From NCBI RefSeq assembly GCF_017696015.1, contig NZ_JAAORL010000001.1, forward strand, positions 682,001 through 746,000: a stretch of 64,000 nucleotides of DNA, in the 5' to 3' direction. Shown in pieces: positions 1 to 64,000 of the stretch. The notes under the pieces were generated by a model. The model ran no database searches and was not told the DNA's origin. It saw only the letters and a list, made by a program, of their open reading frames with translations. The translations under genes and the position numbers were made by a program. Each line of letters opens with the position of its first letter. The first letter of the stretch is position 1. Source of the stretch: Prochlorococcus marinus CUG1415. GTDB lineage: Bacteria; Cyanobacteriota; Cyanobacteriia; PCC-6307; Cyanobiaceae.

Positions 1-266
1 GGACTAATTTTTCTTACGGTTATCGTAATAATTCCCCAAGTGGTTGGTTGCTTAGTCCGGACCGCAGCAGATTAATTTTATTTGTAAGGAATAAAAAATC
101 TCTAAGAAATAGTATGAGAATTTTTGCTCATACATATTATGCTAATGATCTTGGTGAGCCAACGGCAATTAAATCATCAACTCAAATGTATTTGGATGAC
201 GCTTGGGATAAATGGCATTACCTTCAATTAGAAGGTTGGACTTTTGAAGAACTTGAATTACCTTAA
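1..266 (+). CDS. DUF1651 family protein (5' end outside window)
   Basis: The reading frame is open from the left edge to the TAA at 264-266, so the start codon lies outside. The visible part has the DUF1651 layout: a SGWLL motif near the start, a central hydrophobic strand, then GEPTAIKSS and a closing W-x-x-L-x-x-x-GW motif. It is clearly paralogous to the complete gene at 2436-2726. DUF1651 is a small family found in marine picocyanobacteria with no known function. A short gene follows after 5 bp and may be co-transcribed. Confidence 0.75.
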   Translation, partial: TNFSYGYRNNSPSGWLLSPDRSRLILFVRNKKSLRNSMRIFAHTYYANDLGEPTAIKSSTQMYLDDAWDKWHYLQLEGWTFEELELP

Positions 267-271
267 TCATC

Positions 272-412
272 ATGACTAACTTAAATCTAATCAAAAAAAA
301 ATCATCAAAACTAGATAAAAATGTATCTATCCAAGACCCATCAAAATTACTAGCAGAATTTTTTAATGGTATTGTTATTGAACTTGATGAAGAATATAAA
401 TATGACTCATAA
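272..412 (+). CDS. small hypothetical protein, 46 aa
   Basis: ATG start 5 bp after the DUF1651 stop. The product has a lysine-rich N-terminus and an acidic C-terminus (IELDEEYKYDS) with no membrane segment. Its end overlaps the ATG of the next frame at 402, which suggests translational coupling. I do not recognise it. It is called from position, compact spacing and plausible composition only. Confidence 0.4.
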   Translation: MTNLNLIKKKSSKLDKNVSIQDPSKLLAEFFNGIVIELDEEYKYDS

Positions 413-554
413 GGAATTGATAGATCAAGTTTCCGCAAATTTATTTAAGCAAAGCGGAAAGTTAGAAAGCAGAAGATCTTGGTTGGCAATGAGAAATTAT
501 CTCGAGCAATTGGATAGCGAACAACTTAGAGCCATACTTAAAGACCACGGTTGA
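402..554 (+). CDS. small hypothetical protein, 50 aa
   Basis: The ATG at 402 (MTHKELIDQV) overlaps the end of the preceding frame by 11 bp. An upstream in-frame start would give a poorer N-terminus, so the internal ATG is preferred. The product is soluble and helical, with the motif SRRSWLAMRNYLEQLDSEQL. It resembles an orphan picocyanobacterial family, but no function can be given. Confidence 0.5.
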   Translation: MTHKELIDQVSANLFKQSGKLESRRSWLAMRNYLEQLDSEQLRAILKDHG

Positions 555-579
555 TTTAAAAACTTTATTTATTAATGAT

Positions 580-693
580 TTATTTGCTTTTTATTCTTTT
601 CGTAATTCTTAGAAAACCGTAAGTTCCAAAACCAATCAAAAACATGTCCAAGTAGATATGCCAAGGAGGAAAAATCTGGTGTATTAGTTCCAT
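580..693 (-). CDS. small membrane protein, 37 aa
   Basis: This 37-codon minus-strand frame (MELIHQIFPPWHIYLDM...) starts inside the stop codon of the ligase-like gene (TAATG overlap), so translation is probably coupled. It has one hydrophobic segment (about residues 14-29) and a basic tail (TKRIKSK). It looks like a single-pass membrane peptide. Function unknown. Confidence 0.5.
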   Translation of the reverse strand: MELIHQIFPPWHIYLDMFLIGFGTYGFLRITKRIKSK

Positions 694-1442
694 TAAATTT
701 TTATTGCCACTTGCCAATAAGGATAATCTAAATTTGATTTTTCTCTTATTAATTGTAATTTTCTCGAATTTATCTTTACTACTATTCCATCTGTTGGATA
801 TTTCCTAAAAAGTTTCCCTTCTAGCCATTGGTTTCTATATACTTTGACTTGGCTAGTAAAATTACAATAAATATCCTGAGGGATTGTGAAACCTAGCTTA
901 GAAAGATTCTTTTTGGATTCACATTGGTTGAGTTTTGAATTAAGTATTTGAAATGCACAAAAACTGAGACTTTCAGAAAATCCTTCTCTAGCTCTCAGAA
1001 ATCCAGAAGCAATTCTTTGGGAAATATCTGGATTTTGGTTGGGTGCGTATAGTTCACCTCTAACTTGAAGAACTCCTCGAATAGGTAGATGGGATGGGAT
1101 GTCTTCAACTTTTATAAGTTTACTAGTTACGTCAGTTCCTTCTCTTGAAATTGCTTTCTCCAAGGTTCCATCCATATATTGCAAAGCAACAGCGCAACCA
1201 TCAATTTTTGGTTCAATTAATAACCTGGTATCAGGTAATAACCCTTTCAAAAATTCATCTATTGAATCCTTCTCTAATGAAGGCAAAATTAGTTTATTTT
1301 TCTTTTTAAAGTAATCACACTTAGGGTTTGTTCTTAATAAATTCTTTTCAAGTTGGTCAAACTGCTTATCAGTGATTAAAGCATTACCATTTCTATAGTT
1401 TTCGTCATACCATTCAATTCGTTCTTCTAAATAAGTCTTCAT
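693..1442 (-). CDS. free-standing NAD+-dependent DNA ligase adenylation domain
   Basis: The 249 aa match only the N-terminal part of bacterial LigA (about 670-700 aa). Residues 1-45 resemble the Ia domain (Y-x-x-x-x-A-x-I-T-D-x-x-F-D). The nucleotidyltransferase motifs follow: KIDG at 79-82 with adenylated Lys79, SREGTDVT at about 99, VRGELY at 127-132, TDGIVVK at 217-223 and WQVAIK at 243-248. The protein stops right after the last motif, so the OB fold, zinc finger, HhH and BRCT domains are absent. The domain should be able to self-adenylate, but it lacks the DNA-clamping parts. It sits in a tight minus-strand operon, with 0 bp to the gene upstream and a 1-bp overlap with the gene downstream. 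The assignment is confident; the biological role is not known. Confidence 0.8.
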   Translation of the reverse strand: MKTYLEERIEWYDENYRNGNALITDKQFDQLEKNLLRTNPKCDYFKKKNKLILPSLEKDSIDEFLKGLLPDTRLLIEPKIDGCAVALQYMDGTLEKAISREGTDVTSKLIKVEDIPSHLPIRGVLQVRGELYAPNQNPDISQRIASGFLRAREGFSESLSFCAFQILNSKLNQCESKKNLSKLGFTIPQDIYCNFTSQVKVYRNQWLEGKLFRKYPTDGIVVKINSRKLQLIREKSNLDYPYWQVAIKI

Positions 1443-1649
1443 TTAATACGATGGCTGATGTTTTTGGCTAGGAATCCAACTTGGTTTATCTATAATCCAT
1501 TTTTCTCTATCTTCAGATTTAACAGTCCACAAAAGAAATGAAGAAATCTGATCTAATGATATGCCAATCATATATCTTGTTTTTGGACTTATAGATATAA
1601 ATACAAATAATAATATTAAGAAAATTAGTTTGAACACAAGCTTAATCAT
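1443..1649 (-). CDS. small membrane protein, 68 aa
   Basis: A strongly hydrophobic N-terminus (residues 3-22) is followed by a soluble tail rich in Trp, Lys and Pro (WIIDKPSWIPSQKHQP). The stop codon abuts the ATG of the ligase-like gene, so the two are probably co-transcribed and the proteins may be functionally linked. Not recognised. Confidence 0.5.
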   Translation of the reverse strand: MIKLVFKLIFLILLFVFISISPKTRYMIGISLDQISSFLLWTVKSEDREKWIIDKPSWIPSQKHQPSY

Positions 1650-1680
1650 TCAAAAACTCAGCATAATTTTTGTAAATTGT

Positions 1681-1938
1681 TTAATTTATGCAATTCTTAT
1701 AACCTTCAATCTTGGCTAGTTCTTCAACTTTTAAACCTGTTTCTTCTAATAAGGTTTCTCCGATATCCTCTTTATTAAATTTAGTTAATGCGCCTTTATT
1801 AGAGTGCTTAATGCATTGGTTTTTATAGCTTGCTTCTTTTACAACAGGAGATAAATAAAAACCAAATAAGACGAGAAAAGCTCCATAGGTTACAACTTTT
1901 CTATGGTTTTTCCACCAGTCATAAAATTTATTGGACAC
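1681..1938 (-). CDS. small membrane protein, 85 aa
   Basis: One membrane segment (about residues 16-32, VVTYGAFLVLFGFYLSP) is followed by a soluble domain with two cysteines (at about 42 and 82). It is the likely first gene of the minus-strand cluster 1938-580. It resembles other orphan membrane proteins of picocyanobacteria. No function recognised. Confidence 0.5.
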   Translation of the reverse strand: MSNKFYDWWKNHRKVVTYGAFLVLFGFYLSPVVKEASYKNQCIKHSNKGALTKFNKEDIGETLLEETGLKVEELAKIEGYKNCIN

Positions 1939-2435
1939 GAGAAATAACTAACTAACTAACTTCTATTTTAAATTGACTGTCAACAAAATACTTTAATATT
2001 TGAAGGACTATTTAATTTATTGTTGTTTATTAATGAATCTATCCCATGAATAATACCTTGATTCTCTAATCCTTTTTTCTTTAGAGACTAATCTATCTGC
2101 TGATTCTGAGGGTGATTCTCATTATTCAACTTTTGTTGTAATAGAAATGTCAAAACCTTTTGCTTTGATTATGGCTATGAAGCCTTGTAAATAAATAGAA
2201 GAAAGAACCTTTATTCCATCCTAATTAGAAGGGATTCCGATACATATTTTTTATTGGTTTATTATTTAATGATATTTTCTTCTTGAAGATTTTACTTTTA
2301 TAAACTATCCATAAGTAAGATGTTAAATCCGCTTATTTCTGGAAAGGAATTTTTGTTTTTAAATAATTCCCAAGAAAGAATACTTGACGTCGGCGAATAG
2401 TACATATATATTAATAGTACAAGAGTATTATCCTC
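1939..2435. other. gene-poor stretch with an open frame lacking a start
   Basis: No convincing gene. On the plus strand 2054-2194 is open for 46 codons and ends in MSKPFALIMAMKPCK, but the only in-frame ATG is at 2147 and leaves 15 aa, so it may be a decayed gene. The 3' part, just upstream of the DUF1651 gene, has AATAGTAC twice (2396-2403 and 2413-2420), a possible promoter element. Confidence 0.35.
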
Positions 2436-2726
2436 ATGGCATCAGGAGTGGCTAATGTTTGGACTAATTTTTATCGTGGCAGTCTTATTGACCCCCCAAC
2501 TGGCTGGTTGTTTAACCAAAAAAGTGGTTTATTAATTTTTTTTGAGAGTCATAAGAAATCTGTATCTAATAATTTAAAGGTATATACTCATCTTTTCTAT
2601 GCAAATGAATTAGGTGAACCAGCCCAACTTAAAAATTCAAGACTTCATTCTATTGAGTGTGCTTATGAAACATGGAATGAATTAATTTCAGGGGGTTGGA
2701 AAATTGTTACTAATAAATTCCAGTAA
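2436..2726 (+). CDS. DUF1651 family protein
   Basis: 96 aa, complete, and parallel to the partial gene at the left edge: W-T-N-F near the N-terminus, P-x-GWL at about 21-25, a hydrophobic strand (GLLIFF), YANELGEPAQLKNSR, then W-N-E-L-x-x-x-GW. These match the DUF1651 pattern (L-K-S-R, then A-x-x-x-W-x-x-L-x-x-x-GW). Function unknown. The two copies 2.2 kb apart, each followed by small frames, point to a local duplication. Confidence 0.8.
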   Translation: MASGVANVWTNFYRGSLIDPPTGWLFNQKSGLLIFFESHKKSVSNNLKVYTHLFYANELGEPAQLKNSRLHSIECAYETWNELISGGWKIVTNKFQ

Positions 2727-2728
2727 TC

Positions 2729-2872
2729 ATGATTAAGCTAAATCCGTAAAAATGGGAATATCTACAAGAATCAATTTTAAAACGAAAACGTATACCTCAT
2801 TCTGATCATTTACTTAAAGGTTTTGAGTATTGGCAAAAATATAGGACTATATTTTCTCATGAAGCATCTTAA
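2729..2872 (+). pseudogene. small gene interrupted by an in-frame stop
   Basis: Two bases after the DUF1651 stop an ATG opens MIKLNP, then TAA at 2747-2749. The same frame continues for 40 codons (KWEYLQESILKRKRI...) to a second stop at 2870-2872. The downstream part looks like real coding sequence but has no start of its own. A nonsense mutation in a 47-aa gene, or a sequencing error, would explain it. Confidence 0.4.
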
Positions 2873-2973
2873 TTATTCTCTAATTAATTTTTTTTAAATA
2901 GAGATATTTAATTTTGTAAATAAAGCATTATTTTATACAACTTAAGAAATTTTTTTTAAGTAACTTGTCAATT

Positions 2974-3075
2974 ATGATTCAATTTTACTTTTCCATATTT
3001 CTATTAATTGTGCTTACTTTTTTTGCACTTTTGTTAGATGCAACAGAATTGTCTTATTTAATTCAAACATTTTAG
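2974..3075 (+). CDS. small membrane peptide, 33 aa
   Basis: Plus-strand ATG frame. Residues 3-22 are continuously hydrophobic (FYFSIFLLIVLTFFALLL), followed by DATELSYLIQTF. It would be a single-pass membrane peptide of the kind common in this region. Not recognised; called from composition only. Confidence 0.35.
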   Translation: MIQFYFSIFLLIVLTFFALLLDATELSYLIQTF

Positions 3076-3240
3076 GAATCGATAAATTAGTTTTCCATTA
3101 TTTTTTAATTACCCAAACTTTTTTAAAATTATAAAAAATAAAATCAATTTTATAGATTAAATAATAAAATCAGCATTTTTACTGATTTACTTTATTTCTA
3201 AGTAAGGCGTAAGTTTAATTTGTTGAATCGGAGGGATCTA

Positions 3241-3282
3241 ATGATTGACAGTCCACCAGAGGAGTTAGATTATAAAATTTAA
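3241..3282 (+). CDS. 13-aa minicistron with a strong ribosome-binding site
   Basis: MIDSPPEELDYKI is preceded by a textbook Shine-Dalgarno GGAGG at 3230-3234, six bases before the ATG. That is unusual here, where most genes show weak or no SD. A 7-bp stem (3265-3271 with 3282-3288) covers the stop codon, and a strong terminator lies 25 bases further on. It could be a leader peptide or a dual-function small RNA. No downstream gene is available to be attenuated. Confidence 0.45.
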   Translation: MIDSPPEELDYKI

Positions 3283-3307
3283 ATCTAAATAAAACTAATG
3301 CTAAGTC

Positions 3308-3343
3308 AGGAATGTATCTCTTATCGGAGATTCATTCCTTTTT
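3308..3343 (+). terminator. rho-independent terminator of a short transcript
   Basis: The stem AGGAATGTATCTC (3308-3320) pairs with GAGATTCATTCCT (3327-3339) with one mismatch across a six-base loop (TTATCG). A run of T follows (3339-3343). It ends a transcript that can contain little more than the 13-codon frame at 3241-3282. Confidence 0.7.
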
Positions 3344-3432
3344 GATTTTTCAAAAAGATCTTAAATTATGCATATTAAATTTTAAAGTATAAAATATATT
3401 CTTATTTAACTAATGTGTTTGCAAGGGTAATT
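3344..3432. other. intergenic, no gene seen
   Basis: AT-rich spacer between the terminator at 3308-3343 and the minus-strand frame that ends at 3433. Nothing else was found in it. Confidence 0.5.
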
Positions 3433-3543
3433 TTAGATAGTTACTAACTCTACCTGAATCCAAAACCAGTTTTTTGTGATTTCTTTTCTTCTCATTAGTT
3501 CATAATTAGTTTTAAAAACTTTTAACTTATAAATTCCTAGCAT
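3433..3543 (-). CDS. small hypothetical protein, 36 aa
   Basis: Minus-strand ATG frame, basic N-terminal half (YKLKVFKTNYELMRRKEITK) followed by NWFWIQVELVTI. The pattern looks like a short soluble beta-hairpin protein rather than noise. There is no supporting neighbour or clear RBS. Confidence 0.35.
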   Translation of the reverse strand: MLGIYKLKVFKTNYELMRRKEITKNWFWIQVELVTI

Positions 3544-3635
3544 CAGTATCTTTTGAAGATTTGTACAGATATTTTTTATTTCTTCAAAGACATAATATAT
3601 TAATATTGTTTTTAATCTGGATTAGCCAAAGAATT

Positions 3636-3833
3636 TTAAAAAGCTCCGTTACAGTTAAATCCACTGCAGTTAATAACTCTGATAATATTCATTATTAAAT
3701 TATGGAATTTTTCATCATAGAAAAATCCCCAGGTCGTAAATATCGCAAAACAAGAGATAGCAAAAGCAATATATTGTAGCCAATGTATTCCATTGCTGTC
3801 TAATCCATTTTTATCAAAGTCAGAATTACTCAA
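3636..3833 (-). CDS. small membrane protein, 65 aa
   Basis: Residues about 18-38 (WLQYIAFAISCFAIFTTWGF) form one membrane segment. The short tail has two further cysteines (NCSGFNCNGAF). Orphan; likely one of the picocyanobacterial single-pass proteins clustered in this stretch. Confidence 0.5.
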   Translation of the reverse strand: MSNSDFDKNGLDSNGIHWLQYIAFAISCFAIFTTWGFFYDEKFHNLIMNIIRVINCSGFNCNGAF

Positions 3834-3929
3834 TTACTATTTTTCTAAATAATAAAAAATTTTTTTTAAAAAGGAGAGTTTTTCTAACGAGAGAATAAAT
3901 TTTAGTAAATTATTAAATATATTTATCGC

Positions 3930-4184
3930 TTAAATAAACCCAGGAATTATCCATCCAAAAAATCCGTAGTTTATTATTAAGACTAAAAAACCAATCATTG
4001 CTAATCTACCATTTGTCATTTCAGCATTTTTCCAATATTTACCTATATAGTTTTTAATCTTTTTTGAATTTATATCTATCAAATAATTTGGTTCTAAAGG
4101 TTCCTCTAACCTTTTGATTGTATATAAAGAGAATTGGATTGTAATTGCAATGATTACAATGATAAAACTAGTAAGAGCATCCAT
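3930..4184 (-). CDS. hli: high-light-inducible protein (Hli/Scp, one-helix LHC-like)
   Basis: 84 aa. The C-terminal half carries the chlorophyll-binding helix typical of Hli proteins: AEMTNGRLAMIGF at residues 54-66, with Glu55, Asn58 and Arg60, then a hydrophobic stretch ending GFFGWIIPGF. A first hydrophobic segment (about 5-22) gives it an extra N-terminal membrane helix that the shortest Hli proteins lack. Hli proteins bind chlorophyll and carotenoid in the thylakoid membrane and protect photosystems under excess light or nutrient stress. Multiple copies are typical of high-light Prochlorococcus. It stands alone among small orphan genes. Confidence 0.85.
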   Translation of the reverse strand: MDALTSFIIVIIAITIQFSLYTIKRLEEPLEPNYLIDINSKKIKNYIGKYWKNAEMTNGRLAMIGFLVLIINYGFFGWIIPGFI

Positions 4185-4507
4185 TTTTATATTTCATCTG
4201 TGATCAATTAATAAGGATAAGAGTAAATGACATTATGTATGTATAAGAAATTTCCTTATATCTGCTTTTAGGCAAAGGATAACTAAACTTATATTAATAA
4301 ATGTAACATAGTTTTAAAAAAAATCGTATTAATTTATACTTTCTTTGGATTTCAAATTAATAAAAAAACTTAAGTGTTACGTTTATGTGTTGTCGTTATC
4401 AAAGTAGCTAGCTTAATGAAATTACAGTATTCAGCAGTTATTTTTGTATAGGAATATATTTTTAATGAATATTGATTTGCGAATTAAAGCTTTAAACCTA
4501 AATACAA
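4185..4507. other. intergenic stretch, no gene seen
   Basis: AT-rich, with only frames of fewer than 20 codons on either strand. It contains the upstream region of the minus-strand hli gene. No repeat or terminator was recognised. Confidence 0.5.
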
Positions 4508-4627
4508 TCACTTTTTTTTGATTTCGGGAAGATAAAATTTATTACCTAATGTATAGCCTATTGAAATAAGAACAATACCTATAAGTTGGGGTAAATGAGA
4601 ATTTGCAAGAGAGATCTTTTCAATCAT
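4508..4627 (-). CDS. small membrane peptide, 39 aa
   Basis: MIEKISLANSHLPQ leads into one hydrophobic segment (LIGIVLISIGYTLG) and a basic tail (LPEIKKK). Single-pass topology is likely. Orphan, judged by composition and by the similar short genes around it. Confidence 0.45.
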   Translation of the reverse strand: MIEKISLANSHLPQLIGIVLISIGYTLGNKFYLPEIKKK

Positions 4628-4684
4628 TTCTCGATCGGTAAAAGATCATAATAATAAATTTTTTTTTGTTCTGTAAATTTATGT

Positions 4685-4852
4685 TTATTTTGATTCTTTA
4701 ATCTCACCTGACTTTTTTAGTGAATTAACAAGTCTTTCGTTTTCCGTTTTTAGATTTTCTAATGCAGATTTTGTAAATTGCTCTTTAGCCTCGAATTTTG
4801 GTGAACTTATAACTCTTTTATTAGGAAGTTTTTTCTTCGGTTCTGGCTTCAT
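4685..4852 (-). CDS. small lysine-rich protein, 55 aa
   Basis: A basic, proline-containing N-terminus (MKPEPKKKLPNKR) precedes a helical second half with ENLKTENERLVNSLKKSG. The C-terminal part resembles the 41-aa product at 8646-8771 (TNENDFLVKNLKKAG), so the two appear to be paralogues of a tiny helical family. No known function. Confidence 0.5.
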   Translation of the reverse strand: MKPEPKKKLPNKRVISSPKFEAKEQFTKSALENLKTENERLVNSLKKSGEIKESK

Positions 4853-4950
4853 ATTTAATAGCTTTTTAAAAATATTAGAAGATATTTTTTTTGTATGAAG
4901 TATGAATTTTTACAGTTTTCTGGTTAATAATATTTGTTTACATAAATAAA

Positions 4951-5163
4951 TTAATCTTTATCTTTTGGGAGCCTTAACCAACCTGTATTCCATTCGGATT
5001 TTAGTTCTGACCATGAGATCCTTTTAATATCTTTATTATTTTTGGTAGGGAAAATATCAACCCATCTTTTTTCATTTTTACCACCATAAGTTTTAACTTG
5101 AAAATGTCGATTACCATTTATCGTCTTTGGTGCGGTCCAACAAAGAGTGGGAGGCCATTTCAT
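4951..5163 (-). CDS. tryptophan-rich TIGR02450-type protein
   Basis: 70 aa with five tryptophans. The order WTAPKTINGNRHFQV, a central strand and then ISWSELKSEWNTGW matches the TIGR02450/DUF2389 pattern (W-T-A-x-x-P..., W-x-x-L-x-x-x-x-x-W-x-x-GW). The family is widespread in marine bacteria and cyanobacteria and uncharacterised. It is soluble and probably cytoplasmic. Confidence 0.65.
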   Translation of the reverse strand: MKWPPTLCWTAPKTINGNRHFQVKTYGGKNEKRWVDIFPTKNNKDIKRISWSELKSEWNTGWLRLPKDKD

Positions 5164-5191
5164 AAAAAAAATTTAGATGAGTTGAAAAAAA

Positions 5192-5278
5192 CTAGAGATT
5201 GCTTTGCCCAGTCAAGACTAAACCATAATATGCAATCGTCCCAAGAATTAGAACTATCGCTAGTATTCTAATAATCAT
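5192..5278 (-). CDS. single-pass membrane peptide, 28 aa
   Basis: MIIRILAIVLILGTIAYYGL followed by a short polar end (TGQSNL) gives a complete transmembrane helix with a basic N-terminal residue. Its length and layout recall the small subunits of photosynthetic complexes, but it matches none that I know. Confidence 0.45.
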   Translation of the reverse strand: MIIRILAIVLILGTIAYYGLVLTGQSNL

Positions 5279-5356
5279 TTTTTTTATTATTTTAATTTTT
5301 GATTATATTAAATAATTTTATTAAAAAAAATCACTTCAAATATTTGTTTATTTAGT

Positions 5357-5569
5357 TTAATCTTTGACAATATTTTTTTTTCTAACTAGTGAGTGGAATG
5401 ATTTTGGATTACATTCATTTTGAATGTTCCCATTGAATTCATAAATAAAAGAATCGGGACACCCAATTTCTTTTTGAAGTTCTGAAAGCTCTTCTTTAAT
5501 GCCTTGATATGCAATAGTTCTTATCCCGAAATTTTCCACTTGGATGGGAGTACATTTTTTATTATCCAT
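5357..5569 (-). CDS. small hypothetical protein, 70 aa
   Basis: Soluble, mixed charge, with three cysteines (residues 6, 37 and 53). It contains the helical stretch EELSELQKEIGCPDSFIYEF. It lies just downstream of the 56-aa gene at 5582-5752 on the same strand (12-bp spacing), so both probably share a transcript. Not recognised. Confidence 0.5.
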   Translation of the reverse strand: MDNKKCTPIQVENFGIRTIAYQGIKEELSELQKEIGCPDSFIYEFNGNIQNECNPKSFHSLVRKKNIVKD

Positions 5570-5581
5570 TGTTTGAAGGTT

Positions 5582-5752
5582 TTAATTGTTTTCCACAATA
5601 TCGTAATAAGTTATATCTCCATAGTCAGTATCTGAACAACATAAATCACCATATAATTCGTCTAGCAAATCGTATGCGTCTGAATATTTATCAAAGCTTT
5701 GAGAAGTTAATTTGTCATCTTTGCCGTCTACTCTAATTATTTTGTAGAACAT
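5582..5752 (-). CDS. small acidic protein, 56 aa
   Basis: MFYKIIRVDGKDDKLTSQSF, then DAYDLLDELYGDLCCSDTDYGD: a short strand-helix protein with a very acidic Tyr/Asp-rich C-terminal half and adjacent cysteines (38-39). Composition and the neighbouring gene suggest a real picocyanobacterial family. Function unknown. Confidence 0.55.
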   Translation of the reverse strand: MFYKIIRVDGKDDKLTSQSFDKYSDAYDLLDELYGDLCCSDTDYGDITYYDIVENN

Positions 5753-5811
5753 AGTAAATTTAGGTGAAAAAGGATTTTTGATTTATTAGAAAATCTTAAA
5801 ACTTAAAAATT

Positions 5812-6015
5812 TTATTTAAGGGTATTGGGATAAAGCTTCTGAATTTTATTTTTTTGTATTTCTATTTTTCTTTGTTCATATTTTTTTGAGAGAATATTTC
5901 TGATAAGTAATTGTGGGATAAGCCAAACTGAAGCTATGGCTATAGCCATGAAAACAGGATTTCTCCAAGTTAAGCGAATAATTTCTTGTATCAATTCTTG
6001 ATTGAAAATTTCCAT
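5812..6015 (-). CDS. small membrane protein, 67 aa
   Basis: The segment WRNPVFMAIAIASVWLIPQL (about 17-36) is a membrane helix. A strongly basic amphipathic tail follows (KKYEQRKIEIQKNKIQK). The clean start is followed on the other strand by the divergent SDR gene. Orphan. Confidence 0.55.
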   Translation of the reverse strand: MEIFNQELIQEIIRLTWRNPVFMAIAIASVWLIPQLLIRNILSKKYEQRKIEIQKNKIQKLYPNTLK

Positions 6016-6196
6016 AAATTAATTGCCTGATAATAATATCAATGCTTAGCTTAAATAAAGTCTTAAATTAATATCAATATTTATTATAGCCTTATAAAAT
6101 TTTTATTTGGAATTAATTGCATGACATTTTTTCTTTTTCTAGTTTGTGTTTTTTTATATTTGGATTTAAATTAATATTTTATAATTTATTACTAAC

Positions 6197-6862
6197 ATGT
6201 CCACTTTTCTAATCACAGGATCCAATAGGGGTATTGGATTAGAATTATGTAAGCAAATTCATAAGAGGGGAGATAAGGTAATTGCAGCGTGTAGGAAAGC
6301 CTCAAAAGAACTTAAAGATTTAGGCGTGAGAATAGAAGAGAATATAGAAATTACTTCTTATGAGTCAATAACAAATTTGTGTAAAAAGCTATCTGGAGTT
6401 AATTTAGATTGCTTAATTAACAATGCAGGAATTTATGAATTTAATTCTTTCGAAAACTTAGATAAAAAAAGTATTTTGCGTCAATTTGAAGTGAATGCTC
6501 TAAGCCCCATTCTTATCACTCAATCACTTAAGCCTCTTTTAAAAAGATCCTCTAAAGTTGCTTTTATTACAAGTAGAATGGGATCTATTGAAGATAATAC
6601 GTCTGGAAGTTCTTATGGTTACAGGATGTCTAAAGTTGCTTTATCAATGGCAGCAAAATCAATTTCTATAGATTTATTAAAAGAAGATATTTATGTGGCT
6701 ATTTTGCATCCTGGGTTAGTTAGTACAAGAATGACTGGCTTTACTCAAAATGGAATTAGTCCTGAAGAATCAGCAAATGGCCTTTTAAAACGTATTGATT
6801 CTTTAAATAAAAAAAATTCAGGTACGTTTTGGCATGCCAACGGAGAAGTTTTGCCTTGGTAA
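6197..6862 (+). CDS. short-chain dehydrogenase/reductase
   Basis: 221 aa, a classical SDR. The cofactor motif TGSNRGIG is at residues 7-14, NNAG at 75-78, a structural Asn at about 100, Ser at about 126 in FITS, and the catalytic pair Tyr142 and Lys146 in YRMSK. The Arg at 33 (ACRKAS), after the second strand, would fit NADP(H) preference. The substrate cannot be told; the closest general type is the C-factor/sniffer-like SDRs. It stands alone on the plus strand between minus-strand small genes. A terminator at 7138-7170 could end its transcript. Confidence 0.8.
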   Translation: MSTFLITGSNRGIGLELCKQIHKRGDKVIAACRKASKELKDLGVRIEENIEITSYESITNLCKKLSGVNLDCLINNAGIYEFNSFENLDKKSILRQFEVNALSPILITQSLKPLLKRSSKVAFITSRMGSIEDNTSGSSYGYRMSKVALSMAAKSISIDLLKEDIYVAILHPGLVSTRMTGFTQNGISPEESANGLLKRIDSLNKKNSGTFWHANGEVLPW

Positions 6863-6903
6863 TATCAAAACTTTTATATTGAAGAGGGTTAATCGTCTAG
6901 TTG

Positions 6904-7101
6904 TTAAAAAACTTTTAAATTTTTAACGAATTTCGTTGCTTGTTTAATTCTTTTAGTTATCTTAAGAAAAATTAGTAAAGGAGGTGATTCATTGTCGTAT
7001 CTACCGAAAAATGCGGTTATCAAAGGGGCCGTGAATCCAGTATCTTCATCACATTCATCGGTCTCTTTTTCTTTAATTAAGAAAAAAGGTTTTATCATCA
7101 A
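6904..7101 (-). CDS. hypothetical protein, 65 aa
   Basis: The start MMIKPFFLIKEKETDECDED and a basic C-terminus (KITKRIKQATKFVKNLKVF) flank a short hydrophobic middle. No family recognised. It lies convergent with the SDR gene, between the SDR stop and the bidirectional terminator. It could be a chance frame. Confidence 0.35.
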   Translation of the reverse strand: MMIKPFFLIKEKETDECDEDTGFTAPLITAFFGRYDNESPPLLIFLKITKRIKQATKFVKNLKVF

Positions 7102-7137
7102 TAGATTTATATAAATCAGTCACTTAATAATCAAAAG

Positions 7138-7170
7138 CTCTACATCTCAAGTAGTTGTAGAGTTTTTTTT
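7138..7170. terminator. probable bidirectional rho-independent terminator
   Basis: CTCTACA (7138-7144) pairs with TGTAGAG (7156-7162) around an 11-base loop that can add two more pairs. Eight T follow on the plus strand (7163-7170). On the minus strand a weaker T run follows. It can close the SDR transcript on one side and the micro-operon 7876-7201 on the other, whose last stop is 38 bp away. Confidence 0.6.
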
Positions 7171-7200
7171 ATGAATTTAAATAATCTTTTAAATTTTAAT

Positions 7201-7302
7201 CTATCTTTTTTGGCCGAAATAAATTAAGGCTAAAAAAGATAATGTGCTTACCAAAGCGATTAAATACCACCCAGTTGAGGAGTTGCTAGTTACTTCTGTC
7301 AT
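7201..7302 (-). CDS. single-pass membrane peptide, 33 aa
   Basis: A polar N-terminus (MTEVTSNSSTGW) leads into one transmembrane helix (YLIALVSTLSFLALIYFG) and a basic end (QKR). Its ATG overlaps the stop of the upstream 31-aa gene (ATGA). It is the last gene of a four-gene minus-strand micro-operon and resembles the small subunits of membrane complexes. It is not one that I know. Confidence 0.5.
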   Translation of the reverse strand: MTEVTSNSSTGWYLIALVSTLSFLALIYFGQKR

Positions 7303-7394
7303 TTGCTTTGATTTTTGTCTGAGGAATTGATTATTTGAGAGAAAATCACAATTGATATTATTAAAAAAACTAAAAGTATATAAGTTACGTTCAT
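7299..7394 (-). CDS. single-pass membrane peptide, 31 aa
   Basis: MNVTYILLVFLIISIVIFSQ is almost entirely a membrane helix, followed by a polar tail (NSSDKNQSK). The stop codon of the 84-aa gene abuts its ATG and its own stop overlaps the next ATG. Third gene of the micro-operon 7876-7201. Orphan. Confidence 0.5.
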   Translation of the reverse strand: MNVTYILLVFLIISIVIFSQIINSSDKNQSK

Positions 7395-7649
7395 TTATAA
7401 AAAAATGCTAATTATCAAAAAGATTATTCCTAGAACTACCGTAACAATTGCTCCATCAACTAATAAGTCTTTCCAAGTATAACTTTTAAGCATCCTTGTT
7501 TTATCTTCTTCACTCATAAGGTTCTTCAACCAAGTCCAATCTAAAAGCTGTGTCAATGCGATACCAAAAATTAAATGACCAATCAAAATACCAATTAGAT
7601 CAATTCTAGAAATATCTTTAGTAAAACTTGTAATAATAAAAAAGTCCAC
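7395..7649 (-). CDS. two-helix membrane protein, 84 aa
   Basis: Two hydrophobic segments (about 16-36 and 63-83) flank a charged loop (LKNLMSEEDKTRMLKSYTWKD). Its start overlaps the stop of the preceding gene by one base. It is the largest member of a four-gene set of membrane proteins, which suggests a small membrane complex. No family recognised. Confidence 0.6.
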   Translation of the reverse strand: MDFFIITSFTKDISRIDLIGILIGHLIFGIALTQLLDWTWLKNLMSEEDKTRMLKSYTWKDLLVDGAIVTVVLGIIFLIISIFL

Positions 7650-7876
7650 TAGTTTTTTTCTTTATTTGATAAAGCTCCAGCTTCTTCTTTGTATTTTTCC
7701 CAAGCTTCACTTATTTTTGCTTTAGAGAAATTTTGTTTCCCCTCAGAGAATTTATTTTTGAGATTATTAAAACTATTTGCCAGCTCTTTTTTTGTTGGTT
7801 CATCAAGAAAGTTTGATGTTAATTTCCATAAATACCAGCTACTAGCTAGAAAAAGAATAAATCCCAGTAATTGCAT
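7649..7876 (-). CDS. membrane-anchored helical protein, 75 aa
   Basis: An N-terminal membrane segment (QLLGFILFLASSWYLW) is followed by a long charged helix (KKELANSFNNLKNKFSEGKQ...). First gene of the overlapping set 7876-7201. The helix could be peripheral to the membrane or coiled. Not recognised. Confidence 0.55.
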   Translation of the reverse strand: MQLLGFILFLASSWYLWKLTSNFLDEPTKKELANSFNNLKNKFSEGKQNFSKAKISEAWEKYKEEAGALSNKEKN

Positions 7877-7967
7877 ATTGGTTTTTTACTATGCTACAAC
7901 TTTCTAAATGGTTTCGATAAATTAATTTATTTAATACCTACAAAATTTTTTTGATATTAAATCAAAA

Positions 7968-8123
7968 TTAAAACTTTAACCAGTGAAAAAATATTCTATC
8001 AAGCAACCAAATAGTTAACCCCCCTTCTAAAAAAGCTAGCCAGTACATACCATAATCAGAAAACCCCATTTGTTCTTTGACTGTTTTAATTAATTTTTTG
8101 TGAGCTTGAATGAGATCTTTCAT
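7968..8123 (-). CDS. small membrane protein, 51 aa
   Basis: A basic amphipathic N-terminal helix (KDLIQAHKKLIKTVKEQMG) precedes one membrane segment (YWLAFLEGGLTIWLLDRIFF). It lies 16 bp downstream of the 83-aa zinc-ribbon-like gene on the same strand. Orphan, but composition and spacing support it. Confidence 0.5.
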   Translation of the reverse strand: MKDLIQAHKKLIKTVKEQMGFSDYGMYWLAFLEGGLTIWLLDRIFFHWLKF

Positions 8124-8139
8124 TAATAATTAAACTTTT

Positions 8140-8391
8140 TTAAACCTGATGAATTTCTTTAATTAAAAAACCCTTTCCATAGCAAGATAGACACGTTTTA
8201 GTCTCATCTAATGAAATTCTTAGAAAACCTGCTCCATTACATTTAAAGCAATTTACTTTAGTATTTGAATAGAGTTTTGACTTGATTTTAGCAGCACGAT
8301 TTAAGTAAGAAACTGTTTCTTTACGTCCGTTTGCTTTAGCAGCTTTGTTTAAGAGCTTTTTGTAGTTGACTTTAAGTTCTTGGGTATTCAT
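8140..8391 (-). CDS. small protein with DnaJ-like CxxCxGxG pair
   Basis: 83 aa. The N-terminal part is a basic helix. The C-terminal part has two C-x-x-C motifs, CFKCNGAG (48-55) and CLSCYGKG (67-74), like one zinc-binding module of the DnaJ cysteine-rich domain. No J domain is present. Such proteins in cyanobacteria and plastids can act as thiol/zinc chaperones for photosystem assembly; that role is inference here. A hairpin lies 75 bp upstream of the start. Confidence 0.65.
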   Translation of the reverse strand: MNTQELKVNYKKLLNKAAKANGRKETVSYLNRAAKIKSKLYSNTKVNCFKCNGAGFLRISLDETKTCLSCYGKGFLIKEIHQV

Positions 8392-8465
8392 CTTTTAACT
8401 GGAACTAGTTTTCAAATATAGGTAAAAGGAATCAATAAATAATTAAAATAAGCCCTATGAATTTA

Positions 8466-8528
8466 CCGTTTATATTTCTAATCTGATCTCATATTGAGAT
8501 TAGACTAATATAACGGATATTTTTTTTT
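8466..8528 (+). terminator. long imperfect hairpin followed by a T run, no gene in front
   Basis: The arms 8466-8484 and 8497-8516 form about 18 pairs (perfect core TCTAATCT with AGATTAGA, outer CCGTT with AACGG) with small bulges. T residues follow at 8520-8528. It looks like a terminator on the plus strand, but no plus-strand gene precedes it. It may end a small RNA or be a regulatory palindrome for the minus-strand gene that starts at 8391. Confidence 0.4.
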
Positions 8529-8645
8529 AATGTTTATTTAAGGAGTACTATTTTTTTATTTTTAATAGAAAATTTATATTTGATGAACTAATTTTAAATT
8601 TAATAGATTTCTTAAAAAAAATATAATTTTGGAAAATCCATGAGA

Positions 8646-8771
8646 TTATCCAGCCTTTTTTAGATTTTTAACTAAAAAATCATTTTCGTTAGTAAGTACA
8701 TCAAACTTTGATTTCTTAAGTTTTTCTTTGATTTCAGTAGTCGAATCTTTTTTTATTTTGTTGGGATTCAT
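8646..8771 (-). CDS. small helical protein, 41 aa
   Basis: MNPNKIKKDSTTEIKEKLKK and then a helical end, NENDFLVKNLKKAG. The end parallels the C-terminus of the 55-aa product at 4685-4852, which suggests a small paralogous family in this region. Soluble and basic, unknown function. Confidence 0.45.
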   Translation of the reverse strand: MNPNKIKKDSTTEIKEKLKKSKFDVLTNENDFLVKNLKKAG

Positions 8772-9306
8772 AAATTTAAAAATCAATTTTAAAAAAATGA
8801 CATTTTGAATCATACTGATCATCAATACAAAATGTGGATATATTTTTTTTTAAAGAGAAAATATTTTATTTTGCACATAGAAGAATTAATTTAATCAACA
8901 TATTGTGGAAAACCCTGTTGAAAAACACTAAAAAAGTGGATAACTCTCGGGGATCATTATCAAAACAAGCTTTTCTAGAATAATTTTTAAGTATTAATAC
9001 TTCATCAAGACAAGTTTAAATATAGTTTAAAATGCATCATGATAGATTGTTATAACTGTGGGATCATTACTTTTATATTTATAAAAAGGATCTGTTTTAG
9101 AAAACTAGTGTTGAGAAAAAATTAAAAAATTTATTTTTGAATGATGTATCAAATTGACAAATAAAGTTAAGAAAAATAAAAGGAAACTTGAATTTTTGAA
9201 AATTTGTCTCATCTGTTTAAATTAAGTCTTGATTCGGTTTTCTCTATGGCAATACTTCCCAAACTTAAGATTAATCAAATAGCTTTGAATAAGTTAAATA
9301 TTTAAA
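8772..9306. other. 535-bp spacer with DnaA-box-like sequences
   Basis: No gene longer than 20 codons. TGTGGAAAA at 8904-8912 is the complement of TTTTCCACA, a DnaA-box form used in cyanobacteria. One-mismatch relatives of the TTATCCACA form lie at 8833-8841 and 8935-8943. GGGATCATTA also occurs twice about 110 bp apart, near 8952 and 9060. None of the usual oriC neighbours (dnaA, dnaN) is near. Confidence 0.35.
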
Positions 9307-9543
9307 ATGACAGAAGAAAAAAAGGATTCAAAAAAATGTTCTGGGAAGAAAAACATTATGTTTGCCTATGGTTTTATACAACTTGGTTCTAGTTTCTTAT
9401 CTGCAATAGCTTTAGCTGCAATTGCTTTTGGATTCTGTTCAGTAAAAAAAGAGTCTAAACTTTTCAATAAATGTGTTTCCGAAATTATTGAAGATGGTGG
9501 TACCAATTCTGAGGCAGTAAGGTATTGTAATGGGGGCAATTAA
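9307..9543 (+). CDS. small membrane protein, 78 aa
   Basis: A lysine-rich N-terminus (TEEKKDSKKCSGKKN) is followed by one membrane segment (about 21-43) and a soluble tail with two cysteines (56 and 74). Stop at 9541-9543. A 22-bp tandem duplication starts at the last codons and runs into the 3' untranslated part. Orphan. Confidence 0.55.
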   Translation: MTEEKKDSKKCSGKKNIMFAYGFIQLGSSFLSAIALAAIAFGFCSVKKESKLFNKCVSEIIEDGGTNSEAVRYCNGGN

Positions 9544-9581
9544 AAATCACTCACAGGACAATTAAAAATCACTCACAGGAC
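9538..9581. repeat. 22-bp direct tandem duplication
   Basis: Two identical copies (9538-9559 and 9560-9581), beginning AATTAAAAATCACTCACAGG, followed by a third partial start. The first copy contains the stop codon of the 78-aa gene. Exact identity points to a recent slippage event. Confidence 0.9.
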
Positions 9582-9629
9582 AATTAAATGGATTCTACCT
9601 GTGATTTGATTATTGACTCTTTGAAATAG

Positions 9630-9830
9630 GAGCCAATTGTAGAAACTTATAATTTTATTTGGTTAATAACAAATATTGGAATTGTTGCCCTATTTAAAAG
9701 AGATGAGAACTTTGAAACTTATAGTTCTAATGTTGAAATTGAGGCAAATAAAATAGCTTTGGATATAAGCAAAGAAGAAAAAGATTATCTCAAAATAACA
9801 GACAGAATGCTTTTCTTGTTTTATTCATGA
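9630..9830 (+). pseudogene. open frame without a start codon
   Basis: 66 codons are open from after the TAG at 9627 to the TGA at 9828-9830. The codons look protein-like (hydrophobic YNFIWLITNIGIVALF, then a charged helix with ISKEEKDYLKITDRM), but there is no ATG, GTG or TTG until near the end. Either the start is lost or a rare start codon is used. Confidence 0.25.
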
Positions 9831-9850
9831 TCTAGGATTTATTTCTTGAT

Positions 9851-10042
9851 TTAGTAAGATGGCTCAAGGTTAAAGGCCGGCTCCCTAATATTGTTTTCGC
9901 TAATTAATTCGTAGGTTAGCTCTTTATTTAGGGCATTTATATAAGATGTATAAAGTTTTCCCCAAATAAATTCGAATTCATCTTTACTTAAATTCTTGAA
10001 AAGAATCTCTCCTTTGAAGTAAATGTGATAAGAATCATTCAT
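9851..10042 (-). CDS. small hypothetical protein, 63 aa
   Basis: MNDSYHIYFKGEILFKNLSK, then DEFEFIWGKLYTSYI, gives the look of a small strand-strand-helix domain. It recalls short picocyanobacterial proteins of the same layout. Soluble, no known role. Confidence 0.5.
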   Translation of the reverse strand: MNDSYHIYFKGEILFKNLSKDEFEFIWGKLYTSYINALNKELTYELISENNIREPAFNLEPSY

Positions 10043-10140
10043 TATGGAAAATAAATCTTTTCCTTTTTAACGCATTGAAATATGTATGTAGTATTAGGTG
10101 CTACTAAAAAGAAATTTATATTTAGGAGTTAGAAATACTT

Positions 10141-10452
10141 TTAGAATATCCGTGTATTCATTTTTTGTTTTTTGAATAATCCGACTGTCTCATCAAGATC
10201 CATACACGGCTGAATACTAATATCCATCAACCTTCTCCAGGGATGCCATTGCTTCCAAATTGTCTCAAGAGAATCTGCACTCACTACAGAATGTCCAATC
10301 CCATTTTGAACCATAAAAATCCAAGAATGAACCTCATAGTTTTCAGGTCGGTTTTGGGGACCACCTGATTCGTACCAATTAATTAGCATTTCTGCCCCTT
10401 CTTCTTGATCCTCTCCATCTGTAAATTCGTAGGAAATTAAATACCTTTGCAT
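10141..10452 (-). CDS. DUF3303 family protein
   Basis: 103 aa, full length for the family. Motifs seen: RYLISYEFTD at the N-terminus, NWYESGGPQNRPENYEVHSW, GIGHSVVSADSLETIWKQW, then PWRRLMDISIQPCMDLDE. DUF3303 proteins are small soluble ferredoxin-like-fold proteins, common in marine cyanobacteria and their phages. No biochemical role is established. It stands alone on the minus strand. Confidence 0.75.
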   Translation of the reverse strand: MQRYLISYEFTDGEDQEEGAEMLINWYESGGPQNRPENYEVHSWIFMVQNGIGHSVVSADSLETIWKQWHPWRRLMDISIQPCMDLDETVGLFKKQKMNTRIF

Positions 10453-10553
10453 ATAGATTATTATTAAAATCTCTAAACTATTTTAACTCTAGATTTAGAT
10501 ATTGCCTCCCAATTTAATTAGTGCTATGAAGTTAATAGAAGTGATTGTTTTAA

Positions 10554-10658
10554 ATGACCGAAAGATTTGTGAAGATTAAAAAAAATGTCTTAAGTAATAT
10601 ATCTTTTATAAATAAGACAATCTTGAAGTATTTTCAAAACCATGATCTGTTCGTATAG
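10554..10658 (+). CDS. possible 34-aa peptide
   Basis: ATG frame MTERFVKIKKNVLSNISFIN... ending HDLFV, basic and without a membrane segment. A 17-codon frame overlaps its start. There is no RBS and no recognised relative. Included because the surrounding 280 bp hold nothing else. Confidence 0.2.
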   Translation: MTERFVKIKKNVLSNISFINKTILKYFQNHDLFV

Positions 10659-10735
10659 CTCAAATTAAAAGATAAAATTCGATACTTTTTAAAATACCTT
10701 AAATTAGTTACCATATTTATACTGTATAGATACTA

Positions 10736-11119
10736 ATGATAAATAAAAAGGATAAAAGCGATCCAATTAATAACTTAGAGTACGAAAAAGTTTTAGAAGA
10801 AGAAATAATTAATTCATATGAAAGTAAGTTCCAGAAAGATGCTGAACCAGAAAAAAAAAATATTAAATTTTACAGATTAAAAAGAACTCCATTGGAGATA
10901 GTAAATAGGTTATTTTTCTTTTTCTTTATTGGAAGCTTTCTTTTCTCTTTGTTTTTAGCTTATTCAGAAAGTAAGTTGTGGTTCATACTTTATGTGATAA
11001 GTGCATTGTCATGTGTTTTTTATACTCCCAATAGAAAAGCACTTAAAGAATTAATAGCAGCTTGGCCAAATATAGAAGATCTCATCAAAGGAAGGAGTTT
11101 ATGGGGAAAAGGCAAGTAA
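10736..11119 (+). CDS. two-helix membrane protein, 127 aa
   Basis: An acidic/basic N-terminal domain (1-58) precedes two adjacent hydrophobic segments (about 60-76 and 79-95). A conserved-looking cytoplasmic end follows (NRKALKELIAAWPNIEDLIKGRS). The last motif recalls cyanobacterial orphan membrane proteins. Two tiny genes follow, the first after 7 bp, so a three-gene transcript is likely. Confidence 0.6.
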   Translation: MINKKDKSDPINNLEYEKVLEEEIINSYESKFQKDAEPEKKNIKFYRLKRTPLEIVNRLFFFFFIGSFLFSLFLAYSESKLWFILYVISALSCVFYTPNRKALKELIAAWPNIEDLIKGRSLWGKGK

Positions 11120-11126
11120 ATAGATT

Positions 11127-11219
11127 ATGAAACCGTTAAGTTCATTTAAAAAGTGGTTATTAAATATTCTTGTGCCACATATAGAGGTCACCAATAAGAA
11201 AAAAAAGGATAAAAAATGA
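11127..11219 (+). CDS. small basic peptide, 30 aa
   Basis: MKPLSSFKKWLLNILVPHIE followed by a lysine-rich end. It could be an amphipathic membrane-surface helix. It begins 7 bp after the 127-aa gene and its stop overlaps the next start (ATGA), supporting translation as part of a micro-operon. Confidence 0.4.
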   Translation: MKPLSSFKKWLLNILVPHIEVTNKKKKDKK

Positions 11220-11353
11220 GTTTAATAACGGTTGGAATTATAATTGAAATCTTTTTGTTAGTAGTAGTTTTTTTATGGGTCAAGAAACTAAATAGTAAAC
11301 AATCTAGACAACCCTCTTTATCAAAAAAAACAATAAAAAATCTTAAGTTTTAG
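11216..11353 (+). CDS. single-pass membrane peptide, 45 aa
   Basis: Residues 4-22 form a membrane helix (ITVGIIIEIFLLVVVFLWV), followed by a strongly basic tail (KKLNSKQSRQPSLSKKTIKN). Start coupled to the upstream 30-aa frame by a 4-bp overlap. Orphan. Confidence 0.45.
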   Translation: MSLITVGIIIEIFLLVVVFLWVKKLNSKQSRQPSLSKKTIKNLKF

Positions 11354-11434
11354 AATTTTAATCACAAAATAAGCAATCTCTTTATAAAGAACACTTTAAT
11401 CTGGAAATTATTTACTTTCCCTCTCAAATAGTAT

Positions 11435-11827
11435 GTGAAATCGGTTAGAACATCTACATTGCTTTTGAATAATATGGTTTCCTCTATCCAAGGTCTTGCT
11501 CCAATAACAAATCCATTAAACAGTGTCTTAATAGAAAAGAAACTAATTAATGTTGATCAAAAGTATATTCAACTTGTTGCCCTGGCAGAGGGGTTACCTC
11601 GTACAGAAGTTGTTGAAAGTGGAAGAAATTATTGGAAAGGTGTTTGTAGAAGCTTGATTTTCAGATTTCCAGATGACCTCGAAATTTTAAAACTTGATGT
11701 AAGAAGTTATGTAAACAGATCTAAAGGAATTATTCAGATAAGATCTGCGGCTAGATTAGGTCAATCAGATTTAGGTGTTAATCTCAGAAGAGTGGAATAT
11801 TTGTTTGATCAATTAGAGAAATTGTAA
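11435..11827 (+). CDS. DUF1499 family protein
   Basis: 130 aa from a GTG start; an internal ATG at 11474 is an alternative. The C-terminal half has the DUF1499 signature: SLIFRFPDDLEIL, then GIIQIRSAARLGQSDLGVNLRRVEYL. The usual N-terminal part with the P-N-C-V type motif is replaced by a short sequence (NNMVSSIQGLAPITNPL). DUF1499 proteins are common in cyanobacteria and plastids, role unknown. It stands alone between small genes. Confidence 0.75.
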   Translation: MKSVRTSTLLLNNMVSSIQGLAPITNPLNSVLIEKKLINVDQKYIQLVALAEGLPRTEVVESGRNYWKGVCRSLIFRFPDDLEILKLDVRSYVNRSKGIIQIRSAARLGQSDLGVNLRRVEYLFDQLEKL

Positions 11828-11904
11828 TTAATCTGTTTTTTATAAAATTAAGGTTCTTTTTACTAAATAGGTGTGCTTTAATTCATAAGAATATTTGAAA
11901 TGCT

Positions 11905-12036
11905 ATGGTAAAAATAATCTTAGTTGCAATTATTGTTGCTCTTGTATATTCTCAACCTGACCTTCGTCTTACAGTCGCTGATTGGTTAAAAGCAGCTTCT
12001 GATTTTCTTATTGAATCAGTAAAAGTAAATCCTTGA
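11905..12036 (+). CDS. single-pass membrane peptide, 43 aa
   Basis: MVKIILVAIIVALVYSQPDL looks like a membrane anchor or uncleaved signal. A soluble amphipathic helix follows (LRLTVADWLKAASDFLIESV). Clean ATG and good codon composition. Not recognised. Confidence 0.5.
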   Translation: MVKIILVAIIVALVYSQPDLRLTVADWLKAASDFLIESVKVNP

Positions 12037-12219
12037 ATTCATTTTTAATGAAGCATTAAATAAGGCCTGAGACAGTAATCATTTGTTTAATGCATACAGC
12101 TAGGAAAATAAATATTATTATCCTGCTTAATATGTATTTCACTTAAATAAATAAATAGTTTTAGGAACATAATAGAAAATTTTTTTGAAATTTTTGAATA
12201 GTTAACGATAATAAGGGAT

Positions 12220-13275
12220 ATGAAGCTTAGATTATTTGAGTTCTATTTTATTAAAGACTATTTAAGGCCTTGGTTTGGTCTTATTTATTCTTTATTCTTT
12301 CTGTTTTTTTTAGGTGCAATTGGCTATCGAATAACAGAGGGATGGGAATGGAGTGATTGCTTATGGATGGTTCTGATCACAATAACCACTATTGGTTTTG
12401 GAGAAGTTCAACCTTTAAGTCCTGAAGGCAGGATCGTAACTGTTTTAGTAATCGTTGGCGGATTGATATTTATTCAATTTACCTTTCAAAAAGCTGTTAG
12501 ATTATTTGAATCCGGCTATTTTCAAAGAGTAAATGAATTACGTTTTAAAAGACTTCTTAGAAAAATGGAAAATCATGTAATTTTGTGCGGATATGGGAGG
12601 GTAGGTCAGGAAATATCTAATCAAATAAAAACACAAAATATTCCAATTATTGTTGTTGAGAGTGATGAAGATAGAAAAAAGATTGCTGAAGAAAATGGTT
12701 TAGAAGTACTTTGTGCTGACGCTACTCTTGATGAGACGTTAAAACTGGCAGGGTTAGAAAAATGCAAAAGTTTGGTCGTTACCTTACCTAATGATGCTGC
12801 GAATTTATATGTAGTTTTAAGTGCTAAAGGTATAAGAAGTTCTATTAGAGTAATAGCAAGAGCTGGAACTGAAGAAGCCGCAAGTAAGTTGAGATTAGCC
12901 GGGGCAAGTATAGTTGTAAGCCCTTATATCGCGGCAGGAAGGGCCATGGCATCAATGGCCTTAAGACCTATAGCTATTGACTTCCTTGATCTGCTCGCAG
13001 GAAGTGAATGTGAAATTGAAGAATTTGCATTAAGTAATGATATTAGTCTTTTTGAAACAGCAGAGAAAAGATCACTTTCTGAACTTGGGATAGGCAAAAA
13101 GAGTGGTGCAAAAATTTTGGCTATAAAAGAAAATGAAAAGTTGGCAACTAATCCTGGAGGCAATTTCATACTTCAGCCAGGTCAAGTATTAATAGCATTT
13201 GGTAGTAAAGAACAACTAAATATTTTGAACGGATTATTAGGAAATCTTGTAGTAGCAGTAGAACTATTAAAATAG
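12220..13275 (+). CDS. two-TM potassium channel with RCK domain
   Basis: 351 aa. The first membrane helix (about 19-38), a re-entrant pore with selectivity filter TTIGFGE (56-62, a TIGFG variant of TVGYG) and a second helix (71-90) make a Kir/MthK-type pore. A TrkA-N/RCK Rossmann domain follows from about 117, with ILCGYGRVG at 121-129 and an acidic ribose-binding VVESD. A TrkA-C domain follows from about 265 to the end. It should be a ligand-gated K+ channel in the plasma membrane, binding NAD(H), nucleotides or Ca2+ through the RCK ring. It lies directly upstream of pstS but is separated from it by an operator region, so it is not part of the phosphate unit. Confidence 0.85.
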   Translation: MKLRLFEFYFIKDYLRPWFGLIYSLFFLFFLGAIGYRITEGWEWSDCLWMVLITITTIGFGEVQPLSPEGRIVTVLVIVGGLIFIQFTFQKAVRLFESGYFQRVNELRFKRLLRKMENHVILCGYGRVGQEISNQIKTQNIPIIVVESDEDRKKIAEENGLEVLCADATLDETLKLAGLEKCKSLVVTLPNDAANLYVVLSAKGIRSSIRVIARAGTEEAASKLRLAGASIVVSPYIAAGRAMASMALRPIAIDFLDLLAGSECEIEEFALSNDISLFETAEKRSLSELGIGKKSGAKILAIKENEKLATNPGGNFILQPGQVLIAFGSKEQLNILNGLLGNLVVAVELLK

Positions 13276-13277
13276 AT

Positions 13278-13316
13278 ATATCAAGAATAATTGATTATAT
13301 CAAAATATCTTGATGT
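13278..13316. promoter_or_regulatory. two tandem ArsR-type boxes upstream of pstS
   Basis: ATCAA-N6-TTGAT occurs twice: ATATCAA-N6-TTGATTA at 13278-13297 and ATATCAA-N6-TTGATGT at 13297-13316, repeat distance 19 bp. They end 70 bp before the pstS ATG. The same motif is found twice between gap and arsR and once before pstC. A lone CTTAATCT at about 13320 resembles half a Pho box but has no tandem partner. Confidence 0.65.
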
Positions 13317-13386
13317 ATTTCTTAATCTTTCCTTTTGGCTTTATGTTTGATGCTATAAATGAATTGTCTTCAACCATAACGATGTC

Positions 13387-14358
13387 ATGAGCATTTTTAA
13401 GAAAGCTCTCATTATTTCTTCTGCTATCTCATTAGTTTTCTCTCCAGCGGCGATTGCTTCAAAAAGATTGAGCGGAGCTGGTGCTTCATTTCCCTCAAAA
13501 ATTTATACCAGGTGGTTTTTTGACTTAGCTAAATCTGGAGGCCCAAGAGTTAATTATCAAGCAGTAGGTTCTGGCTCTGGCAGAAAAGCCTTTATAGATG
13601 AAACTGTAAATTTTGGTGCATCAGATGATCCTATGAAAGATTCTGATATAGAGAAAGTTACAAGAGGGCTTGTTCAAATACCTATGGTAGGAGGCACAAT
13701 TGCATTCGGATATAACTATGACTGCGACTTGAAACTAACACAAGAACAAGCTGTTCAAGTTGCGATGGGAATGATAAAAAATTGGAAGGAATTAGGATGC
13801 AAGTCAGGTAAATTAACTTGGGCACATCGTTCTGATGGTTCAGGTACTACTAAAGCTTTTACAAATTCTATGGAGGCTTTTTCTAAAACTTGGAATCTTG
13901 GTACTGGTAAATCTGTTAAATGGCCTGCAGGAGTAGGAGCTAAAGGTAATTCTGGTGTGGCGGGTGTTATACAAAATACTCCAGGTGCAATTGGTTATGT
14001 AAACCAGTCATACATTAAAGGTAATGTTAAGGCTGCTGCACTTCAAAATCTTTCTGGTGAATTCGTTACTCCCAATACTGAGTCAGGAGCAATAGCTTTA
14101 AATGGAATAAATCTTGATGAAAACTTGGCTGGTAAAAATCCGAATCCTACTGCTAAAGGAGCTTATCCAATAGCAACCCTGACTTGGATACTCGCTTATG
14201 AAAAAGGTAACGGCAGGAATACTAAGGCAATTCAAGATACGTTCTATAAATTGCTAAGTGATGAATACCAATCAAAAGCTCCTGCTTTAGGCTTCGTTCC
14301 TTTAAAAGGGGAAATTCTAAAAAAATCAATCGATGCTGTTGGAAGAATAGGAAGGTAA
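13387..14358 (+). CDS. pstS: periplasmic phosphate-binding protein PstS
   Basis: 323 aa. The N-terminal signal peptide (basic KK, then IISSAISLVFSPAAIA) is likely cleaved near residue 25. The mature protein opens with LSGAGASFPSKIYTRWFF. The phosphate-binding loops are visible: GSGSGRKAFI, ASDDPM and WAHRSDGSGTTKAF, where the S-G-T backbone dipoles grip phosphate. PstS captures phosphate in the periplasm for PstCAB. Here it is split from pstCAB by an arsenate-detoxification cassette. Its 3' end overlaps the convergent arsJ by 33 bp. Two ArsR-type boxes lie upstream. No phoB/phoR is present in the window. Confidence 0.95.
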   Translation: MSIFKKALIISSAISLVFSPAAIASKRLSGAGASFPSKIYTRWFFDLAKSGGPRVNYQAVGSGSGRKAFIDETVNFGASDDPMKDSDIEKVTRGLVQIPMVGGTIAFGYNYDCDLKLTQEQAVQVAMGMIKNWKELGCKSGKLTWAHRSDGSGTTKAFTNSMEAFSKTWNLGTGKSVKWPAGVGAKGNSGVAGVIQNTPGAIGYVNQSYIKGNVKAAALQNLSGEFVTPNTESGAIALNGINLDENLAGKNPNPTAKGAYPIATLTWILAYEKGNGRNTKAIQDTFYKLLSDEYQSKAPALGFVPLKGEILKKSIDAVGRIGR

Positions 14359-15582
14359 TTTAGAACTAGTAAGCCATGCAATAAAAATCAAGGCAGTTGA
14401 AGCATATAAACAATATTGAAGACCAAGAGTGGCATTTCTGCCTAGCATAAATAATAAGCCAGATAGTAAGGTCCCTAATAATCTTCCAGCTGCATTAGCC
14501 ATGTAGTAATAACCAACATTTAAACTTACTTTTTCATTATCTGAATAAGCCAAAATTAAGTACGAATGAGTAGAAGAATTCATTGCAAAAATAAAGCCAA
14601 ATATTATTAATCCAATTACAATTACAGGCCCTAATGATTTATCACCGTTTAAAGCTAAAGCAATAAATAATGGGATAACTGTCAAGATAAGTCCCCAAAA
14701 TTGGACGGTTGTTTTTGTTGGGCTAGTTTTTTTTCTCCATATTTTTCTAAGTAATGGAGCTAATACTTGAAAGAATCCGTAGATTATTATCCATCCACCC
14801 AAGAAAAGACCTATTTTTAAATAATCCCATCCAAATGAAATATCTAAAAACACAGGAAGTGCAACTACAAACCAGACATCTCTTGCTCCAAACAAGAAAA
14901 ATCTAGCACTTGAGAGAATATTTATACCTTCAGACTTGGAAAAAAGGTCTTTAAAAACAGGTTTTCTTTTCATTTTCCCTGAATCTTTAGGAAGACACAA
15001 AGTTAAAAAGAATGCGAGACACAGACCTAAACCCATTATTTCAACAGCATTATTAAAGCCTAATATCTTATATAAAAGTCCACCTAAGAAGAACCCAACC
15101 CCCTTTAGCGCATTTTTAGATCCTGTTAAAATTGAAACCCACTTAAATAATTGTTTTTGACTATTTTGATTATTTTCTTCTGAACTTGTAACTATTGATT
15201 TAACTGCACTTTTTGCACTCATTTTATTTAGATCTTTAGCTACCCCGCTGAGCGCTTGAGCCAACATAACGTATGCGACGCTAAAGATTACTGGCCAATT
15301 ATCTTTGACAGGAATCAACATGAAAAGAGCAATAATTTGCAGAATTGTTCCTATCCATAAAGTAAGCCTTAAACCATATCTTGCTCCTATCCAGCCACCA
15401 TAAAGGTTTGTAATTATTCCAAAAAACTCATAGAAAAGAAAAAGTAAAGCAATTTGCAGGGTTGAATAACCTAGTGCATGAAAGTGGCCAACAACTAATA
15501 TTCTTAATGCCCCATCAGTAAGCGTAAATGCCCAATAGTTTGCTGTGACGACACTATATTGTTGAAGACTAGATAATTTCAT
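14326..15582 (-). CDS. arsJ: MFS exporter ArsJ (1-arseno-3-phosphoglycerate efflux)
   Basis: 418 aa with about twelve membrane segments and an N-terminus typical of ArsJ (SVVTANYWAFTLTDGALRILVVGHFHALGYST). It follows the GAPDH gene by 5 bp on the same strand. In the known ArsJ pathway, GAPDH makes 1-arseno-3-phosphoglycerate from glyceraldehyde-3-phosphate and arsenate; ArsJ exports this unstable ester, which breaks down outside and releases arsenate. The pair therefore removes arsenate that enters through the Pst system. The last 11 codons overlap the end of pstS on the other strand. Expression is probably controlled by arsR through the divergent operator at 16643-16680. Confidence 0.85.
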   Translation of the reverse strand: MKLSSLQQYSVVTANYWAFTLTDGALRILVVGHFHALGYSTLQIALLFLFYEFFGIITNLYGGWIGARYGLRLTLWIGTILQIIALFMLIPVKDNWPVIFSVAYVMLAQALSGVAKDLNKMSAKSAVKSIVTSSEENNQNSQKQLFKWVSILTGSKNALKGVGFFLGGLLYKILGFNNAVEIMGLGLCLAFFLTLCLPKDSGKMKRKPVFKDLFSKSEGINILSSARFFLFGARDVWFVVALPVFLDISFGWDYLKIGLFLGGWIIIYGFFQVLAPLLRKIWRKKTSPTKTTVQFWGLILTVIPLFIALALNGDKSLGPVIVIGLIIFGFIFAMNSSTHSYLILAYSDNEKVSLNVGYYYMANAAGRLLGTLLSGLLFMLGRNATLGLQYCLYASTALIFIAWLTSSKLPSYSSNSID

Positions 15583-15587
15583 AAAAA

Positions 15588-16616
15588 CTAAAATTTTTTT
15601 TCTTTTTCAATTACAAAAGAAGTCAAATCTGCAAGTCTGCAACTATATCCCCACTCATTGTCATACCAAGCATAAACCTTTAATAAATTTGAATTCACAA
15701 CCATCGTTGATAGTCCGTCTATTATGCAACTTCTTGAGTCATTTAAGTAATCTGCAGATACTAAAGGTCTCTCCTCATACCCAAGAATTCCTTTTAAGTA
15801 TGTTTCTGATGCTTTTTTAAATGCATTATTTACTTGCTTTTCATTTACTTCATTATTTAATTCAAAAACTGCATCGGTTAAAGAGGCATTTAAAAGAGGA
15901 ACCCTTACTGCATGTCCATTTAATTTTCCTTTTAATTCTGGAAAGATCTCAGCGATAGCTTTAGCAGATCCAGTGGTAGTAGGTATTAAACTTTGCATAC
16001 ATCCTCTTGCTCTCCTCAAATCACTTTTATAAAAATCTACAGGAACTTGAGTGTTCGTGACATCGTGAATAGTTGTAATAGCACCGTGTTTAATTGAAAA
16101 ATTTTCATTAATTACCTTTACTATCGGAGCCAAACAATTTGTAGTGCAGGATGCTGCAGTTAATAATTTATGTTTGGAAGGGTCATAAAGACTTTGATTT
16201 ATGCCATAAACAACATTAAGTGATTCAGCTTCTGCAACAATTCCTTTGACTGGACAAGCTACTATTACTCTTTTCATCCCTAGAGAATTAAAATATGGAT
16301 TTAGTTTGTCTGGCTTTTTATTCTTTCCTGTACATTCCAAAATAATATCTACAGAAGATTTTCCCCAAGGAACATCAAGGTAATTTTTAAAAGATGTGTA
16401 GGTTAATTTCTTTCCATCAATTATTATTTCTTCTTCTTTAACGTTTATATCTTTCCCCCATCTGCCATGGACTGAATCGAATTCGAGTAGATGAGCAGCG
16501 GCATTCGAATCTCCTGCTATCTCATTAATGTGAGTTATTTCTATATCAGCTCTATCCCATAATGCTCTGAAAACTAATCTGCCAATTCTTCCAAAACCAT
16601 TAATTCCAATTTTCAT
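15588..16616 (-). CDS. gap: glyceraldehyde-3-phosphate dehydrogenase, ArsJ-associated
   Basis: 342 aa. The N-terminal Rossmann motif [16 protein letters not shown] is followed by the catalytic SCTTNCLAP with Cys157 and the paired His184 in TTIHDVTNT. The phosphate-binding TTTGSAKA is at about 213-220. The residue after the second strand is in HINEIAG rather than the usual N-D, which may affect NAD/NADP choice. Its place in one operon with arsJ, divergent from arsR, marks it as the arsenate-using isozyme, not the Calvin-cycle enzyme, though it could serve glycolysis as well. Transcription starts in the 116-bp operator region shared with arsR. Confidence 0.9.
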
Positions 16617-16642
16617 GAAACATCTTAAACCTGACTAATTAT

Positions 16643-16680
16643 ATATCAAAAATATTTGATATATCAATAACTCTTGATAT
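16643..16680. promoter_or_regulatory. two tandem perfect ArsR boxes between gap and arsR
   Basis: ATATCAA-N6-TTGATAT occurs twice with perfect arms, at 16643-16662 and 16661-16680, repeat distance 18 bp. The first is part of an even longer palindrome with 10-bp arms (16641-16664). Both lie in the divergent promoter region, 27 bp from the gap start and 53 bp from the arsR start, a classical place for an ArsR/SmtB autoregulatory operator. Confidence 0.8.
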
Positions 16681-16732
16681 GTGAAATAATATTTTTTTAG
16701 GTTAATATTAAACAATCAATTATGTATAGGCC

Positions 16733-17050
16733 TTGTTAGAGCAACTTAAAAAGATTAATAGTGAGCAGTTTGTTGGGATAATGGAATCTCTTTCTGATCC
16801 AATTAGAATAAATATTCTTGAATTAATGATGGATGGAGAGATATGTGTTTGCGACATAGTAAAAGTTACAGGATTATCCCAACCGAAAATTTCTTATCAT
16901 ATAAAAATTCTTAAAGATTCAGGTCTCATCAGTGACAGACAAGAAGGAAGATGGGTCTACTACAAATTAAATTTAGAAGTATTATCAGAAATTCAAAATT
17001 GGATGGGTAACTTAATTCAGTCATCCAAAAATAAGAGGAATTGTAAATAA
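16733..17050 (+). CDS. arsR: ArsR-family metalloregulatory repressor
   Basis: 105 aa from a TTG start preceded by TAGG; an internal ATG at codon 17 would remove the first helix. The winged-helix core runs from about 18 to 80, with recognition helix SQPKISYHIKILKDSGLIS and wing RQEGRWVYYKL. GEICVCDIV (36-43) holds Cys38 and Cys40, the As(III)/Sb(III) ligands of classical ArsR (ELCVCDL). A Cys at 104 might be a third ligand. It should repress arsJ-gap and itself until arsenite binds. Matching boxes before pstS and pstC suggest a wider role. It lies 80 bp upstream of pstC on the same strand. Confidence 0.9.
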   Translation: MLEQLKKINSEQFVGIMESLSDPIRINILELMMDGEICVCDIVKVTGLSQPKISYHIKILKDSGLISDRQEGRWVYYKLNLEVLSEIQNWMGNLIQSSKNKRNCK

Positions 17051-17054
17051 TCAA

Positions 17055-17074
17055 ATATCAAAATTTTTTGATTT
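17055..17074. promoter_or_regulatory. single ArsR-type box upstream of pstC
   Basis: ATATCAA-N6-TTGATTT, core ATCAA-N6-TTGAT perfect, lies between the arsR stop (17050) and the pstC ATG (17131). Its right half is followed by a T-rich run. It could control pstCAB independently of read-through from arsR. Confidence 0.55.
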
Positions 17075-17130
17075 TTTTGAAAGTCTTTTTGCTCATTTAG
17101 TAGTAGATTTATAGAGATATTCTTTTTTTA

Positions 17131-18078
17131 ATGGAAGAGAAATTAACTCTTTTCAAGAATCGTAAAAGATTCGGTATCGAAAAAAATATAGATATTATCT
17201 TCAAGAATACTGCTCTAGTCTTGTCTAGTTTCGTAGCAATAATCCTTTTAGGAATTATTTTAGTAGTCTTTTTTCAGTCATTTGAATCCTTTTCAAGGTA
17301 TGGCTTGAAGTTTTTAGTAACCTCTGAATGGAATCCTGTAAAAGATGAATACGGAGCTTTTACCGCAATATATGGCACATTAGTAACCTCATTTCTTTCG
17401 TTATTAATAACTATCCCCTTGGGCGTTGGAACTGCAATATTTATTACCGAAGACTTTGTACCGAAAGTTGTCAGAGAAATAATAGGTTCATTTGTTGAAT
17501 TATTAGCAGCTATTCCATCAGTTGTATTGGGACTTTGGGCAATATTTGTAATGGAACCTTTTTTTAGAGACTTTTTTGTCTTTTTACATAATTTCTTTGG
17601 TTGGATACCTTTATTCAGTACAGAACCCACAGGCAGGAATTCCTTGTTAGCAATATTGATTTTAGTAGTTATGCTTTTGCCAATAGTGACTTCTATAGCT
17701 AGAGATTCTCTTAATCAGGTTCCTAAAAAGTTAAGAAATGCAGCCTATGGAATTGGAGCTAGTAGATGGAAAACAATATTTTCAGTAATTTTGCCGGCAG
17801 CATTATCGGGAATTATGGCAGGGGTTCTATTGGCTTTAGGCAGGGCAATGGGAGAAACAATGGCTGTAACAATGATTATTGGTAATTCCAATGCATTTAG
17901 TTGGTCTCTTTTATCTCCTGGATATACCATTTCCTCCATGCTTGCAAACCAGTTTGGTGAAGCTGATGGAAGTCAGGTTTCATCACTTTTTTATGCAGCT
18001 TTTGTATTGATGATCCTATCTTTAGTTGTTAATATCTTTGCTCAATGGCTAGTTAAGAAATTTAGTCTCAAATATTAG
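17131..18078 (+). CDS. pstC: phosphate ABC transporter permease PstC
   Basis: 315 aa with six membrane segments, the first at about 30-50. The permease EAA-type loop is RNAAYGIGASRWKTIFSVILPAALSGI, followed by GRAMGETMAV, which is characteristic of PstC. It forms the inner-membrane channel with PstA. PstA follows after 6 bp and pstB abuts that, making a pstCAB operon downstream of arsR. Confidence 0.95.
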   Translation: MEEKLTLFKNRKRFGIEKNIDIIFKNTALVLSSFVAIILLGIILVVFFQSFESFSRYGLKFLVTSEWNPVKDEYGAFTAIYGTLVTSFLSLLITIPLGVGTAIFITEDFVPKVVREIIGSFVELLAAIPSVVLGLWAIFVMEPFFRDFFVFLHNFFGWIPLFSTEPTGRNSLLAILILVVMLLPIVTSIARDSLNQVPKKLRNAAYGIGASRWKTIFSVILPAALSGIMAGVLLALGRAMGETMAVTMIIGNSNAFSWSLLSPGYTISSMLANQFGEADGSQVSSLFYAAFVLMILSLVVNIFAQWLVKKFSLKY

Positions 18079-18084
18079 ATAATT

Positions 18085-18978
18085 ATGAATTCACTTTACT
18101 ACCAGAAAAGATTATCAAGAAATATAGGAGATAAATTCTTTACTTCTTTATCAGTAATTTGTGCGTTGATAGCAATACTGCCTTTGATTTTTCTGGTGAC
18201 TTATATTCTTATCAAAGGTGGATCTCAAATCACACCAGAACTATTTACTTTAGAACCAAATCCTCCTGGGGATGATTTAGATGCAGGAGGTATTAATCCT
18301 GCATTAGTAGGGACATTAATAATTACTACCATTGCTTCAATTATTGCCATACCAGTAGGTGTTGGCGGTGGAATATATTTGGCGGAATACTCTAAAGGTG
18401 GTCCTTTTTCAAGATTTATCAGATTTGGGGTAAATGTTTTAGCCGGAGTCCCTTCAATTATTGCAGGTGTATTTATTTATGCCCTAATTGTCTCAACAAA
18501 GATCTTATTTGGAAGTATGTACAGTGGCTTGGCAGGAGGTATGGCTCTTTCAATATTGATGTTGCCTACAGTTATAAAAACTACTGATGAAGGTTTAAAG
18601 TTAGTTCCTAACGAATTAAGATATGCGTCTCTTGGTGTTGGAGCAAGTATGTATACAACCATATTGAAAGTTACATTGCCTTCTGCGTTTAGATCTATTG
18701 CTACTGGCGTTGTACTTGGAATCGCAAGAGCTGCAGGTGAAACAGCACCTTTGATATTTACGGCTTTATTCTCTTACTACTACATAACAGGCTTTGGAGA
18801 CTTGTTTTATGAGATGGGTTCCTTGGCTGTATTGATATACAACTTTGCTCTAGAGCCATATAATGCGCAGAACAAATTAGCCTGGGCAGCTTCCTTTATT
18901 CTTGTTTTGTCGATACTATCAGTAAATATATTTTCAAGAATATTGGCCGCTTTTACTGAGAAAACTAAGAGAATATAA
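18085..18978 (+). CDS. pstA: phosphate ABC transporter permease PstA
   Basis: 297 aa, six membrane segments. The EAA loop is RYASLGVGASMYTTILKVTLPSAFRSI and then GIARAAGETAPLIFTA, the PstA-type version. It pairs with PstC in the membrane. Gap to pstC 6 bp; pstB starts immediately after the stop. Confidence 0.95.
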   Translation: MNSLYYQKRLSRNIGDKFFTSLSVICALIAILPLIFLVTYILIKGGSQITPELFTLEPNPPGDDLDAGGINPALVGTLIITTIASIIAIPVGVGGGIYLAEYSKGGPFSRFIRFGVNVLAGVPSIIAGVFIYALIVSTKILFGSMYSGLAGGMALSILMLPTVIKTTDEGLKLVPNELRYASLGVGASMYTTILKVTLPSAFRSIATGVVLGIARAAGETAPLIFTALFSYYYITGFGDLFYEMGSLAVLIYNFALEPYNAQNKLAWAASFILVLSILSVNIFSRILAAFTEKTKRI

Positions 18979-19788
18979 ATGATTAAAACTAATAAAAAAA
19001 TACCAAAGAATATTATTTTATCTCTTGAGAATGTCTCTATAAGCTATGGAACTTTTGAAGCAGTAAGAAATGTTTTTTGTAACTTTAAAAAAGGAAATAT
19101 AACCTCCCTTATTGGACCTTCAGGTTGTGGTAAATCAACTGTTCTTAGATCTTTAAATAGAATGAACGATCTTATTCCCAATTGTTCTTTAAAAGGAACT
19201 GTTCTCTTTGATGGAACTAATATTTATGACAAAAGAGTAGATCCAGTTGAAGTAAGAAGAAGAATTGGAATGGTTTTTCAACAACCTAATCCTTTCCCGA
19301 AATCTATCTACGAAAATATTGCATTTGGGGCGCGAATTAATGGCTTTACTGGAGATATGGATGAATTAGTGGAAAGTTCACTAAGAAAAGCTGCTTTATG
19401 GGATGAATGTAAGGATAAATTGAATGATAGTGGTTACTCTTTATCTGGTGGACAACAACAAAGATTATGTATTGCTAGAACCATTGCGATTGAGCCTGAA
19501 ATAATTCTAATGGACGAGCCATGTTCTGCATTAGATCCAATTTCTACTCTGAAAATAGAGGAAACGATGCACGAACTTAAAAAGAATTACACAATAATAA
19601 TCGTTACTCATAATATGCAACAGGCATTAAGAGTTAGTGATATGACAGCATTTTTTAATGCAATTGAATATGAAGAGGGTGATGGAGGAAAAGTTGGCTA
19701 TCTTGCAGAATTTAATTCGACAAAGAAAATTTTTAACTCTCCTAAAGAAAAAACAACTCAGGAATACATATCTGGTAAATTTGGTTAA
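18979..19788 (+). CDS. pstB: phosphate ABC transporter ATPase PstB
   Basis: 269 aa. Walker [10 protein letters not shown] at 46-54, Q-loop [12 protein letters not shown] signature LSGGQQQR, Walker B IILMDEP with the PstB-typical CSALDP, and the switch His in VTHNMQQ. It powers phosphate import through PstC/PstA. Last gene of the operon. phoU does not follow, although many bacteria place it here. Confidence 0.95.
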
Positions 19789-19888
19789 TTTTTACTTTTA
19801 AAAGGAAAATCTTTACCTTTAAGACAGTTAAGGGGTAGACAAACAGTATAAATACTTATATAGTTATTTCGAATTAGTGTGTGTATCT

Positions 19889-19978
19889 TTGAAAAACTAT
19901 CCTTTTCTACCCTTTTTGATTTTTGCAGGAGCCCTTATAACCACTGCAACAATAGGCTTGCCTGTATTTACTTCATGA
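19889..19978 (+). CDS. single-pass membrane peptide, 29 aa (TTG start)
   Basis: The frame KNYPFLPFLIFAGALITTAT followed by IGLPVFTS is one clean membrane helix with a basic N-terminus. TTG at 19889 gives the most likely product; an in-frame GTG lies four codons upstream. No ATG exists. It resembles small photosystem or cytochrome subunits in size but is not one I recognise. Confidence 0.4.
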   Translation: MKNYPFLPFLIFAGALITTATIGLPVFTS

Positions 19979-20008
19979 TTCAAAAGTATTTTTATTGAGG
20001 GTAATTTT

Positions 20009-20164
20009 ATGCTTTCAATCATAAATAGAGAATTAATTGGAAGTCCTAATAAAACTTTAATTAGAGTGAATTTATTTGACTTTATGAAAAAAAGAGAGAA
20101 TATGTATCTGTGTGGGAGTGGAAAATCTGTATTAAGACCATTTTTTAAGGTGGTTAATTTCTAA
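20009..20164 (+). CDS. small hypothetical protein, 51 aa
   Basis: MLSIINRELIGSPNKTLIRV, then a basic segment and a C-terminal half with one cysteine (YLCGSGKSVLRPFF). No membrane helix. It lies 10 bp before the next small gene on the same strand. Not recognised. Confidence 0.35.
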   Translation: MLSIINRELIGSPNKTLIRVNLFDFMKKRENMYLCGSGKSVLRPFFKVVNF

Positions 20165-20174
20165 TTTATTTATC

Positions 20175-20321
20175 ATGGATAAAACTAAAGAACAGTTAGA
20201 AAAATTAAGAGAAGTAGCAGAAGCATCTCTTACAAAAACGGATGAACTTCATAAGGTTCTTGCTCAAATTGAAGCTTTAATGTCTAGAGAAGAATCACAA
20301 ACATTATCAAAGAAGAAATAA
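20175..20321 (+). CDS. small coiled-coil protein, 48 aa
   Basis: MDKTKEQLEKLREVAEASLT..., almost entirely helical with heptad-like leucines and a KKK end. It may oligomerise. Good composition for a real gene; orphan. Confidence 0.5.
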   Translation: MDKTKEQLEKLREVAEASLTKTDELHKVLAQIEALMSREESQTLSKKK

Positions 20322-20432
20322 TTTTTTAAAAAATATTTTTTAGTTTTTGTACTAATAATTACACCTTTCCAATTTGATTGTAGTTATTAATTAAATATGC
20401 AGAACCCGTTCCAATGTTTTCTGTTAGGTCTC

Positions 20433-20463
20433 GAGGTCTAACCTTCTTATAGTAAAAGACCTC
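20433..20463 (+). terminator. weak hairpin after the small-gene pair
   Basis: GAGGTCT (20433-20439) pairs perfectly with AGACCTC (20457-20463) across a 17-base loop, followed by CTTTAATTT. The T run is poor. It may end the transcript of 20009-20321 or belong to an unannotated RNA. Confidence 0.3.
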
Positions 20464-20506
20464 TTTAATTTAATTATGTTTATTTGAATTTTTACGCTCT
20501 GCTTAT

Positions 20507-20809
20507 TTAGTTGATGATTTTATAGATTTCTTTCTTACAGACATTTACATCGAAAGATTCAGTATTTACAACCTCTAAGCCTGTCTTTTCCGTAACTTCA
20601 ACTTTTGCATTACATTCGTCTTGTTTAAGAGCCATGTAACTTGGATTTTTATCTTCTATATCTAATTCAATACTAGATTCAGGATCTTCTTTATATTTTT
20701 CCATTACAAGTGTAAGAGCCTCTATCTCAACGGAAAAATTCTCATTTGCTTTTGTCCCAAATGTAATAATAAGAAATGGAAATAAAATCAATGCTATTAA
20801 TTTTTTCAT
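20507..20809 (-). CDS. secreted protein of unknown function, 100 aa
   Basis: The N-terminus MKKLIALILFPFLIITFGTK is a signal peptide, with cleavage likely near TKA-NE. The mature part is acidic, with two cysteines (about 65 and 91) that could form a disulfide in the periplasm. No family recognised. Confidence 0.55.
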   Translation of the reverse strand: MKKLIALILFPFLIITFGTKANENFSVEIEALTLVMEKYKEDPESSIELDIEDKNPSYMALKQDECNAKVEVTEKTGLEVVNTESFDVNVCKKEIYKIIN

Positions 20810-21018
20810 TTCTATAAAATGTGTTTATTTTTTTTATAACGTGGATTGTCTGCTAAAGGAAGGGGCATTAGCTTATTTATTTTTCTAATTATTTATTCTT
20901 AATTTATTAAGAACTGATGAATATTTTCAAATTAATTGAAGAAAATGTTTAACGGGAATTTTAAGTATAAATTGGTATATTTAAATGAAACATTAGTTAA
21001 ATTTAGTTAAATTTTTAA

Positions 21019-21177
21019 TTAGTAATTATATTTTGATGATTTCTTCTTGAGAAACAATGGCCCATTTTTTAAATGACTTCTACAGGGAGGATATGCTCTA
21101 GTTAAATCTCCAAATTCAGGTAGATAAATAATTTTATATTTATAATAAATTATTATCTTTCTCTTCTGTGAATTATT
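21019..21177 (-). pseudogene. open frame without a start codon
   Basis: The minus-strand frame ends at 21019. Its final part, IYLPEFGDLTRAYPPCRSHL followed by KNGPLFLKKK, looks like real protein. Going upstream it stays open into AT-rich sequence but meets a stop before any ATG, GTG or TTG. Either a truncated gene or use of an ATT start. Confidence 0.25.
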
Positions 21178-21208
21178 TTTTTAAGGAAGTTGAATAAATA
21201 AGTTTTAT

Positions 21209-21496
21209 TTAAGATTTGCGAATAAGTCTGTTTGCAAAATAGTTTATCTTTACTTTTTCTGAAATTTTTCTTGAACTACTTTTTACTTTGACTTTATTTT
21301 CATTTAGATTAACTATTTCATCGGATACATTTTTGCCAGTTTCAAAATAATTTTTAATTTTTTCTAATTCTTCTTTATTTAATCTTTTTGCCGCCCCTTT
21401 TGCATTGATTCCAAGTTTCTTGCAGGCTAGTAATATTCTATTATTTTCGACATTAAGATCTTTAGCAATAGTGAAAATTGGAGTGTTTTTAGACAT
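21209..21496 (-). CDS. free-standing IF2_N-domain protein, 95 aa
   Basis: Taken from the internal ATG (MSKNTPIFTIAKDLNVENNR); the upstream ATG at 21523 adds nine residues of doubtful value. Residues 3-50 match the N-terminal helical domain of translation initiation factor IF-2 (I-x-x-L-A-K-D-L-N-V..., A-C-K-K-L-G-I..., L-x-x-E-E-x-x-K-I-K). A basic tail follows. There is no GTPase domain. The domain may bind the ribosome or another RNA-protein complex; function unknown. It lies downstream of the DUF2130 gene on the same strand. Confidence 0.65.
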   Translation of the reverse strand: MSKNTPIFTIAKDLNVENNRILLACKKLGINAKGAAKRLNKEELEKIKNYFETGKNVSDEIVNLNENKVKVKSSSRKISEKVKINYFANRLIRKS

Positions 21497-21592
21497 TATC
21501 TTTATGACTATAGAATTTACCATTAATAATATATTTATAAATTAGTAATTAACTATATTTTTAATTATTATTAATTTCAAATAATTTTTTGA

Positions 21593-22912
21593 TTAGGCAA
21601 CTTCATCTTCAATATTGTTTAAATCATTAAACATTTTTTTCATGGTTGCGTTATTTCTAGTTAATTTCTTTACCGTTAAATCTTGAGATTTGCTGTCAGC
21701 GGATAAAAGGTGTTTTTTTGAGAGAATTAAAGCCTCCTTAGTTTTTTGTAAATGGGTTATTGATTTATCAATTTCTGAAATTGCATCATTAAATCTATCT
21801 TGGGCTAGTGATACATTTTTACCAACTGCATTTTTAAATTGCTCAAGAGTAGTTTCAAAATTTGTTATGTCGTAGTTTTCGCGTTTCATTAAATCTATTT
21901 GTGATTTGTATTTTAAAGTTTCCATAGATGCATTTCTTAGTAGAGAAATAATTGGCAAAAAGAATTGTGGTCTTATGACATACATCTTTGGAAATCTATG
22001 TGAAACATCTACTATACCTGCATTATATAATTCACTATCTGGTTCTAGAAGCGATACTAGTACTGCATACTCACAAGATTTTTGTCTTCTATCTTTATCT
22101 AATTCTTTTAAAAAATCTTCGTTTTTTCTTTTATTAGTTCCATTTAAACTTTCGTTCTTCATCTCAAACATTATGGATACTATTTCAATTTTATTATCAT
22201 CAAATTCCCTGAAAATATAGTCCCCTTTACTGCCTGAAGTGACATCATTATCCTTTTCGAAATATGAGTTTTTAAATGCAGTAGAGCGATTAAGATTGAA
22301 TTGGTTTTCGCAATGGATTTCTAAGGTTTCTCCTACCATCTTTGTAGACAATCTAGATTTCATTTGCCTTAGCTCATTAATAGTCAGGTCCCTTTCACTA
22401 ATTTTGCTTTTAAACTTTTCTTCAATTAATTTTTCATTTATTGATTGTTCAAGCCTAATCTTTTCAATGGTATTTGTTAATGATGAATTTTCTTTTTCTA
22501 AATTAGTAACAGCTTCATTAACTTTATTTTTTAAAGATAATTCTGAAATTAAAGACTGGTTTTTTATTTCATCCTTTAATTTGTTTAATTCATTATTGAG
22601 TGAATTAATTTTATTTGTTGCTTGATTTCTTAAATCATTTAGAGCATTTGTTTTCTTTTCTTCAGCAATATTTAATTTAGATTCAAGAGATTGGACTTCA
22701 TTTTCCTTAATGCGGTTTTGTTCTATTAACTGTATTCTAAGTTCTTTCTTTAAAATTTCCAAAGCTTTTTTATTATCTTCTTCAGCCAATTGAAGCCTTT
22801 CTGTTATTTGTTTATTAAATTCTTCATCTTTAATTTGAAGAAGGATTTCTTCAAAGCTACTCGGATCAATTCGGAAAGTTTTGCCGCATGAGGGGCATTT
22901 AATATCTTTCAT
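21593..22912 (-). CDS. DUF2130 coiled-coil protein
   Basis: 439 aa. It starts with a zinc-finger-like CPSCGKTF (6-13), followed by a long coiled coil (about 25-190). The DUF2130 core follows: KMVGETLEIHCENQFN, YFEKDNDVTSGSKGDYIFRE, EIVSIMFEMKNES, DFLKELDKDRRQKSCEYAVL and VRPQFFLPIISLLRNA. A helical C-terminus closes it. The core has the D-x(n)-E-x-K arrangement of PD-(D/E)xK-type folds (GDYIF..., FEMKN), so a nuclease-like role similar to RmuC has been proposed for such proteins; that is inference. Several long open frames on the opposite strand are shadows of this gene. Confidence 0.8.
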   Translation of the reverse strand: MKDIKCPSCGKTFRIDPSSFEEILLQIKDEEFNKQITERLQLAEEDNKKALEILKKELRIQLIEQNRIKENEVQSLESKLNIAEEKKTNALNDLRNQATNKINSLNNELNKLKDEIKNQSLISELSLKNKVNEAVTNLEKENSSLTNTIEKIRLEQSINEKLIEEKFKSKISERDLTINELRQMKSRLSTKMVGETLEIHCENQFNLNRSTAFKNSYFEKDNDVTSGSKGDYIFREFDDNKIEIVSIMFEMKNESLNGTNKRKNEDFLKELDKDRRQKSCEYAVLVSLLEPDSELYNAGIVDVSHRFPKMYVIRPQFFLPIISLLRNASMETLKYKSQIDLMKRENYDITNFETTLEQFKNAVGKNVSLAQDRFNDAISEIDKSITHLQKTKEALILSKKHLLSADSKSQDLTVKKLTRNNATMKKMFNDLNNIEDEVA

Positions 22913-22972
22913 TTTTTAATTTCAAAATTAATATTAGAAAGGATTTAATATTCGAATTATGTAAAAAGAATA

Positions 22973-22992
22973 TTATTCTTGACTAAGAATAA
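22973..22992 (-). terminator. possible terminator of the 122-aa gene
   Basis: Perfect 8-bp arms TTATTCTT and AAGAATAA around GACT. On the minus strand it lies 51 bp after the stop at 23044 and is followed by a T-rich stretch. Stem is AT-rich, so weak. Confidence 0.3.
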
Positions 22993-23043
22993 ACAATGAT
23001 TCAATGTTATGCATTAAAAAATAAAATAAATAATCGATGGAAT

Positions 23044-23412
23044 TCATATTAATCCGGATTCTTTAAGTATGTTAATTTTATTTGCTAATTCAATATCTGC
23101 AGAAGATATTGAGCGATCTAATGTTTTATGAGAAGAAACCGTGTAACCACTATCATCAACAAATTCATCTTCTGCATCTTTTAAATGGATATTCTCATTT
23201 CGAGATTCTTTATAAATATTCGAGTTGTTTAAATTTGATTTGTTAATATTGCTATATCCAAAATTTGCAATTCCTCTGGCATCTAATGCTTCCTCAACTA
23301 ATATTCCAACAACCTTAGATCTACTTATAGATTCGCTTTTGGATATTTGGTCAATAATTTCAAGTACCCTTTTTCTAGGAAGATATCCTATTCTTTTTAC
23401 TTTAATATCCAT
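23044..23412 (-). CDS. putative ribbon-helix-helix-like protein, 122 aa
   Basis: Residues 1-50 (KVKRIGYLPRKRVLEIIDQI..., SISRSKVVGILVEEALDARG) have the strand-helix-helix look of CopG/MetJ-type DNA-binding proteins. The rest is low-complexity and polar (Asn/Ser-rich, about 58-80) with a short helical end (SSADIELANKINIL). It could be a small transcription regulator or a plasmid-type partition relative. No target can be named. Confidence 0.5.
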   Translation of the reverse strand: MDIKVKRIGYLPRKRVLEIIDQISKSESISRSKVVGILVEEALDARGIANFGYSNINKSNLNNSNIYKESRNENIHLKDAEDEFVDDSGYTVSSHKTLDRSISSADIELANKINILKESGLI

Positions 23413-23633
23413 GAAATTTTATATATGTCGTTATTGTAACACTTCTGTCAAATAAGTCAGATTTATTGATGGTAATAAGTGTAAATTTAATGAAAGAAAG
23501 AAAGAAAGTATGATTTTAAAGAACCTTCAAACAAAGTTATTTCTTAATAAGTCATTAGTATAGTTATATATGCTTCCTCTAATTACTTTTTTAAGATCAA
23601 GTCAAAATCTCTTTAATTTAAATTACAAATCTT

Positions 23634-23840
23634 ATGAAAGATAAACTTTATGACAATGCTGACAGTTTTGCGATGTCATTTGATCAGGAATGGGAAAATC
23701 TTGATTGTGCGGATTTACAATTAAAGATAGATAAAGTATTCGAAATTTTATCTGACCATCCTTTTTTAGTCTCTAATCCTGAAAATGCAAGAAGAATGGC
23801 TGAATTTAGGATATTTTCATTAAAAAAATTTAAAAAATAA
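23634..23840 (+). CDS. small soluble protein, 68 aa
   Basis: Acidic N-terminal half (DNADSFAMSFDQEWENLDCAD), then a helical part containing VFEILSDHPFLVSNPENARR and a basic end. Well-formed helix pattern. Not recognised. Confidence 0.5.
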   Translation: MKDKLYDNADSFAMSFDQEWENLDCADLQLKIDKVFEILSDHPFLVSNPENARRMAEFRIFSLKKFKK

Positions 23841-23895
23841 TTTTTATATTTTTATTGAAATTAATTATTTAAGTTGAATATTCAATATTTAAAAA

Positions 23896-24069
23896 TTAGA
23901 TATTTGGAGAATTAAAAAATCCTTTGCTATATAAGAATATTGTTATACCTATAATTGGACCTATTCCAAATATAAAAAGTACTAATTTTGCAGAATTTTT
24001 TGTTTGACCTAATTCTTTATTTATGTTGTTTGACTCTGTTTGAATCTTTTTGGAATTTTTCTTTTTCAT
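23896..24069 (-). CDS. small membrane protein, 57 aa
   Basis: Polar lysine/asparagine-rich N-terminus (1-27) followed by one membrane helix (LVLFIFGIGPIIGITIFLY) and a short tail. Single-pass, N-terminus probably cytoplasmic. Orphan. Confidence 0.5.
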   Translation of the reverse strand: MKKKNSKKIQTESNNINKELGQTKNSAKLVLFIFGIGPIIGITIFLYSKGFFNSPNI

Positions 24070-24205
24070 GAAAGATATTTTACTACAGCGTAACTTTAGG
24101 AATCTTTATCTTTTTAGTAAATCTCATGTATTTTTTAAATTTAGCTAGATTTATTTAGGAATCATGAAAACACAATAATGTATAATGTAATGAATAAAAA
24201 GTAAT

Positions 24206-24403
24206 ATGAGTGCAACCAAGAGAGAGGAAGTAAGCTCTCACCTTAGATATATAAGGTTAGAACTTAGAGAAATGCATCAAATGCTTATCAAAGACGATTT
24301 GTTACCAGATCTAAGTGAAGCTAAGGAAGTTCATGCACAGCTGGATGCTTTATTGGATTTATTATCAGATAAAAGAGTAAAGAACATTAAAACTCAATTT
24401 TGA
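24206..24403 (+). CDS. small helical protein, 65 aa
   Basis: MSATKREEVSSHLRYIRLEL, then REMHQMLIKDDLLPDLSEAK and a second helix: two amphipathic helices suggesting a helical hairpin. Converges with the 64-aa helical gene on the opposite strand. Not recognised. Confidence 0.5.
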   Translation: MSATKREEVSSHLRYIRLELREMHQMLIKDDLLPDLSEAKEVHAQLDALLDLLSDKRVKNIKTQF

Positions 24404-24426
24404 ATTTTTTAATTCATTTCAATTAA

Positions 24427-24621
24427 TTATAAATAATTAGTAGCTGATTCTATTTTTTTGCGATTATCATGCATCTGTTCTAATTCATTGTATATTTCTT
24501 TAATTTGGATTTGGATTAGATCAGTTGAATTTATATTACTTAAAGCATCCATTGCGGATAGTAGACTTTCTTTCGCTTCTATTAAATGTCTACATTCTTT
24601 ACTGCCTGCTTCGTAGGACAT
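24427..24621 (-). CDS. small helical protein, 64 aa
   Basis: MSYEAGSKECRHLIEAKESL begins an all-helical protein with regular hydrophobic spacing (LLSAMDALSNI, IQIQIKEIYNELEQM). Likely a soluble helical hairpin. Orphan family. Confidence 0.5.
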   Translation of the reverse strand: MSYEAGSKECRHLIEAKESLLSAMDALSNINSTDLIQIQIKEIYNELEQMHDNRKKIESATNYL

Positions 24622-24762
24622 AGTATTTTAAAGAATTTAATTATCCCAAATATATAAAAAATACTTCGGTATTGCTTGATACTCTTATCAAAAAAAAGCA
24701 TATTATTGTTATGTATATTACAGAATTGGTAATTATTTTTACTAAAATTAAAAAAAAAACTA

Positions 24763-24945
24763 ATGCAAGAAAACACCAAAGACTATGCATTGTGTATTAA
24801 AGTGGCTTTAGAGAATGCAAAAAAAAGAATTAATCTACTTGATAATTCCGATAAACAGTGCGTTTTAGACGAATATAAGGAATGGATCAATGATGGTTTA
24901 AATAATAATACAATTTTATTACTTAGAGAAGACCCAATTATCTAA
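24763..24945 (+). CDS. small soluble protein, 60 aa
   Basis: MQENTKDYALCIKVALENAK followed by helical KRINLLDNSDKQCVLDEYKE. Two cysteines (11 and 37). Helical and acidic; no function recognised. Confidence 0.5.
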   Translation: MQENTKDYALCIKVALENAKKRINLLDNSDKQCVLDEYKEWINDGLNNNTILLLREDPII

Positions 24946-24965
24946 AAACTATTTAAGAACTATTT

Positions 24966-25061
24966 TTAATTCTTTGCATTCGAAGTAACCTTATATAAAA
25001 AATAAAGACTTACAATAAAAGTGACTATTAAAATAATTGTTAAAGAGGAAAAATTATACAT
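24966..25061 (-). CDS. single-pass membrane peptide, 31 aa
   Basis: MYNFSSLTIILIVTFIVSLY then FLYKVTSNAKN: one membrane helix with a basic C-terminal end. Belongs to the run of tiny membrane genes on the minus strand here. Confidence 0.4.
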   Translation of the reverse strand: MYNFSSLTIILIVTFIVSLYFLYKVTSNAKN

Positions 25062-25118
25062 AATTATATCTAAAATTTGTTTTTACTATAACAGTCTTAA
25101 TTAAATTTGCCTTTGAAT

Positions 25119-25247
25119 TCAGTTTTCTTTAAAAAGTGAAAAAATAAATTTTTGCAAATTTTCTTTTTCTAAAAAGATTTCTTTAGCCTTATATTTTTTT
25201 AATTTTTCAAAAATTAAATTAACTAAATATTCTGATTTTGGATTCAT
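25119..25247 (-). CDS. small basic protein, 42 aa
   Basis: MNPKSEYLVNLIFEKLKKYK followed by KEIFLEKENLQKFIFSLFKE: helical, basic, no clear membrane segment. It starts 10 bp after the stop of the lipoprotein gene on the same strand. Orphan. Confidence 0.45.
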   Translation of the reverse strand: MNPKSEYLVNLIFEKLKKYKAKEIFLEKENLQKFIFSLFKEN

Positions 25248-25256
25248 AATAGAAAG

Positions 25257-25607
25257 TTATTTTTCTAATAAATAAATTTTCTCTTCACCAATTTTATCTG
25301 GCTTTGTTATCTTACATCCTTTATCTTTTTCCATATCACAATCTTTTGTAGCAGGAATAGATTTCCAAGTACAAATTTTTTCTTGAGAATCTTCTTTTAA
25401 GATAATCCATCCATCATCTAAGTATTCTGAAATACCATCCTCTCCACAGGAAAACTTTATTTCCATTCTTTTCTTTTCTGAATTAGTATTCTCATTAATA
25501 TTTTCTTCCGAATTATTTATGGGATATTCTTTATTTATTGATGTCCTACATGAACTTAAGAGGATTGTAATTAAAAGTATTTGTGCAAATTGTTTTATTC
25601 TTTCCAT
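25257..25607 (-). CDS. putative lipoprotein, 116 aa
   Basis: Signal sequence with a lipobox ILLSSC at about 15-20, so Cys20 would be lipidated. An Asn/Glu-rich linker (27-48) precedes a small domain with four cysteines (about 54, 83, 94 and 102) that may form disulfides in the periplasm. Unknown family. Confidence 0.6.
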   Translation of the reverse strand: MERIKQFAQILLITILLSSCRTSINKEYPINNSEENINENTNSEKKRMEIKFSCGEDGISEYLDDGWIILKEDSQEKICTWKSIPATKDCDMEKDKGCKITKPDKIGEEKIYLLEK

Positions 25608-25647
25608 TTTTTAATTTTTTTATGTTTTCAAGTTATTAAAACATAGT

Positions 25648-25824
25648 TTATTTTGTTTCTATTAATTTTAATAGTTGATCCATTTTATTCATAAGTTTTT
25701 TTACATCATCTGGCTGGGGTAATATTAATTCTTCAGTAACTTCTAAATGCATTTTCTTTAAGTTTTGCCTTAAATCTTTTAAATGCATTTTTACGTTTTC
25801 TTTCTTTTGTTTTATATCATTCAT
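25648..25824 (-). CDS. small helical protein, 58 aa
   Basis: MNDIKQKKENVKMHLKDLRQ and the following helices show heptad spacing (LRQNLKKMHLEVTEEL; LMNKMDQLLKLIE). Basic N-terminal half. Probably a helical hairpin or coiled coil; orphan. Confidence 0.5.
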   Translation of the reverse strand: MNDIKQKKENVKMHLKDLRQNLKKMHLEVTEELILPQPDDVKKLMNKMDQLLKLIETK

Positions 25825-25904
25825 AGGATTAAAATTAAATTTAATTAAACTTAGAATGACTATTATAATATTATGAGGTTTATTAATAGATAATAATTAA
25901 AAAT

Positions 25905-26351
25905 TTAATTTTTTAGATTTTCAATTTCATAGATTTCTTCACCGCCGAAACAAAAATTTGTAGATAACATTTTTAATTCCCTCTTATTAAGTCCGATTAT
26001 ATTTTTATTTTTAATAATATAGTCTCTGGCAATCGCTTCACAATTTAGTTGATTTTTTGCATGTTTAATAACTGGATAAAAATATGCCAATGTAATAATT
26101 ATAAAAAAAAATGTTATTAATGATTTCTTGTCGTCTTTAATTAATTCTTTAGCTTTCTTTTTGGTTTTTAATATTTTTATTAGCAATTTATCTGGTAATC
26201 CTATTTGAACAAATAAAAACTCCACCCACCATGGAAGATCTTTATCTTTCTTTTTCTTTGAGTTTTCGGCACTATTCATTTTCTTACCTTCATAATTTTG
26301 ATTTCTAGCCTCTTTGGGATTAATTGTTTCTTTTTTATTCATATCATCCAA
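25905..26351 (-). CDS. membrane protein of unknown function, 148 aa
   Basis: The highly charged N-terminal 37 residues (Lys/Asn/Glu-rich) are followed by PWWVEFLFVQIGLPDKLLIK. One membrane helix lies at about 79-95 (ITFFFIIITLAYFYP). The C-terminal part has two cysteines (about 104 and 134). PWWVEF could be an interfacial helix. Not recognised. Confidence 0.5.
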   Translation of the reverse strand: MDDMNKKETINPKEARNQNYEGKKMNSAENSKKKKDKDLPWWVEFLFVQIGLPDKLLIKILKTKKKAKELIKDDKKSLITFFFIIITLAYFYPVIKHAKNQLNCEAIARDYIIKNKNIIGLNKRELKMLSTNFCFGGEEIYEIENLKN

Positions 26352-26475
26352 TAATTTATTTGGAATATAGAGGTTTTATTTTGATTTGGAAACTATATAT
26401 TCATTTTATAAGTTTTAATTTAATTTATCTATCAATTTGAGTATTGTTAATTTGTATTTAAAATAAAATGTATAG

Positions 26476-26745
26476 ATGGCAAAAAAAAGAAGGAAGTTAA
26501 ATAAAGATTACGAGAAAAAAATATATTCATCAAAAAAAAATGTTGAATTAGTTTTGGCTAAAATCTATGATATCGATGATGAAGATATACAAAAAGAATA
26601 TATTAGTGCTTTTAATAGAGTTTTGTACTTATATGATCAATTAAAAGAAGAGTATGAACAACAAGGCTTTAAGGACAATTCAGAAGAGCTTCTTATAAAT
26701 TATAAAAATGCTTTTAATCTTTTTGAATCAGAATTTGAAATTTAA
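26476..26745 (+). CDS. small helical protein, 89 aa
   Basis: Very basic start (MAKKRRKLNKDYEKK), then acidic helices (DIDDEDIQKEYISAFNRVLY, LKEEYEQQGFKDNSEELL). The basic head could contact nucleic acid. Convergent with the next gene (3-bp gap). Unknown. Confidence 0.5.
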   Translation: MAKKRRKLNKDYEKKIYSSKKNVELVLAKIYDIDDEDIQKEYISAFNRVLYLYDQLKEEYEQQGFKDNSEELLINYKNAFNLFESEFEI

Positions 26746-26748
26746 ATT

Positions 26749-26958
26749 CTAATTACCTTTATAAGGTATCACAGGTATTTCAATTAGATTGCCTTTTTGT
26801 AGATTCGATCTTTTCTCTACCAAATTGTTTATACAAGTTGATTTCCTTTGCTCATTTTTACAAATTTTCTTTATTTGGTAATTAGTAAGTGAGAATGTTC
26901 TATCACCAAATGTTAACAAAGCAAATAAAAATAAAGATAGATTTAATTTTGCTTTCAT
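26749..26958 (-). CDS. small secreted protein, 69 aa
   Basis: Signal peptide MKAKLNLSLFLFALLTFGDR, then LTNYQIKKICKNEQRKSTCI with two cysteines eight residues apart. A polar end (EIPVIPYKGN) closes it. Likely periplasmic with one disulfide. Orphan. Confidence 0.5.
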   Translation of the reverse strand: MKAKLNLSLFLFALLTFGDRTFSLTNYQIKKICKNEQRKSTCINNLVEKRSNLQKGNLIEIPVIPYKGN

Positions 26959-26998
26959 TGATTTCCTATTACTTGAATTCTTATTATCTTTAATTAAA

Positions 26999-27277
26999 TT
27001 ACTTTTTATTATAAATATCTATAATTTGTTTTAATTCATCTTTACTTAAGTCTGTCGAAATAAAAACTTCTTGGGCTGTTTTACCCTTTCTTGCGATTGC
27101 TTTATATCCGTTTATTGTTTTCACTGACAATCTAATTGTCAATTTAGAGGATCTTCCCCTTACTCTTGATATCGCAGCTGGAGTTACTGTCTTGATATTA
27201 ATATTAAGTACTAACTTTTGAAGTATTGGAATTAGACCTTCTATATTTGTACTATGATTTATTACTAACCTTCCCAA
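26999..27277 (-). CDS. DUF2103 family protein
   Basis: 92 aa. GRLVINHSTNIEGLIPILQK, IKTVTPAAISRVRGRSSKL and TINGYKAIARKGKTAQEVFI follow the order of the cyanobacterial DUF2103 family, sometimes annotated as predicted metal-binding. The motif NHST with its His is intact. Basic; could also bind RNA. It stands divergent from petN. Confidence 0.7.
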   Translation of the reverse strand: MGRLVINHSTNIEGLIPILQKLVLNINIKTVTPAAISRVRGRSSKLTIRLSVKTINGYKAIARKGKTAQEVFISTDLSKDELKQIIDIYNKK

Positions 27278-27399
27278 TTTGTATTTTCCCTTTAATTTAT
27301 TCTATTTACAAAATTTTGTTTCTGAGAAATTAACTTTAGATTAGAAATGATTAAAAAATTTTGAACTTCTGTTATATTTATAAAAGTGATTTAAATCTA

Positions 27400-27501
27400 A
27401 TGATCTTTCAAATAGGGTGGGCAGCATTAGCTGCAATTTTTACTTTTTCAATAGCAATGGTTGTTTGGGGTAGAAATGGTGACGGATCTATTGACATATG
27501 A
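27400..27501 (+). CDS. petN: cytochrome b6-f complex subunit PetN
   Basis: 33 aa. One membrane helix ending in the family signature [14 protein letters not shown], which is diagnostic for PetN, followed by a short GDGSIDI tail. PetN is an essential small subunit that stabilises the cytochrome b6-f dimer in the thylakoid membrane. Its stop overlaps the ATG of the next gene (ATGA). Confidence 0.9.
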
Positions 27502-27638
27502 GTTCATTTTTAAGTTATGACCTCTACTTAAGTAAATTTCTCATATATACCTCATTCGTTTTACTAATATTAATAACATTAGCTGTAATTTATATATCTT
27601 ATGTCTCTTGGAAAGATAAAAAAAGATTAAAAAAATAG
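27498..27638 (+). CDS. single-pass membrane protein coupled to petN, 46 aa
   Basis: [20 protein letters not shown], then [17 protein letters not shown] and a basic KDKKRLKK end. One long membrane segment with a positive C-terminus. The 4-bp overlap with petN implies coupled translation, so a link to the b6-f complex is possible but not shown by sequence. Confidence 0.55.
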
Positions 27639-27641
27639 ATT

Positions 27642-28298
27642 TTATTTTTTTTGCGCTGTTTTATTATCCTTTATTCTGAGTTCTTCAATTAATTCTTTTG
27701 CTTGTTCCATTTTTGATAGAGTGTTTTTGTAAATTCCTATATCTTTTTCTGCTTTATTAAAAGACAATTTTAAGTTTTTAAAAATATTAGATAGGATATC
27801 ATTTATCTCTGATTCTTTTTTTTCTTTGAGATCTAGGTATTTTAAAATTAATATATACAATCCTAAGTTTAATATCCTTGAAGGATAGAGTTTCGAATCG
27901 CTTTTTTCTTGTAATAATTTCAATATATCTTTAGATGATTTATCCTCGAATTCCTTTTGAGATGTTTGAGAGATTTCCTTGATTTTATTCCCTTCGAAAT
28001 TTGTAGAACTGCATAAAGATTCAAAAAGAAGATCCAAATGTCTCTCAGGTTTGTATCCTTTCATTAAGTCTTTGAATGTCTCGGTGAGACCAATACAAAA
28101 GAGATAATCTTGTGTAAATTCATTTTGATGATTTAAAAGATTTAGCTCAACAAGCATTTCATCAACTATTCTTTTATATAAGCCTGGAATAACGTAAGGG
28201 AATTGTTCATGAAATAACTTTTTGCTATCTGAAACGGTCAATTTTTCTTTCAATTTTTTATATGTAAACCTTAATAAGGTTAGCGTATGTTTACTCAA
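27642..28298 (-). CDS. thf1: photosystem II biogenesis protein Psb29/Thf1
   Basis: 218 aa. [35 protein letters not shown] at the N-terminus is the family hallmark (T-V-S-D-x-K... then R-x-x-x-E-L-L-V-E-x-H/N-L-L). The rest is helical with a coiled-coil end ([20 protein letters not shown]). Thf1 helps photosystem II assembly and interacts with FtsH in its control. The nearby clpP and ftsH genes fit this. It diverges from clpP across 35 bp. Confidence 0.85.
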
Positions 28299-28333
28299 AA
28301 TCGTTAGTATCTAATAAACAGATAAATATTATT

Positions 28334-28921
28334 ATGATCCCTTTAGTTTTGGAAGAATCAGGTGGAAGTGAAAGAGTCTTTGATATTTATTCGAGATTAT
28401 TAAGAGAGAGAATAATCTTTTTAGGGGAACAAGTTACTAGTGAAACTGCTAATAGGATTGTTGCTCAATTATTATTCCTAGAAGCAGAGGACCCCGAGAA
28501 GGATATTTATATGTATATAAATTCACCAGGCGGATCTGTCTATGATGGTTTAGGCATTTTTGATACAATGCAACATGTCAAGCCCGATATACATACGGTT
28601 TGTGTTGGTTTAGCAGCGAGTATGGGCGCTTTTTTGTTGGCGGCAGGTACTAAAGGCAAAAGAAGTAGCCTTAGACATTCAAGAATAATGATTCATCAAC
28701 CACTTGGAGGCGCCAGAGGGCAAGCTAGTGACATAAGAATTCAGGCAGATGAAATTTTGTTCTTAAAAGAACGTCTGAATAATGAATTATCAGAGAGAAC
28801 TGGTAAGGATTATGAAACTATCAAAGAAGATACTGATAGGGATTTTTATATGTCTCCAAATGAAGCCGTTGAGTACGGATTAATAGATCTAGTACTAGAT
28901 AAGAAACCAGTTAAGGTTTAA
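28334..28921 (+). CDS. clpP: ATP-dependent Clp protease proteolytic subunit
   Basis: 195 aa with the complete triad: Ser96 in GLAASMGAF, His121 in MIHQPLGG, Asp170 in [18 protein letters not shown] lines the active site. It forms the double-heptamer chamber with a Clp ATPase. Several ClpP/R paralogues are usual in cyanobacteria; this one is catalytic. Its end overlaps the convergent ftsH by 4 bp. Confidence 0.95.
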
Positions 28922-30831
28922 CTTAATAATTGAGGTGTTCTTTCCTTCTCAGGAATAGTGGTGAATTTGGAAAGAATACTCACAAATTCTTCACCATCTA
29001 ATGTCTCTTTTTCAATTAATAAATCAACTATTTTATCCATAGCTTCTCTATTTTTGCTGACTATAGAGTAAGTTTCTTCATAACATTCCTTAACCATTAC
29101 TCTTACACTTTCGTCGATTTGTTTGGAGATTGAATCAGAAATTTCACTTCTAGTCATCAAATCTCTACCCACAAAAACTTCTTGATTACCACCTTCTAAA
29201 GCTATCGGACCAAGATTACTCATTCCAAATCTTGTTACCATTTGACGCGCCATAGAAGCAACTTGTTGGAAATCACCACCGGCACCTGTTGTAATTTCAC
29301 CTTTTCCAAAAACAACATCCTCAGCAGCTCTTCCTCCTAATGCGCCCATGATTCTAGCTTTGAGTTGAGCCCTGCTAATGAGAGTTTGTTCATCATCTGG
29401 AGTGAACCAAGTTAATCCCTTAGCTTGACCTCTTGGAATGACTGTAACTTTTTGAACAGGATCATGAGCTTTGACTAAAGAACCAATAAGAGCATGACCA
29501 ACTTCGTGGTAAGCAATTAATCTTTTGCTTCTGCCATCTGTTAAAGGAGAACCCTCCATCCCAGCAACAATCCTATCTACAGAGTCATCAATTTCTGTAA
29601 TGCCAATAGAATCTTTTCTTCTCCTGGCGGTTAAGATAGCAGCCTCATTTAATAAATTTGCTAAATCAGCTCCAGTGAAACCTGGGGTTCTTCTTGCAAT
29701 ACTTTCGAGTGTTAAATTATCTTGAAGTCTCTTGTTTCTCGCATGTACTTCAAGTATTGATAGTCTGCCCTTGATGTCTGGCGCGTCTACAGTTACCTGC
29801 CTGTCGAATCTACCTGGTCGCATAAGAGCTGAATCTAAAACGTCTGGTCTATTTGTGGCTGCGATGATTATTATGCCACTATTCCCTTCAAATCCATCCA
29901 TTTCAGTGAGCAATTGGTTGAGAGTTTGTTCTCTCTCATCATTTCCACCTCCAATTCCTGCACCTCTTTGCCTTCCAACTGCATCAATTTCATCAATAAA
30001 AATTAGACAAGGACTATTTTCTTTGGCTCTTTTAAAAAGATCTCTTACTCTACTCGCACCAACACCAACAAACATCTCAACAAATTCAGAACCTGATAAT
30101 GAAAAAAATGGTACATCAGCTTCTCCTGCAATTGCTTTTGCTAAGAGGGTTTTACCAGTTCCAGGAGGCCCCACCAATAAAACACCTTTGGGAATTCTTG
30201 CTCCCACGGAAGTAAATTTTTCTGGTTTCTTTAGAAAAGTGACAACCTCTTGTAAATCCTCTTTAGCTTCATTAACACCTGCAACGTCGTCAAAAACAAC
30301 TCCTGTTTCAGCTTCCATTGCAAATCTAGCCTTTGTTTTCCCAAATTGCATTGCCTGGCCAGGCCCTCCAGGCATGCCATTCGATCTTCTAGCTAATAAA
30401 ATTAAACCTCCAATCAAAATGGCTGGGAAAAGTAAATTACCCAAAATTCCTAATGCAGGTGGAGCCGTCTTAACAGGATGAACATCAAAACTAATCCCCT
30501 CATTTTTTAACTTGTTTATAAGTTCTGGTGTCAAGCCAGGAAGATCTACTCTCAATCTTTGAACCTTATTATCTAAATCCGAATCTATTGTTTCTATAAC
30601 AGCATTTCTACCTCCTTCAAAAATATCAACTGATGTAACCCTTCCTGAATTAATGTAATCTAAGAATCTTCCATAACTAACTCTTGCTACCGCAGAATTT
30701 CTTGGTGCAATGGTTGTACCATTTGATTTAAGTGAATCAACATTATTAGAAGATAAAAGTTGGTAGGAAAGTGCAATTACTAAAAGTATAGGTAAAGCCC
30801 ATAAAATTAATGTTTTAAATTTCTGATTCAT
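28918..30831 (-). CDS. ftsH: ATP-dependent zinc metalloprotease FtsH
   Basis: 637 aa. Two N-terminal membrane segments (about 7-25 and 130-147) flank a lumenal domain. The AAA module has [22 protein letters not shown] and the second region of homology ([20 protein letters not shown]). The protease part has [10 protein letters not shown] (HExxH) and the downstream Asp ligand. FtsH removes damaged D1 in thylakoids. A 249-codon frame on the other strand is a shadow. Confidence 0.97.
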
Positions 30832-30936
30832 TAATTTGTTAAATTTGTTTTTAGATTCTAGAATGATTCAGCTCATTTCGTTGATATTTTCTCTATCTTT
30901 ATGCTTATATTACTCTTGGAGGTATTATATTTATTT

Positions 30937-31146
30937 ATGAAATTTGAGATCAAAGATAAGGTTAAGTTGATTGCCCCAGTTTCCTATTTAAAGACTTCAG
31001 ATAATATGCCAATGCTAAGACCTCCAGATTTAGTGGCGATTGATGAAATTGGAGAAATCCTATCAATAAAATCATTAAATACAGTTGAGGTAAAGTTTAG
31101 AAGAGGGGCCTTTTTGATCGACATTAATAAAATTGAGAAAATCTAA
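30937..31146 (+). CDS. sipA: SipA-type regulatory protein (DUF3148)
   Basis: 69 aa from the ATG at 30937; an upstream in-frame ATG at 30901 would add a hydrophobic piece foreign to the family. KVKLIAPVSYLKTSDNMPML, RPPDLVAIDEIGEIL and VEVKFRRGAFLID match SipA. SipA binds the sensor kinase NblS/Hik33, which controls high-light and hli genes, and has an SH3-like fold. It converges with the M16 pair. Confidence 0.8.
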   Translation: MKFEIKDKVKLIAPVSYLKTSDNMPMLRPPDLVAIDEIGEILSIKSLNTVEVKFRRGAFLIDINKIEKI

Positions 31147-32366
31147 TTTCTAAAGTTTTTCATCCACCTAGTATTAATTTCTAAACATAATTTTTTATTC
31201 CCAGAAATACAAAAAAAAGGTTTCGAAAAATATTTGTTAGTCAATTTAAGAATATCTAATGAAGAGATAGCGTCTATTTTTGAATTTAAATCGATTTCCG
31301 AAAAAGGAAATAATCCATAGCTAATTAATTGTATGTTCCGCTGTAAAATCTCATCTAATGATTGATTACTTACAAGAAAAGTACCTTTTAACTTTTCTTT
31401 AGCTAAAAATAGTTCAGCATCAATTAAAGGGTTTAAAAGTAAATTTTCCCATAAAGACGATAAAAGTTCAAAAGCAAAAAGAGCATTTTTATTGGATACT
31501 GATAAATAAACTAAAAATGGCGCATTCCCACTTCTGACAGGATTAAAAACTCCCAGATCGTATGTGATGCCATTTGTTTCCCTGAAAAGTTTAAATAAAG
31601 CAGAGCTCATTCCATAAGATAAATATGACTCCAAAACTTTAAGTGGCAAGTATTCACTACTTCTACGAGAACAAGTTTGGTTCCCTATCATTATGATTGT
31701 TTGATTTGATTCATTAATAATGTAATCAAATCTTTCCATATGGTCTAAATCATGATTTTGAATGCTTGATATCTCATTTGTGTCTTTTTGATCGATTGTC
31801 TCTAAATTTTCTCCCTTCACTTCCAAATTGTTTGAAATTATATACTTTTCTCGCATTGTGAAATTTTTAAATTCCCTTAAAACCTCTTCATGAGTAATAC
31901 TTGAGACATCATTTTTATTACCAATTGTATTGAAAGCATAGGGATGTGTTGAGTAAACAATTTTTCTCCATTTCTCGAAACAATTATTGAATGGATTCTC
32001 TTTATCTTTTTTAATTAAATCCATAGAGGATTTTTTTACTTTTTGAAATTCAATTTCCGAAAGAATTGGCTTATTAACTATTAAATCTAATAGAGGAAGT
32101 AATTTGCTGAAATGTTCATTTAGGGATTTAATAGTTATAGAAATACCATCTTCAAATACTTCTTGATTTAATTCTGCTCCGTAGGATTCAATATATTCAG
32201 AAAGGACTAAATTATCAAAGCCTTCACATCCCCGTGTAAGTAATGAACAAAGAATCCTGTTTATTCCTCTTTTACTGATACTATCCATATCACTACCCCC
32301 TTTAATCCAAATAGAGGCAGTCGAAAAATTTCTTTTTTTATAATTTAAGAAATATCTTTTTATCAT
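31143..32366 (-). CDS. M16 peptidase family, non-catalytic partner
   Basis: 407 aa with the M16 fold (N-terminal strand STASIWIKGG..., the RGINRILCSLLTRGC region). At the place of the zinc motif HxxEH it has no His-Glu-His set, so it should be the inactive half of a heterodimeric processing peptidase. Its start overlaps the end of the catalytic gene by 4 bp, as in other bacterial M16B pairs. Confidence 0.8.
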   Translation of the reverse strand: MIKRYFLNYKKRNFSTASIWIKGGSDMDSISKRGINRILCSLLTRGCEGFDNLVLSEYIESYGAELNQEVFEDGISITIKSLNEHFSKLLPLLDLIVNKPILSEIEFQKVKKSSMDLIKKDKENPFNNCFEKWRKIVYSTHPYAFNTIGNKNDVSSITHEEVLREFKNFTMREKYIISNNLEVKGENLETIDQKDTNEISSIQNHDLDHMERFDYIINESNQTIIMIGNQTCSRRSSEYLPLKVLESYLSYGMSSALFKLFRETNGITYDLGVFNPVRSGNAPFLVYLSVSNKNALFAFELLSSLWENLLLNPLIDAELFLAKEKLKGTFLVSNQSLDEILQRNIQLISYGLFPFSEIDLNSKIDAISSLDILKLTNKYFSKPFFCISGNKKLCLEINTRWMKNFRN

Positions 32367-33628
32367 TTACTAGGAGATGCAATTAGAGTAAATTTATCTC
32401 TTCGGATATATTTAGTTATCTCTTTAAAATTATTTAAATCATTCCAATAGTTTAAATGACTTTCTAATTTTTTAAGCGAAGATTTCCTCCCCCAAAGTAG
32501 CTCATTTCCAAAGAATGAAGAAAGCTGTGTTGAGGTCTCTAAATTAAAGACATAATTGCTTTTTACAATATTTATGGATTTTCTTATTTCATTCAAAGTC
32601 AAAGTTTTATAGTCAAATATTTCATCTATTGTTTTATTTATTTGCTGCTCTACTAAATAGGTATCTTTGTTTTCAAAACTTGCTTCAATAATAAATAATC
32701 CGCCTAATTCTCCTGCATTTACATCTACATATATAGATTCAACAATATTTTTATCTTCTTTTAAAATTTTTACTAACCTGCTATTTCTCCCTACAGAAAG
32801 TATTGATGCTAATATTTCTAATCCAATAATATATTTTTGATTATTGAGGTTTGGGATAAACCAAGCCATAAATATCCTTGAAAATTCTAAATTATCAAAC
32901 TTAATCACCTCTCTTCCTTTTCTAATTTGCAAGTCAGGTTTACTTTTTTTTAGATTTGTAAAATTTGAATCCTTAAGTATTGGTCTTTTATTTATCCCAG
33001 ATAAATCACTTTTTTTAAATGTCTTATAAATATCTTCTGAGAGATTTCCCGCAATGGCAATACAAATTTTATCGCATGTGTAATGATTACGATGAAATTT
33101 TTTAAGATCATTTATCTCTAATTTTTTAATACTTTGTTCAGTTCCTAATATTGAATTGGCATAATTGGAACTTAACCAAACCCTATTTAAAAAGTAATTA
33201 AATAATTTTTCTTCAGGCTGATCATTTTGTTGTTTTATTTCATCAATGACTACGCCTTTTTCTTTTGTGAATTCATCAATATTAAAATTTGGAGAAACAA
33301 TTATGTTTGTCAAAAGGACAAGTGATTCTCTAAAGTTATTCGGGGGGATGAGGACATGGTAGTGTACATCATCATAACCTGTTGAAGCATTGCTTAAACC
33401 TCCAAGTGATTCAATTTTATGATCAAATTCACCTGGCATTATTTTGTTAGAGCCTTTAAAAATCATATGTTCTAGAAAATGAGCAGTGCCGTTTTTATCA
33501 ACCTCCTCAAATGAAGAACCTGCTTTGCACCAAATATCAATGCTTATAAGCGGCAATTCTTTATTATCCACAAATACACATCTTGTTTTGCTTGAATGGG
33601 TGTAGTAGCTAACGTTCCCTACATTCAT
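32363..33628 (-). CDS. M16 zinc peptidase (processing-peptidase-like), catalytic
   Basis: 421 aa. The inverted zinc motif HFLEH is at 50-54 and the distal Glu lies in EKGVVIDEIKQQ at about 125. RVWLSSNYANSILGTE and the glycine-rich loop follow. It acts on peptides such as signal or transit-type fragments, with the gene-coupled inactive subunit as partner. Divergent from pcyA. Confidence 0.85.
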   Translation of the reverse strand: MNVGNVSYYTHSSKTRCVFVDNKELPLISIDIWCKAGSSFEEVDKNGTAHFLEHMIFKGSNKIMPGEFDHKIESLGGLSNASTGYDDVHYHVLIPPNNFRESLVLLTNIIVSPNFNIDEFTKEKGVVIDEIKQQNDQPEEKLFNYFLNRVWLSSNYANSILGTEQSIKKLEINDLKKFHRNHYTCDKICIAIAGNLSEDIYKTFKKSDLSGINKRPILKDSNFTNLKKSKPDLQIRKGREVIKFDNLEFSRIFMAWFIPNLNNQKYIIGLEILASILSVGRNSRLVKILKEDKNIVESIYVDVNAGELGGLFIIEASFENKDTYLVEQQINKTIDEIFDYKTLTLNEIRKSINIVKSNYVFNLETSTQLSSFFGNELLWGRKSSLKKLESHLNYWNDLNNFKEITKYIRRDKFTLIASPSK

Positions 33629-33668
33629 TTAAAATCTCTCTTTAATTCTATTTTGATCCTTTTTAATC

Positions 33669-34394
33669 TTGTTGTCTGAATCTTTAACTAAAACTAAATT
33701 AACAGACCCTCTTATTTTGAACTTGTTACAAAATATAAGAGAGCACAGATCCATGCTTGAAAACCTTAAGAGTATAAAGATTGATCCAAAGCTTACCAAT
33801 ATAGTTTCCAACGAAATAGGTAAAGAACTATTCATAGAAAACGAATTTCATAAAGCGAAAGGATTTAGAAAGTTACATATCGAAGTGGCAGAATTTTCAA
33901 GAAATCTTAAAATTTTACACTGTGTTTTTTTTCCTGATCCGAAGTTTGATATCCCAATTTTTGGTATGGATTTAGTTAAAATAAATGATATTGTTTCTGC
34001 TGCAATTGTTGATTTATCGCCTGCATCTAAAAATCAAGATGTCAAATACGAAAATCTTCTTTCTGCAGTAGATAAAAGTTCTTTCACCTTATTGCGGGAG
34101 ATTCCTAAATGGGGGGAGATATTTTCTAAAAATGTATTTTTTGCTTCTTTAAAAAACGATTCAGAAAAAAATGCTTTTTGCAAGATAGTTAATCAATACC
34201 TCTCTATTTTAATCAAATTAAGTAGAGAAGCCAGACCCGAATTTAATAAGGAAATTATTCAAGAGAGAAAAAATTATCAAAAAAATTATTGTTTGCAACA
34301 GATGAAGAATGAAAAGACGAGTATGGTTCTCTTAAAATATTTTGATGAAAAATGGGTAAATAATTATATAAAAACTGTACTATTTGATTTCTAA
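33669..34394 (+). CDS. pcyA: phycocyanobilin:ferredoxin oxidoreductase
   Basis: 241 aa from a TTG start; this gives the family's usual distance to the active site. [20 protein letters not shown] and IPIFGMDLV align with Synechocystis PcyA so that the catalytic Glu76, His88 and Asp105 correspond to Glu72, His84 and Asp101, all present. AAIVDLSP and VLFDF at the end also match. It reduces biliverdin to phycocyanobilin with ferredoxin. No phycobilisome gene is present; in Prochlorococcus the bilin may serve sensing or residual phycoerythrin. Its stop overlaps the devB start (TAATG). Confidence 0.9.
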
Positions 34395-35308
34395 TGCGTC
34401 TAAAAACATACAAAAAGTTTTTTATTAGTGTGTTTTTATTAACACCATTATCTCTTGGGATTATTTCCTGCTCAGGCAATAATAAATCAAGTCCTAGATT
34501 AAAAGAGGAAATAACTGCAAATTTCATACCCCCCATTACAGCTGTTGCGGCACTGGGTCAACTTTCTCCTTCGGGAGAAGTCAGGCAATTGGCAGCTCCC
34601 GTAAGTCAGTTTGGTTCGTCTCCTCGAATAACTGAACTTTTAGTAAATGAAGGAGATTTTGTGAAGAAGGATGATGTGCTTGCAATTTTCGAAAACAGAG
34701 AAAAGTTAATCTCAGATCTTGATATGCATAATAAATTAATCGATACTGTTAACCATGAAATTTCCTTAAAGAAAGATCAAATTAAGAGGTATGAATTAGC
34801 TTTGAGCAAAGATGTATATTCTTTTGTACAGTTGTCGCAGAGAAAAGACGAATTGTTAAAATTGCAAAAACAAAAAATAACCTACATCGGAGATAAAAAA
34901 AATATCGAGATAGATTTATTTAACTCAGAATTAAGGAGCCCCATCGATGGTTTTATACTCGAAATAAATACAAGAGTTGGGGAGAGGCCAACAAATAAAG
35001 GAATCTTGGATATTGGCTCTAGTCAAAAGATGGAGGCTCTAATAGAGGTTTATGAATCAGATATTGATAGAGTCTTTTTGTCTCAGAATGTTGAATTGAG
35101 CAGTGAGAATGGTGGCTTCAAAGAAATTCTAAAAGGCAAGGTTATAAGGATAAGTCCTCAGGTTAAACAAAGAAAAGTTTTATCAACTGATCCAACTGGG
35201 GATGCTGATTCTCGTATTGTCGAAGTACTTGTAAAACTAGATAAAGAATCTATGGAGCTTGTGCAATATTTCTCAGGGATGAAAGTGATAGCAAAATTTA
35301 TTCCCTAA
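34394..35308 (+). CDS. devB: DevB-type membrane fusion protein
   Basis: 304 aa. The N-terminal membrane anchor ends in a lipobox-like GIISC (about residue 26). Biotinyl-lipoyl-like halves (AALGQLSPSGEV..., VNEGDFVKKDDVLAIF; SPIDGFILEINTRVGERPTN) flank a helical hairpin. It bridges the DevCA exporter to the outer membrane in the periplasm. Start overlaps pcyA by 1 bp and devC follows with a 1-bp overlap. Confidence 0.85.
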   Translation: MRLKTYKKFFISVFLLTPLSLGIISCSGNNKSSPRLKEEITANFIPPITAVAALGQLSPSGEVRQLAAPVSQFGSSPRITELLVNEGDFVKKDDVLAIFENREKLISDLDMHNKLIDTVNHEISLKKDQIKRYELALSKDVYSFVQLSQRKDELLKLQKQKITYIGDKKNIEIDLFNSELRSPIDGFILEINTRVGERPTNKGILDIGSSQKMEALIEVYESDIDRVFLSQNVELSSENGGFKEILKGKVIRISPQVKQRKVLSTDPTGDADSRIVEVLVKLDKESMELVQYFSGMKVIAKFIP

Positions 35309-36480
35309 TGCATTTTTCTCTTTTAAAATTCAGAAAAATACCGTTAGCTTGGTTATTATTGACAAGGCAACCATTAAGGTTGATGGTCGCAATTGCAGGG
35401 ATAAGTTTTGCTGGAATTTTGATGTTTATGCAACTTGGTTTCAGAGATGGTTTATTTGATACGAGCGTAACTATCCATAAACTTTTAGATGCTGATCTAG
35501 TTTTAATAAGTCCCAGATCGAAAAGTTCTATTAGCATGAGTGGATTTCCAAAAAGAAGATTGATTCAAACTCTAGCTGTAGAAGATGTAGAAAAAACTGC
35601 TCCAGTAAATTTAAATTATTTACTATGGAGAAATCCCGAAAATCTTAAAACTAGATCGATACTTGCTTTAGGCTTTAACCCCTCCGATTCACTTCTATTA
35701 GATGATGGTTTCTCAAAAAAAGCTTATAAATTAAGAAATCCATCAAGAGTACTATTTGACAAACTTTCTAGGCCCGAATTTGGACCAATTGAAGAATGGT
35801 TTTTATCAGATCAAAAAGTTGAAACTGAGGTTGCAGGAAAAAGAGTAATTGTGGAAGGTCTTGTCGAATTGGGACCATCTTTCGGTGCAGATGGTAATTT
35901 AATAACTAGCAGAGAAACTTTTTTAAGACTTTTTCCTGCAAATCCTCCAGGGAGTATAGAAATTGGTTTAGTAAAGCTTAGAAAAGGATCTGATCATGAA
36001 TTAATTTCTAGAATTTTAAATAACTCACTCCCAAATGATGTACGTGTTTTAACAAAAAATCAATTTATAGAATTTGAGAAGAATTATTGGAAAAATAGTA
36101 CTGCAATAGGTTTTATATTTAGTTTGGGAGCTTTGATGGGTTTTGTTGTAGGTTGTGTGGTTGTTTATCAAATACTTTATAGTGACGTTACTGACCACCT
36201 CGCAGAGTATGCGACCTTATTGGCGATGGGGTATAGACTGAAGTCTTTATTTTTTGTCGTTGCAAGAGAGGGATTTTTGTTGGCATTTTTTGGTTATTTA
36301 CCTGCTTATTTCGCTGGTCAAATACTTTATTCAGTTATAAGAAACTCTACTAAGCTCCCAATAATAATGGATGCAGATAAAACGATTTTGATTTTTGTAT
36401 TAGTTTTAGTTATGTGTATGGGCTCTGCTGGTATTGCTATGCGTAAATTAGTTGATGCTGATCCAGCTGAAATTTTTTAA
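35308..36480 (+). CDS. devC: DevC-type ABC exporter permease
   Basis: 390 aa with the MacB/DevC topology: TM1 at about 22-42 (RLMVAIAGISFAGILMFMQ), a large periplasmic domain (about 45-265), then three C-terminal helices (about 270-295, 322-345, 358-382). With DevA and DevB it makes a tripartite pump. In heterocyst formers DevBCA exports glycolipids; the cargo in picocyanobacteria is not known. Confidence 0.85.
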   Translation: MHFSLLKFRKIPLAWLLLTRQPLRLMVAIAGISFAGILMFMQLGFRDGLFDTSVTIHKLLDADLVLISPRSKSSISMSGFPKRRLIQTLAVEDVEKTAPVNLNYLLWRNPENLKTRSILALGFNPSDSLLLDDGFSKKAYKLRNPSRVLFDKLSRPEFGPIEEWFLSDQKVETEVAGKRVIVEGLVELGPSFGADGNLITSRETFLRLFPANPPGSIEIGLVKLRKGSDHELISRILNNSLPNDVRVLTKNQFIEFEKNYWKNSTAIGFIFSLGALMGFVVGCVVVYQILYSDVTDHLAEYATLLAMGYRLKSLFFVVAREGFLLAFFGYLPAYFAGQILYSVIRNSTKLPIIMDADKTILIFVLVLVMCMGSAGIAMRKLVDADPAEIF

Positions 36481-36495
36481 TAATTAAGAATATTA

Positions 36496-37224
36496 ATGGT
36501 TAAAGCTGATAAATCAAAAAATAACACTAAGATCTTAAAAACTGTTTCAATAAATAATTTGAGTCATTTTTATGGAAAAAATGAAAATAAAAAACAAGTC
36601 CTTAATAATGTTAATTTAAATATTGATAAAGGAGAATTGGTTCTTTTAAAAGGACCTTCTGGATGTGGCAAAACAACTCTTTTAACCTTAATTGGTGCTT
36701 TGAGAACCTGTCAAAGTGGAGATTTAACTGTATTAAATAATCAGTTAAATGGAGCATCAAGAAAAACGCGTCAGATTCTTAGAAGAAGTATTGGGATGAT
36801 TTTTCAAGGTCACAATCTGTTGAGATGTTTAACAGCCGAACAAAATGTTCAAATGGGTGCCGATTTAATAAAAGGGCTAACATATTTGCAAAGACGTGAA
36901 ATTGCAAGAAATTGGTTGTCAGCAGTAGGGTTAGAAGAACATTACAAGAAGTTGCCCAATGACTTATCTGGAGGGCAAAAACAGAGAGTAGCAATTGCTC
37001 GAGCGTTATCAGCTAATCCAAAACTTTTACTTGCTGATGAGCCGACTTCTGCTTTAGATAGCATTACAGGAAGGGAAATAGTTACCCTTTTAAGAAAATT
37101 AGCAAAAGAACAAAATTGCTCTGTACTTATGGTGACTCACGATCCAAGAATTTCTGATATGGCTGATAGGATATTAAATATGGAAGATGGTAAAATATAT
37201 AGTGCCCATAGTGAGCTAGTATAG
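36496..37224 (+). CDS. devA: DevA-type ABC exporter ATPase
   Basis: 242 aa. Walker A GPSGCGKT at 53-60, Q-loop IFQGHNLL, signature LSGGQKQRVAIARAL, Walker B LLLADEPTSALD and switch His in MVTHDPR. It belongs to the MacB/LolD class and drives DevC. It ends the pcyA-devBCA transcript. Confidence 0.9.
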   Translation: MVKADKSKNNTKILKTVSINNLSHFYGKNENKKQVLNNVNLNIDKGELVLLKGPSGCGKTTLLTLIGALRTCQSGDLTVLNNQLNGASRKTRQILRRSIGMIFQGHNLLRCLTAEQNVQMGADLIKGLTYLQRREIARNWLSAVGLEEHYKKLPNDLSGGQKQRVAIARALSANPKLLLADEPTSALDSITGREIVTLLRKLAKEQNCSVLMVTHDPRISDMADRILNMEDGKIYSAHSELV

Positions 37225-37242
37225 TTAAAAGTTAAAAATTTC

Positions 37243-37392
37243 ATGTCAAAGAGAAGGAATTTAAAAAAAGAAAAGCAAGAACGTAATCGAGCATATGCCA
37301 GAAAGTTCAAAAAAAGGAAATTAAGAGCTGACGGAAGACCTGATGGTGGAAATGTTACAGGTACAGCAAATAATGGCGGGGCAGCTGATTAG
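37243..37392 (+). CDS. small very basic protein, 49 aa
   Basis: MSKRRNLKKEKQERNRAYAR, then KFKKRKLRADGRPDGG and an Asn/Gly/Ala-rich end. The basic head and glycine tail resemble small conserved cyanobacterial proteins that may bind RNA or ribosomes. It starts 18 bp after devA. Role unknown. Confidence 0.6.
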   Translation: MSKRRNLKKEKQERNRAYARKFKKRKLRADGRPDGGNVTGTANNGGAAD

Positions 37393-37452
37393 GAAAAATC
37401 TCTTATTTTTATCTTTCTGAGTTCTTTTATAATGAATATTTAAAGTGTGATC

Positions 37453-38364
37453 ATGAATGTAAGTATTGTTATACCGACTTACAATAGAAAACCTATTTTA
37501 GAGAAATGTCTTGTTGCGCTAGAGAATCAGAAATTAAATAAAAATACTAGTAATTATGAAATTATAGTAGTTGATGATGGATCTACTGATGGAACAAGCT
37601 CGTGGATAAAAAAAAATAAAGCTAATCTTCCACACGTTGTCCTATTTGAACAAGAACATAGTGGACCTGCACTAGGAAGAAATCTTGGAGTAATTAAATC
37701 AAAATATGAAATTATTATATTTATTGATAGTGATCTAATTGTTTTAGATAATTTTATAACTTGCCATGTAGATCAATTACTTTCCTTTTGGAGGAAAAAT
37801 AATAAGAAGTGTTTTACCTATGGTACTGTGATCAATACATCTAATTTTCTATATCCTCAGAGTGAAAAACATAAAATCATAGATACTTCTTTTGCCTACT
37901 TCGCTACTGGAAATGTCGCGATATCAAAAGAATTGATTTTAAGTGTTGGCTTATTTGATACTTCTTTTAGCCTTTATGGTTGGGAGGATTTGGAACTAGG
38001 AGAAAGATTAAAAAAAATAGGGACAAAATTAATTAAATGTCCTAATGCAGTAGGTTTTCATTGGCATCCACCTTTTAATTGCGATCAAATAGAATCATTG
38101 ATAAATCAAGAAAAAGAGAGGGCAAAGATGGCATTAATTTTTTATAAAAAACATCCAAATTTGAGGGTTAGATTTATGATTCAATTAACTCCTCTTCATA
38201 TTTTACTTTGGCAGTTCCTTTGCCTAGGAGGAATAATTAGTGTTGATAGAATCCTACCATTACTTAGATTTTTAGTTAGTTTAAGAAGACATAGACTTGC
38301 ACTTGAGATACTTAGGCTCCCATTAAATTTGATTTACATTAAGCAGTTAACCAAATCAAGATAA
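37453..38364 (+). CDS. family 2 glycosyltransferase
   Basis: 303 aa from the ATG at 37453; a GTG two codons upstream is less likely. MNVSIVIPTYNRKPILEKCL and IIVVDDGSTDGT form the nucleotide-sugar fold. IIFIDSDLI supplies the D-x-D motif. GWEDLELGERL is the acceptor-side catalytic ED region. Residues 245-265 are hydrophobic and may touch the membrane. It probably builds cell-surface polysaccharide. Confidence 0.85.
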   Translation: MNVSIVIPTYNRKPILEKCLVALENQKLNKNTSNYEIIVVDDGSTDGTSSWIKKNKANLPHVVLFEQEHSGPALGRNLGVIKSKYEIIIFIDSDLIVLDNFITCHVDQLLSFWRKNNKKCFTYGTVINTSNFLYPQSEKHKIIDTSFAYFATGNVAISKELILSVGLFDTSFSLYGWEDLELGERLKKIGTKLIKCPNAVGFHWHPPFNCDQIESLINQEKERAKMALIFYKKHPNLRVRFMIQLTPLHILLWQFLCLGGIISVDRILPLLRFLVSLRRHRLALEILRLPLNLIYIKQLTKSR

Positions 38365-38417
38365 AAAACTTTTAGAAATACACATCACTTGCTACAATTA
38401 TTAAAATTAAATCCACA

Positions 38418-38481
38418 CATCTGACAGTTTCGGGTGAATTATTAATTTAAATTCCCCGTCAGATGGAGGCTAACCCGAAAC
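38418..38481 (+). promoter_or_regulatory. rpsB 5' leader, pseudoknot-forming
   Basis: Two perfect, interleaved pairings: CATCTGAC (38418-38425) with GTCAGATG (38458-38465), and GTTTCGGGT (38427-38435) with ACCCGAAAC (38473-38481). The order is A-B-A'-B', so both together make an H-type pseudoknot with connecting stretches of 1, 22 and 7 bases. It ends 9 bases before the rpsB ATG. rpsB leaders in other bacteria bind S2 to repress the operon, so autoregulation is the natural reading. The only GGAGG (38465-38469) lies inside the structure. Confidence 0.75.
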
Positions 38482-38490
38482 CTTTAAATT

Positions 38491-39195
38491 ATGGCTGTTG
38501 TATCACTATCTGAAATGATGGAAGCTGGTGCTCATTTTGGGCATCAAACTAGGCGTTGGAATCCCAAAATGTCTAAGTATATATATTGTGCGAGAAATGG
38601 AGTACATATTATTGATCTTGTAAAAACAGCATTATGTATGAATAATGCATACAAATGGACAAGGAACGCAGCAAAAAGTGGTAAACGTTTCCTATTTGTT
38701 GGGACAAAAAAACAGGCTTCAGACGTAGTTGCCCAAGAAGCAACTCGATGCGGAGCTGCATATGTAAATCAAAGATGGCTTGGGGGAATGCTGACAAATT
38801 GGACAACCATGAAGGCTAGAATTGAAAGATTGAAGGAACTAGAAAGAATGGAAAGTAGTGGTTTGATTGCAATGAGGCCTAAAAAAGAAGCTGCAGTTCT
38901 AAGGAGAGAACTAGAAAGATTACAAAAATACTTGGGGGGACTTAAGGGTATGAGGAGATTACCAGACGTAGTGGTTTTGGTTGATCAGAGAAGAGAATCA
39001 AACGCAGTTCTAGAAGCTAGAAAATTAGATATCTCATTAGTATCAATGTTGGATACTAACTGTGATCCAGATTTGTGTGAAGTACCAATTCCATGTAACG
39101 ACGATGCCGTTAGATCTGTTCAACTTATTTTAGGAAGACTTGCAGATGCCATTAATGAAGGCAGGAAGGGATCAAATGCCGAAAGAAAAAATTAA
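38491..39195 (+). CDS. rpsB: 30S ribosomal protein S2
   Basis: 234 aa. [20 protein letters not shown] and [12 protein letters not shown] are the S2 signatures; [14 protein letters not shown] and [19 protein letters not shown] also match. S2 joins late to the 30S head-body junction and is needed for S1 binding. tsf follows after 42 bp, the usual rpsB-tsf order. The leader upstream probably controls both. Confidence 0.98.
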
Positions 39196-39237
39196 ATTTT
39201 AATTTAAAACTTACTAATCACTATTTTTATTAATTCA

Positions 39238-39894
39238 ATGGCAAACATTACAGCAAAACTCGTAAAAGATCTTAGAGATAAGACTGGTGCAGGAATGATG
39301 GATTGCAAAAAAGCTCTTAAAGAAACTGATGGAAATGTTGATAAAGCTTTGGAATGGTTAAGAAAGAAAGGTATAGCTAGTGCTGAAAAGAAGTCCGGAA
39401 GAGTTGCGGCTGAAGGCTCTATTGGTAGTTATATACATACAGGATCAAGAGTTGGAGTTCTACTAGAATTAAATTGTGAAACTGATTTTGTTGCTAGAGG
39501 TGATAAATTTCAGTCTCTGTTGAAGGATGTCTCAATGCAGGTGGCAGCTTGCCCGAATGTTGAGTATGTCTCAATTGATGAAATACCAGAAGATGTTGTG
39601 GATAAAGAAAAGCAGATTGAAATGGGGAGAGATGATTTATCAGGAAAACCAGAACAAATTAAAGAAAAAATAGTTGAAGGGAGAATAGCGAAAAGACTTA
39701 ATGAGATGGTTTTGCTTTCACAACCTTATATTAAAGATAGTTCTCTTACTGTTGAGGATCTTGTTAAACAAGCAGCCGCAACAATTGGAGAAAATATCAA
39801 AGTAAGACGATTTACAAGATATACGTTGGGTGAAGGTATCGAAAAAAATCAAATGGACTTCGCTGAAGAAGTTGCATCAATGAAATCAAACTAG
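39238..39894 (+). CDS. tsf: translation elongation factor Ts
   Basis: 218 aa, the short cyanobacterial form. The N-terminal UBA-like domain with [16 protein letters not shown] is followed by the core ([15 protein letters not shown]) and the C-terminal module. It exchanges GDP on EF-Tu. Coupled in order with rpsB. Confidence 0.98.
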
Positions 39895-39898
39895 TTAC

Positions 39899-40975
39899 TT
39901 GAATAATTTGAATAATTACGAAGAAATAGATAAAATTAATTCTCAATTAGAGAGAGCAGATATACAAAAAAGAAGATTAATTCGTAATATATATATGGAA
40001 TATGAACTTTATCTTAATCTTGTAAGAGATCTATTATGCATTTCTGTAGAAAAAGGGCTTTACGAATTATCTATTTCTCTATCAATTAAAGATGATTTCA
40101 TAAATTCAAATGAACTTTTTTCTCTCTTTGAAAAAAAAATAAGCAAACTTATTTATAAAAAATTACCTTTAATAACAGTAGAACAATTAAAAATAAATAA
40201 AATTGAAAAAAACATCAACAAGGAGATTAATTTTAATAGTTTAGGAAGGTCCCCAAAAATAAAGCATGATCAAAAAGAGAAATTTCAAAATGAAGATGTT
40301 TGTCAATTTGAAGAACATTTTCAGTTTCAGATTAGTGAAGATATTTCTAATACCTCTGAATATTATCAAGTTGAAAATCATGATAAATTCGTATCACTTG
40401 ATTTAGATAAGAATGACCATATTAATTATTTATCTAATAACAATGTTATTGAAAATATAGGTGTAGAAAAACAATTTATTTCCTCCATATTAGAATTAAT
40501 AGATGAAGTTAAGGTTAAAAACCCAAGACATGCTGAGAACTACAATATCAATCAAATGGATATTGCTCCCAAACATCAGAGTCTTAAAAACTTAGATTTA
40601 ATTGACAAGTCATTGAATAATCTATTATTAAATCTTTCATACAAAATTAACTTAGAATTATTTAAGGCCAATCTAATAAAAAGGATTATATCTCAAGATT
40701 CCTTTGAGTACTTAGTAGGCAAAAATTTAATGATAAAATATCCAAATCCTTTTGTAGTCAATTTCGAATTCAATATAAATCATTCATCATCAAATAGCGA
40801 AAGTCCTCCAAGTATTATTTTCTTTAATATATCTACTGTTGAGTTGGAATTTAAAAATTTAAATCTTTCTATCCAAAGGAATAAAATAAATGAGCTTAAA
40901 AATCAATTTCAGCGTTTGATTAAAAAAGAAAGATACTGGAGGCAAAAAGAAATAACTTTGAATAAAATACGTTGA
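39899..40975 (+). CDS. hypothetical protein between tsf and recG, 358 aa
   Basis: TTG start 5 bp after the tsf stop. The N-terminal helical part (LERADIQKRRLIRNIYMEYELYLNLVRDLL) is followed by an Asn/Asp-rich variable middle (about 115-205) and a conserved-looking C-terminal domain (about 210-358). The final part (NELKNQFQRLIKKERYWRQK) is a coiled coil. I do not recognise a family. The position suggests co-transcription with tsf. Confidence 0.7.
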   Translation: MNNLNNYEEIDKINSQLERADIQKRRLIRNIYMEYELYLNLVRDLLCISVEKGLYELSISLSIKDDFINSNELFSLFEKKISKLIYKKLPLITVEQLKINKIEKNINKEINFNSLGRSPKIKHDQKEKFQNEDVCQFEEHFQFQISEDISNTSEYYQVENHDKFVSLDLDKNDHINYLSNNNVIENIGVEKQFISSILELIDEVKVKNPRHAENYNINQMDIAPKHQSLKNLDLIDKSLNNLLLNLSYKINLELFKANLIKRIISQDSFEYLVGKNLMIKYPNPFVVNFEFNINHSSSNSESPPSIIFFNISTVELEFKNLNLSIQRNKINELKNQFQRLIKKERYWRQKEITLNKIR

Positions 40976-40996
40976 AAAAATAAATCTTTTTCAGAT

Positions 40997-43450
40997 GTGA
41001 CTAGTAGCGGGAACAATAAATTAATTAAGGATTGGATAAGACCTCTTCAGAAGTCTCTAACCATTGAAACGGAAAGTAAATTTATTAATACATTAGGAAG
41101 GACAAAATATTTTAATGATTATTTGTATGAATCATTGACAAAACTAGAAAATCTAAATCTCTCAGACGAATATCTGAGGATATTTAATGAATTTTCCAAA
41201 AAATATATTGAATATAATAAATTAGAAGTTAATCAAAGAAAAAGATTAATTATAGATACAAGAAAAAGTCTTTATAAACTTGGTAAAACTTTAGAAATAG
41301 AAAATTCTAATAATATTTCTAATACATTTATTTTGAATAAAATTGATTCAAGTTTATCTCTTGATTCAGATATAGCTTTAATAAAAAATGTTGGCAAAGT
41401 TTATAAAAATAAGCTTAATGAATTAGGTGTTTTTAATATAAAAGACCTAATTAATTATTTCCCACGAACATATTTAGACTATACGAACAGAGTTAAGATA
41501 ATAAATCTAAAACCAGATAATTTATATACTTGCATCGCTAATATTAAAAGATTTTATATTTATAAAAGTAAAAAGAATAGTAATTTATCAATAATGAACA
41601 TTGTAGTTTCTGATGAAACTTCTTCTATAAAGGTTACAAAATTTTTTTTAGGAAGGCGATTCCGATCTTATTCCTTCTTCGCTTCTCAAAAATCTTTGTA
41701 TACTTTGGGTACTAAATTAGCGATATCCGGCAAGGTTAAATTGACAGAGTATGGCAAAACTTTTGTAGATCCCCAGATTGAGATTCTTAAGGATAATAAT
41801 GATAATTTTAATTTCTCTGGAAAAATATTACCCTTATATTCATTAGCTGAAGCATTAACAAATATGAGTTTTATAAAACTCATGAAAAAGGTACTAATCT
41901 ATGCAAAGCAATATCCTGAAATTTTAAATAAAAAGCAACTTGATGCATTGTCTTTATTATCTAAAGGAGATTCTTTGATCAATATTCATTTACCACCAAC
42001 TCAAAAGGCACTTATTGAGTCAAAAAAACGTTTGGTTTTTGATGAGTTGTTCCTTCTGCAACTAAAGTTCCTACTTAGAAAAAGAAAGACGAAAAAAAAT
42101 ATAGTTGCCAAACAATTTCCTCAAAAAAAATCTTTACTAAAAGAATTTTTAAATACTTTCCCTTTTGAATTAACAAAATCTCAAGTCAAAGTTTTAAATG
42201 AAATCAAGAATGATTTAGCTAATCCCGTTCCAATGTCGAGACTGCTTCAGGGAGATGTGGGAAGTGGTAAAACTATTATTGCAATAGCATCTCTTTTAAT
42301 TGTTATTGAAAAAAATTTACAAGGTGCTTTTATGGCCCCTACTGAAGTATTGGCAGAACAACATTATAAAAATTTATTAAAGTATTTGAACCCACTTTTA
42401 GTGTCTATTGAGCTTCTTACAGGGAATACTCCTCAAAAAAAGAGAAAAGAAATTCTCTCTAATTTGAACAATGGACTAGTTGATATCCTTGTAGGTACTC
42501 ATGCATTATTTGAAGATAAAGTCATCTTTAATTCATTAGGGATGGTAGTAATTGATGAACAACATAGGTTTGGCGTGACTCAAAGAAATAGATTGCTAAA
42601 AAAAGGCGAGAATACTAACTTGTTATCAATGACAGCAACTCCAATTCCAAGAACTCTTGCGCTTTCTATTTATGGAGATTTAGATGTTAGTCAAATTACA
42701 GAACTTCCTCCTGGAAGAATTCCTATAACTACAAAAATAATTTCAGAAGATGATTTGACTAGTTTGTTCAAGATTGTTGAAGATGAGATCACTAAGGGAA
42801 GGCAAGCTTATGTAATTTTGCCACTGATAGAAGATTCAGAAAAAATGAATTTAAGGTCTGCAAAGAAAACATTTAAACATTTATCAGAAGAGGTTTTTTT
42901 TAAGAAAAAAGTTGGATTATTACATGGGAAATTAAATTCACAAGAAAAGAACGAAGTGATTAATTCTTTTTTAAAAAATGAAATTAATATATTGGTTTCA
43001 ACTACAGTAATTGAGGTTGGGATTGATGTGCCTAATGCCACTATTATGATTATTTATAACTCGGAAAGATTTGGATTGTCTCAACTACATCAATTAAGGG
43101 GAAGAGTTGGTAGGGGATCAACCAAGTCTTTTTGTTATCTAGTAACCTCGGATAAAAATGGATTAGAAAATAAGCGATTATGTGTTTTGCAAACATCTAA
43201 TGATGGTTTTTATATCGCCGAGAAAGACTTGGAGCTTAGAGGCCCAGGTCAGATTTTAGGATATAGACAATCTGGATTACCTGATTTTGTATTGGACAAT
43301 TTACCTAACAATAAATTCCTAATTGAAAAGGCAAGAGAAGAGGCTATTAGGGTTATTAATAATGATCCTGATTTAAAAGAAAATATAGTTTTAAGGAATA
43401 TATTAATTGATAATTCTGATAATAAATTCATTCATGATTTCTTGAATTGA
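40997..43450 (+). CDS. recG: ATP-dependent DNA helicase RecG
   Basis: 817 aa from a GTG start. An N-terminal cyanobacterial extension leads into the wedge/OB domain (about 135-290, with VGKVYKNKLNELGVFNIKDL). The helicase motifs are I LLQGDVGSGKT, II VVIDEQHRFG, III TATPIPRTLA, and V-VI TVIEVGIDVPNATIMI to QLRGRVGRG. The TRG motif region (ISEDDLTSLFKIVEDEI...) is present. RecG reverses stalled replication forks and processes R-loops. The length is normal for cyanobacterial RecG. Confidence 0.95.
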   Translation: MTSSGNNKLIKDWIRPLQKSLTIETESKFINTLGRTKYFNDYLYESLTKLENLNLSDEYLRIFNEFSKKYIEYNKLEVNQRKRLIIDTRKSLYKLGKTLEIENSNNISNTFILNKIDSSLSLDSDIALIKNVGKVYKNKLNELGVFNIKDLINYFPRTYLDYTNRVKIINLKPDNLYTCIANIKRFYIYKSKKNSNLSIMNIVVSDETSSIKVTKFFLGRRFRSYSFFASQKSLYTLGTKLAISGKVKLTEYGKTFVDPQIEILKDNNDNFNFSGKILPLYSLAEALTNMSFIKLMKKVLIYAKQYPEILNKKQLDALSLLSKGDSLINIHLPPTQKALIESKKRLVFDELFLLQLKFLLRKRKTKKNIVAKQFPQKKSLLKEFLNTFPFELTKSQVKVLNEIKNDLANPVPMSRLLQGDVGSGKTIIAIASLLIVIEKNLQGAFMAPTEVLAEQHYKNLLKYLNPLLVSIELLTGNTPQKKRKEILSNLNNGLVDILVGTHALFEDKVIFNSLGMVVIDEQHRFGVTQRNRLLKKGENTNLLSMTATPIPRTLALSIYGDLDVSQITELPPGRIPITTKIISEDDLTSLFKIVEDEITKGRQAYVILPLIEDSEKMNLRSAKKTFKHLSEEVFFKKKVGLLHGKLNSQEKNEVINSFLKNEINILVSTTVIEVGIDVPNATIMIIYNSERFGLSQLHQLRGRVGRGSTKSFCYLVTSDKNGLENKRLCVLQTSNDGFYIAEKDLELRGPGQILGYRQSGLPDFVLDNLPNNKFLIEKAREEAIRVINNDPDLKENIVLRNILIDNSDNKFIHDFLN

Positions 43451-43507
43451 AAAATATTATTGTCATTTTTTTAATATATGCAAATATAAATTAATTACAA
43501 ATTTTAA

Positions 43508-44191
43508 TTGAAAATTTGGAATAAAATACCAATTGAAGAGAATGGAGATAAATTAATATCTATACCTAGCTACTTCAATTTTTTTGATCCCCACCCTTAC
43601 TTTAATTTAGGAGCACCATATAAAGATAAAACTGCTCTTTGGAAATTAAGAAAGGAGGTCGTAAATAGATTAGTAAAAGTAAATGATTATTTGATATCTA
43701 AGAATAGTTTTTACCTTTTAATTTATGACGGTTGGCGACCTTTAGAAGTACAAGAATTTATGTTTAAAAGAGCCTTTTCTTTAGAGTGTGAAAAATTGGA
43801 TATTGATGTTTCTATAGAAAATATGAAATCTTATCCATATATTTTAAAAAAAGTTGAAAAATTTTGGGCATATCCTTCTTTCGACTCTAATTGTCCTCCT
43901 CCTCATTCAACTGGTGGAGCATTGGATGTTTGTTTATCAGATAAATACGGAAATCTTGTTGAAATGGGAAGCCAAGTTGATCAAATGGATAATTCTTCAA
44001 TTCCTAATTTTTATGAAAAAGTTAATAGTGAAGAAGCAATTATTTGGAATAGTAGAAGAAATTTATTAAGAGAAATTATGTCTAAATTTGGCTTCACTCA
44101 ACATCCAAATGAATGGTGGCATTTTAGTTATGGTGATCAATTATGGGCTTGGAAAAACAAAAAAGAAAATGCCCTCTATGGAAAAATCTAA
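43508..44191 (+). CDS. D-Ala-D-Ala dipeptidase, VanX/DdpX type (M15D)
   Basis: 227 aa from a TTG start. YDGWRPLEVQ supplies the catalytic Arg, PHSTGGALDV the zinc His and Asp (S-x-H-x-x-G-x-x-x-D), and EWWHFSYG the catalytic Glu and third zinc ligand. No signal peptide, so a cytoplasmic dipeptidase for cell-wall recycling is likely. It converges with sir (3-bp gap). Confidence 0.85.
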   Translation: MKIWNKIPIEENGDKLISIPSYFNFFDPHPYFNLGAPYKDKTALWKLRKEVVNRLVKVNDYLISKNSFYLLIYDGWRPLEVQEFMFKRAFSLECEKLDIDVSIENMKSYPYILKKVEKFWAYPSFDSNCPPPHSTGGALDVCLSDKYGNLVEMGSQVDQMDNSSIPNFYEKVNSEEAIIWNSRRNLLREIMSKFGFTQHPNEWWHFSYGDQLWAWKNKKENALYGKI

Positions 44192-44194
44192 ATT

Positions 44195-45982
44195 TTATTG
44201 AATTTTATTTAGTAAATTCATAATAGAACTTTCATCTTGCGTATTTATAAAATCTCCAAAATCTGAATCTGAACTGCTTTTCCAATAATCAAATAGTGGT
44301 TGAAGAGTTTTTTCTAAATCGTTTAGTTCCATTTTTTGTAAGAATGGTTTGGCTAACCTTTGTAGATTTTTACTACCCCCTAACCATAATTGGTATTTAT
44401 TTTGTCCACTCCCTACAAGTGCCAATTCTGCCATGTAAGGTCTTGTACATCCATTCGGACAACCTGTCATTCTAAATAAAATTGTTTTTTCTATTTTTAA
44501 ATCTAATAGTAACTTTTCAATCCTTTTAAGTACATCCGGTAAAATTCTTTCTGCTTCAGTCATCGCAAGACCACAAAGTGGTAAAGCTGGGCATGCCAAA
44601 GCGTGCCGTTGTATTTCATTAATTTCATCTAAATTGTCGTATCCAATTTTTGATAGAGCTTTTTTAATTGCACTTTTGTTTTTATTAGCGATATTACAAA
44701 GTAAAATATCTTGATTAGGTGTAAGTCTTAAATCAAGATTATATTTTTTTACGATACTAGTAATGGTATTCTTCTTCTCTCCGAATAATCTCCCTGATAA
44801 TAAAGGTAATCCTACGAAATAAGAGGTATTATTTTGTTTATGCCAACCTAGATAATCAATAAGAACTTTTTTGGGTTCTTTTCTGATTTTTTTAATTTCT
44901 TTTTTGAAGTACTTCTCTAGAAGTAACTTTTTGAACCATTTAATACCTTTTCTGTGGAGAAGGTATTTCATTCTTGAATTTTTCCTTGATTTTCTATCAC
45001 CATAATCTCTTTGAATAGCCACAATACTTTGTATTAATTCATAAATATCTTGTTCTTCAACATATCCAAGCGGATCTGCAATTCTGGCAAAAGTTTCTTC
45101 ATTATTATGTGTTCTACCCATCCCACCTCCAACATAGAAGTTGCAGCCCTCCAATTTTCCATCTTTAGAAGTAAAAGCAACTAATCCTATGTCATTAGTA
45201 AGAAGATCAACAGAATTATCTCCAGGAACTGTAACAGCGCATTTAAATTTCCTGGGTAAATAAGATGAACCATAGAGAGGTTCATCTTTTATTCCACTAA
45301 AAACATTATCTTTGAATTGTAGTCTCCTAATAGTTTCAATATCATTGTCAGGCTTTATGGTGTATTCTAAATCCCCATCAGCCCAAAGCTCTAAAAAAGT
45401 ACCTTGACCAGCTATTGGGGTAAGAAGGTCTGCAACTTTTTTAGCCAATGCTCTTGCAATATTGTAATCCTGAGAATTAAATGGAGCCGCTGGGGCCATT
45501 ACGTTTCTATTTATGTCTCCACATGCAGCTAATGTTGAGCCCATTGAATTTACAATTGTTTTAATTACTTCCTTTAGATTCTCCTTTCTAATGCCATGCA
45601 TTTGAAAGGCTTGTCTTGTAGTTGCTCTTAATGATCCATTACCTAGTTTGTCAGATAATTCATCTAATGCTAAAAATAATTTCCCAGGAATTTCCCCTCC
45701 TGGACTTCTTAACCTAAGCATCATTTGCCAATCTTTACTTTTCCCAGGTTTTCTATTCTCCCTGTTATCTTGTTGATAGCTACCATGAAATTTTAATAAT
45801 TGAACTGCATCATTAGTAAAATGATCACTATCATTAATTAATTCAGTAGCAAGGGGCTCCCTAAGAAAGTGGCTACTTTTTTTGAAATTTTCAAATTTAG
45901 ATACTTCTAATCCATTTGCTAAGCAAACAGTTTCTTCTTTGGCAGAATCTTTTTTCTTTTTTACTTTCTCAACCTTGATCAA
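44195..45982 (-). CDS. sir: ferredoxin-dependent sulfite reductase
   Basis: 595 aa. The [4Fe-4S]-siroheme cysteines are CPALPLC and, further on, CPNGC in RMTGCPNGCTRPYMAEL. Two NIR/SIR half-repeats (about 85-150 and 390-450) are present, with GDINRNVMAPAAPF typical of Sir rather than NirA. It reduces sulfite to sulfide with ferredoxin for cysteine synthesis. Divergent from glyS. Confidence 0.93.
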   Translation of the reverse strand: MIKVEKVKKKKDSAKEETVCLANGLEVSKFENFKKSSHFLREPLATELINDSDHFTNDAVQLLKFHGSYQQDNRENRKPGKSKDWQMMLRLRSPGGEIPGKLFLALDELSDKLGNGSLRATTRQAFQMHGIRKENLKEVIKTIVNSMGSTLAACGDINRNVMAPAAPFNSQDYNIARALAKKVADLLTPIAGQGTFLELWADGDLEYTIKPDNDIETIRRLQFKDNVFSGIKDEPLYGSSYLPRKFKCAVTVPGDNSVDLLTNDIGLVAFTSKDGKLEGCNFYVGGGMGRTHNNEETFARIADPLGYVEEQDIYELIQSIVAIQRDYGDRKSRKNSRMKYLLHRKGIKWFKKLLLEKYFKKEIKKIRKEPKKVLIDYLGWHKQNNTSYFVGLPLLSGRLFGEKKNTITSIVKKYNLDLRLTPNQDILLCNIANKNKSAIKKALSKIGYDNLDEINEIQRHALACPALPLCGLAMTEAERILPDVLKRIEKLLLDLKIEKTILFRMTGCPNGCTRPYMAELALVGSGQNKYQLWLGGSKNLQRLAKPFLQKMELNDLEKTLQPLFDYWKSSSDSDFGDFINTQDESSIMNLLNKIQ

Positions 45983-46069
45983 AGGACCAAAACATATCTC
46001 TTTTTATACATTAGCGAAAAGCTTATTTAACCGGTAGTAAATTATAGTAAAAGAAATCATATTATTTTC

Positions 46070-48232
46070 TTGTCTAAATATTTACTTGAGATAGGAACCG
46101 AAGAGTTGCCAGCAGAATTTTCTCAATCTGTTCTTGATCAATTTAATTCTCTAATAGAATTTGAATTGAAAAAAAAACTTATTAAATATAACAATATTCT
46201 TGTTACCTCTACACCAAGGAGGATAGTTCTATTTGTAGAAGGCTTAATCGATTACGCAGAAGACAAAACTATATTGAGAAAAGGACCTAAAGCAAATTCA
46301 GCTTTTTTGAATGGGTCTCCTACTAATGCTGCTTTGGGCTTTGCGAATAGTCTAGGTGTAGATGTAGGTGAGCTAGAAATAAAAAATACAGAAAAGGGTG
46401 ATTTTGTTTTTGGAAAGAGAATTGAGAAGGGACAATCAACAAGAATTTCGTTGTCTTCAATTATTCCTAAATTAGTGAATAGTCTTCAAGGCCCTCGATT
46501 TATGAAATGGGGTACTGGGAACATAAAATTTTCTAGACCTATTAGGTGGATTACCTCTCTTTACAATGATGAAATTCTTGATTTTTCATTTGATGAATGT
46601 GATCCAAATTTCCAAATAAGTAATAAATCAAAAAGCCATAGACTCTTAAATAAAGTTTTTGAAGTTCAGAATCCTGATAATTTTTTTGAATTAATGAAAC
46701 AAAATAGGGTATTAGTTGAGCGAAACGCAAGAAAAGAAAAAATTGAAAGTCTTATAAATCAGGAATCTAAATCACTAAATCTAAATCCTGACTTATCTGA
46801 AGGATTGCTTAATGAATTAACTGATTTAGTTGAATGGCCAGAATTAATCATTGGTAAATTTAGTGAGGAATTTCTTGATCTGCCTGTTGAGGTTCTTTCA
46901 AAGGTAATGAAATGTCATCAGAGATATGTTCCTCTTTTATTAACAAATAATACTTTTTCTAAACTAGATTTAAGCTCTGAAAAAATCATTAGTACAAATT
47001 TTTTCGTTATTTCAAATGGACTTAAAGAATCAAATAATAATATTGCTAAGGGTAATGAGAAAGTTTTGAGAGCAAGGTTTTCAGATGCAAAGTTTTTTGT
47101 AGAAAGTGATAAGAAAGTTGCTTCAATTGAAAGAAATGAAAAACTTAAATCTGTTTCTTATTTGGAAGGACTGGGTGATGTTTTTCAGAGAGTAGAGAGA
47201 ATTAAAGAAGTTACTAAAAAAGTTCTTCTATTTTTAAATGATAAGTCTTTAGAAAATAACAAAATAATAGAAGCGGCTAGATACTGTAAAAACGACTTGT
47301 GTAGCGAAATTGTTTATGAATTCCCAGATTTGCAAGGAATAATGGGTGGTAAATATCTCAAGAATGAAGGATTTAGTGAGGATGTTTGTTTGGCTGTAGC
47401 TGAACATTATTTACCTTCTTTTTATAAAGATGCTTTGCCCTCTACTAAATATGGTGCAATAGTTTCTATCTCAGATAAGATTGAAACTTTAATAAGTATA
47501 TTTATTTCTGGGAAGCGCCCAAGTGGATCTTCTGATCCATATGCTTTGAGAAGAAATTTGAATGGAGTGATTAAAATAATTTGGGATTATGAATTTGATT
47601 TGCCTTTAGTTAATTTGTTTAACGAACTTATTGAATTTTGGGAAATCGGATTCCCTAATTTGAACTTCTCAAAAGAGAAAGTTTTAAATGATTTAAATGA
47701 ATTCTTAGTTCAAAGAATTGTTAGTCATCTCGAAGAATTATCACTTAGTAAAGAATTAATAAAGGCCGTTTGCTCCTCCGATCAATTGTCTCAAAAAAGA
47801 ATATTGAATATTGTTGATCTAAAGAATAGGATTAAATCTATTGTCACTTTTAAAGAAAAAGAAACTTTTTTTGTGATCCAGAAGGTAATTAACAGGGCAA
47901 GCAAATTAGCTAATAACAGTAATCTATCTACAGAAGTTCTTTCAACAGGAGATTACGTAAACACTAAACTTTTTGAAAAAGAATGTGAATTGAAAGTATT
48001 TGAATTTATTAGAGAATTAGAAAAACTTTTTTCAGAAGGTCATTGCAATTATTTGAAACTTCTAAATTTATTCGAGATTAATATAAACACTATTGAGGAT
48101 TTATTTGATAATGAAAAGGGAGTTCTGATAATGTCAGAGGATATAAACATCAGAAATAATAGACTCAATTTATTGAGCCTAATTAGAAATTATTCTTTAA
48201 AGATCGCTGACTTTACACTTTTGAACTCTTAA
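46070..48232 (+). CDS. glyS: glycyl-tRNA synthetase beta subunit
   Basis: 720 aa from a TTG start (LLEIGTEELPAEF follows at once, as in all GlyS). MGGKYLKNEGFSEDVCLAVAEHY and RPSGSSDPYALRR are family blocks; the C-terminal anticodon-binding domain is complete. It works with GlyQ (not in the window) as an alpha2-beta2 enzyme. The last 20 bp overlap the convergent chlP. Confidence 0.95.
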   Translation: MSKYLLEIGTEELPAEFSQSVLDQFNSLIEFELKKKLIKYNNILVTSTPRRIVLFVEGLIDYAEDKTILRKGPKANSAFLNGSPTNAALGFANSLGVDVGELEIKNTEKGDFVFGKRIEKGQSTRISLSSIIPKLVNSLQGPRFMKWGTGNIKFSRPIRWITSLYNDEILDFSFDECDPNFQISNKSKSHRLLNKVFEVQNPDNFFELMKQNRVLVERNARKEKIESLINQESKSLNLNPDLSEGLLNELTDLVEWPELIIGKFSEEFLDLPVEVLSKVMKCHQRYVPLLLTNNTFSKLDLSSEKIISTNFFVISNGLKESNNNIAKGNEKVLRARFSDAKFFVESDKKVASIERNEKLKSVSYLEGLGDVFQRVERIKEVTKKVLLFLNDKSLENNKIIEAARYCKNDLCSEIVYEFPDLQGIMGGKYLKNEGFSEDVCLAVAEHYLPSFYKDALPSTKYGAIVSISDKIETLISIFISGKRPSGSSDPYALRRNLNGVIKIIWDYEFDLPLVNLFNELIEFWEIGFPNLNFSKEKVLNDLNEFLVQRIVSHLEELSLSKELIKAVCSSDQLSQKRILNIVDLKNRIKSIVTFKEKETFFVIQKVINRASKLANNSNLSTEVLSTGDYVNTKLFEKECELKVFEFIRELEKLFSEGHCNYLKLLNLFEININTIEDLFDNEKGVLIMSEDINIRNNRLNLLSLIRNYSLKIADFTLLNS

Positions 48233-49553
48233 CTTTAATCCCACCCTTAATTGAGTATTTTTCAAGCATTTTTTCAACTTCTTTCTCTTCTCTCACAGCA
48301 CTATCAACAGGTTTGTAGTTTAATGGGGCAAGTGCTTTACCTCTTAAAATTGATCCAAGAGTAAGCAAAGTAAGTTTAATTTGCTGTATTGGTTTCATTG
48401 CAACAACTTTTTTATATAAATAACTATCAAAAGTGAGTCTTTGAACGTCCATATCATCACACATTTCTACAAAAGCTTCTCTAGCAGAATCGTTCCTATA
48501 AAATATGTTTTGTAGAATTTCTAGAACCTTATATGTGGCTCCATACTTTTTATCCCATTTTTTTAAGTAATTTTTTAAATCATTTTCTGAAGGTATAATT
48601 TCTCCATTTTTTGAAGCTTCAACAATTTCTTCTGCACACATTCTTCCACTTTTTGCAGCAAAATATATTCCCTCTCCAGAACTCTTAGTAACATAACCAG
48701 CAGCATCTCCTACTAAAGCCATTCTCCCAACAACTCTTCTAGGCCTAGGATGCTCAGGAATAGGATGAGCCTCTACTTTGATAACCTCCCCATTTACAAG
48801 CCTTTTTTTTGCTCTATTCCTTACTCCTTCCTGAAGCCCCTTTATTAAGGATTGATTCTTCTGCATTGTCCCTGTTCCAACGGCAACATGATCATATTTA
48901 GGGAATACCCAACCATAAAAGTCAGGAGAGACGTCAGTGCCTACATACATTTCAGCAAGATCTTCATAGTAGCTCATTTCTTCTTTGGGTAATTTAATTC
49001 TTTCCTGAAACGCTATAGCTACTTTGTAATCGCCTGCATCCATAGCTTTAGCAACTCTACTATTAGCTCCGTCTGCACCAATTAAAAGGTCTACTGTCAG
49101 TTCCTTCAGTTCTCCTTTTTTATCTCCAGATGAATAATCAGAATATGTAAGTTTATATGGACCTTGGTTGTTATTTCCAGTCTCTATTGAAGTAACTAAT
49201 CCATTTATTAATGTGGCACCAAGATCTGAGGCTCTGTTGCGCATGAAAGCATCCATGACTTCTCTTCTGCACATTCCTATAAATTCATTATCACTTTTGC
49301 CATAAACCTTATCTAAACTTATATCTACTTCTCTATTTGAAGGAGAGATCATTCGCATATGCCTTACTTTTCTATCAATAATCGACTCTGGCAAATCAAA
49401 TTCCTCTACCATACAAAGAGGAATAGCTCCTCCGCAGGGTTTTGCATTGTCTAATTTTCTCTCGAAGAGCCAAGTTTTTATTCCAGATTTAGCAAGTATT
49501 TCTGCAGCACATGAACCACTTGGACCCCCTCCAATAACAGCGACCCTCAACAT
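48213..49553 (-). CDS. chlP: geranylgeranyl reductase ChlP
   Basis: 446 aa. The FAD-binding motif VIGGGPSGSCAAEILAKSG is at the N-terminus and GDAAGYVTKSSGEGIYFA in the middle. GMCRREVMDAFMR and YYEDLAEMYVG are typical of ChlP. It reduces geranylgeranyl to phytyl groups for chlorophyll and tocopherol at the thylakoid membrane. Divergent from the VanY gene. Confidence 0.95.
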   Translation of the reverse strand: MLRVAVIGGGPSGSCAAEILAKSGIKTWLFERKLDNAKPCGGAIPLCMVEEFDLPESIIDRKVRHMRMISPSNREVDISLDKVYGKSDNEFIGMCRREVMDAFMRNRASDLGATLINGLVTSIETGNNNQGPYKLTYSDYSSGDKKGELKELTVDLLIGADGANSRVAKAMDAGDYKVAIAFQERIKLPKEEMSYYEDLAEMYVGTDVSPDFYGWVFPKYDHVAVGTGTMQKNQSLIKGLQEGVRNRAKKRLVNGEVIKVEAHPIPEHPRPRRVVGRMALVGDAAGYVTKSSGEGIYFAAKSGRMCAEEIVEASKNGEIIPSENDLKNYLKKWDKKYGATYKVLEILQNIFYRNDSAREAFVEMCDDMDVQRLTFDSYLYKKVVAMKPIQQIKLTLLTLGSILRGKALAPLNYKPVDSAVREEKEVEKMLEKYSIKGGIKVKSSKV

Positions 49554-49669
49554 ATGAAAAAAAAATAATACTATATTTAAACCTACATCTTTTTTGCTTA
49601 TAAAAGTGCATTTCTTAAAATAATAGTTAATATCGAAATATGTTTTCCAAATTCACCTCATAATAAATA

Positions 49670-50383
49670 TTGGAACAAAACAAAGATATAAATCAACTTG
49701 ATATACCGCTCGCCAAGAGAACTTACTTATATAAATCTAATTCAATATTTTTCAAAAAATTATTTATATTGTCTCCATTCCTTTTCATTCTCTTTTCTAT
49801 CACTGGATTTAGAATGATTAGGAATATAGAACTAGAGCCTCTTAATAATCGTAATGTTCAGGCTGAGAGAAATCACGATCATAGGATTTTGGGCCATCTA
49901 CCCTATAACGAAATTCCCAAGAATAAACTAGCTTTAATTGAGCCAAATATTGAAGTTCATATTGATATGCGTGATTCTCTATTGAAAATGAGAGAAGAGG
50001 CGATAAAGGATGGGATATATTTGGTCTTCTTGAGCGGTTTTAGATCAATAAATTTGCAAAACGATATTTTTTATTCTTTAAAATCTATTAGAAATCAAGA
50101 AGCGTCAGAGAGAGCAAGAGTTTCAGCTCCGCCTGGATATTCTGAGCATAGTACTGGTTTTGCAATTGATATTGGTGATGGTACTCAAAGAGAAACAGAC
50201 TTTGAGATCGAATTCGAAAATACTGATGCCTTTAGATGGTTAATAAAGAATGCAGCAAAGTATCATTTTAAGCTGTCGTTCAACAAAAATAATAAATATA
50301 TAGATTACGAACCCTGGCATTGGAGGTATGAAGGCTCAATTGAAGCTTTAAAAATTTTTGAAACTTCAAATAGAGAATTATAA
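49670..50383 (+). CDS. membrane-anchored D,D-carboxypeptidase, VanY type (M15B)
   Basis: 237 aa from a TTG start. One membrane anchor (about 30-46) is followed by a periplasmic catalytic domain with SGFRSINLQ, then SEHSTGFAIDIGD (zinc His and Asp) and EPWHWRY (Glu and His). It should trim D-Ala from peptidoglycan stem peptides. It is a second M15 enzyme within 6 kb of the VanX-like gene, of a different subfamily. Confidence 0.85.
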   Translation: MEQNKDINQLDIPLAKRTYLYKSNSIFFKKLFILSPFLFILFSITGFRMIRNIELEPLNNRNVQAERNHDHRILGHLPYNEIPKNKLALIEPNIEVHIDMRDSLLKMREEAIKDGIYLVFLSGFRSINLQNDIFYSLKSIRNQEASERARVSAPPGYSEHSTGFAIDIGDGTQRETDFEIEFENTDAFRWLIKNAAKYHFKLSFNKNNKYIDYEPWHWRYEGSIEALKIFETSNREL

Positions 50384-50512
50384 TTTTAATTAATCTATAA
50401 TATTAATCAATATGATTATTTTTTTCAAAGTCTTCAAGAGAAAATTCTCATAATAAGCATTCTTTGAGTTAGCCTTAATTTAGTCAATCTATTATTTATA
50501 TAAATTTTATAA

Positions 50513-52309
50513 ATGTCATCTTCAATAAAAGAAATTAGGAATGTTGCAATTATTGCCCATGTAGATCATGGGAAGACAACTCTTGTGGATGCATTGTTAT
50601 CTCAATCGGGAATATTTAGAGACAATGAGGTTATTCCTACATGTGTAATGGATTCAAATGATCTTGAAAGAGAAAGAGGAATAACAATACTCTCAAAAAA
50701 TACAGCAGTTAACTATAAAGACACCAGAATTAATATTATAGATACACCAGGACATGCAGATTTTGGGGGAGAAGTCGAAAGGGTTTTGGGAATGGTTGAT
50801 GGTTGTTTGCTAATTGTTGATGCAAATGAGGGACCGATGCCTCAAACAAGATTTGTTTTAAAAAAAGCATTAGAAAAAGGACTTAGACCTATAGTCTTTG
50901 TAAATAAAATTGATAGACCAAGAGTAGTACCAGAAATAGCGATTGATAAGGTTCTTGATTTGTTCTTAGAATTAGGAGCTGATGATGATCAATGTGATTT
51001 CCCTTATCTTTTTGGAAGCGGCCTATCTGGTTTCGCAAAAGAAGAAATGGAATCTAATAGTGACAATATGATGCCTCTTTTTGAAGCTATTATCAGACAC
51101 GTTCCACCTCCAGTAGGCGACTCAAATAAGCCTCTTCAGCTACAAATAACTACTTTGGACTATTCTGATTTCTTAGGGAGAATTGTAATTGGAAAAATTC
51201 ATAATGGAACTGTAAAAAATGGTCAACAAGCTAGTTTAATTAAAGAAAATGGAAAAACTATTAAAGGTAAGGTTAGTAAATTATTAGGATTTGAAGGATT
51301 ACAAAGAATAGATATAAATGAAGCATTTGCAGGTGATATTGTTGCTGTTGCTGGTTTTGATGACGTTAATATTGGCGAGACCATAGCATGTCCCGATTCT
51401 CCTCACCCTCTTCCATTAATCAAAGTTGATGAACCTACCTTAAATATGACTTTTGTTGTCAATGATTCCCCTTTTGCAGGGAAAGAAGGGAAATTCGTTA
51501 CTAGTAGACAATTAAAAAATAGATTGGAGAGGGAACTTTTAACAAATGTTGCCTTAAGGGTGGAAGAAACTGATTCTCCGGACAGGTTCTCAGTTTCAGG
51601 GAGAGGAGAATTGCATCTAGGGATTTTGATTGAAACCATGAGAAGAGAGGGGTTTGAATTTCAAATCTCACAACCTCAGGTAATTTTTAGAGAAATTGAT
51701 AATGTTCAATGTGAGCCTATAGAGACTTTGGTTTTAGATGTCCCTGAAGCTTCTGTTGGTTCATGTATAGAGAAACTTGGATCGAGAAAGGCAGAGATGA
51801 AAAATATGCAGACAAGCTCAGATGGGAGAACTCAATTAGAATTCCTTGTCCCATCAAGAGGACTAATTGGATTTCGTGGTGAATTTGTTCGTATAACACG
51901 AGGTGAAGGTATCATGAGTCACTCTTTTTACGAATATAAAGCTAAAACAGGAAATTTTGAAACTAGGAGAAATGGAGTCCTTATAGCTTTTGAGGAGGGA
52001 GTGGCTACATTTTATGCATTAAAGAATGCTGAAGATAGGGGGGTCTATTTTATTAAACCTGGTGTTAAAGTTTATAAAGGAATGATAATTGGAGAGAATA
52101 ATCGACCTCAAGATCTTGAGTTAAATATATGTAAAACTAAGCAGTTGACTAATATGAGGTCTGCAGGGGCAGAAGAACTTGATACTTTGCAGTCACCTGT
52201 TGATATTACCCTCGAACGAGCACTTGAATATATTGGTCCTGATGAAATGCTAGAGGTGACACCGGATTCAATACGAATGAGAAAAATAAATAAGAAGAAA
52301 AAATATTAA
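50513..52309 (+). CDS. typA: ribosome-associated GTPase TypA/BipA
   Basis: 598 aa. The G motifs are [27 protein letters not shown] and GSGLSGFA. The EF-G-like domains III and V and the TypA C-terminal domain ([19 protein letters not shown]) are present. TypA acts on ribosomes under stress. DUF309, lptB and ccsA follow on the same strand. Confidence 0.96.
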
Positions 52310-52320
52310 TAATTAATTTC

Positions 52321-52689
52321 ATGAATGAAGAAAGTACAAAAAGTTTTAGAGATTCCCTTTTTATAGCTTTAAATCTTTTTAACAATCATGAATGGTATGA
52401 GGCCCATGATGCTTTTGAAGAAATTTGGAATTCTGTTGATGGTGATGAAAGACAAGTTATACAGGGTATCTTACAAGTTTCTGTCTCGCAGTTTCACTTA
52501 AGTAAGGGTAATTTAAATGGGGCCACTATTTTGCTTGGAGAAGGTTTAGGTAGAATTAAAACCAGAACCACGATTAATTTAGGTATTGATCTTGAATCCT
52601 TTTGCCGATGTTTGGAAGATTTATTGAGGAAATTACAATACAAAGAGATTTTAAATGAGAATGATAAGCCTTTTTTGAAACCTCTTTAA
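52321..52689 (+). CDS. DUF309 family protein
   Basis: 122 aa. ALNLFNNHEWYEAHDAFEEI followed by W, then QGILQVSVSQFHLSKGNLNG, matches DUF309 (L-F-N-x-x-x-Y-x-E-A-H-E-x-x-E-x-x-W ... Q-G-L-I-Q-x-A). The His and Glu in this pattern could bind a metal. The fold is all-helical and the function unknown. It starts 12 bp after typA, and its stop overlaps the next ATG (TAATG). Confidence 0.8.
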   Translation: MNEESTKSFRDSLFIALNLFNNHEWYEAHDAFEEIWNSVDGDERQVIQGILQVSVSQFHLSKGNLNGATILLGEGLGRIKTRTTINLGIDLESFCRCLEDLLRKLQYKEILNENDKPFLKPL

Positions 52690-52787
52690 TGAAAATGAAT
52701 AGATCTTTCTGTTTAATTAAATTATTGTTTTCTATTTCATTTTTTTTTCAAGAAAATAAGATTACTAATATATCTCAAAGAAGATGA
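52689..52787 (+). CDS. small signal-like peptide before lptB, 32 aa
   Basis: MKMNRSFCLIKLLFSISFFF is a signal sequence or membrane anchor, after which only QENKITNISQRR remains. It is coupled at both ends (1 bp with DUF309, 4 bp with lptB). Genes for LptA/OstA-type periplasmic proteins often precede lptB, so it may be a truncated remnant of one; the sequence itself is too short to prove that. Confidence 0.4.
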   Translation: MKMNRSFCLIKLLFSISFFFQENKITNISQRR

Positions 52788-53512
52788 ACTTAAAAATTCA
52801 AAATGTATCCCTTTCAATTAAGGGAAGATTAATCGTAAATGATGTATCTATAACTGTAAACCCAGGAGAAGTTGTAGGTTTGATGGGACCTAATGGTGCA
52901 GGGAAAACTACCACTTTTAATCTTGCAGTTGGGAATATAAAACCTGATAAAGGTGAAATTATAATGAATGGTAAAAATATAACTAATTTTCCACTCCCAA
53001 TTAGATCAAGACTTGGGTTGGGTTATTTAACTCAGGAGGCGAGTATTTTTAGAGATCTCACCGTTAAGGATAATATAGATTTGGCTTTGCAGAATTCATC
53101 TTATAGTCGAGCGGCAATTAGAAATAGAAGAGAACAATTAATTAATGAATTTAATTTGAATAATTTTGTAGATAACTATGGTTTTCAACTCTCAGGTGGA
53201 GAGAGAAGGAGGTGTGAGATAGCGAGAGCTCTTACTGTAGGTAGAAAAGGGCCTAAATATTTATTACTAGACGAACCGTTCGCTGGAATCGATCCTCTAG
53301 CTGTTAATGATTTAAAGAACCTAATTCTTAAATTAAGTGGTGACGGGGTAGGGATTCTTATTACAGACCATAATGTGAGGGAAACCCTTTTAATTACCAA
53401 TAAGTCATATGTATTAAGTGAAGGAAAAATTTTGGCTTACGGATCATCAATTGAATTAGCAGATAATCAAATAGTCAAAAAGTATTATTTGGGAGATAAT
53501 TTTAAACTTTGA
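52784..53512 (+). CDS. lptB: LptB-type ABC transporter ATPase
   Basis: 242 aa. Walker A GPNGAGKTT, LTQEASIFRDLTV after the Q-loop, signature LSGGERRRCEIARAL, Walker B LLLDEPFAGIDP and switch His in ITDHNVRETL. The order with FAGIDP and DHNVRET is typical of LptB. It powers lipopolysaccharide transport with LptFG, which is not in the window. Confidence 0.9.
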   Translation: MNLKIQNVSLSIKGRLIVNDVSITVNPGEVVGLMGPNGAGKTTTFNLAVGNIKPDKGEIIMNGKNITNFPLPIRSRLGLGYLTQEASIFRDLTVKDNIDLALQNSSYSRAAIRNRREQLINEFNLNNFVDNYGFQLSGGERRRCEIARALTVGRKGPKYLLLDEPFAGIDPLAVNDLKNLILKLSGDGVGILITDHNVRETLLITNKSYVLSEGKILAYGSSIELADNQIVKKYYLGDNFKL

Positions 53513-53625
53513 AATCCTTTTGCAAATTAAATTAAAACTTATTTATTAAAGATTTACTCATATAAATATGATTTAAATTATTATTTGGATGTCATTAAAT
53601 ATTAAAACTTGATAAATTCCTAGAA

Positions 53626-54555
53626 ATGATAATAGATAATCTTTTTAAAAATTTAATATATGACCCGGTTTCATTGCTAGGGATTTTAGTCTTTTATATT
53701 TTATTAGTTAATTTACCAATATCTTTAATTGCAGTTTTCAAAAAAAAGTCTTCTTTTACTGTAAGACTTCTTACGATTCTAGTGAATTTGTTTATAACAT
53801 TACAATTACTTTTTAGGTGGTCAATTTCTGGACACTTTCCTATTAGCAATTTGTATGAATCTCTTTATTTCCTTACTTGGGGGATCTCAATAGGACAACT
53901 ATTGATTGAGAGGGAATATCAATCTCCCATAATCCCCTCAATTGCTATACCTATTCAGTTGCTGACTGTTGCTTTTGCTTGTTTTGTTTTGCCAGAAGAT
54001 TTGAAATTATCATCCAACTTGGTTCCAGCTTTAAGATCTAGTTGGTTAGTGATGCATGTTAGTGTCGTAATGCTTAGTTATGCGGCATTGATAATAGGTT
54101 CTTTACTTTCAGCTTCTGTTTTGTTCATTAATAAAAATAAACCGCTTCAAATCAGAAGTAGTTCTACAGGTATAGGAGGGTTCAAAATTTCTAATAAATA
54201 TACTTTAAATGATTTAGTTGATTCTATTGAATTTTCTCATTCAGAAGAATTAGATACATTAAGTTATCGTTCTATATTAATAGGTTTTGTTCTTTTGACT
54301 CTCGGTTTAATTTCAGGTGCGGTTTGGGCTAATGAGGCATGGGGCACATGGTGGAGTTGGGATCCAAAAGAAACGTGGGCATTTATCTCATGGTTGTTTT
54401 ATGCTGCTTATCTGCATATGAGAATAAGTAAAGGTTGGCAAGGACGAAGACCAGCATTAATGGCAACTACAGGCTTCCTAGTGGTTTTAGTCTGTTATTT
54501 AGGAGTTAATTTCTTAGGAATAGGTTTACATAGTTATGGATGGATATTTGGGTAA
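53626..54555 (+). CDS. ccsA: cytochrome c biogenesis protein CcsA
   Basis: 309 aa, about eight membrane segments. The haem-handling tryptophan-rich motif [15 protein letters not shown] is present, along with conserved histidines ([11 protein letters not shown] and IGLHSYGW). CcsA with CcsB carries haem to the lumen and attaches it to c-type cytochromes (system II). It converges with rpe (10-bp gap). Confidence 0.92.
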
Positions 54556-54565
54556 TTTGTTAATC

Positions 54566-55324
54566 TCATTGCGGTTCTGAAAGAACCTTCCCTTTTTGTG
54601 CTTCTTGTGCAACTTTTCTCAAGTCATCACATCCCTCTTTTAATGTTGGATAAGCAAACATTCCACTGCCTGCAATAAAACAATTAGCACCAGCATCGGC
54701 ACATTGTGAAATGGTCCAATTTGCTTTTATGCCACCATCAACTTCTATGTCCACATTTAAGTTTTTTTCGATAATAAAGTTTCTTATTTTTCTGATTTTA
54801 TTTAGCATTGTTGGTATATAAGCTTGTCCTCCAAAGCCTGGATTAACTGTCATAACCAAAACATGATCAACCATATCCATAATGTTTTTAATCATTTCAA
54901 ATGGAGTATGAGGGTTTAATGCAACAGAAGGAGATCCTCCTAGGTCTCTTATTCTTCCTAGAACTCTATGCAAATGAATATTTGCTTCGGCATGAGCTAT
55001 TACTACTCCTGGTTCCCCATTTGCTCCTTTTGTAGCGTTTACATAAGATTCCAGCATGGTTTCACAATTGTATTGACTCACCATTAATTGAGTTTCAAAA
55101 GGTACATTGCAATATTTCCTGCATGCAGAAATCATTTCAGGACCAAATGTAAGATTTGGCACGAAATTCCCATCCATTACATCAAATTGAATTCTATCTA
55201 CTCCAGCCTCCTCAAGCTCTTTCACACATGCCCCCATATTTGCCCAATCCGCTGGTAAAACAGAAGGAATTATTTGAATTGGTCTATTAACACCAGCTAA
55301 ATTTGTTTGCTTTGACTCAGTCAT
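54566..55324 (-). CDS. rpe: ribulose-5-phosphate 3-epimerase
   Basis: 252 aa. IIPSVLPADWANMG, FDVMDGNFVPNLTFG (metal His/Asp region), VMTVNPGFGGQAYIPTML and DVEVDGGI are the Rpe motifs. A short polar N-terminal extension (1-15) is typical of picocyanobacteria. It interconverts ribulose- and xylulose-5-phosphate in the Calvin cycle and pentose phosphate pathway. Divergent from glpX across a spacer with a 29-bp palindrome. Confidence 0.95.
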   Translation of the reverse strand: MTESKQTNLAGVNRPIQIIPSVLPADWANMGACVKELEEAGVDRIQFDVMDGNFVPNLTFGPEMISACRKYCNVPFETQLMVSQYNCETMLESYVNATKGANGEPGVVIAHAEANIHLHRVLGRIRDLGGSPSVALNPHTPFEMIKNIMDMVDHVLVMTVNPGFGGQAYIPTMLNKIRKIRNFIIEKNLNVDIEVDGGIKANWTISQCADAGANCFIAGSGMFAYPTLKEGCDDLRKVAQEAQKGKVLSEPQ

Positions 55325-55443
55325 TTAATTTTTAAAATATTTAATAAAGATACTATATTTAGTTGTTTATTCCTAATTTCAAGTCACGGCCTGATAAAGT
55401 AACAGCTGTAAAGAGTTAAAAAAAGCTTAATTAGCATAATAAT

Positions 55444-55472
55444 TCTCATAAAAAATGACATTTTTTATGAGA
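55444..55472. promoter_or_regulatory. 29-bp perfect palindrome between rpe and glpX
   Basis: TCTCATAAAAAATG (55444-55457) and CATTTTTTATGAGA (55459-55472) are perfect complements around a single A. It lies 41 bp before the glpX start and 119 bp before the rpe start, in a divergent promoter region. It could be an operator for two Calvin-cycle genes or a hairpin in the glpX leader. There is no T run, so it is not a terminator. Confidence 0.6.
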
Positions 55473-55513
55473 TCATACTCAAAACCTTTTAGAAAATCCT
55501 CAAAAATTTAATT

Positions 55514-56515
55514 GTGAATCAAACATTAATTCAAGAAATTCTCGAAGTTGTCGAGCAAGCAGCAATTGCCTCAGCAAAACTAACAGGACTTGGTCAAAAA
55601 GATGAAGCTGATGCCGCAGCTGTCGAAGCAATGAGATTGCGAATGGGCAAAATTGAAATGAAAGGGAAAATTGTTATTGGAGAAGGTGAAAGAGATGAAG
55701 CACCTATGCTTTATATAGGAGAAGAGGTAGGTAGTGGAAGTGGACCAGGGGTTGACTTCGCAGTAGATCCTTGTGAAGGAACTAATCTTTGTGCGAATAA
55801 TCAAAGAGGTTCTATGGCGGTTTTGGCAGCCTCTGATACAGGCGGTCTTTTTAATGCTCCTGATTTTTACATGAACAAATTAGCAGCTCCTCCTGCTGCT
55901 AAAGGGAAAGTAGATATTAGAAATTCGGCTACTGAAAACTTAAAGATTCTTAGTGATTGTTTGGATCTTTCTATTGATGAACTTACTATTGTTGTAATGG
56001 ATAGAACTAGGCATAAAGATTTAATTAAAGAGATTCGAGGATGTGGAGCAAAAGTACAACCTATTTCTGATGGTGATGTTCAAGCTGCGATTGCATGTGG
56101 TTTTGCTGGGACTGGGACACATTGCTTGATGGGTATAGGTGCAGCTCCAGAAGGTGTTATTTCAGCTGCTGCAATGAGAGCTCTAGGAGGACACTTTCAA
56201 GGACAACTAATTTATGATCCAGCAATTGCTCAAACTTCTGAATGGGCTGATTATACAAAAGAAGGAAATATAAAACGTCTAAATGAAATGGGCATAACCG
56301 ATATAGATAAAATTTATGAAGCTAATGAATTGGCATCGGGAGAAAATGTTGTGTTCGCTGGAAGTGGAATAACTGATGGATTATTATTTGACGGAGTTAA
56401 ATTTGAAAGGGATTGTGTTAGAACAAGCAGTCTAGTAATTAGTACATTAGATAGCACTGCAAGATTCACAAATACTGTCCATATAAAAGATGGTGCTAAG
56501 AATATCAGTCTTTAA
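55514..56515 (+). CDS. glpX: bifunctional fructose-1,6-/sedoheptulose-1,7-bisphosphatase (class II)
   Basis: 333 aa from a GTG start. [18 protein letters not shown] and [13 protein letters not shown] are the metal and phosphate motifs of the GlpX family. The length and sequence fit the cyanobacterial F/SBPase that performs both phosphatase steps of the Calvin cycle. hemA follows after 18 bp on the same strand. Confidence 0.95.
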
Positions 56516-56533
56516 AAATTCACTTTTGATTTT

Positions 56534-57844
56534 ATGCATATTGTTGTCGTCGGACTAAGTCATCGCACGGCACCTGTCGAAGTGCGTGAGAAGTTAAGTA
56601 TTCCTGACCAATCCATAACAGAATCATTGAAAGCATTAAAAGCTTTCTCTGAGGTGTTAGAGGTGTCAATTTTAAGTACTTGTAATAGGCTAGAAATATA
56701 TGCTCTAGTAAAGGATAAAAATACTGGTATTTCATCTATTAAAGAATTTATATCAGATTATTCTGGAATTATTTTTGAAGATTTAAATCCACATCTTTTT
56801 TGCTTTAGACAAGAAGAAGCAGTTTCGCATTTGATGAAAGTATCGGCAGGACTAGATAGTCTCGTTTTAGGCGAAGGACAAATTCTTTCGCAGGTAAAAA
56901 AAATGATGAGATTAGGTCAAGAGAATCAATCTACTGGGCCTATTCTCAATAGATTATTAACTCAATCAGTTAGTACAGGTAAAAAAGTTAGATCCGAAAC
57001 AAATTTAGGAACTGGAGCTGTATCAATAAGTTCAGCAGCGGTAGAACTTGCCCAATTAAAAATTGGACAAGAAAAGGGTTTTGATACTCTTGTAAGCTTG
57101 GAATCTGAGAAGGTTCTTGTGGTTGGGGCTGGACGAATGAGTAGGCTTTTAATAACTCATTTAAAATCAAAAGGATGCCATAAACTTATTCTTATCAATA
57201 GAAATATTGATAGAGCATTTAATCTTGCTGCGGACTTTCCCGACTTAGAGATTGTTTGTAAAGGGTTAAACGAATTAGATGAAAATATATCAATATCTTC
57301 TCTTATTTTCACTAGTACAGCTTGCGAAAAACCAATAATTGATCTCGCTAAAATTGAAAAATTAAGTTTGAGCAATAAACTTAAATTTATTGATATTGGT
57401 GTGCCGAGAAATATATCTAATGATGTTAAACATCATGAATTTGTAAAAACATTTGATGTAGATGACTTACAAGAGGTCGTTTCAAGGAATCAAGAATTTA
57501 GACAGAAAATTGCAAAGGAAGCAGAATCTTTAGTGGAAGAAGAAAGAATCATTTTTCTAGAATGGTGGGCAAGTTTAGAGGCGGTTCCGGTAATTAATAA
57601 ACTTAGATCAGATTTGGAATTAATTAGAAAAGAGGAATTGCAAAAAGCACTAAGTAGGATGGGACCAGATTTTTCTGCTCGAGAAAGAAAAGTTGTGGAA
57701 GCTTTAACTAAAGGAATTATCAATAAAATACTTCACACACCTGTTACCAAGTTGAGAAGTCCCCAATCAAGGGAAGAAAGACAGGCATCTTTAAAAATCG
57801 TTGAAAAATTATTTTCTTTGGTAGAAGAGGATGAAAATAGCTGA
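56534..57844 (+). CDS. hemA: glutamyl-tRNA reductase
   Basis: 436 aa. GLSHRTAPVEVREKL, catalytic Cys50 in STCNRLEIY, LVLGEGQILSQVK, the NADP fold VVGAGRMSRLL and the C-terminal dimerisation domain are all present. It makes glutamate-1-semialdehyde, the first committed step to chlorophyll and haem. It shares a transcript with glpX by spacing. Confidence 0.97.
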   Translation: MHIVVVGLSHRTAPVEVREKLSIPDQSITESLKALKAFSEVLEVSILSTCNRLEIYALVKDKNTGISSIKEFISDYSGIIFEDLNPHLFCFRQEEAVSHLMKVSAGLDSLVLGEGQILSQVKKMMRLGQENQSTGPILNRLLTQSVSTGKKVRSETNLGTGAVSISSAAVELAQLKIGQEKGFDTLVSLESEKVLVVGAGRMSRLLITHLKSKGCHKLILINRNIDRAFNLAADFPDLEIVCKGLNELDENISISSLIFTSTACEKPIIDLAKIEKLSLSNKLKFIDIGVPRNISNDVKHHEFVKTFDVDDLQEVVSRNQEFRQKIAKEAESLVEEERIIFLEWWASLEAVPVINKLRSDLELIRKEELQKALSRMGPDFSARERKVVEALTKGIINKILHTPVTKLRSPQSREERQASLKIVEKLFSLVEEDENS

Positions 57845-57973
57845 ATTTTCTTTTTTATATTAAGTTTTTCTAGTAATTTATCGAAATACCTTTATAAACT
57901 GACCATTACTATTACTAAATCTGCCCATAATCAGTTACTTTAAATAGTTGTATCTCTACCTCCATTAGATTGA

Positions 57974-59269
57974 ATGAAGCGTGTGTTGGCCATCATCCTC
58001 GGAGGAGGAAAAGGTTCTAGACTTTACCCTTTAACAAAAATGAGGGCAAAACCTGCTGTTCCATTAGCAGGTAAGTATCGTTTAATAGATATTCCAATCA
58101 GTAATTGTATTAATTCAGGTATTGAAAAAATGTACGTATTGACTCAGTTCAATAGTGCATCTCTAAATAGACATATAGGAAGAACCTATAATTTAAATGG
58201 ACCTTTTGGTCAGGGTTTTGTGGAGGTTTTAGCCGCACAACAGACTCCTGATAGCCCAAAGTGGTTTGAAGGTACTGCTGATGCTGTAAGAAAATATCAA
58301 TGGTTATTTCAAGAATGGGATGTTGACGAGTATTTAATATTGTCTGGTGATCAACTGTATAGAATGGACTACAGTTTATTTGTTCAACATCATAGAGATA
58401 ATGGAGCTGATTTAACTGTCGCAGCTTTACCTGTTGATGAAGCCCAAGCAGAAGGTTTTGGCCTTATGAGAACAGATGACTTAGGAAATATAAAAGAATT
58501 CAGTGAAAAGCCTACTGGAGAGACGTTGAAGGCAATGGCAGTAGATACTTCAAAATTTGGATTAAGTAAGGATTCAGCAGCCGAAAAACCTTATCTAGCC
58601 TCCATGGGTATTTATGTTTTTAGCAGAAATACTCTTTTCGATCTTCTAAATAAATTTCCTAGTTATACGGATTTTGGTAAGGACATAATTCCTGAAGCAC
58701 TTAATAGGGGCGATACTCTTAAAAGTTATGTATTCGATGATTATTGGGAAGATATAGGAACAATTGGTGCATTCTTTGAGTCAAACCTTGCATTGACTGA
58801 GCAACCAAAACCTCCATTCAGTTTTTATGATGAAAAATTTCCAATTTATACAAGACCTAGGTTTCTCCCCCCTTCTAAACTTGTAGATGCTCAAATTACT
58901 GATTCAATAGTCTGTGAAGGTACCATCTTGAAGTCATGCAGTATTTTGCATTGTGTTTTAGGTGTAAGAAGTAGGATCGAGAGTGATTCTGTTCTTGAGG
59001 ATACTCTAGTTATGGGAGCAGATTTCTTTGAATCGCCTGAAGAGAGGATTGAATTAAGAAAAGGAGGTGGAACACCCCTTGGTGTAGGTGAAGGAACTAC
59101 TGTAAAAAGAGCAATTCTTGATAAGAATACAAGGATTGGTGATAATGTCGTAATCATTAATAAAGATCGAGTAGAAGAAGCAGATAAGCCAGAATTGGGC
59201 TTCTATATAAGAAATGGAATTGTTGTAGTAGTTAAAAATGCAACTATCGCAAACGGAACTGTTATTTAA
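57974..59269 (+). CDS. glgC: glucose-1-phosphate adenylyltransferase
   Basis: 431 aa. [20 protein letters not shown] is the nucleotide-binding start; [11 protein letters not shown] and FSEKPTG are substrate motifs. The C-terminal left-handed beta-helix ends with the regulatory region ([12 protein letters not shown]). It makes ADP-glucose for glycogen and is activated by 3-phosphoglycerate in cyanobacteria. Confidence 0.97.
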
Positions 59270-59364
59270 ATCTTTTCGATCATTTTTCGCTGACATAAGT
59301 AATTTTTTTGAGCAATTTTGTTGAGTTGGAGTCACACTATATTTATTGAGTTTTTTAATTTTTT

Positions 59365-60783
59365 ATGTCCAAGGCACATTTTGGTTTAATAGGTCTTGGT
59401 GTTATGGGCGAAAATTTAGTTCTTAACGCAGAGAGAAATGGATTTTCTAGTGTAGTTTTTAATAGGACTTACTCAAAAACTGAAGAATTTTTACAAGGTC
59501 GTGGCCTTGGGAAGAATATAGAGGGAGCTGAAACTCTTCAAGAATTTGTTAATAAGCTAGAGAGACCTAGAAGAATTCTAATGATGGTAAAAGCTGGACC
59601 CGCAACAGATGCTGTCATAGACAATATTTCAGGATATCTCGAGGAAGGAGATTTATTAATAGATGGAGGTAATTCTCAATTTAAAGATACCGAAAGAAGG
59701 GTAAATACTCTTGAAAGTAAAAGTTTTGGATACATTGGAATGGGAGTCTCAGGTGGCGCTAAAGGAGCTCTAGAAGGGCCAAGTATGATGCCTGGTGGTA
59801 CTAAGGCTTCATATGATGCAATAGAAAGCTTATTAACAAAAATGGCTGCCAAAGTTGAAGACGGACCATGTGTTGCATATGTTGGACCCGGAGGCTCAGG
59901 TCATTTTGTGAAAACTGTTCATAACGGAATTGAATATGGAATTGAGCAAATACTCGCAGAAGCTTATGACCTTATGAAGAGAGTCAAAGGTATGAATGGA
60001 CAACAGATGTCAGAGGTATTTGGTATTTGGAATAATACTGATGAATTAGCTTCTTATCTTGTTGAGATAACAGAGATTTGTCTAAATACAAAAGATGAGA
60101 AAACTGGAGATGATGTCGTGGAGAAAATATTAGATAAAGCTGGCCAGAAAGGTACTGGGTTATGGACTGTTGTAAGTGCTTTAGAACTGGGGGTATCAGT
60201 CCCAACTATTTATGCATCTTTAAATGCAAGAGTAATGAGTTCTTTAAAAGAGCAACGTAGTGAGATTGAAAAAACTATTCCATCTAAAGAGATAGAGGAT
60301 TTTGATTTAGGAAATATATCAGATGGAATGAAACCTTTATTTGATGCTGTAGTCCTTGCCACAATTGCTAGCTATGCCCAAGGTATGGATATCTTAAGAG
60401 AAGCATCTGCAGTATATAACTATGGTTTGAATATGCCATCAATTGCTCAGATATGGAAAGGTGGTTGCATAATTAGATCAAAATTATTAAGCAAAATTCA
60501 AGATGCTTATAACAAAGACCCTAATCTGAAAAATTTAATTTTTGATGATTGGTTCAATAATGAAATTGCGATGAGATTAGATAACTTAGCTAATGTAGTC
60601 TCTTTATCCACAAAAGCTGGTATACCAGTCCCATGTCTATCCAGTACTTTAGATTATTTGAATAGTTATAGAACCAATAGACTTCCTCAGAATCTTGTTC
60701 AGGCAATGAGAGACTGTTTTGGATCTCATACATATGAAAGAATTGATAAGGAAGGTAGTTTTCATACTGAATGGATGAAATGA
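59365..60783 (+). CDS. gnd: 6-phosphogluconate dehydrogenase
   Basis: 472 aa. GLIGLGVMGENLVLN at 7-21 binds NADP; GGNSQFKDTERR, GVSGGAKGALEGPSMMPGG and FVKTVHNGIEYG hold the catalytic Lys and substrate residues. It makes ribulose-5-phosphate and NADPH in the oxidative pentose phosphate pathway. pgl overlaps its stop. Confidence 0.97.
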   Translation: MSKAHFGLIGLGVMGENLVLNAERNGFSSVVFNRTYSKTEEFLQGRGLGKNIEGAETLQEFVNKLERPRRILMMVKAGPATDAVIDNISGYLEEGDLLIDGGNSQFKDTERRVNTLESKSFGYIGMGVSGGAKGALEGPSMMPGGTKASYDAIESLLTKMAAKVEDGPCVAYVGPGGSGHFVKTVHNGIEYGIEQILAEAYDLMKRVKGMNGQQMSEVFGIWNNTDELASYLVEITEICLNTKDEKTGDDVVEKILDKAGQKGTGLWTVVSALELGVSVPTIYASLNARVMSSLKEQRSEIEKTIPSKEIEDFDLGNISDGMKPLFDAVVLATIASYAQGMDILREASAVYNYGLNMPSIAQIWKGGCIIRSKLLSKIQDAYNKDPNLKNLIFDDWFNNEIAMRLDNLANVVSLSTKAGIPVPCLSSTLDYLNSYRTNRLPQNLVQAMRDCFGSHTYERIDKEGSFHTEWMK

Positions 60784-61508
60784 TTGAAAAGGTCAAAAAT
60801 GGATACACCATAAACATATACAAAGACAAGTTAGAACTATCAAAAGCGGTTTTTAAGTTTATTGAAAGCCAAATTGTTCATACATTAAAAAATAAAGAAA
60901 GATTCAAATTTTGTGTAAGTGGAGGTTCAACTCCTAAGTCTGTTTATCAACTGCTTTCTAAAAGCAATCTTAAATGGGATTCTGTTGATGTCTTTTTAGG
61001 AGATGAAAGATGTGTTGATCCAAATTCAGAATTAAGTAACTCGTTAATGTTGAAGAATTCATTGTTAACTAATTTTGGATCTAAAGCTTTTTTTTATGAA
61101 ATTTTCAATGATTTAAATGCTGATGATGAAGCTACAAAAAATCAGTTTATTTCTAAATTATTTGAAAAATGCGGATCAAACCCTCCAACCTTTGATTTGA
61201 CATTATTAGGTCTTGGAGACGATGGTCATACAGCCTCACTATTCCCTTATCAAGAAAATAATAATGTAGATGATTTTGTTATTTTTAATGAAGGTAAAGG
61301 ATTAAAAAGAATTTCATTAACTCCAAAGGTACTTTCAGCCTCTTCAAAGATAGTATTTTTGGTTAGTGGAGCTTCTAAAAGAATTGCTCTTCAGAGGTTA
61401 TTAGAGGAAAAAGAGCCACCAGATAGAACACCATCAAAATTAATAAAATCTATTAATCAAATTTCAATATTTTGTGATCAGGAATCATCAAAAGAATTAG
61501 AAATTTAG
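60780..61508 (+). CDS. pgl: 6-phosphogluconolactonase
   Basis: 242 aa from the ATG at 60780, which overlaps the gnd stop (ATGA); an ATG three codons earlier is possible. SGGSTPKSVYQLL, VFLGDERCV and LLGLGDDGHTASLFP are the DevB/Pgl family motifs. It hydrolyses the lactone just before Gnd in the pathway, so the coupled order makes sense. In-frame with typical length. Confidence 0.95.
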   Translation: MIEKVKNGYTINIYKDKLELSKAVFKFIESQIVHTLKNKERFKFCVSGGSTPKSVYQLLSKSNLKWDSVDVFLGDERCVDPNSELSNSLMLKNSLLTNFGSKAFFYEIFNDLNADDEATKNQFISKLFEKCGSNPPTFDLTLLGLGDDGHTASLFPYQENNNVDDFVIFNEGKGLKRISLTPKVLSASSKIVFLVSGASKRIALQRLLEEKEPPDRTPSKLIKSINQISIFCDQESSKELEI

Positions 61509-61538
61509 TTAAAGTCTATTAATAATTTAAATTATTTA

Positions 61539-62087
61539 ATGAGTAAGAAAAAATTTTTATTCCAGAAAAAGGAGTTCGATGGTTGGAAAACATTAAATGA
61601 TACTGTTATGGGCGGATCAAGTTCAGCTTTTTGTGAAATTTCAAATTCTGGCTTGCTATTAAAGGGTAATATTGTTGAGAAAGCAGGAGGATTTGTTAGT
61701 TGTAGATCTCCTATTTATAAACCCTCTTTGAACGTATCTGAATATTCATCCTTTGAATTAAATATTGAAGGACAAGGAAGAACTTTTAAACTTGCTGTAG
61801 CTTGTGAAGATGATCTACTTGGACTAACCGAATTTATTCCGGGTGGTCTTAGATGGATTAAATCATTCCCAACAAAGAAATTCGGAACAACAAATGTTCA
61901 AATTCCGTTTAGTGAGCTAAAACCTTCAGTAAGAGCTAACAAGGTACGGTTTTCATTTAAATTAAAGCCATCTAAAATCAAAAGATTGCAACTACTGTAC
62001 TCTAAGTTTGGTGATGATGGATTACTTAATAATGAGTTTAAACAGGGTTCCATAAAAGTTTTAATTAAATCAATAAGTGTTATTTGA
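61539..62087 (+). CDS. CIA30 family protein
   Basis: 182 aa. WKTLNDTVMGGSSSAFCEIS, GGFVSCRSP, LAVACEDDL and VQIPFSELKPSVRA match the CIA30 (complex I intermediate-associated protein 30) pattern, a jelly-roll-like domain. In cyanobacteria it may help complex assembly; the target is not known. The next gene starts inside its last codons. Confidence 0.8.
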   Translation: MSKKKFLFQKKEFDGWKTLNDTVMGGSSSAFCEISNSGLLLKGNIVEKAGGFVSCRSPIYKPSLNVSEYSSFELNIEGQGRTFKLAVACEDDLLGLTEFIPGGLRWIKSFPTKKFGTTNVQIPFSELKPSVRANKVRFSFKLKPSKIKRLQLLYSKFGDDGLLNNEFKQGSIKVLIKSISVI

Positions 62088-62463
62088 AAATCCATCTAAA
62101 AAGATAGAGAGCTTAATCGCTAAGTCAGCAGATTTAACAAATAAACCTTTTGTGCATTCTGTCGTAAAAATAAATGGTGAATACGAAATCGAAGAAGAAG
62201 ATATTGATTTGACGGTTAATATCTTATGTCGAGATAAAGAAGGTAAAAGATTAGAAATTTACGATCTTGAATTAGAACTTTTTAAATCAAATAAAGAGTT
62301 AGTTTTAGTTATCTCTAAGCTTAATTTTCCTGATGAACCAATATTATGGTGTGGAGTTAAAACATTGTGGATGAATAGCAATAATGGGAAAAAATGCAAT
62401 TCACCAAAATACAGCGCTAGATTGGAAAACTTAGCAAATAGGATAAAAAGCTTTATTTATTGA
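62077..62463 (+). CDS. hypothetical protein, 128 aa (GTG start)
   Basis: The GTG at 62077 overlaps the CIA30 gene by 11 bp. Strand-rich product (VHSVVKINGEYEIEEEDIDL, VNILCRDKEGKRLEIYDLEL, ILWCGVKTLWM) with a helical end. Soluble. Not recognised, though the coupled start suggests a link with CIA30. Confidence 0.65.
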   Translation: MLFENPSKKIESLIAKSADLTNKPFVHSVVKINGEYEIEEEDIDLTVNILCRDKEGKRLEIYDLELELFKSNKELVLVISKLNFPDEPILWCGVKTLWMNSNNGKKCNSPKYSARLENLANRIKSFIY

Positions 62464-62484
62464 GAAAATAAACTTTAAGCTGAT

Positions 62485-64000
62485 CTATAAATCAGTAACA
62501 GCTCCTAAACTTGATGTGCTTACGATTTTCGAATATTTCGAAAGTATCCCTCTTTTGTATTTTGGTGTAGGTTTTACCCAATCTTTTTTTCTTTTTTCTA
62601 ATTCTTCGTCAGATAAATCAACTTCAATTAGTTGTTTTACAGCATCTACTGTTATTAAATCACCTTGTTTTATTAGAGCAATATTTCCACCAACAGCAGC
62701 CTCTGGGGCTATATGACCCACAACCAGACCATAAGTACCCCCGCTAAATCGGCCATCAGTAATTAAAGCTACCTTCTCTCCGAGGCCTTGACCAACAATT
62801 GCAGATGTTGGAGCTAACATCTCTCTCATACCTGGTCCTCCTACAGGCCCTTCGTTTCTAATGACAACAACATCACCAGCTTTTATATCATTATTCAATA
62901 TCGATTTCAAACAATCCTCTTCACTTTCGAAAATCTTTGCTGGACCTGTTAATACAGGGTTTTTTACTCCGCTAATTTTGGCTACGGAACCTTCGTTCGC
63001 TAAGTTACCTTTTAATATCGCTAGGTGTCCTTTTTTATAAAGAGGGTTATCTATGTCTCTTATGACATTTTGATTTGTTGGAGGCTTATCTGGAATATTC
63101 TGTAAGTATTCTGAGATGGTTTTGCCTTCAATATTTTTGCAATCGCCATGAATCAATCCTGCATTCAAAAGTATTTTCATTACTTGTGGAATCCCACCTG
63201 CATTATGAAGATCCACCGTTACATATTTACCACTCGGTTTAAGGTCACAAATAACGGGTACTTTTTGTCTGATTCTCTCAAAATCATTAATGTTAATATC
63301 TATTCCTGCAGTATTTGCGATGGCTAAGATGTGCAATACCGCATTTGTTGATCCTCCAATTGCCATAATTACTGATATTGCATTTTCAAATGCTTTCTTA
63401 GTCATTAGGTCTAGAGGTCTTATCTCTTTTTCTATTGCAGAAACTAATATCTCAGCACTTTTATCTGCACTTAGTTCTTTTTCAAGATCTTCAGCAGCCA
63501 TAGTGGAACTGTGAGGAAGACTTAACCCTAATACTTCAATAACCGCAGACATTGTATTAGCTGTAAACATCCCTCCACAGCTACCAGCACCAGGAATACA
63601 ATTTTTCTCAACTTGGATTAGTCTTTCTTCATTAATTTTGCCTGATGTTAATTGTCCAACAGCTTCAAATGCACTAACAACAGTAAGATCTTCTCCATGC
63701 AACTTTCCAGGTTTTATTGTCCCTCCATAAATGAAAATTGAGGGAATATTCATTCTCGCAATCGCTATCATGGCGCCCGGCATATTTTTGTCACATCCAC
63801 CTATAGCAAGCACTCCATCCATGCTCTGAGCATTGCATGCTGTTTCAATTGAATCAGCAATAACTTCTCTTGAAACTAGGGAATATTTCATGCCCTCTGT
63901 TCCCATAGAAATGCCATCACTTACTGTTATCGTTCCAAACATCTGAGGCATACCACCTGATCTTTTTATTGACTCTTCAGCTTTGAGAGCTAACTTATTT
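62485..64000 (-). CDS. ilvD: dihydroxy-acid dehydratase (N-terminus outside window)
   Basis: The frame runs off the right edge, so the first part (roughly 50 of about 557 aa) is missing. [37 protein letters not shown] (Fe-S cysteines), [14 protein letters not shown] and [22 protein letters not shown] are IlvD signatures. It makes the keto acids for valine, isoleucine and leucine with a [2Fe-2S] or [4Fe-4S] cluster. An ATG at 63951 is internal, not the real start. Confidence 0.96.

Follow-up and report, generated by a model that had tools for sequence, protein, structure and literature searches.

ArsR control of pstS and phoB is already known in Agrobacterium. In the consulted sections of Rawle 2021 (PMC7965956; citing Kang 2012 and 2016), gel shift and RNA-seq showed that ArsR1 of Agrobacterium tumefaciens 5A binds between pstS1 and phoB1 and represses both genes, and that arsenite raises their expression. 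The same sections assign the formal phosphate stress response to a separate pho/pst2 locus and report that the predicted ArsR1 motifs do not fit a 12-2-12 inverted-repeat model. As far as the excerpts of PMC4010505 tell, ArsR of Synechocystis PCC 6803 seems to control just five genes (arsBHC and neighbours, sll0914), and arsenic represses the phosphate transport genes of this cyanobacterium. Nodularia spumigena possesses an arsR-sphX / gap-arsJ cluster, of which sphX, gap and arsJ were more than twofold up in at least one P-limitation comparison and arsR was down (parts of PMC9846622). Finally, pstS and pstCAB are targets of the Pho (SphR/PhoB) regulon. According to the passages of Su 2007 (PMC1906773) available to us, a Pho box precedes pstC in MED4, the pstC Pho box reported for CCMP1375, which is without sphR, was judged non-functional, and SphR itself is unlikely to regulate the majority of cyanobacterial sphS/sphR genes. 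In the literature covered, a partial selection, we found no description of ArsR sites upstream of pst genes or phoB for Prochlorococcus or for marine picocyanobacteria.

We analysed a 64-kb stretch of Prochlorococcus marinus CUG1415 DNA (the window). Its phosphate/arsenate block is preceded by a kch-like K+ channel/TrkA gene (12220–13275, plus strand; Ion_trans_2 and TrkA_N/C domains), the left border of an exchangeable insert between kch and pstC. The block encodes the phosphate-binding protein PstS (13387–14358, plus; TIGR00975), the efflux MFS transporter ArsJ (14326–15582, minus; NF033734, 555 bits versus a cut-off of 400), an ArsJ-associated GAPDH (gap, 15588–16616, minus; NF033735, 538 versus 450 bits), an ArsR/SmtB repressor (arsR, 16733–17050, plus; 105 aa; NF033788 and PF01022) and, all on the plus strand, PstC (17131–18078; TIGR02138), PstA (18085–18978; TIGR00974) and PstB (18979–19788; TIGR00972). 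All of these identities passed curated cut-offs.

As in Agrobacterium 5A, ArsR is thus encoded near a pst/pho locus. Unlike in that strain, our searches of the window genome detected a single pstS and no PhoB ortholog, while arsenate export would rely on GAPDH-ArsJ and the predicted operator is a clean 5-6-5 palindrome. With gap and arsJ adjacent and arsR divergent, the window resembles other GAPDH-ArsJ arsenate-efflux clusters, but its regulator's boxes are common to pst genes. The Nodularia ArsR likewise adjoins a phosphate-binding protein, gap and arsJ, although the consulted parts of PMC9846622 give no binding sites for that cluster. Similarly, Synechocystis ArsR is a cyanobacterial regulator of an arsenic-resistance operon, whereas the excerpts of PMC4010505 name no pst target for it.

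A preliminary description had pointed to five copies of the palindrome ATCAA-N6-TTGAT, given as 16-bp cores plus two flanking bases. All five proved exact. Two precede pstS (13280–13295, conserved in relatives, and 13299–13314, 19 bp from the first), and the same distance separates boxes at the pstS of relatives. Two more lie between gap and arsR, where both overlap a putative gap promoter read from the sequence (TTGATA-N18-TATAAT, 16638–16667, minus strand): the one at 16645–16660 falls into its spacer, the one at 16663–16678 covers its putative -35 on the arsR side. The last is located before pstC (17057–17072). A sixth exact copy at 7802–7817 had been overlooked; since it sits inside a 75-aa minus-strand ORF (7649–7876), the assertion that the motif always occurs in promoter regions is not strictly true. 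Of the six copies in the window, the other five form an intergenic cluster in the phosphate/arsenate block.

Based on 60 dinucleotide shuffles, 0.35 exact copies per window (maximum 2) are expected by chance, which agrees with the earlier estimate of about 0.3. When up to two mismatches were allowed, 115 copies were counted versus 115.8 expected, so that the signal is confined to near-exact sites. The genome contains 34 exact sites, 29 of them outside the block. Among these 29, 23 are located within ORFs of 80 aa or more and five lie outside any ORF of this size, the remaining one being the 7802 copy; we count this distribution in favour of the original proposal. At the genome-wide rate, five sites per 3.8 kb correspond to a Poisson P of 1.8e-8. 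One of the five sites outside such ORFs is found 18 bp upstream of a peroxiredoxin-like gene.

Very probably, this palindrome is the operator of ArsR. The window protein belongs to the winged-helix family (PF01022, 62 bits versus 22; NF033788, 92 versus 55) and matches solved SmtB and ArsR structures by sequence. It carries the CVCD arsenic site named in the preliminary description (as ICVCDI, of the ELCVCDL type), and C-V-C is present in 121 of 121 ArsRs. The window ArsR lacks Cys37, which the source consulted gives as third cysteine for the E. coli R773 type. In 117 of 121 loci, counts that come from related genomes and are not independent, an exact box lies within 230 bp upstream of arsR, as expected for a palindromic operator in the regulator's own promoter. 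These loci include 15 genomes of 56–69% GC with 1–7 exact copies each, and in every one of them at least one exact site adjoins arsR; in G134 both exact sites and in G144 the sole exact site do so. Three of the four arsR loci without a box of their own (L031, L057 and L155) lack gap-arsJ and keep the box upstream of pstS, with arsR immediately behind the boxed pstS. In four g10 genomes (L160–L163), arsR and pstS are co-directional and lie downstream of ArsR's boxes. An arsR-pstSCAB layout occurs in marine Synechococcus.

The boxes at pstS are conserved as well. In high-light-type Prochlorococcus (repeats removed), 37 of 38 genomes whose first pst/pho gene after kch is pstS, and 7 of 7 in which it is phoB, have an exact box in the interval separating that gene from kch. 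Conservation in orthologous blocks, on which the original proposal depended, was found both at pstS and at gap/arsR. Among loci without detected phoB, pstS is boxed in 45 of 47 in a first set of relatives, versus 0 of 548 other upstream regions of the same set, and all 17 additional loci from the family are boxed too. None of the 22 Pho-island pstS genes in the first set carries the box. A rule that absence of phoB goes with a box on pstS appeared near-perfect (62 of 64 versus 1 of 42); here, phoB-positive meant at least 48% identity to a Prochlorococcus PhoB query, so that the PhoB-like proteins of G123 and G165 (43–44%) were scored negative, and 15 of the 121 loci were omitted for want of a readable pstS upstream region (12 in the first set, 3 in the family set). 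We rejected this rule because the core second pstS of phoB-positive genomes is boxed in all six that were read. Splitting the data by pstS locus fits better than splitting by phoB status. Core pstS genes whose ars cluster lies elsewhere in the genome have an exact box in 18 of 18 cases (L293–295, L313–315 and L343–354), and the second pstS of G034 (L355) has just two one-mismatch boxes. Nor does any pstS simply carry a box, as 14 unlinked second copies in family genomes yielded one exact and one one-mismatch site. Copying of the box by cyanophage pstS was also dismissed: it was exact in 0 of 10 phage upstream regions (10 of 98 matching records). Of three viral contigs encoding a close PstS, two include the start of pstS but no exact box, and the third breaks off inside the gene. 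A double box is found on six viral contigs, none of which showed query genes in the stretch examined.

We then compared these sites with classical Pho control. The best matches to the PhoB query in the window genome are 37–40% identical, compared to 90–100% for relatives having phoB; the query itself finds TIGR02154 as its best model, yet below the cut-off (214 versus 296 bits). PhoB was likewise undetected in many other Prochlorococcus genomes: in one search set, 0 of 49 had a detectable one. MIT 9401 and MIT 9107 are strains without detected phoB, and MIT 9302 is phoB-positive and also has a core pstS. Where phoB is part of a Pho island, a box is situated at about -45, exact in 24 and with one mismatch in one of 25 readable cases. 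The phoB of G190 also carries an exact box, and G200 has one before pstS-phoB. These are the sole exact cases among 40 phoB regions of the family (38 without, including two with one mismatch), so a box on phoB throughout the family was rejected. ArsR-type sites upstream of pstS and/or phoB, the arrangement known from Agrobacterium 5A, are hence present at the level of sequence. At pstC the box is weakly conserved (8 exact and 13 within one mismatch of 36 loci). As in the Pho regulon, pstS and pstCAB carry regulator sites, but the pstC region of the window and its near kin has an ArsR box where 14 of 14 phoB-positive loci have a Pho-box-like site (a pattern written after viewing the sequences); this Pho box is not present before pstC in the window. 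The suggestion that ArsR acts on Pst in place of Pho control fits the window genome, but the link extends beyond phoB-less strains. Control on top of Pho is the more general description, since the core pstS of phoB-positive strains and phoB itself are boxed.

We consider it likely that ArsR, released by arsenite, governs gap-arsJ, arsR and pstS, probably pstC, and phoBR in relatives. We infer that an ArsR dimer would repress arsR, the divergent gap-arsJ arsenate-export operon and pstS, and less surely pstCAB. Arsenate would enter via phosphate transporters and in part be reduced to arsenite, which would bind the Cys-Val-Cys site and free ArsR from the DNA. Export by GAPDH and ArsJ and high-affinity phosphate uptake by PstS would then increase jointly. 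Since falling phosphate should let more arsenate in, ArsR would in effect report the arsenate-to-phosphate ratio, and because relatives with phoB-phoR carry the predicted operator on the phoB promoter, it would gate the Pho system itself there. Counting against this model, no Acr3 was found in the window genome, and its sole ArsC-family match groups by score with Spx/MgsR and not with the arsenate reductases. A farther-reaching and tentative reading, which we rather doubt, is that arsenite serves marine Prochlorococcus as a proxy for low phosphate, as arsenate entry rises with the arsenate-to-phosphate ratio of surface water; ArsR would then be the main P-stress switch of phoB-less strains and the upstream gate of phoBR elsewhere.

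The DNA itself shows where the predicted operators lie, that they are conserved, and that they overlap putative promoters at gap, at phoB and at the majority of the other pstS genes. At ars-linked high-light pstS, including that of the window, the boxes end approximately 40 bp upstream of a conserved TATAAA. In the window, this candidate -10 (13354–13359, plus strand, a sequence reading conserved in many relatives) begins 39 bp behind the second box. Such a position is activator-like, unless transcription starts from a weaker promoter that overlaps the boxes, and would suit a scheme in which ArsR binds all sites but arsenite lowers pstS expression, so that arsenic limits its own entry. The drop of phosphate transport genes in arsenic-treated Synechocystis points the same way. 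Nevertheless, we regard this scheme as unlikely: arsenite induces pstS1 and phoB1 in the Agrobacterium work cited above, and TTGATN-N18-TANNNT (written after viewing the sequences) overlaps the boxes at 18 of 19 boxed family pstS, as the putative promoter does at gap. In addition, inspection by eye places a putative -10 directly next to the box at phoB and at core high-light pstS.

The 5-6-5 geometry fits CRP-type sites too, and the boxes might belong to another palindrome-binding regulator, for instance a CRP-family protein such as PtrA, with ArsR merely one of its targets. One arsR-negative genome, G111 (L185), indeed retains an exact pstS box. However, it is the only one of 19, none of the other 18 having an exact box (a 20th genome was set aside). 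The box further accompanies arsR at nearly all loci, neighbours it even in the high-GC genomes where the site is rare, and lies in tandem over the putative gap promoter, the layout expected of an autoregulating ArsR, which makes a foreign regulator less probable still. Passive hitch-hiking of the pstS, pstC and phoB boxes on a mobile ars/pho insert, with little regulatory effect, is the least credible account: the kch-pstC insert does vary blockwise between genomes, certain lineages show an eroded pstC box and one pseudogene pstS locus (L360) keeps an exact box, but another (L362) has a mismatch, boxes survive where arsJ-gap is missing, and the 18 core pstS genes whose ars cluster is located elsewhere are all boxed.

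Control of phosphate uptake by an arsenite-released ArsR thus remains the reading we favour. Its predicted operator lies on phosphate-uptake genes and is kept, rearranged, in many relatives; therefore, phosphate uptake may partly depend on arsenic load. A conserved ArsR box on pstS and phoB offers a concrete answer to how phosphate uptake could be controlled without PhoB, and how phoBR could be controlled where it exists. If true, phosphate uptake by this very common marine phototroph would be tied to the arsenic chemistry of the sea, and field levels of pstS or phoBR transcripts may in part reflect arsenic load, besides phosphate.

The window block runs kch (a K+ channel/TrkA-like gene), pstS, arsJ, gap, arsR, pstC, pstA and pstB, and its ars and pst products passed curated models by profile score. 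The five boxes (ATCAA-N6-TTGAT) that the preliminary description had reported before pstS, between gap and arsR and before pstC were all exact and all intergenic. Its low chance expectation also held, since shuffled windows yielded 0.35 exact copies on average; five boxes in 3.8 kb correspond to a Poisson P of 1.8e-8. A sixth exact box, at 7802, lies inside a 75-aa ORF. The whole genome (G000) contains 34 exact boxes, 29 of them outside the block; 23 of these 29 fall within ORFs 80 aa or longer, and five, besides the one at 7802, lie outside such ORFs. One of these five stands 18 bp ahead of a gene for an AhpC/TSA peroxiredoxin-like protein (L260:447-1016; G000 C1:843943-845958), possibly a further ArsR target or a chance match.

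The simplest reading of the compared sequences is that the box is ArsR's operator. We analysed 121 arsR loci: a main relative set of 80 (the majority titled Prochlorococcus, the remainder uncultured Synechococcaceae), the window and 40 family genomes. The nearest isolate bearing a name is MIT 9401 (ArsR 95% identical to that of the window). In 117 of the 121 loci arsR is preceded by an exact box no more than 230 bp away; this count, like those below, is of kin genomes and not of independent events. The Cys-Val-Cys arsenite site was retained in all 121 ArsRs. Three of the four loci missed (L031, L057, L155) have no arsJ-gap, and there the order is box, pstS, with arsR directly behind; the fourth, L170, has an exact box near gap, farther from arsR. 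It was further observed that L031, L057 and L155 have kept ArsR, yet lack the export genes arsJ and gap. The loci of 15 genomes are of 56-69% GC; each of these genomes contains one to seven exact boxes, at least one of them adjoining arsR. Both boxes of G134 and the sole box of G144 adjoin arsR, and in L169 and L176 gap was not found beside the arsR-adjacent box. In the window, both gap/arsR boxes share sequence with a putative promoter of gap (TTGATA-N18-TATAAT at 16638-16667), which is the layout expected for a repressor.

Upstream regions of pstS were readable in 69 of 81 loci (relative set plus window) and 37 of 40 family loci. In the former, an exact box was found within 140 bp upstream of pstS in 45 of 47 loci where phoB was not detected and in 0 of 22 where it was present. 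Among family loci, with PhoB presence set at 48% identity or more, pstS was boxed in 17/17 without PhoB and 1/20 with it. The sole boxed PhoB-positive family locus, L171, has its box in front of a pstS-phoB-phoR row, an order found likewise boxed in G200 (L247). The two unboxed phoB-less loci (L075, L090) are of the Pho-island type; L075 has the order porin-pstS-chromate transporter, and L090 offers only 80 bp of upstream sequence. The background in the same set was 0 of 548 other upstream regions. In L083, with an ArsR of the other (non-window) type, a PstS 70% identical and no phoB detected, pstS is boxed. Four g10 genomes (L160-L163) carry arsR and pstS co-directionally behind ArsR boxes, followed in two by pstCAB. 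In L154 and L156 pstS diverges from the gene for an OmpR-type response regulator that shares 43-44% identity with PhoB (L154:3368-4305, L156:3344-4283), and an exact ArsR-type box also occurs on the regulator side (L154:4176, L156:4153).

None of 49 window-type genomes yielded a PhoB, as against 28 of the 32 genomes of the other type; many are incomplete single-cell genomes. The Pho-island response regulator matched PhoB best, with a score under that model's cut-off, and its histidine kinase partner scored near PhoR/PnpS. Next come a porin, which we take to be 'somE', and a chromate transporter. The island's phoB is itself boxed at about -45 (24 exact and one one-mismatch box in 25 readable regions; three more were truncated). 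In some phoB-positive genomes there is an additional pstS, the core one, located between kch and pstCAB, and all six read (L293-295, L313-315) have an exact box; therefore, the box split follows the pstS locus. The core or ars-linked pstS thus mostly carries the putative operator with or without phoB, and the Pho-island pstS does not. The contrast is repeated in another genus, g56: G136 and G166 lack phoB and have a box pair at pstS; in G190, where phoB is present, the pstS box has one mismatch and phoB is preceded by an exact one (L219). The alternative of a predicted operator at phoB or at pstS is present in at least two separate lineages, g56 and the high-light type ('high-light type', 'low-light-like' and 'Synechococcus-like' are our own labels, based on gene order, GC and general background).

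Between kch and pstCAB we found alternative inserts: pstS alone, pstS-arsJ-gap-arsR as in the window, or the Pho island with arsJ-gap-arsR. At this place L025 carries arsR and boxes, with pstS, arsJ and gap all absent; its pstS, on a separate contig (L358), has two boxes too. From 40 pstS and 10 phoB rows, two and three repeat genomes respectively were removed; an exact box then lay between kch and the first pst/pho gene in 37/38 distinct genomes for pstS and 7/7 for phoB, counting intervening DNA of up to about 1.5 kb, possible small genes included. The sole miss, L362 (G055), has a broken pstS and a one-mismatch box; the broken pstS locus L360 (G059) has an exact one. In both of these phoB-positive genomes the core pstS is a pseudogene and a Pho-island pstS is also held, as if the island gene had replaced the core copy. 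L355, the second pstS of G034, has two boxes with one mismatch each and no exact one. In G047 (L356:1794-2934), a pstS of the Pho-island type and its native upstream region stand behind the old post-kch ArsR box, which now lies 166 bp before pstS, a putative recombinant promoter.

At pstC, a Pho-box-like site was seen in all 14 phoB-positive loci and an ArsR box in none of them, the Pho-box-like pattern having been composed after viewing the sequences. The 19 loci in which phoB was not detected divide into 13 with an ArsR box (at most one mismatch), two with a Pho-box-like site (L075 and L086, both of phoBR type) and four with neither. A conserved CTTAATCTTT-like stretch at 13315-13345, between the ArsR boxes and the -10 of the window pstS, resembles half a Pho box by eye and may be a Pho-box relic.

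Among 20 genomes without detected arsR, only L185 and L196 have an exact pstS box; in L196 the gene is close to the end of its contig and next to arsJ, so that arsR was probably cut off, and setting this locus aside leaves 1/19. The arsR-negative L187, L189 and L198 have one-mismatch sites at pstS. Exact boxes were found at 1/14 unlinked second pstS copies and in 0/10 upstream regions of phage pstS. One viral contig (IMGVR_UViG_3300044298_002482, L274:619-3987) has head-tail adaptor and head-assembly genes and, immediately after them, a pstS with 99% identity to the one in the Pho island of MIT 9302, which reflects either recent gene transfer from host to phage or chimeric assembly.

The principle is already known, because ArsR1 of Agrobacterium 5A, in the portion of the report consulted, represses pstS1 and phoB1 with arsenite as inducer (PMC7965956). 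Compared with that portion, the system proposed here shares the principle but differs in phylum, in operator, in its GAPDH-ArsJ tie and in having the box on phoB or pstS, depending on the insert. Extracts of two further papers describe a Synechocystis ArsR with apparently five genes under its control (PMC4010505) and a Nodularia arsR adjoining sphX, gap and arsJ (PMC9846622). Our literature search turned up no account of ArsR sites in front of pst or phoB genes of Prochlorococcus; an earlier mention may exist.

Judged from the position of the boxes, ArsR probably represses gap-arsJ, arsR and pstS, and also pstC in near kin of the window, and is probably released by arsenite. Derepression fits, since boxes overlap or abut putative promoters: TTGATN-N18-TANNNT overlaps them at 18 of 19 boxed pstS of family loci, and by eye the box abuts a putative -10 at the core high-light pstS and at phoB. 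The sign of regulation is less sure at the window pstS, because a conserved TATAAA starts 39 bp past the second box. No Acr3 was found in the window genome, and its only ArsC-family hit (L218:1483-1839; C1:487210-487536) passed the Spx/MgsR model TIGR01617 (87.5 versus 75) and fell well short with the arsenate reductase model (34 versus 106). High-affinity phosphate systems discriminate better, according to the section consulted of PMC4010505. Upon arsenate entry, raised levels of a phosphate-selective Pst system would allow arsenate to be outcompeted and the cell to be fed.
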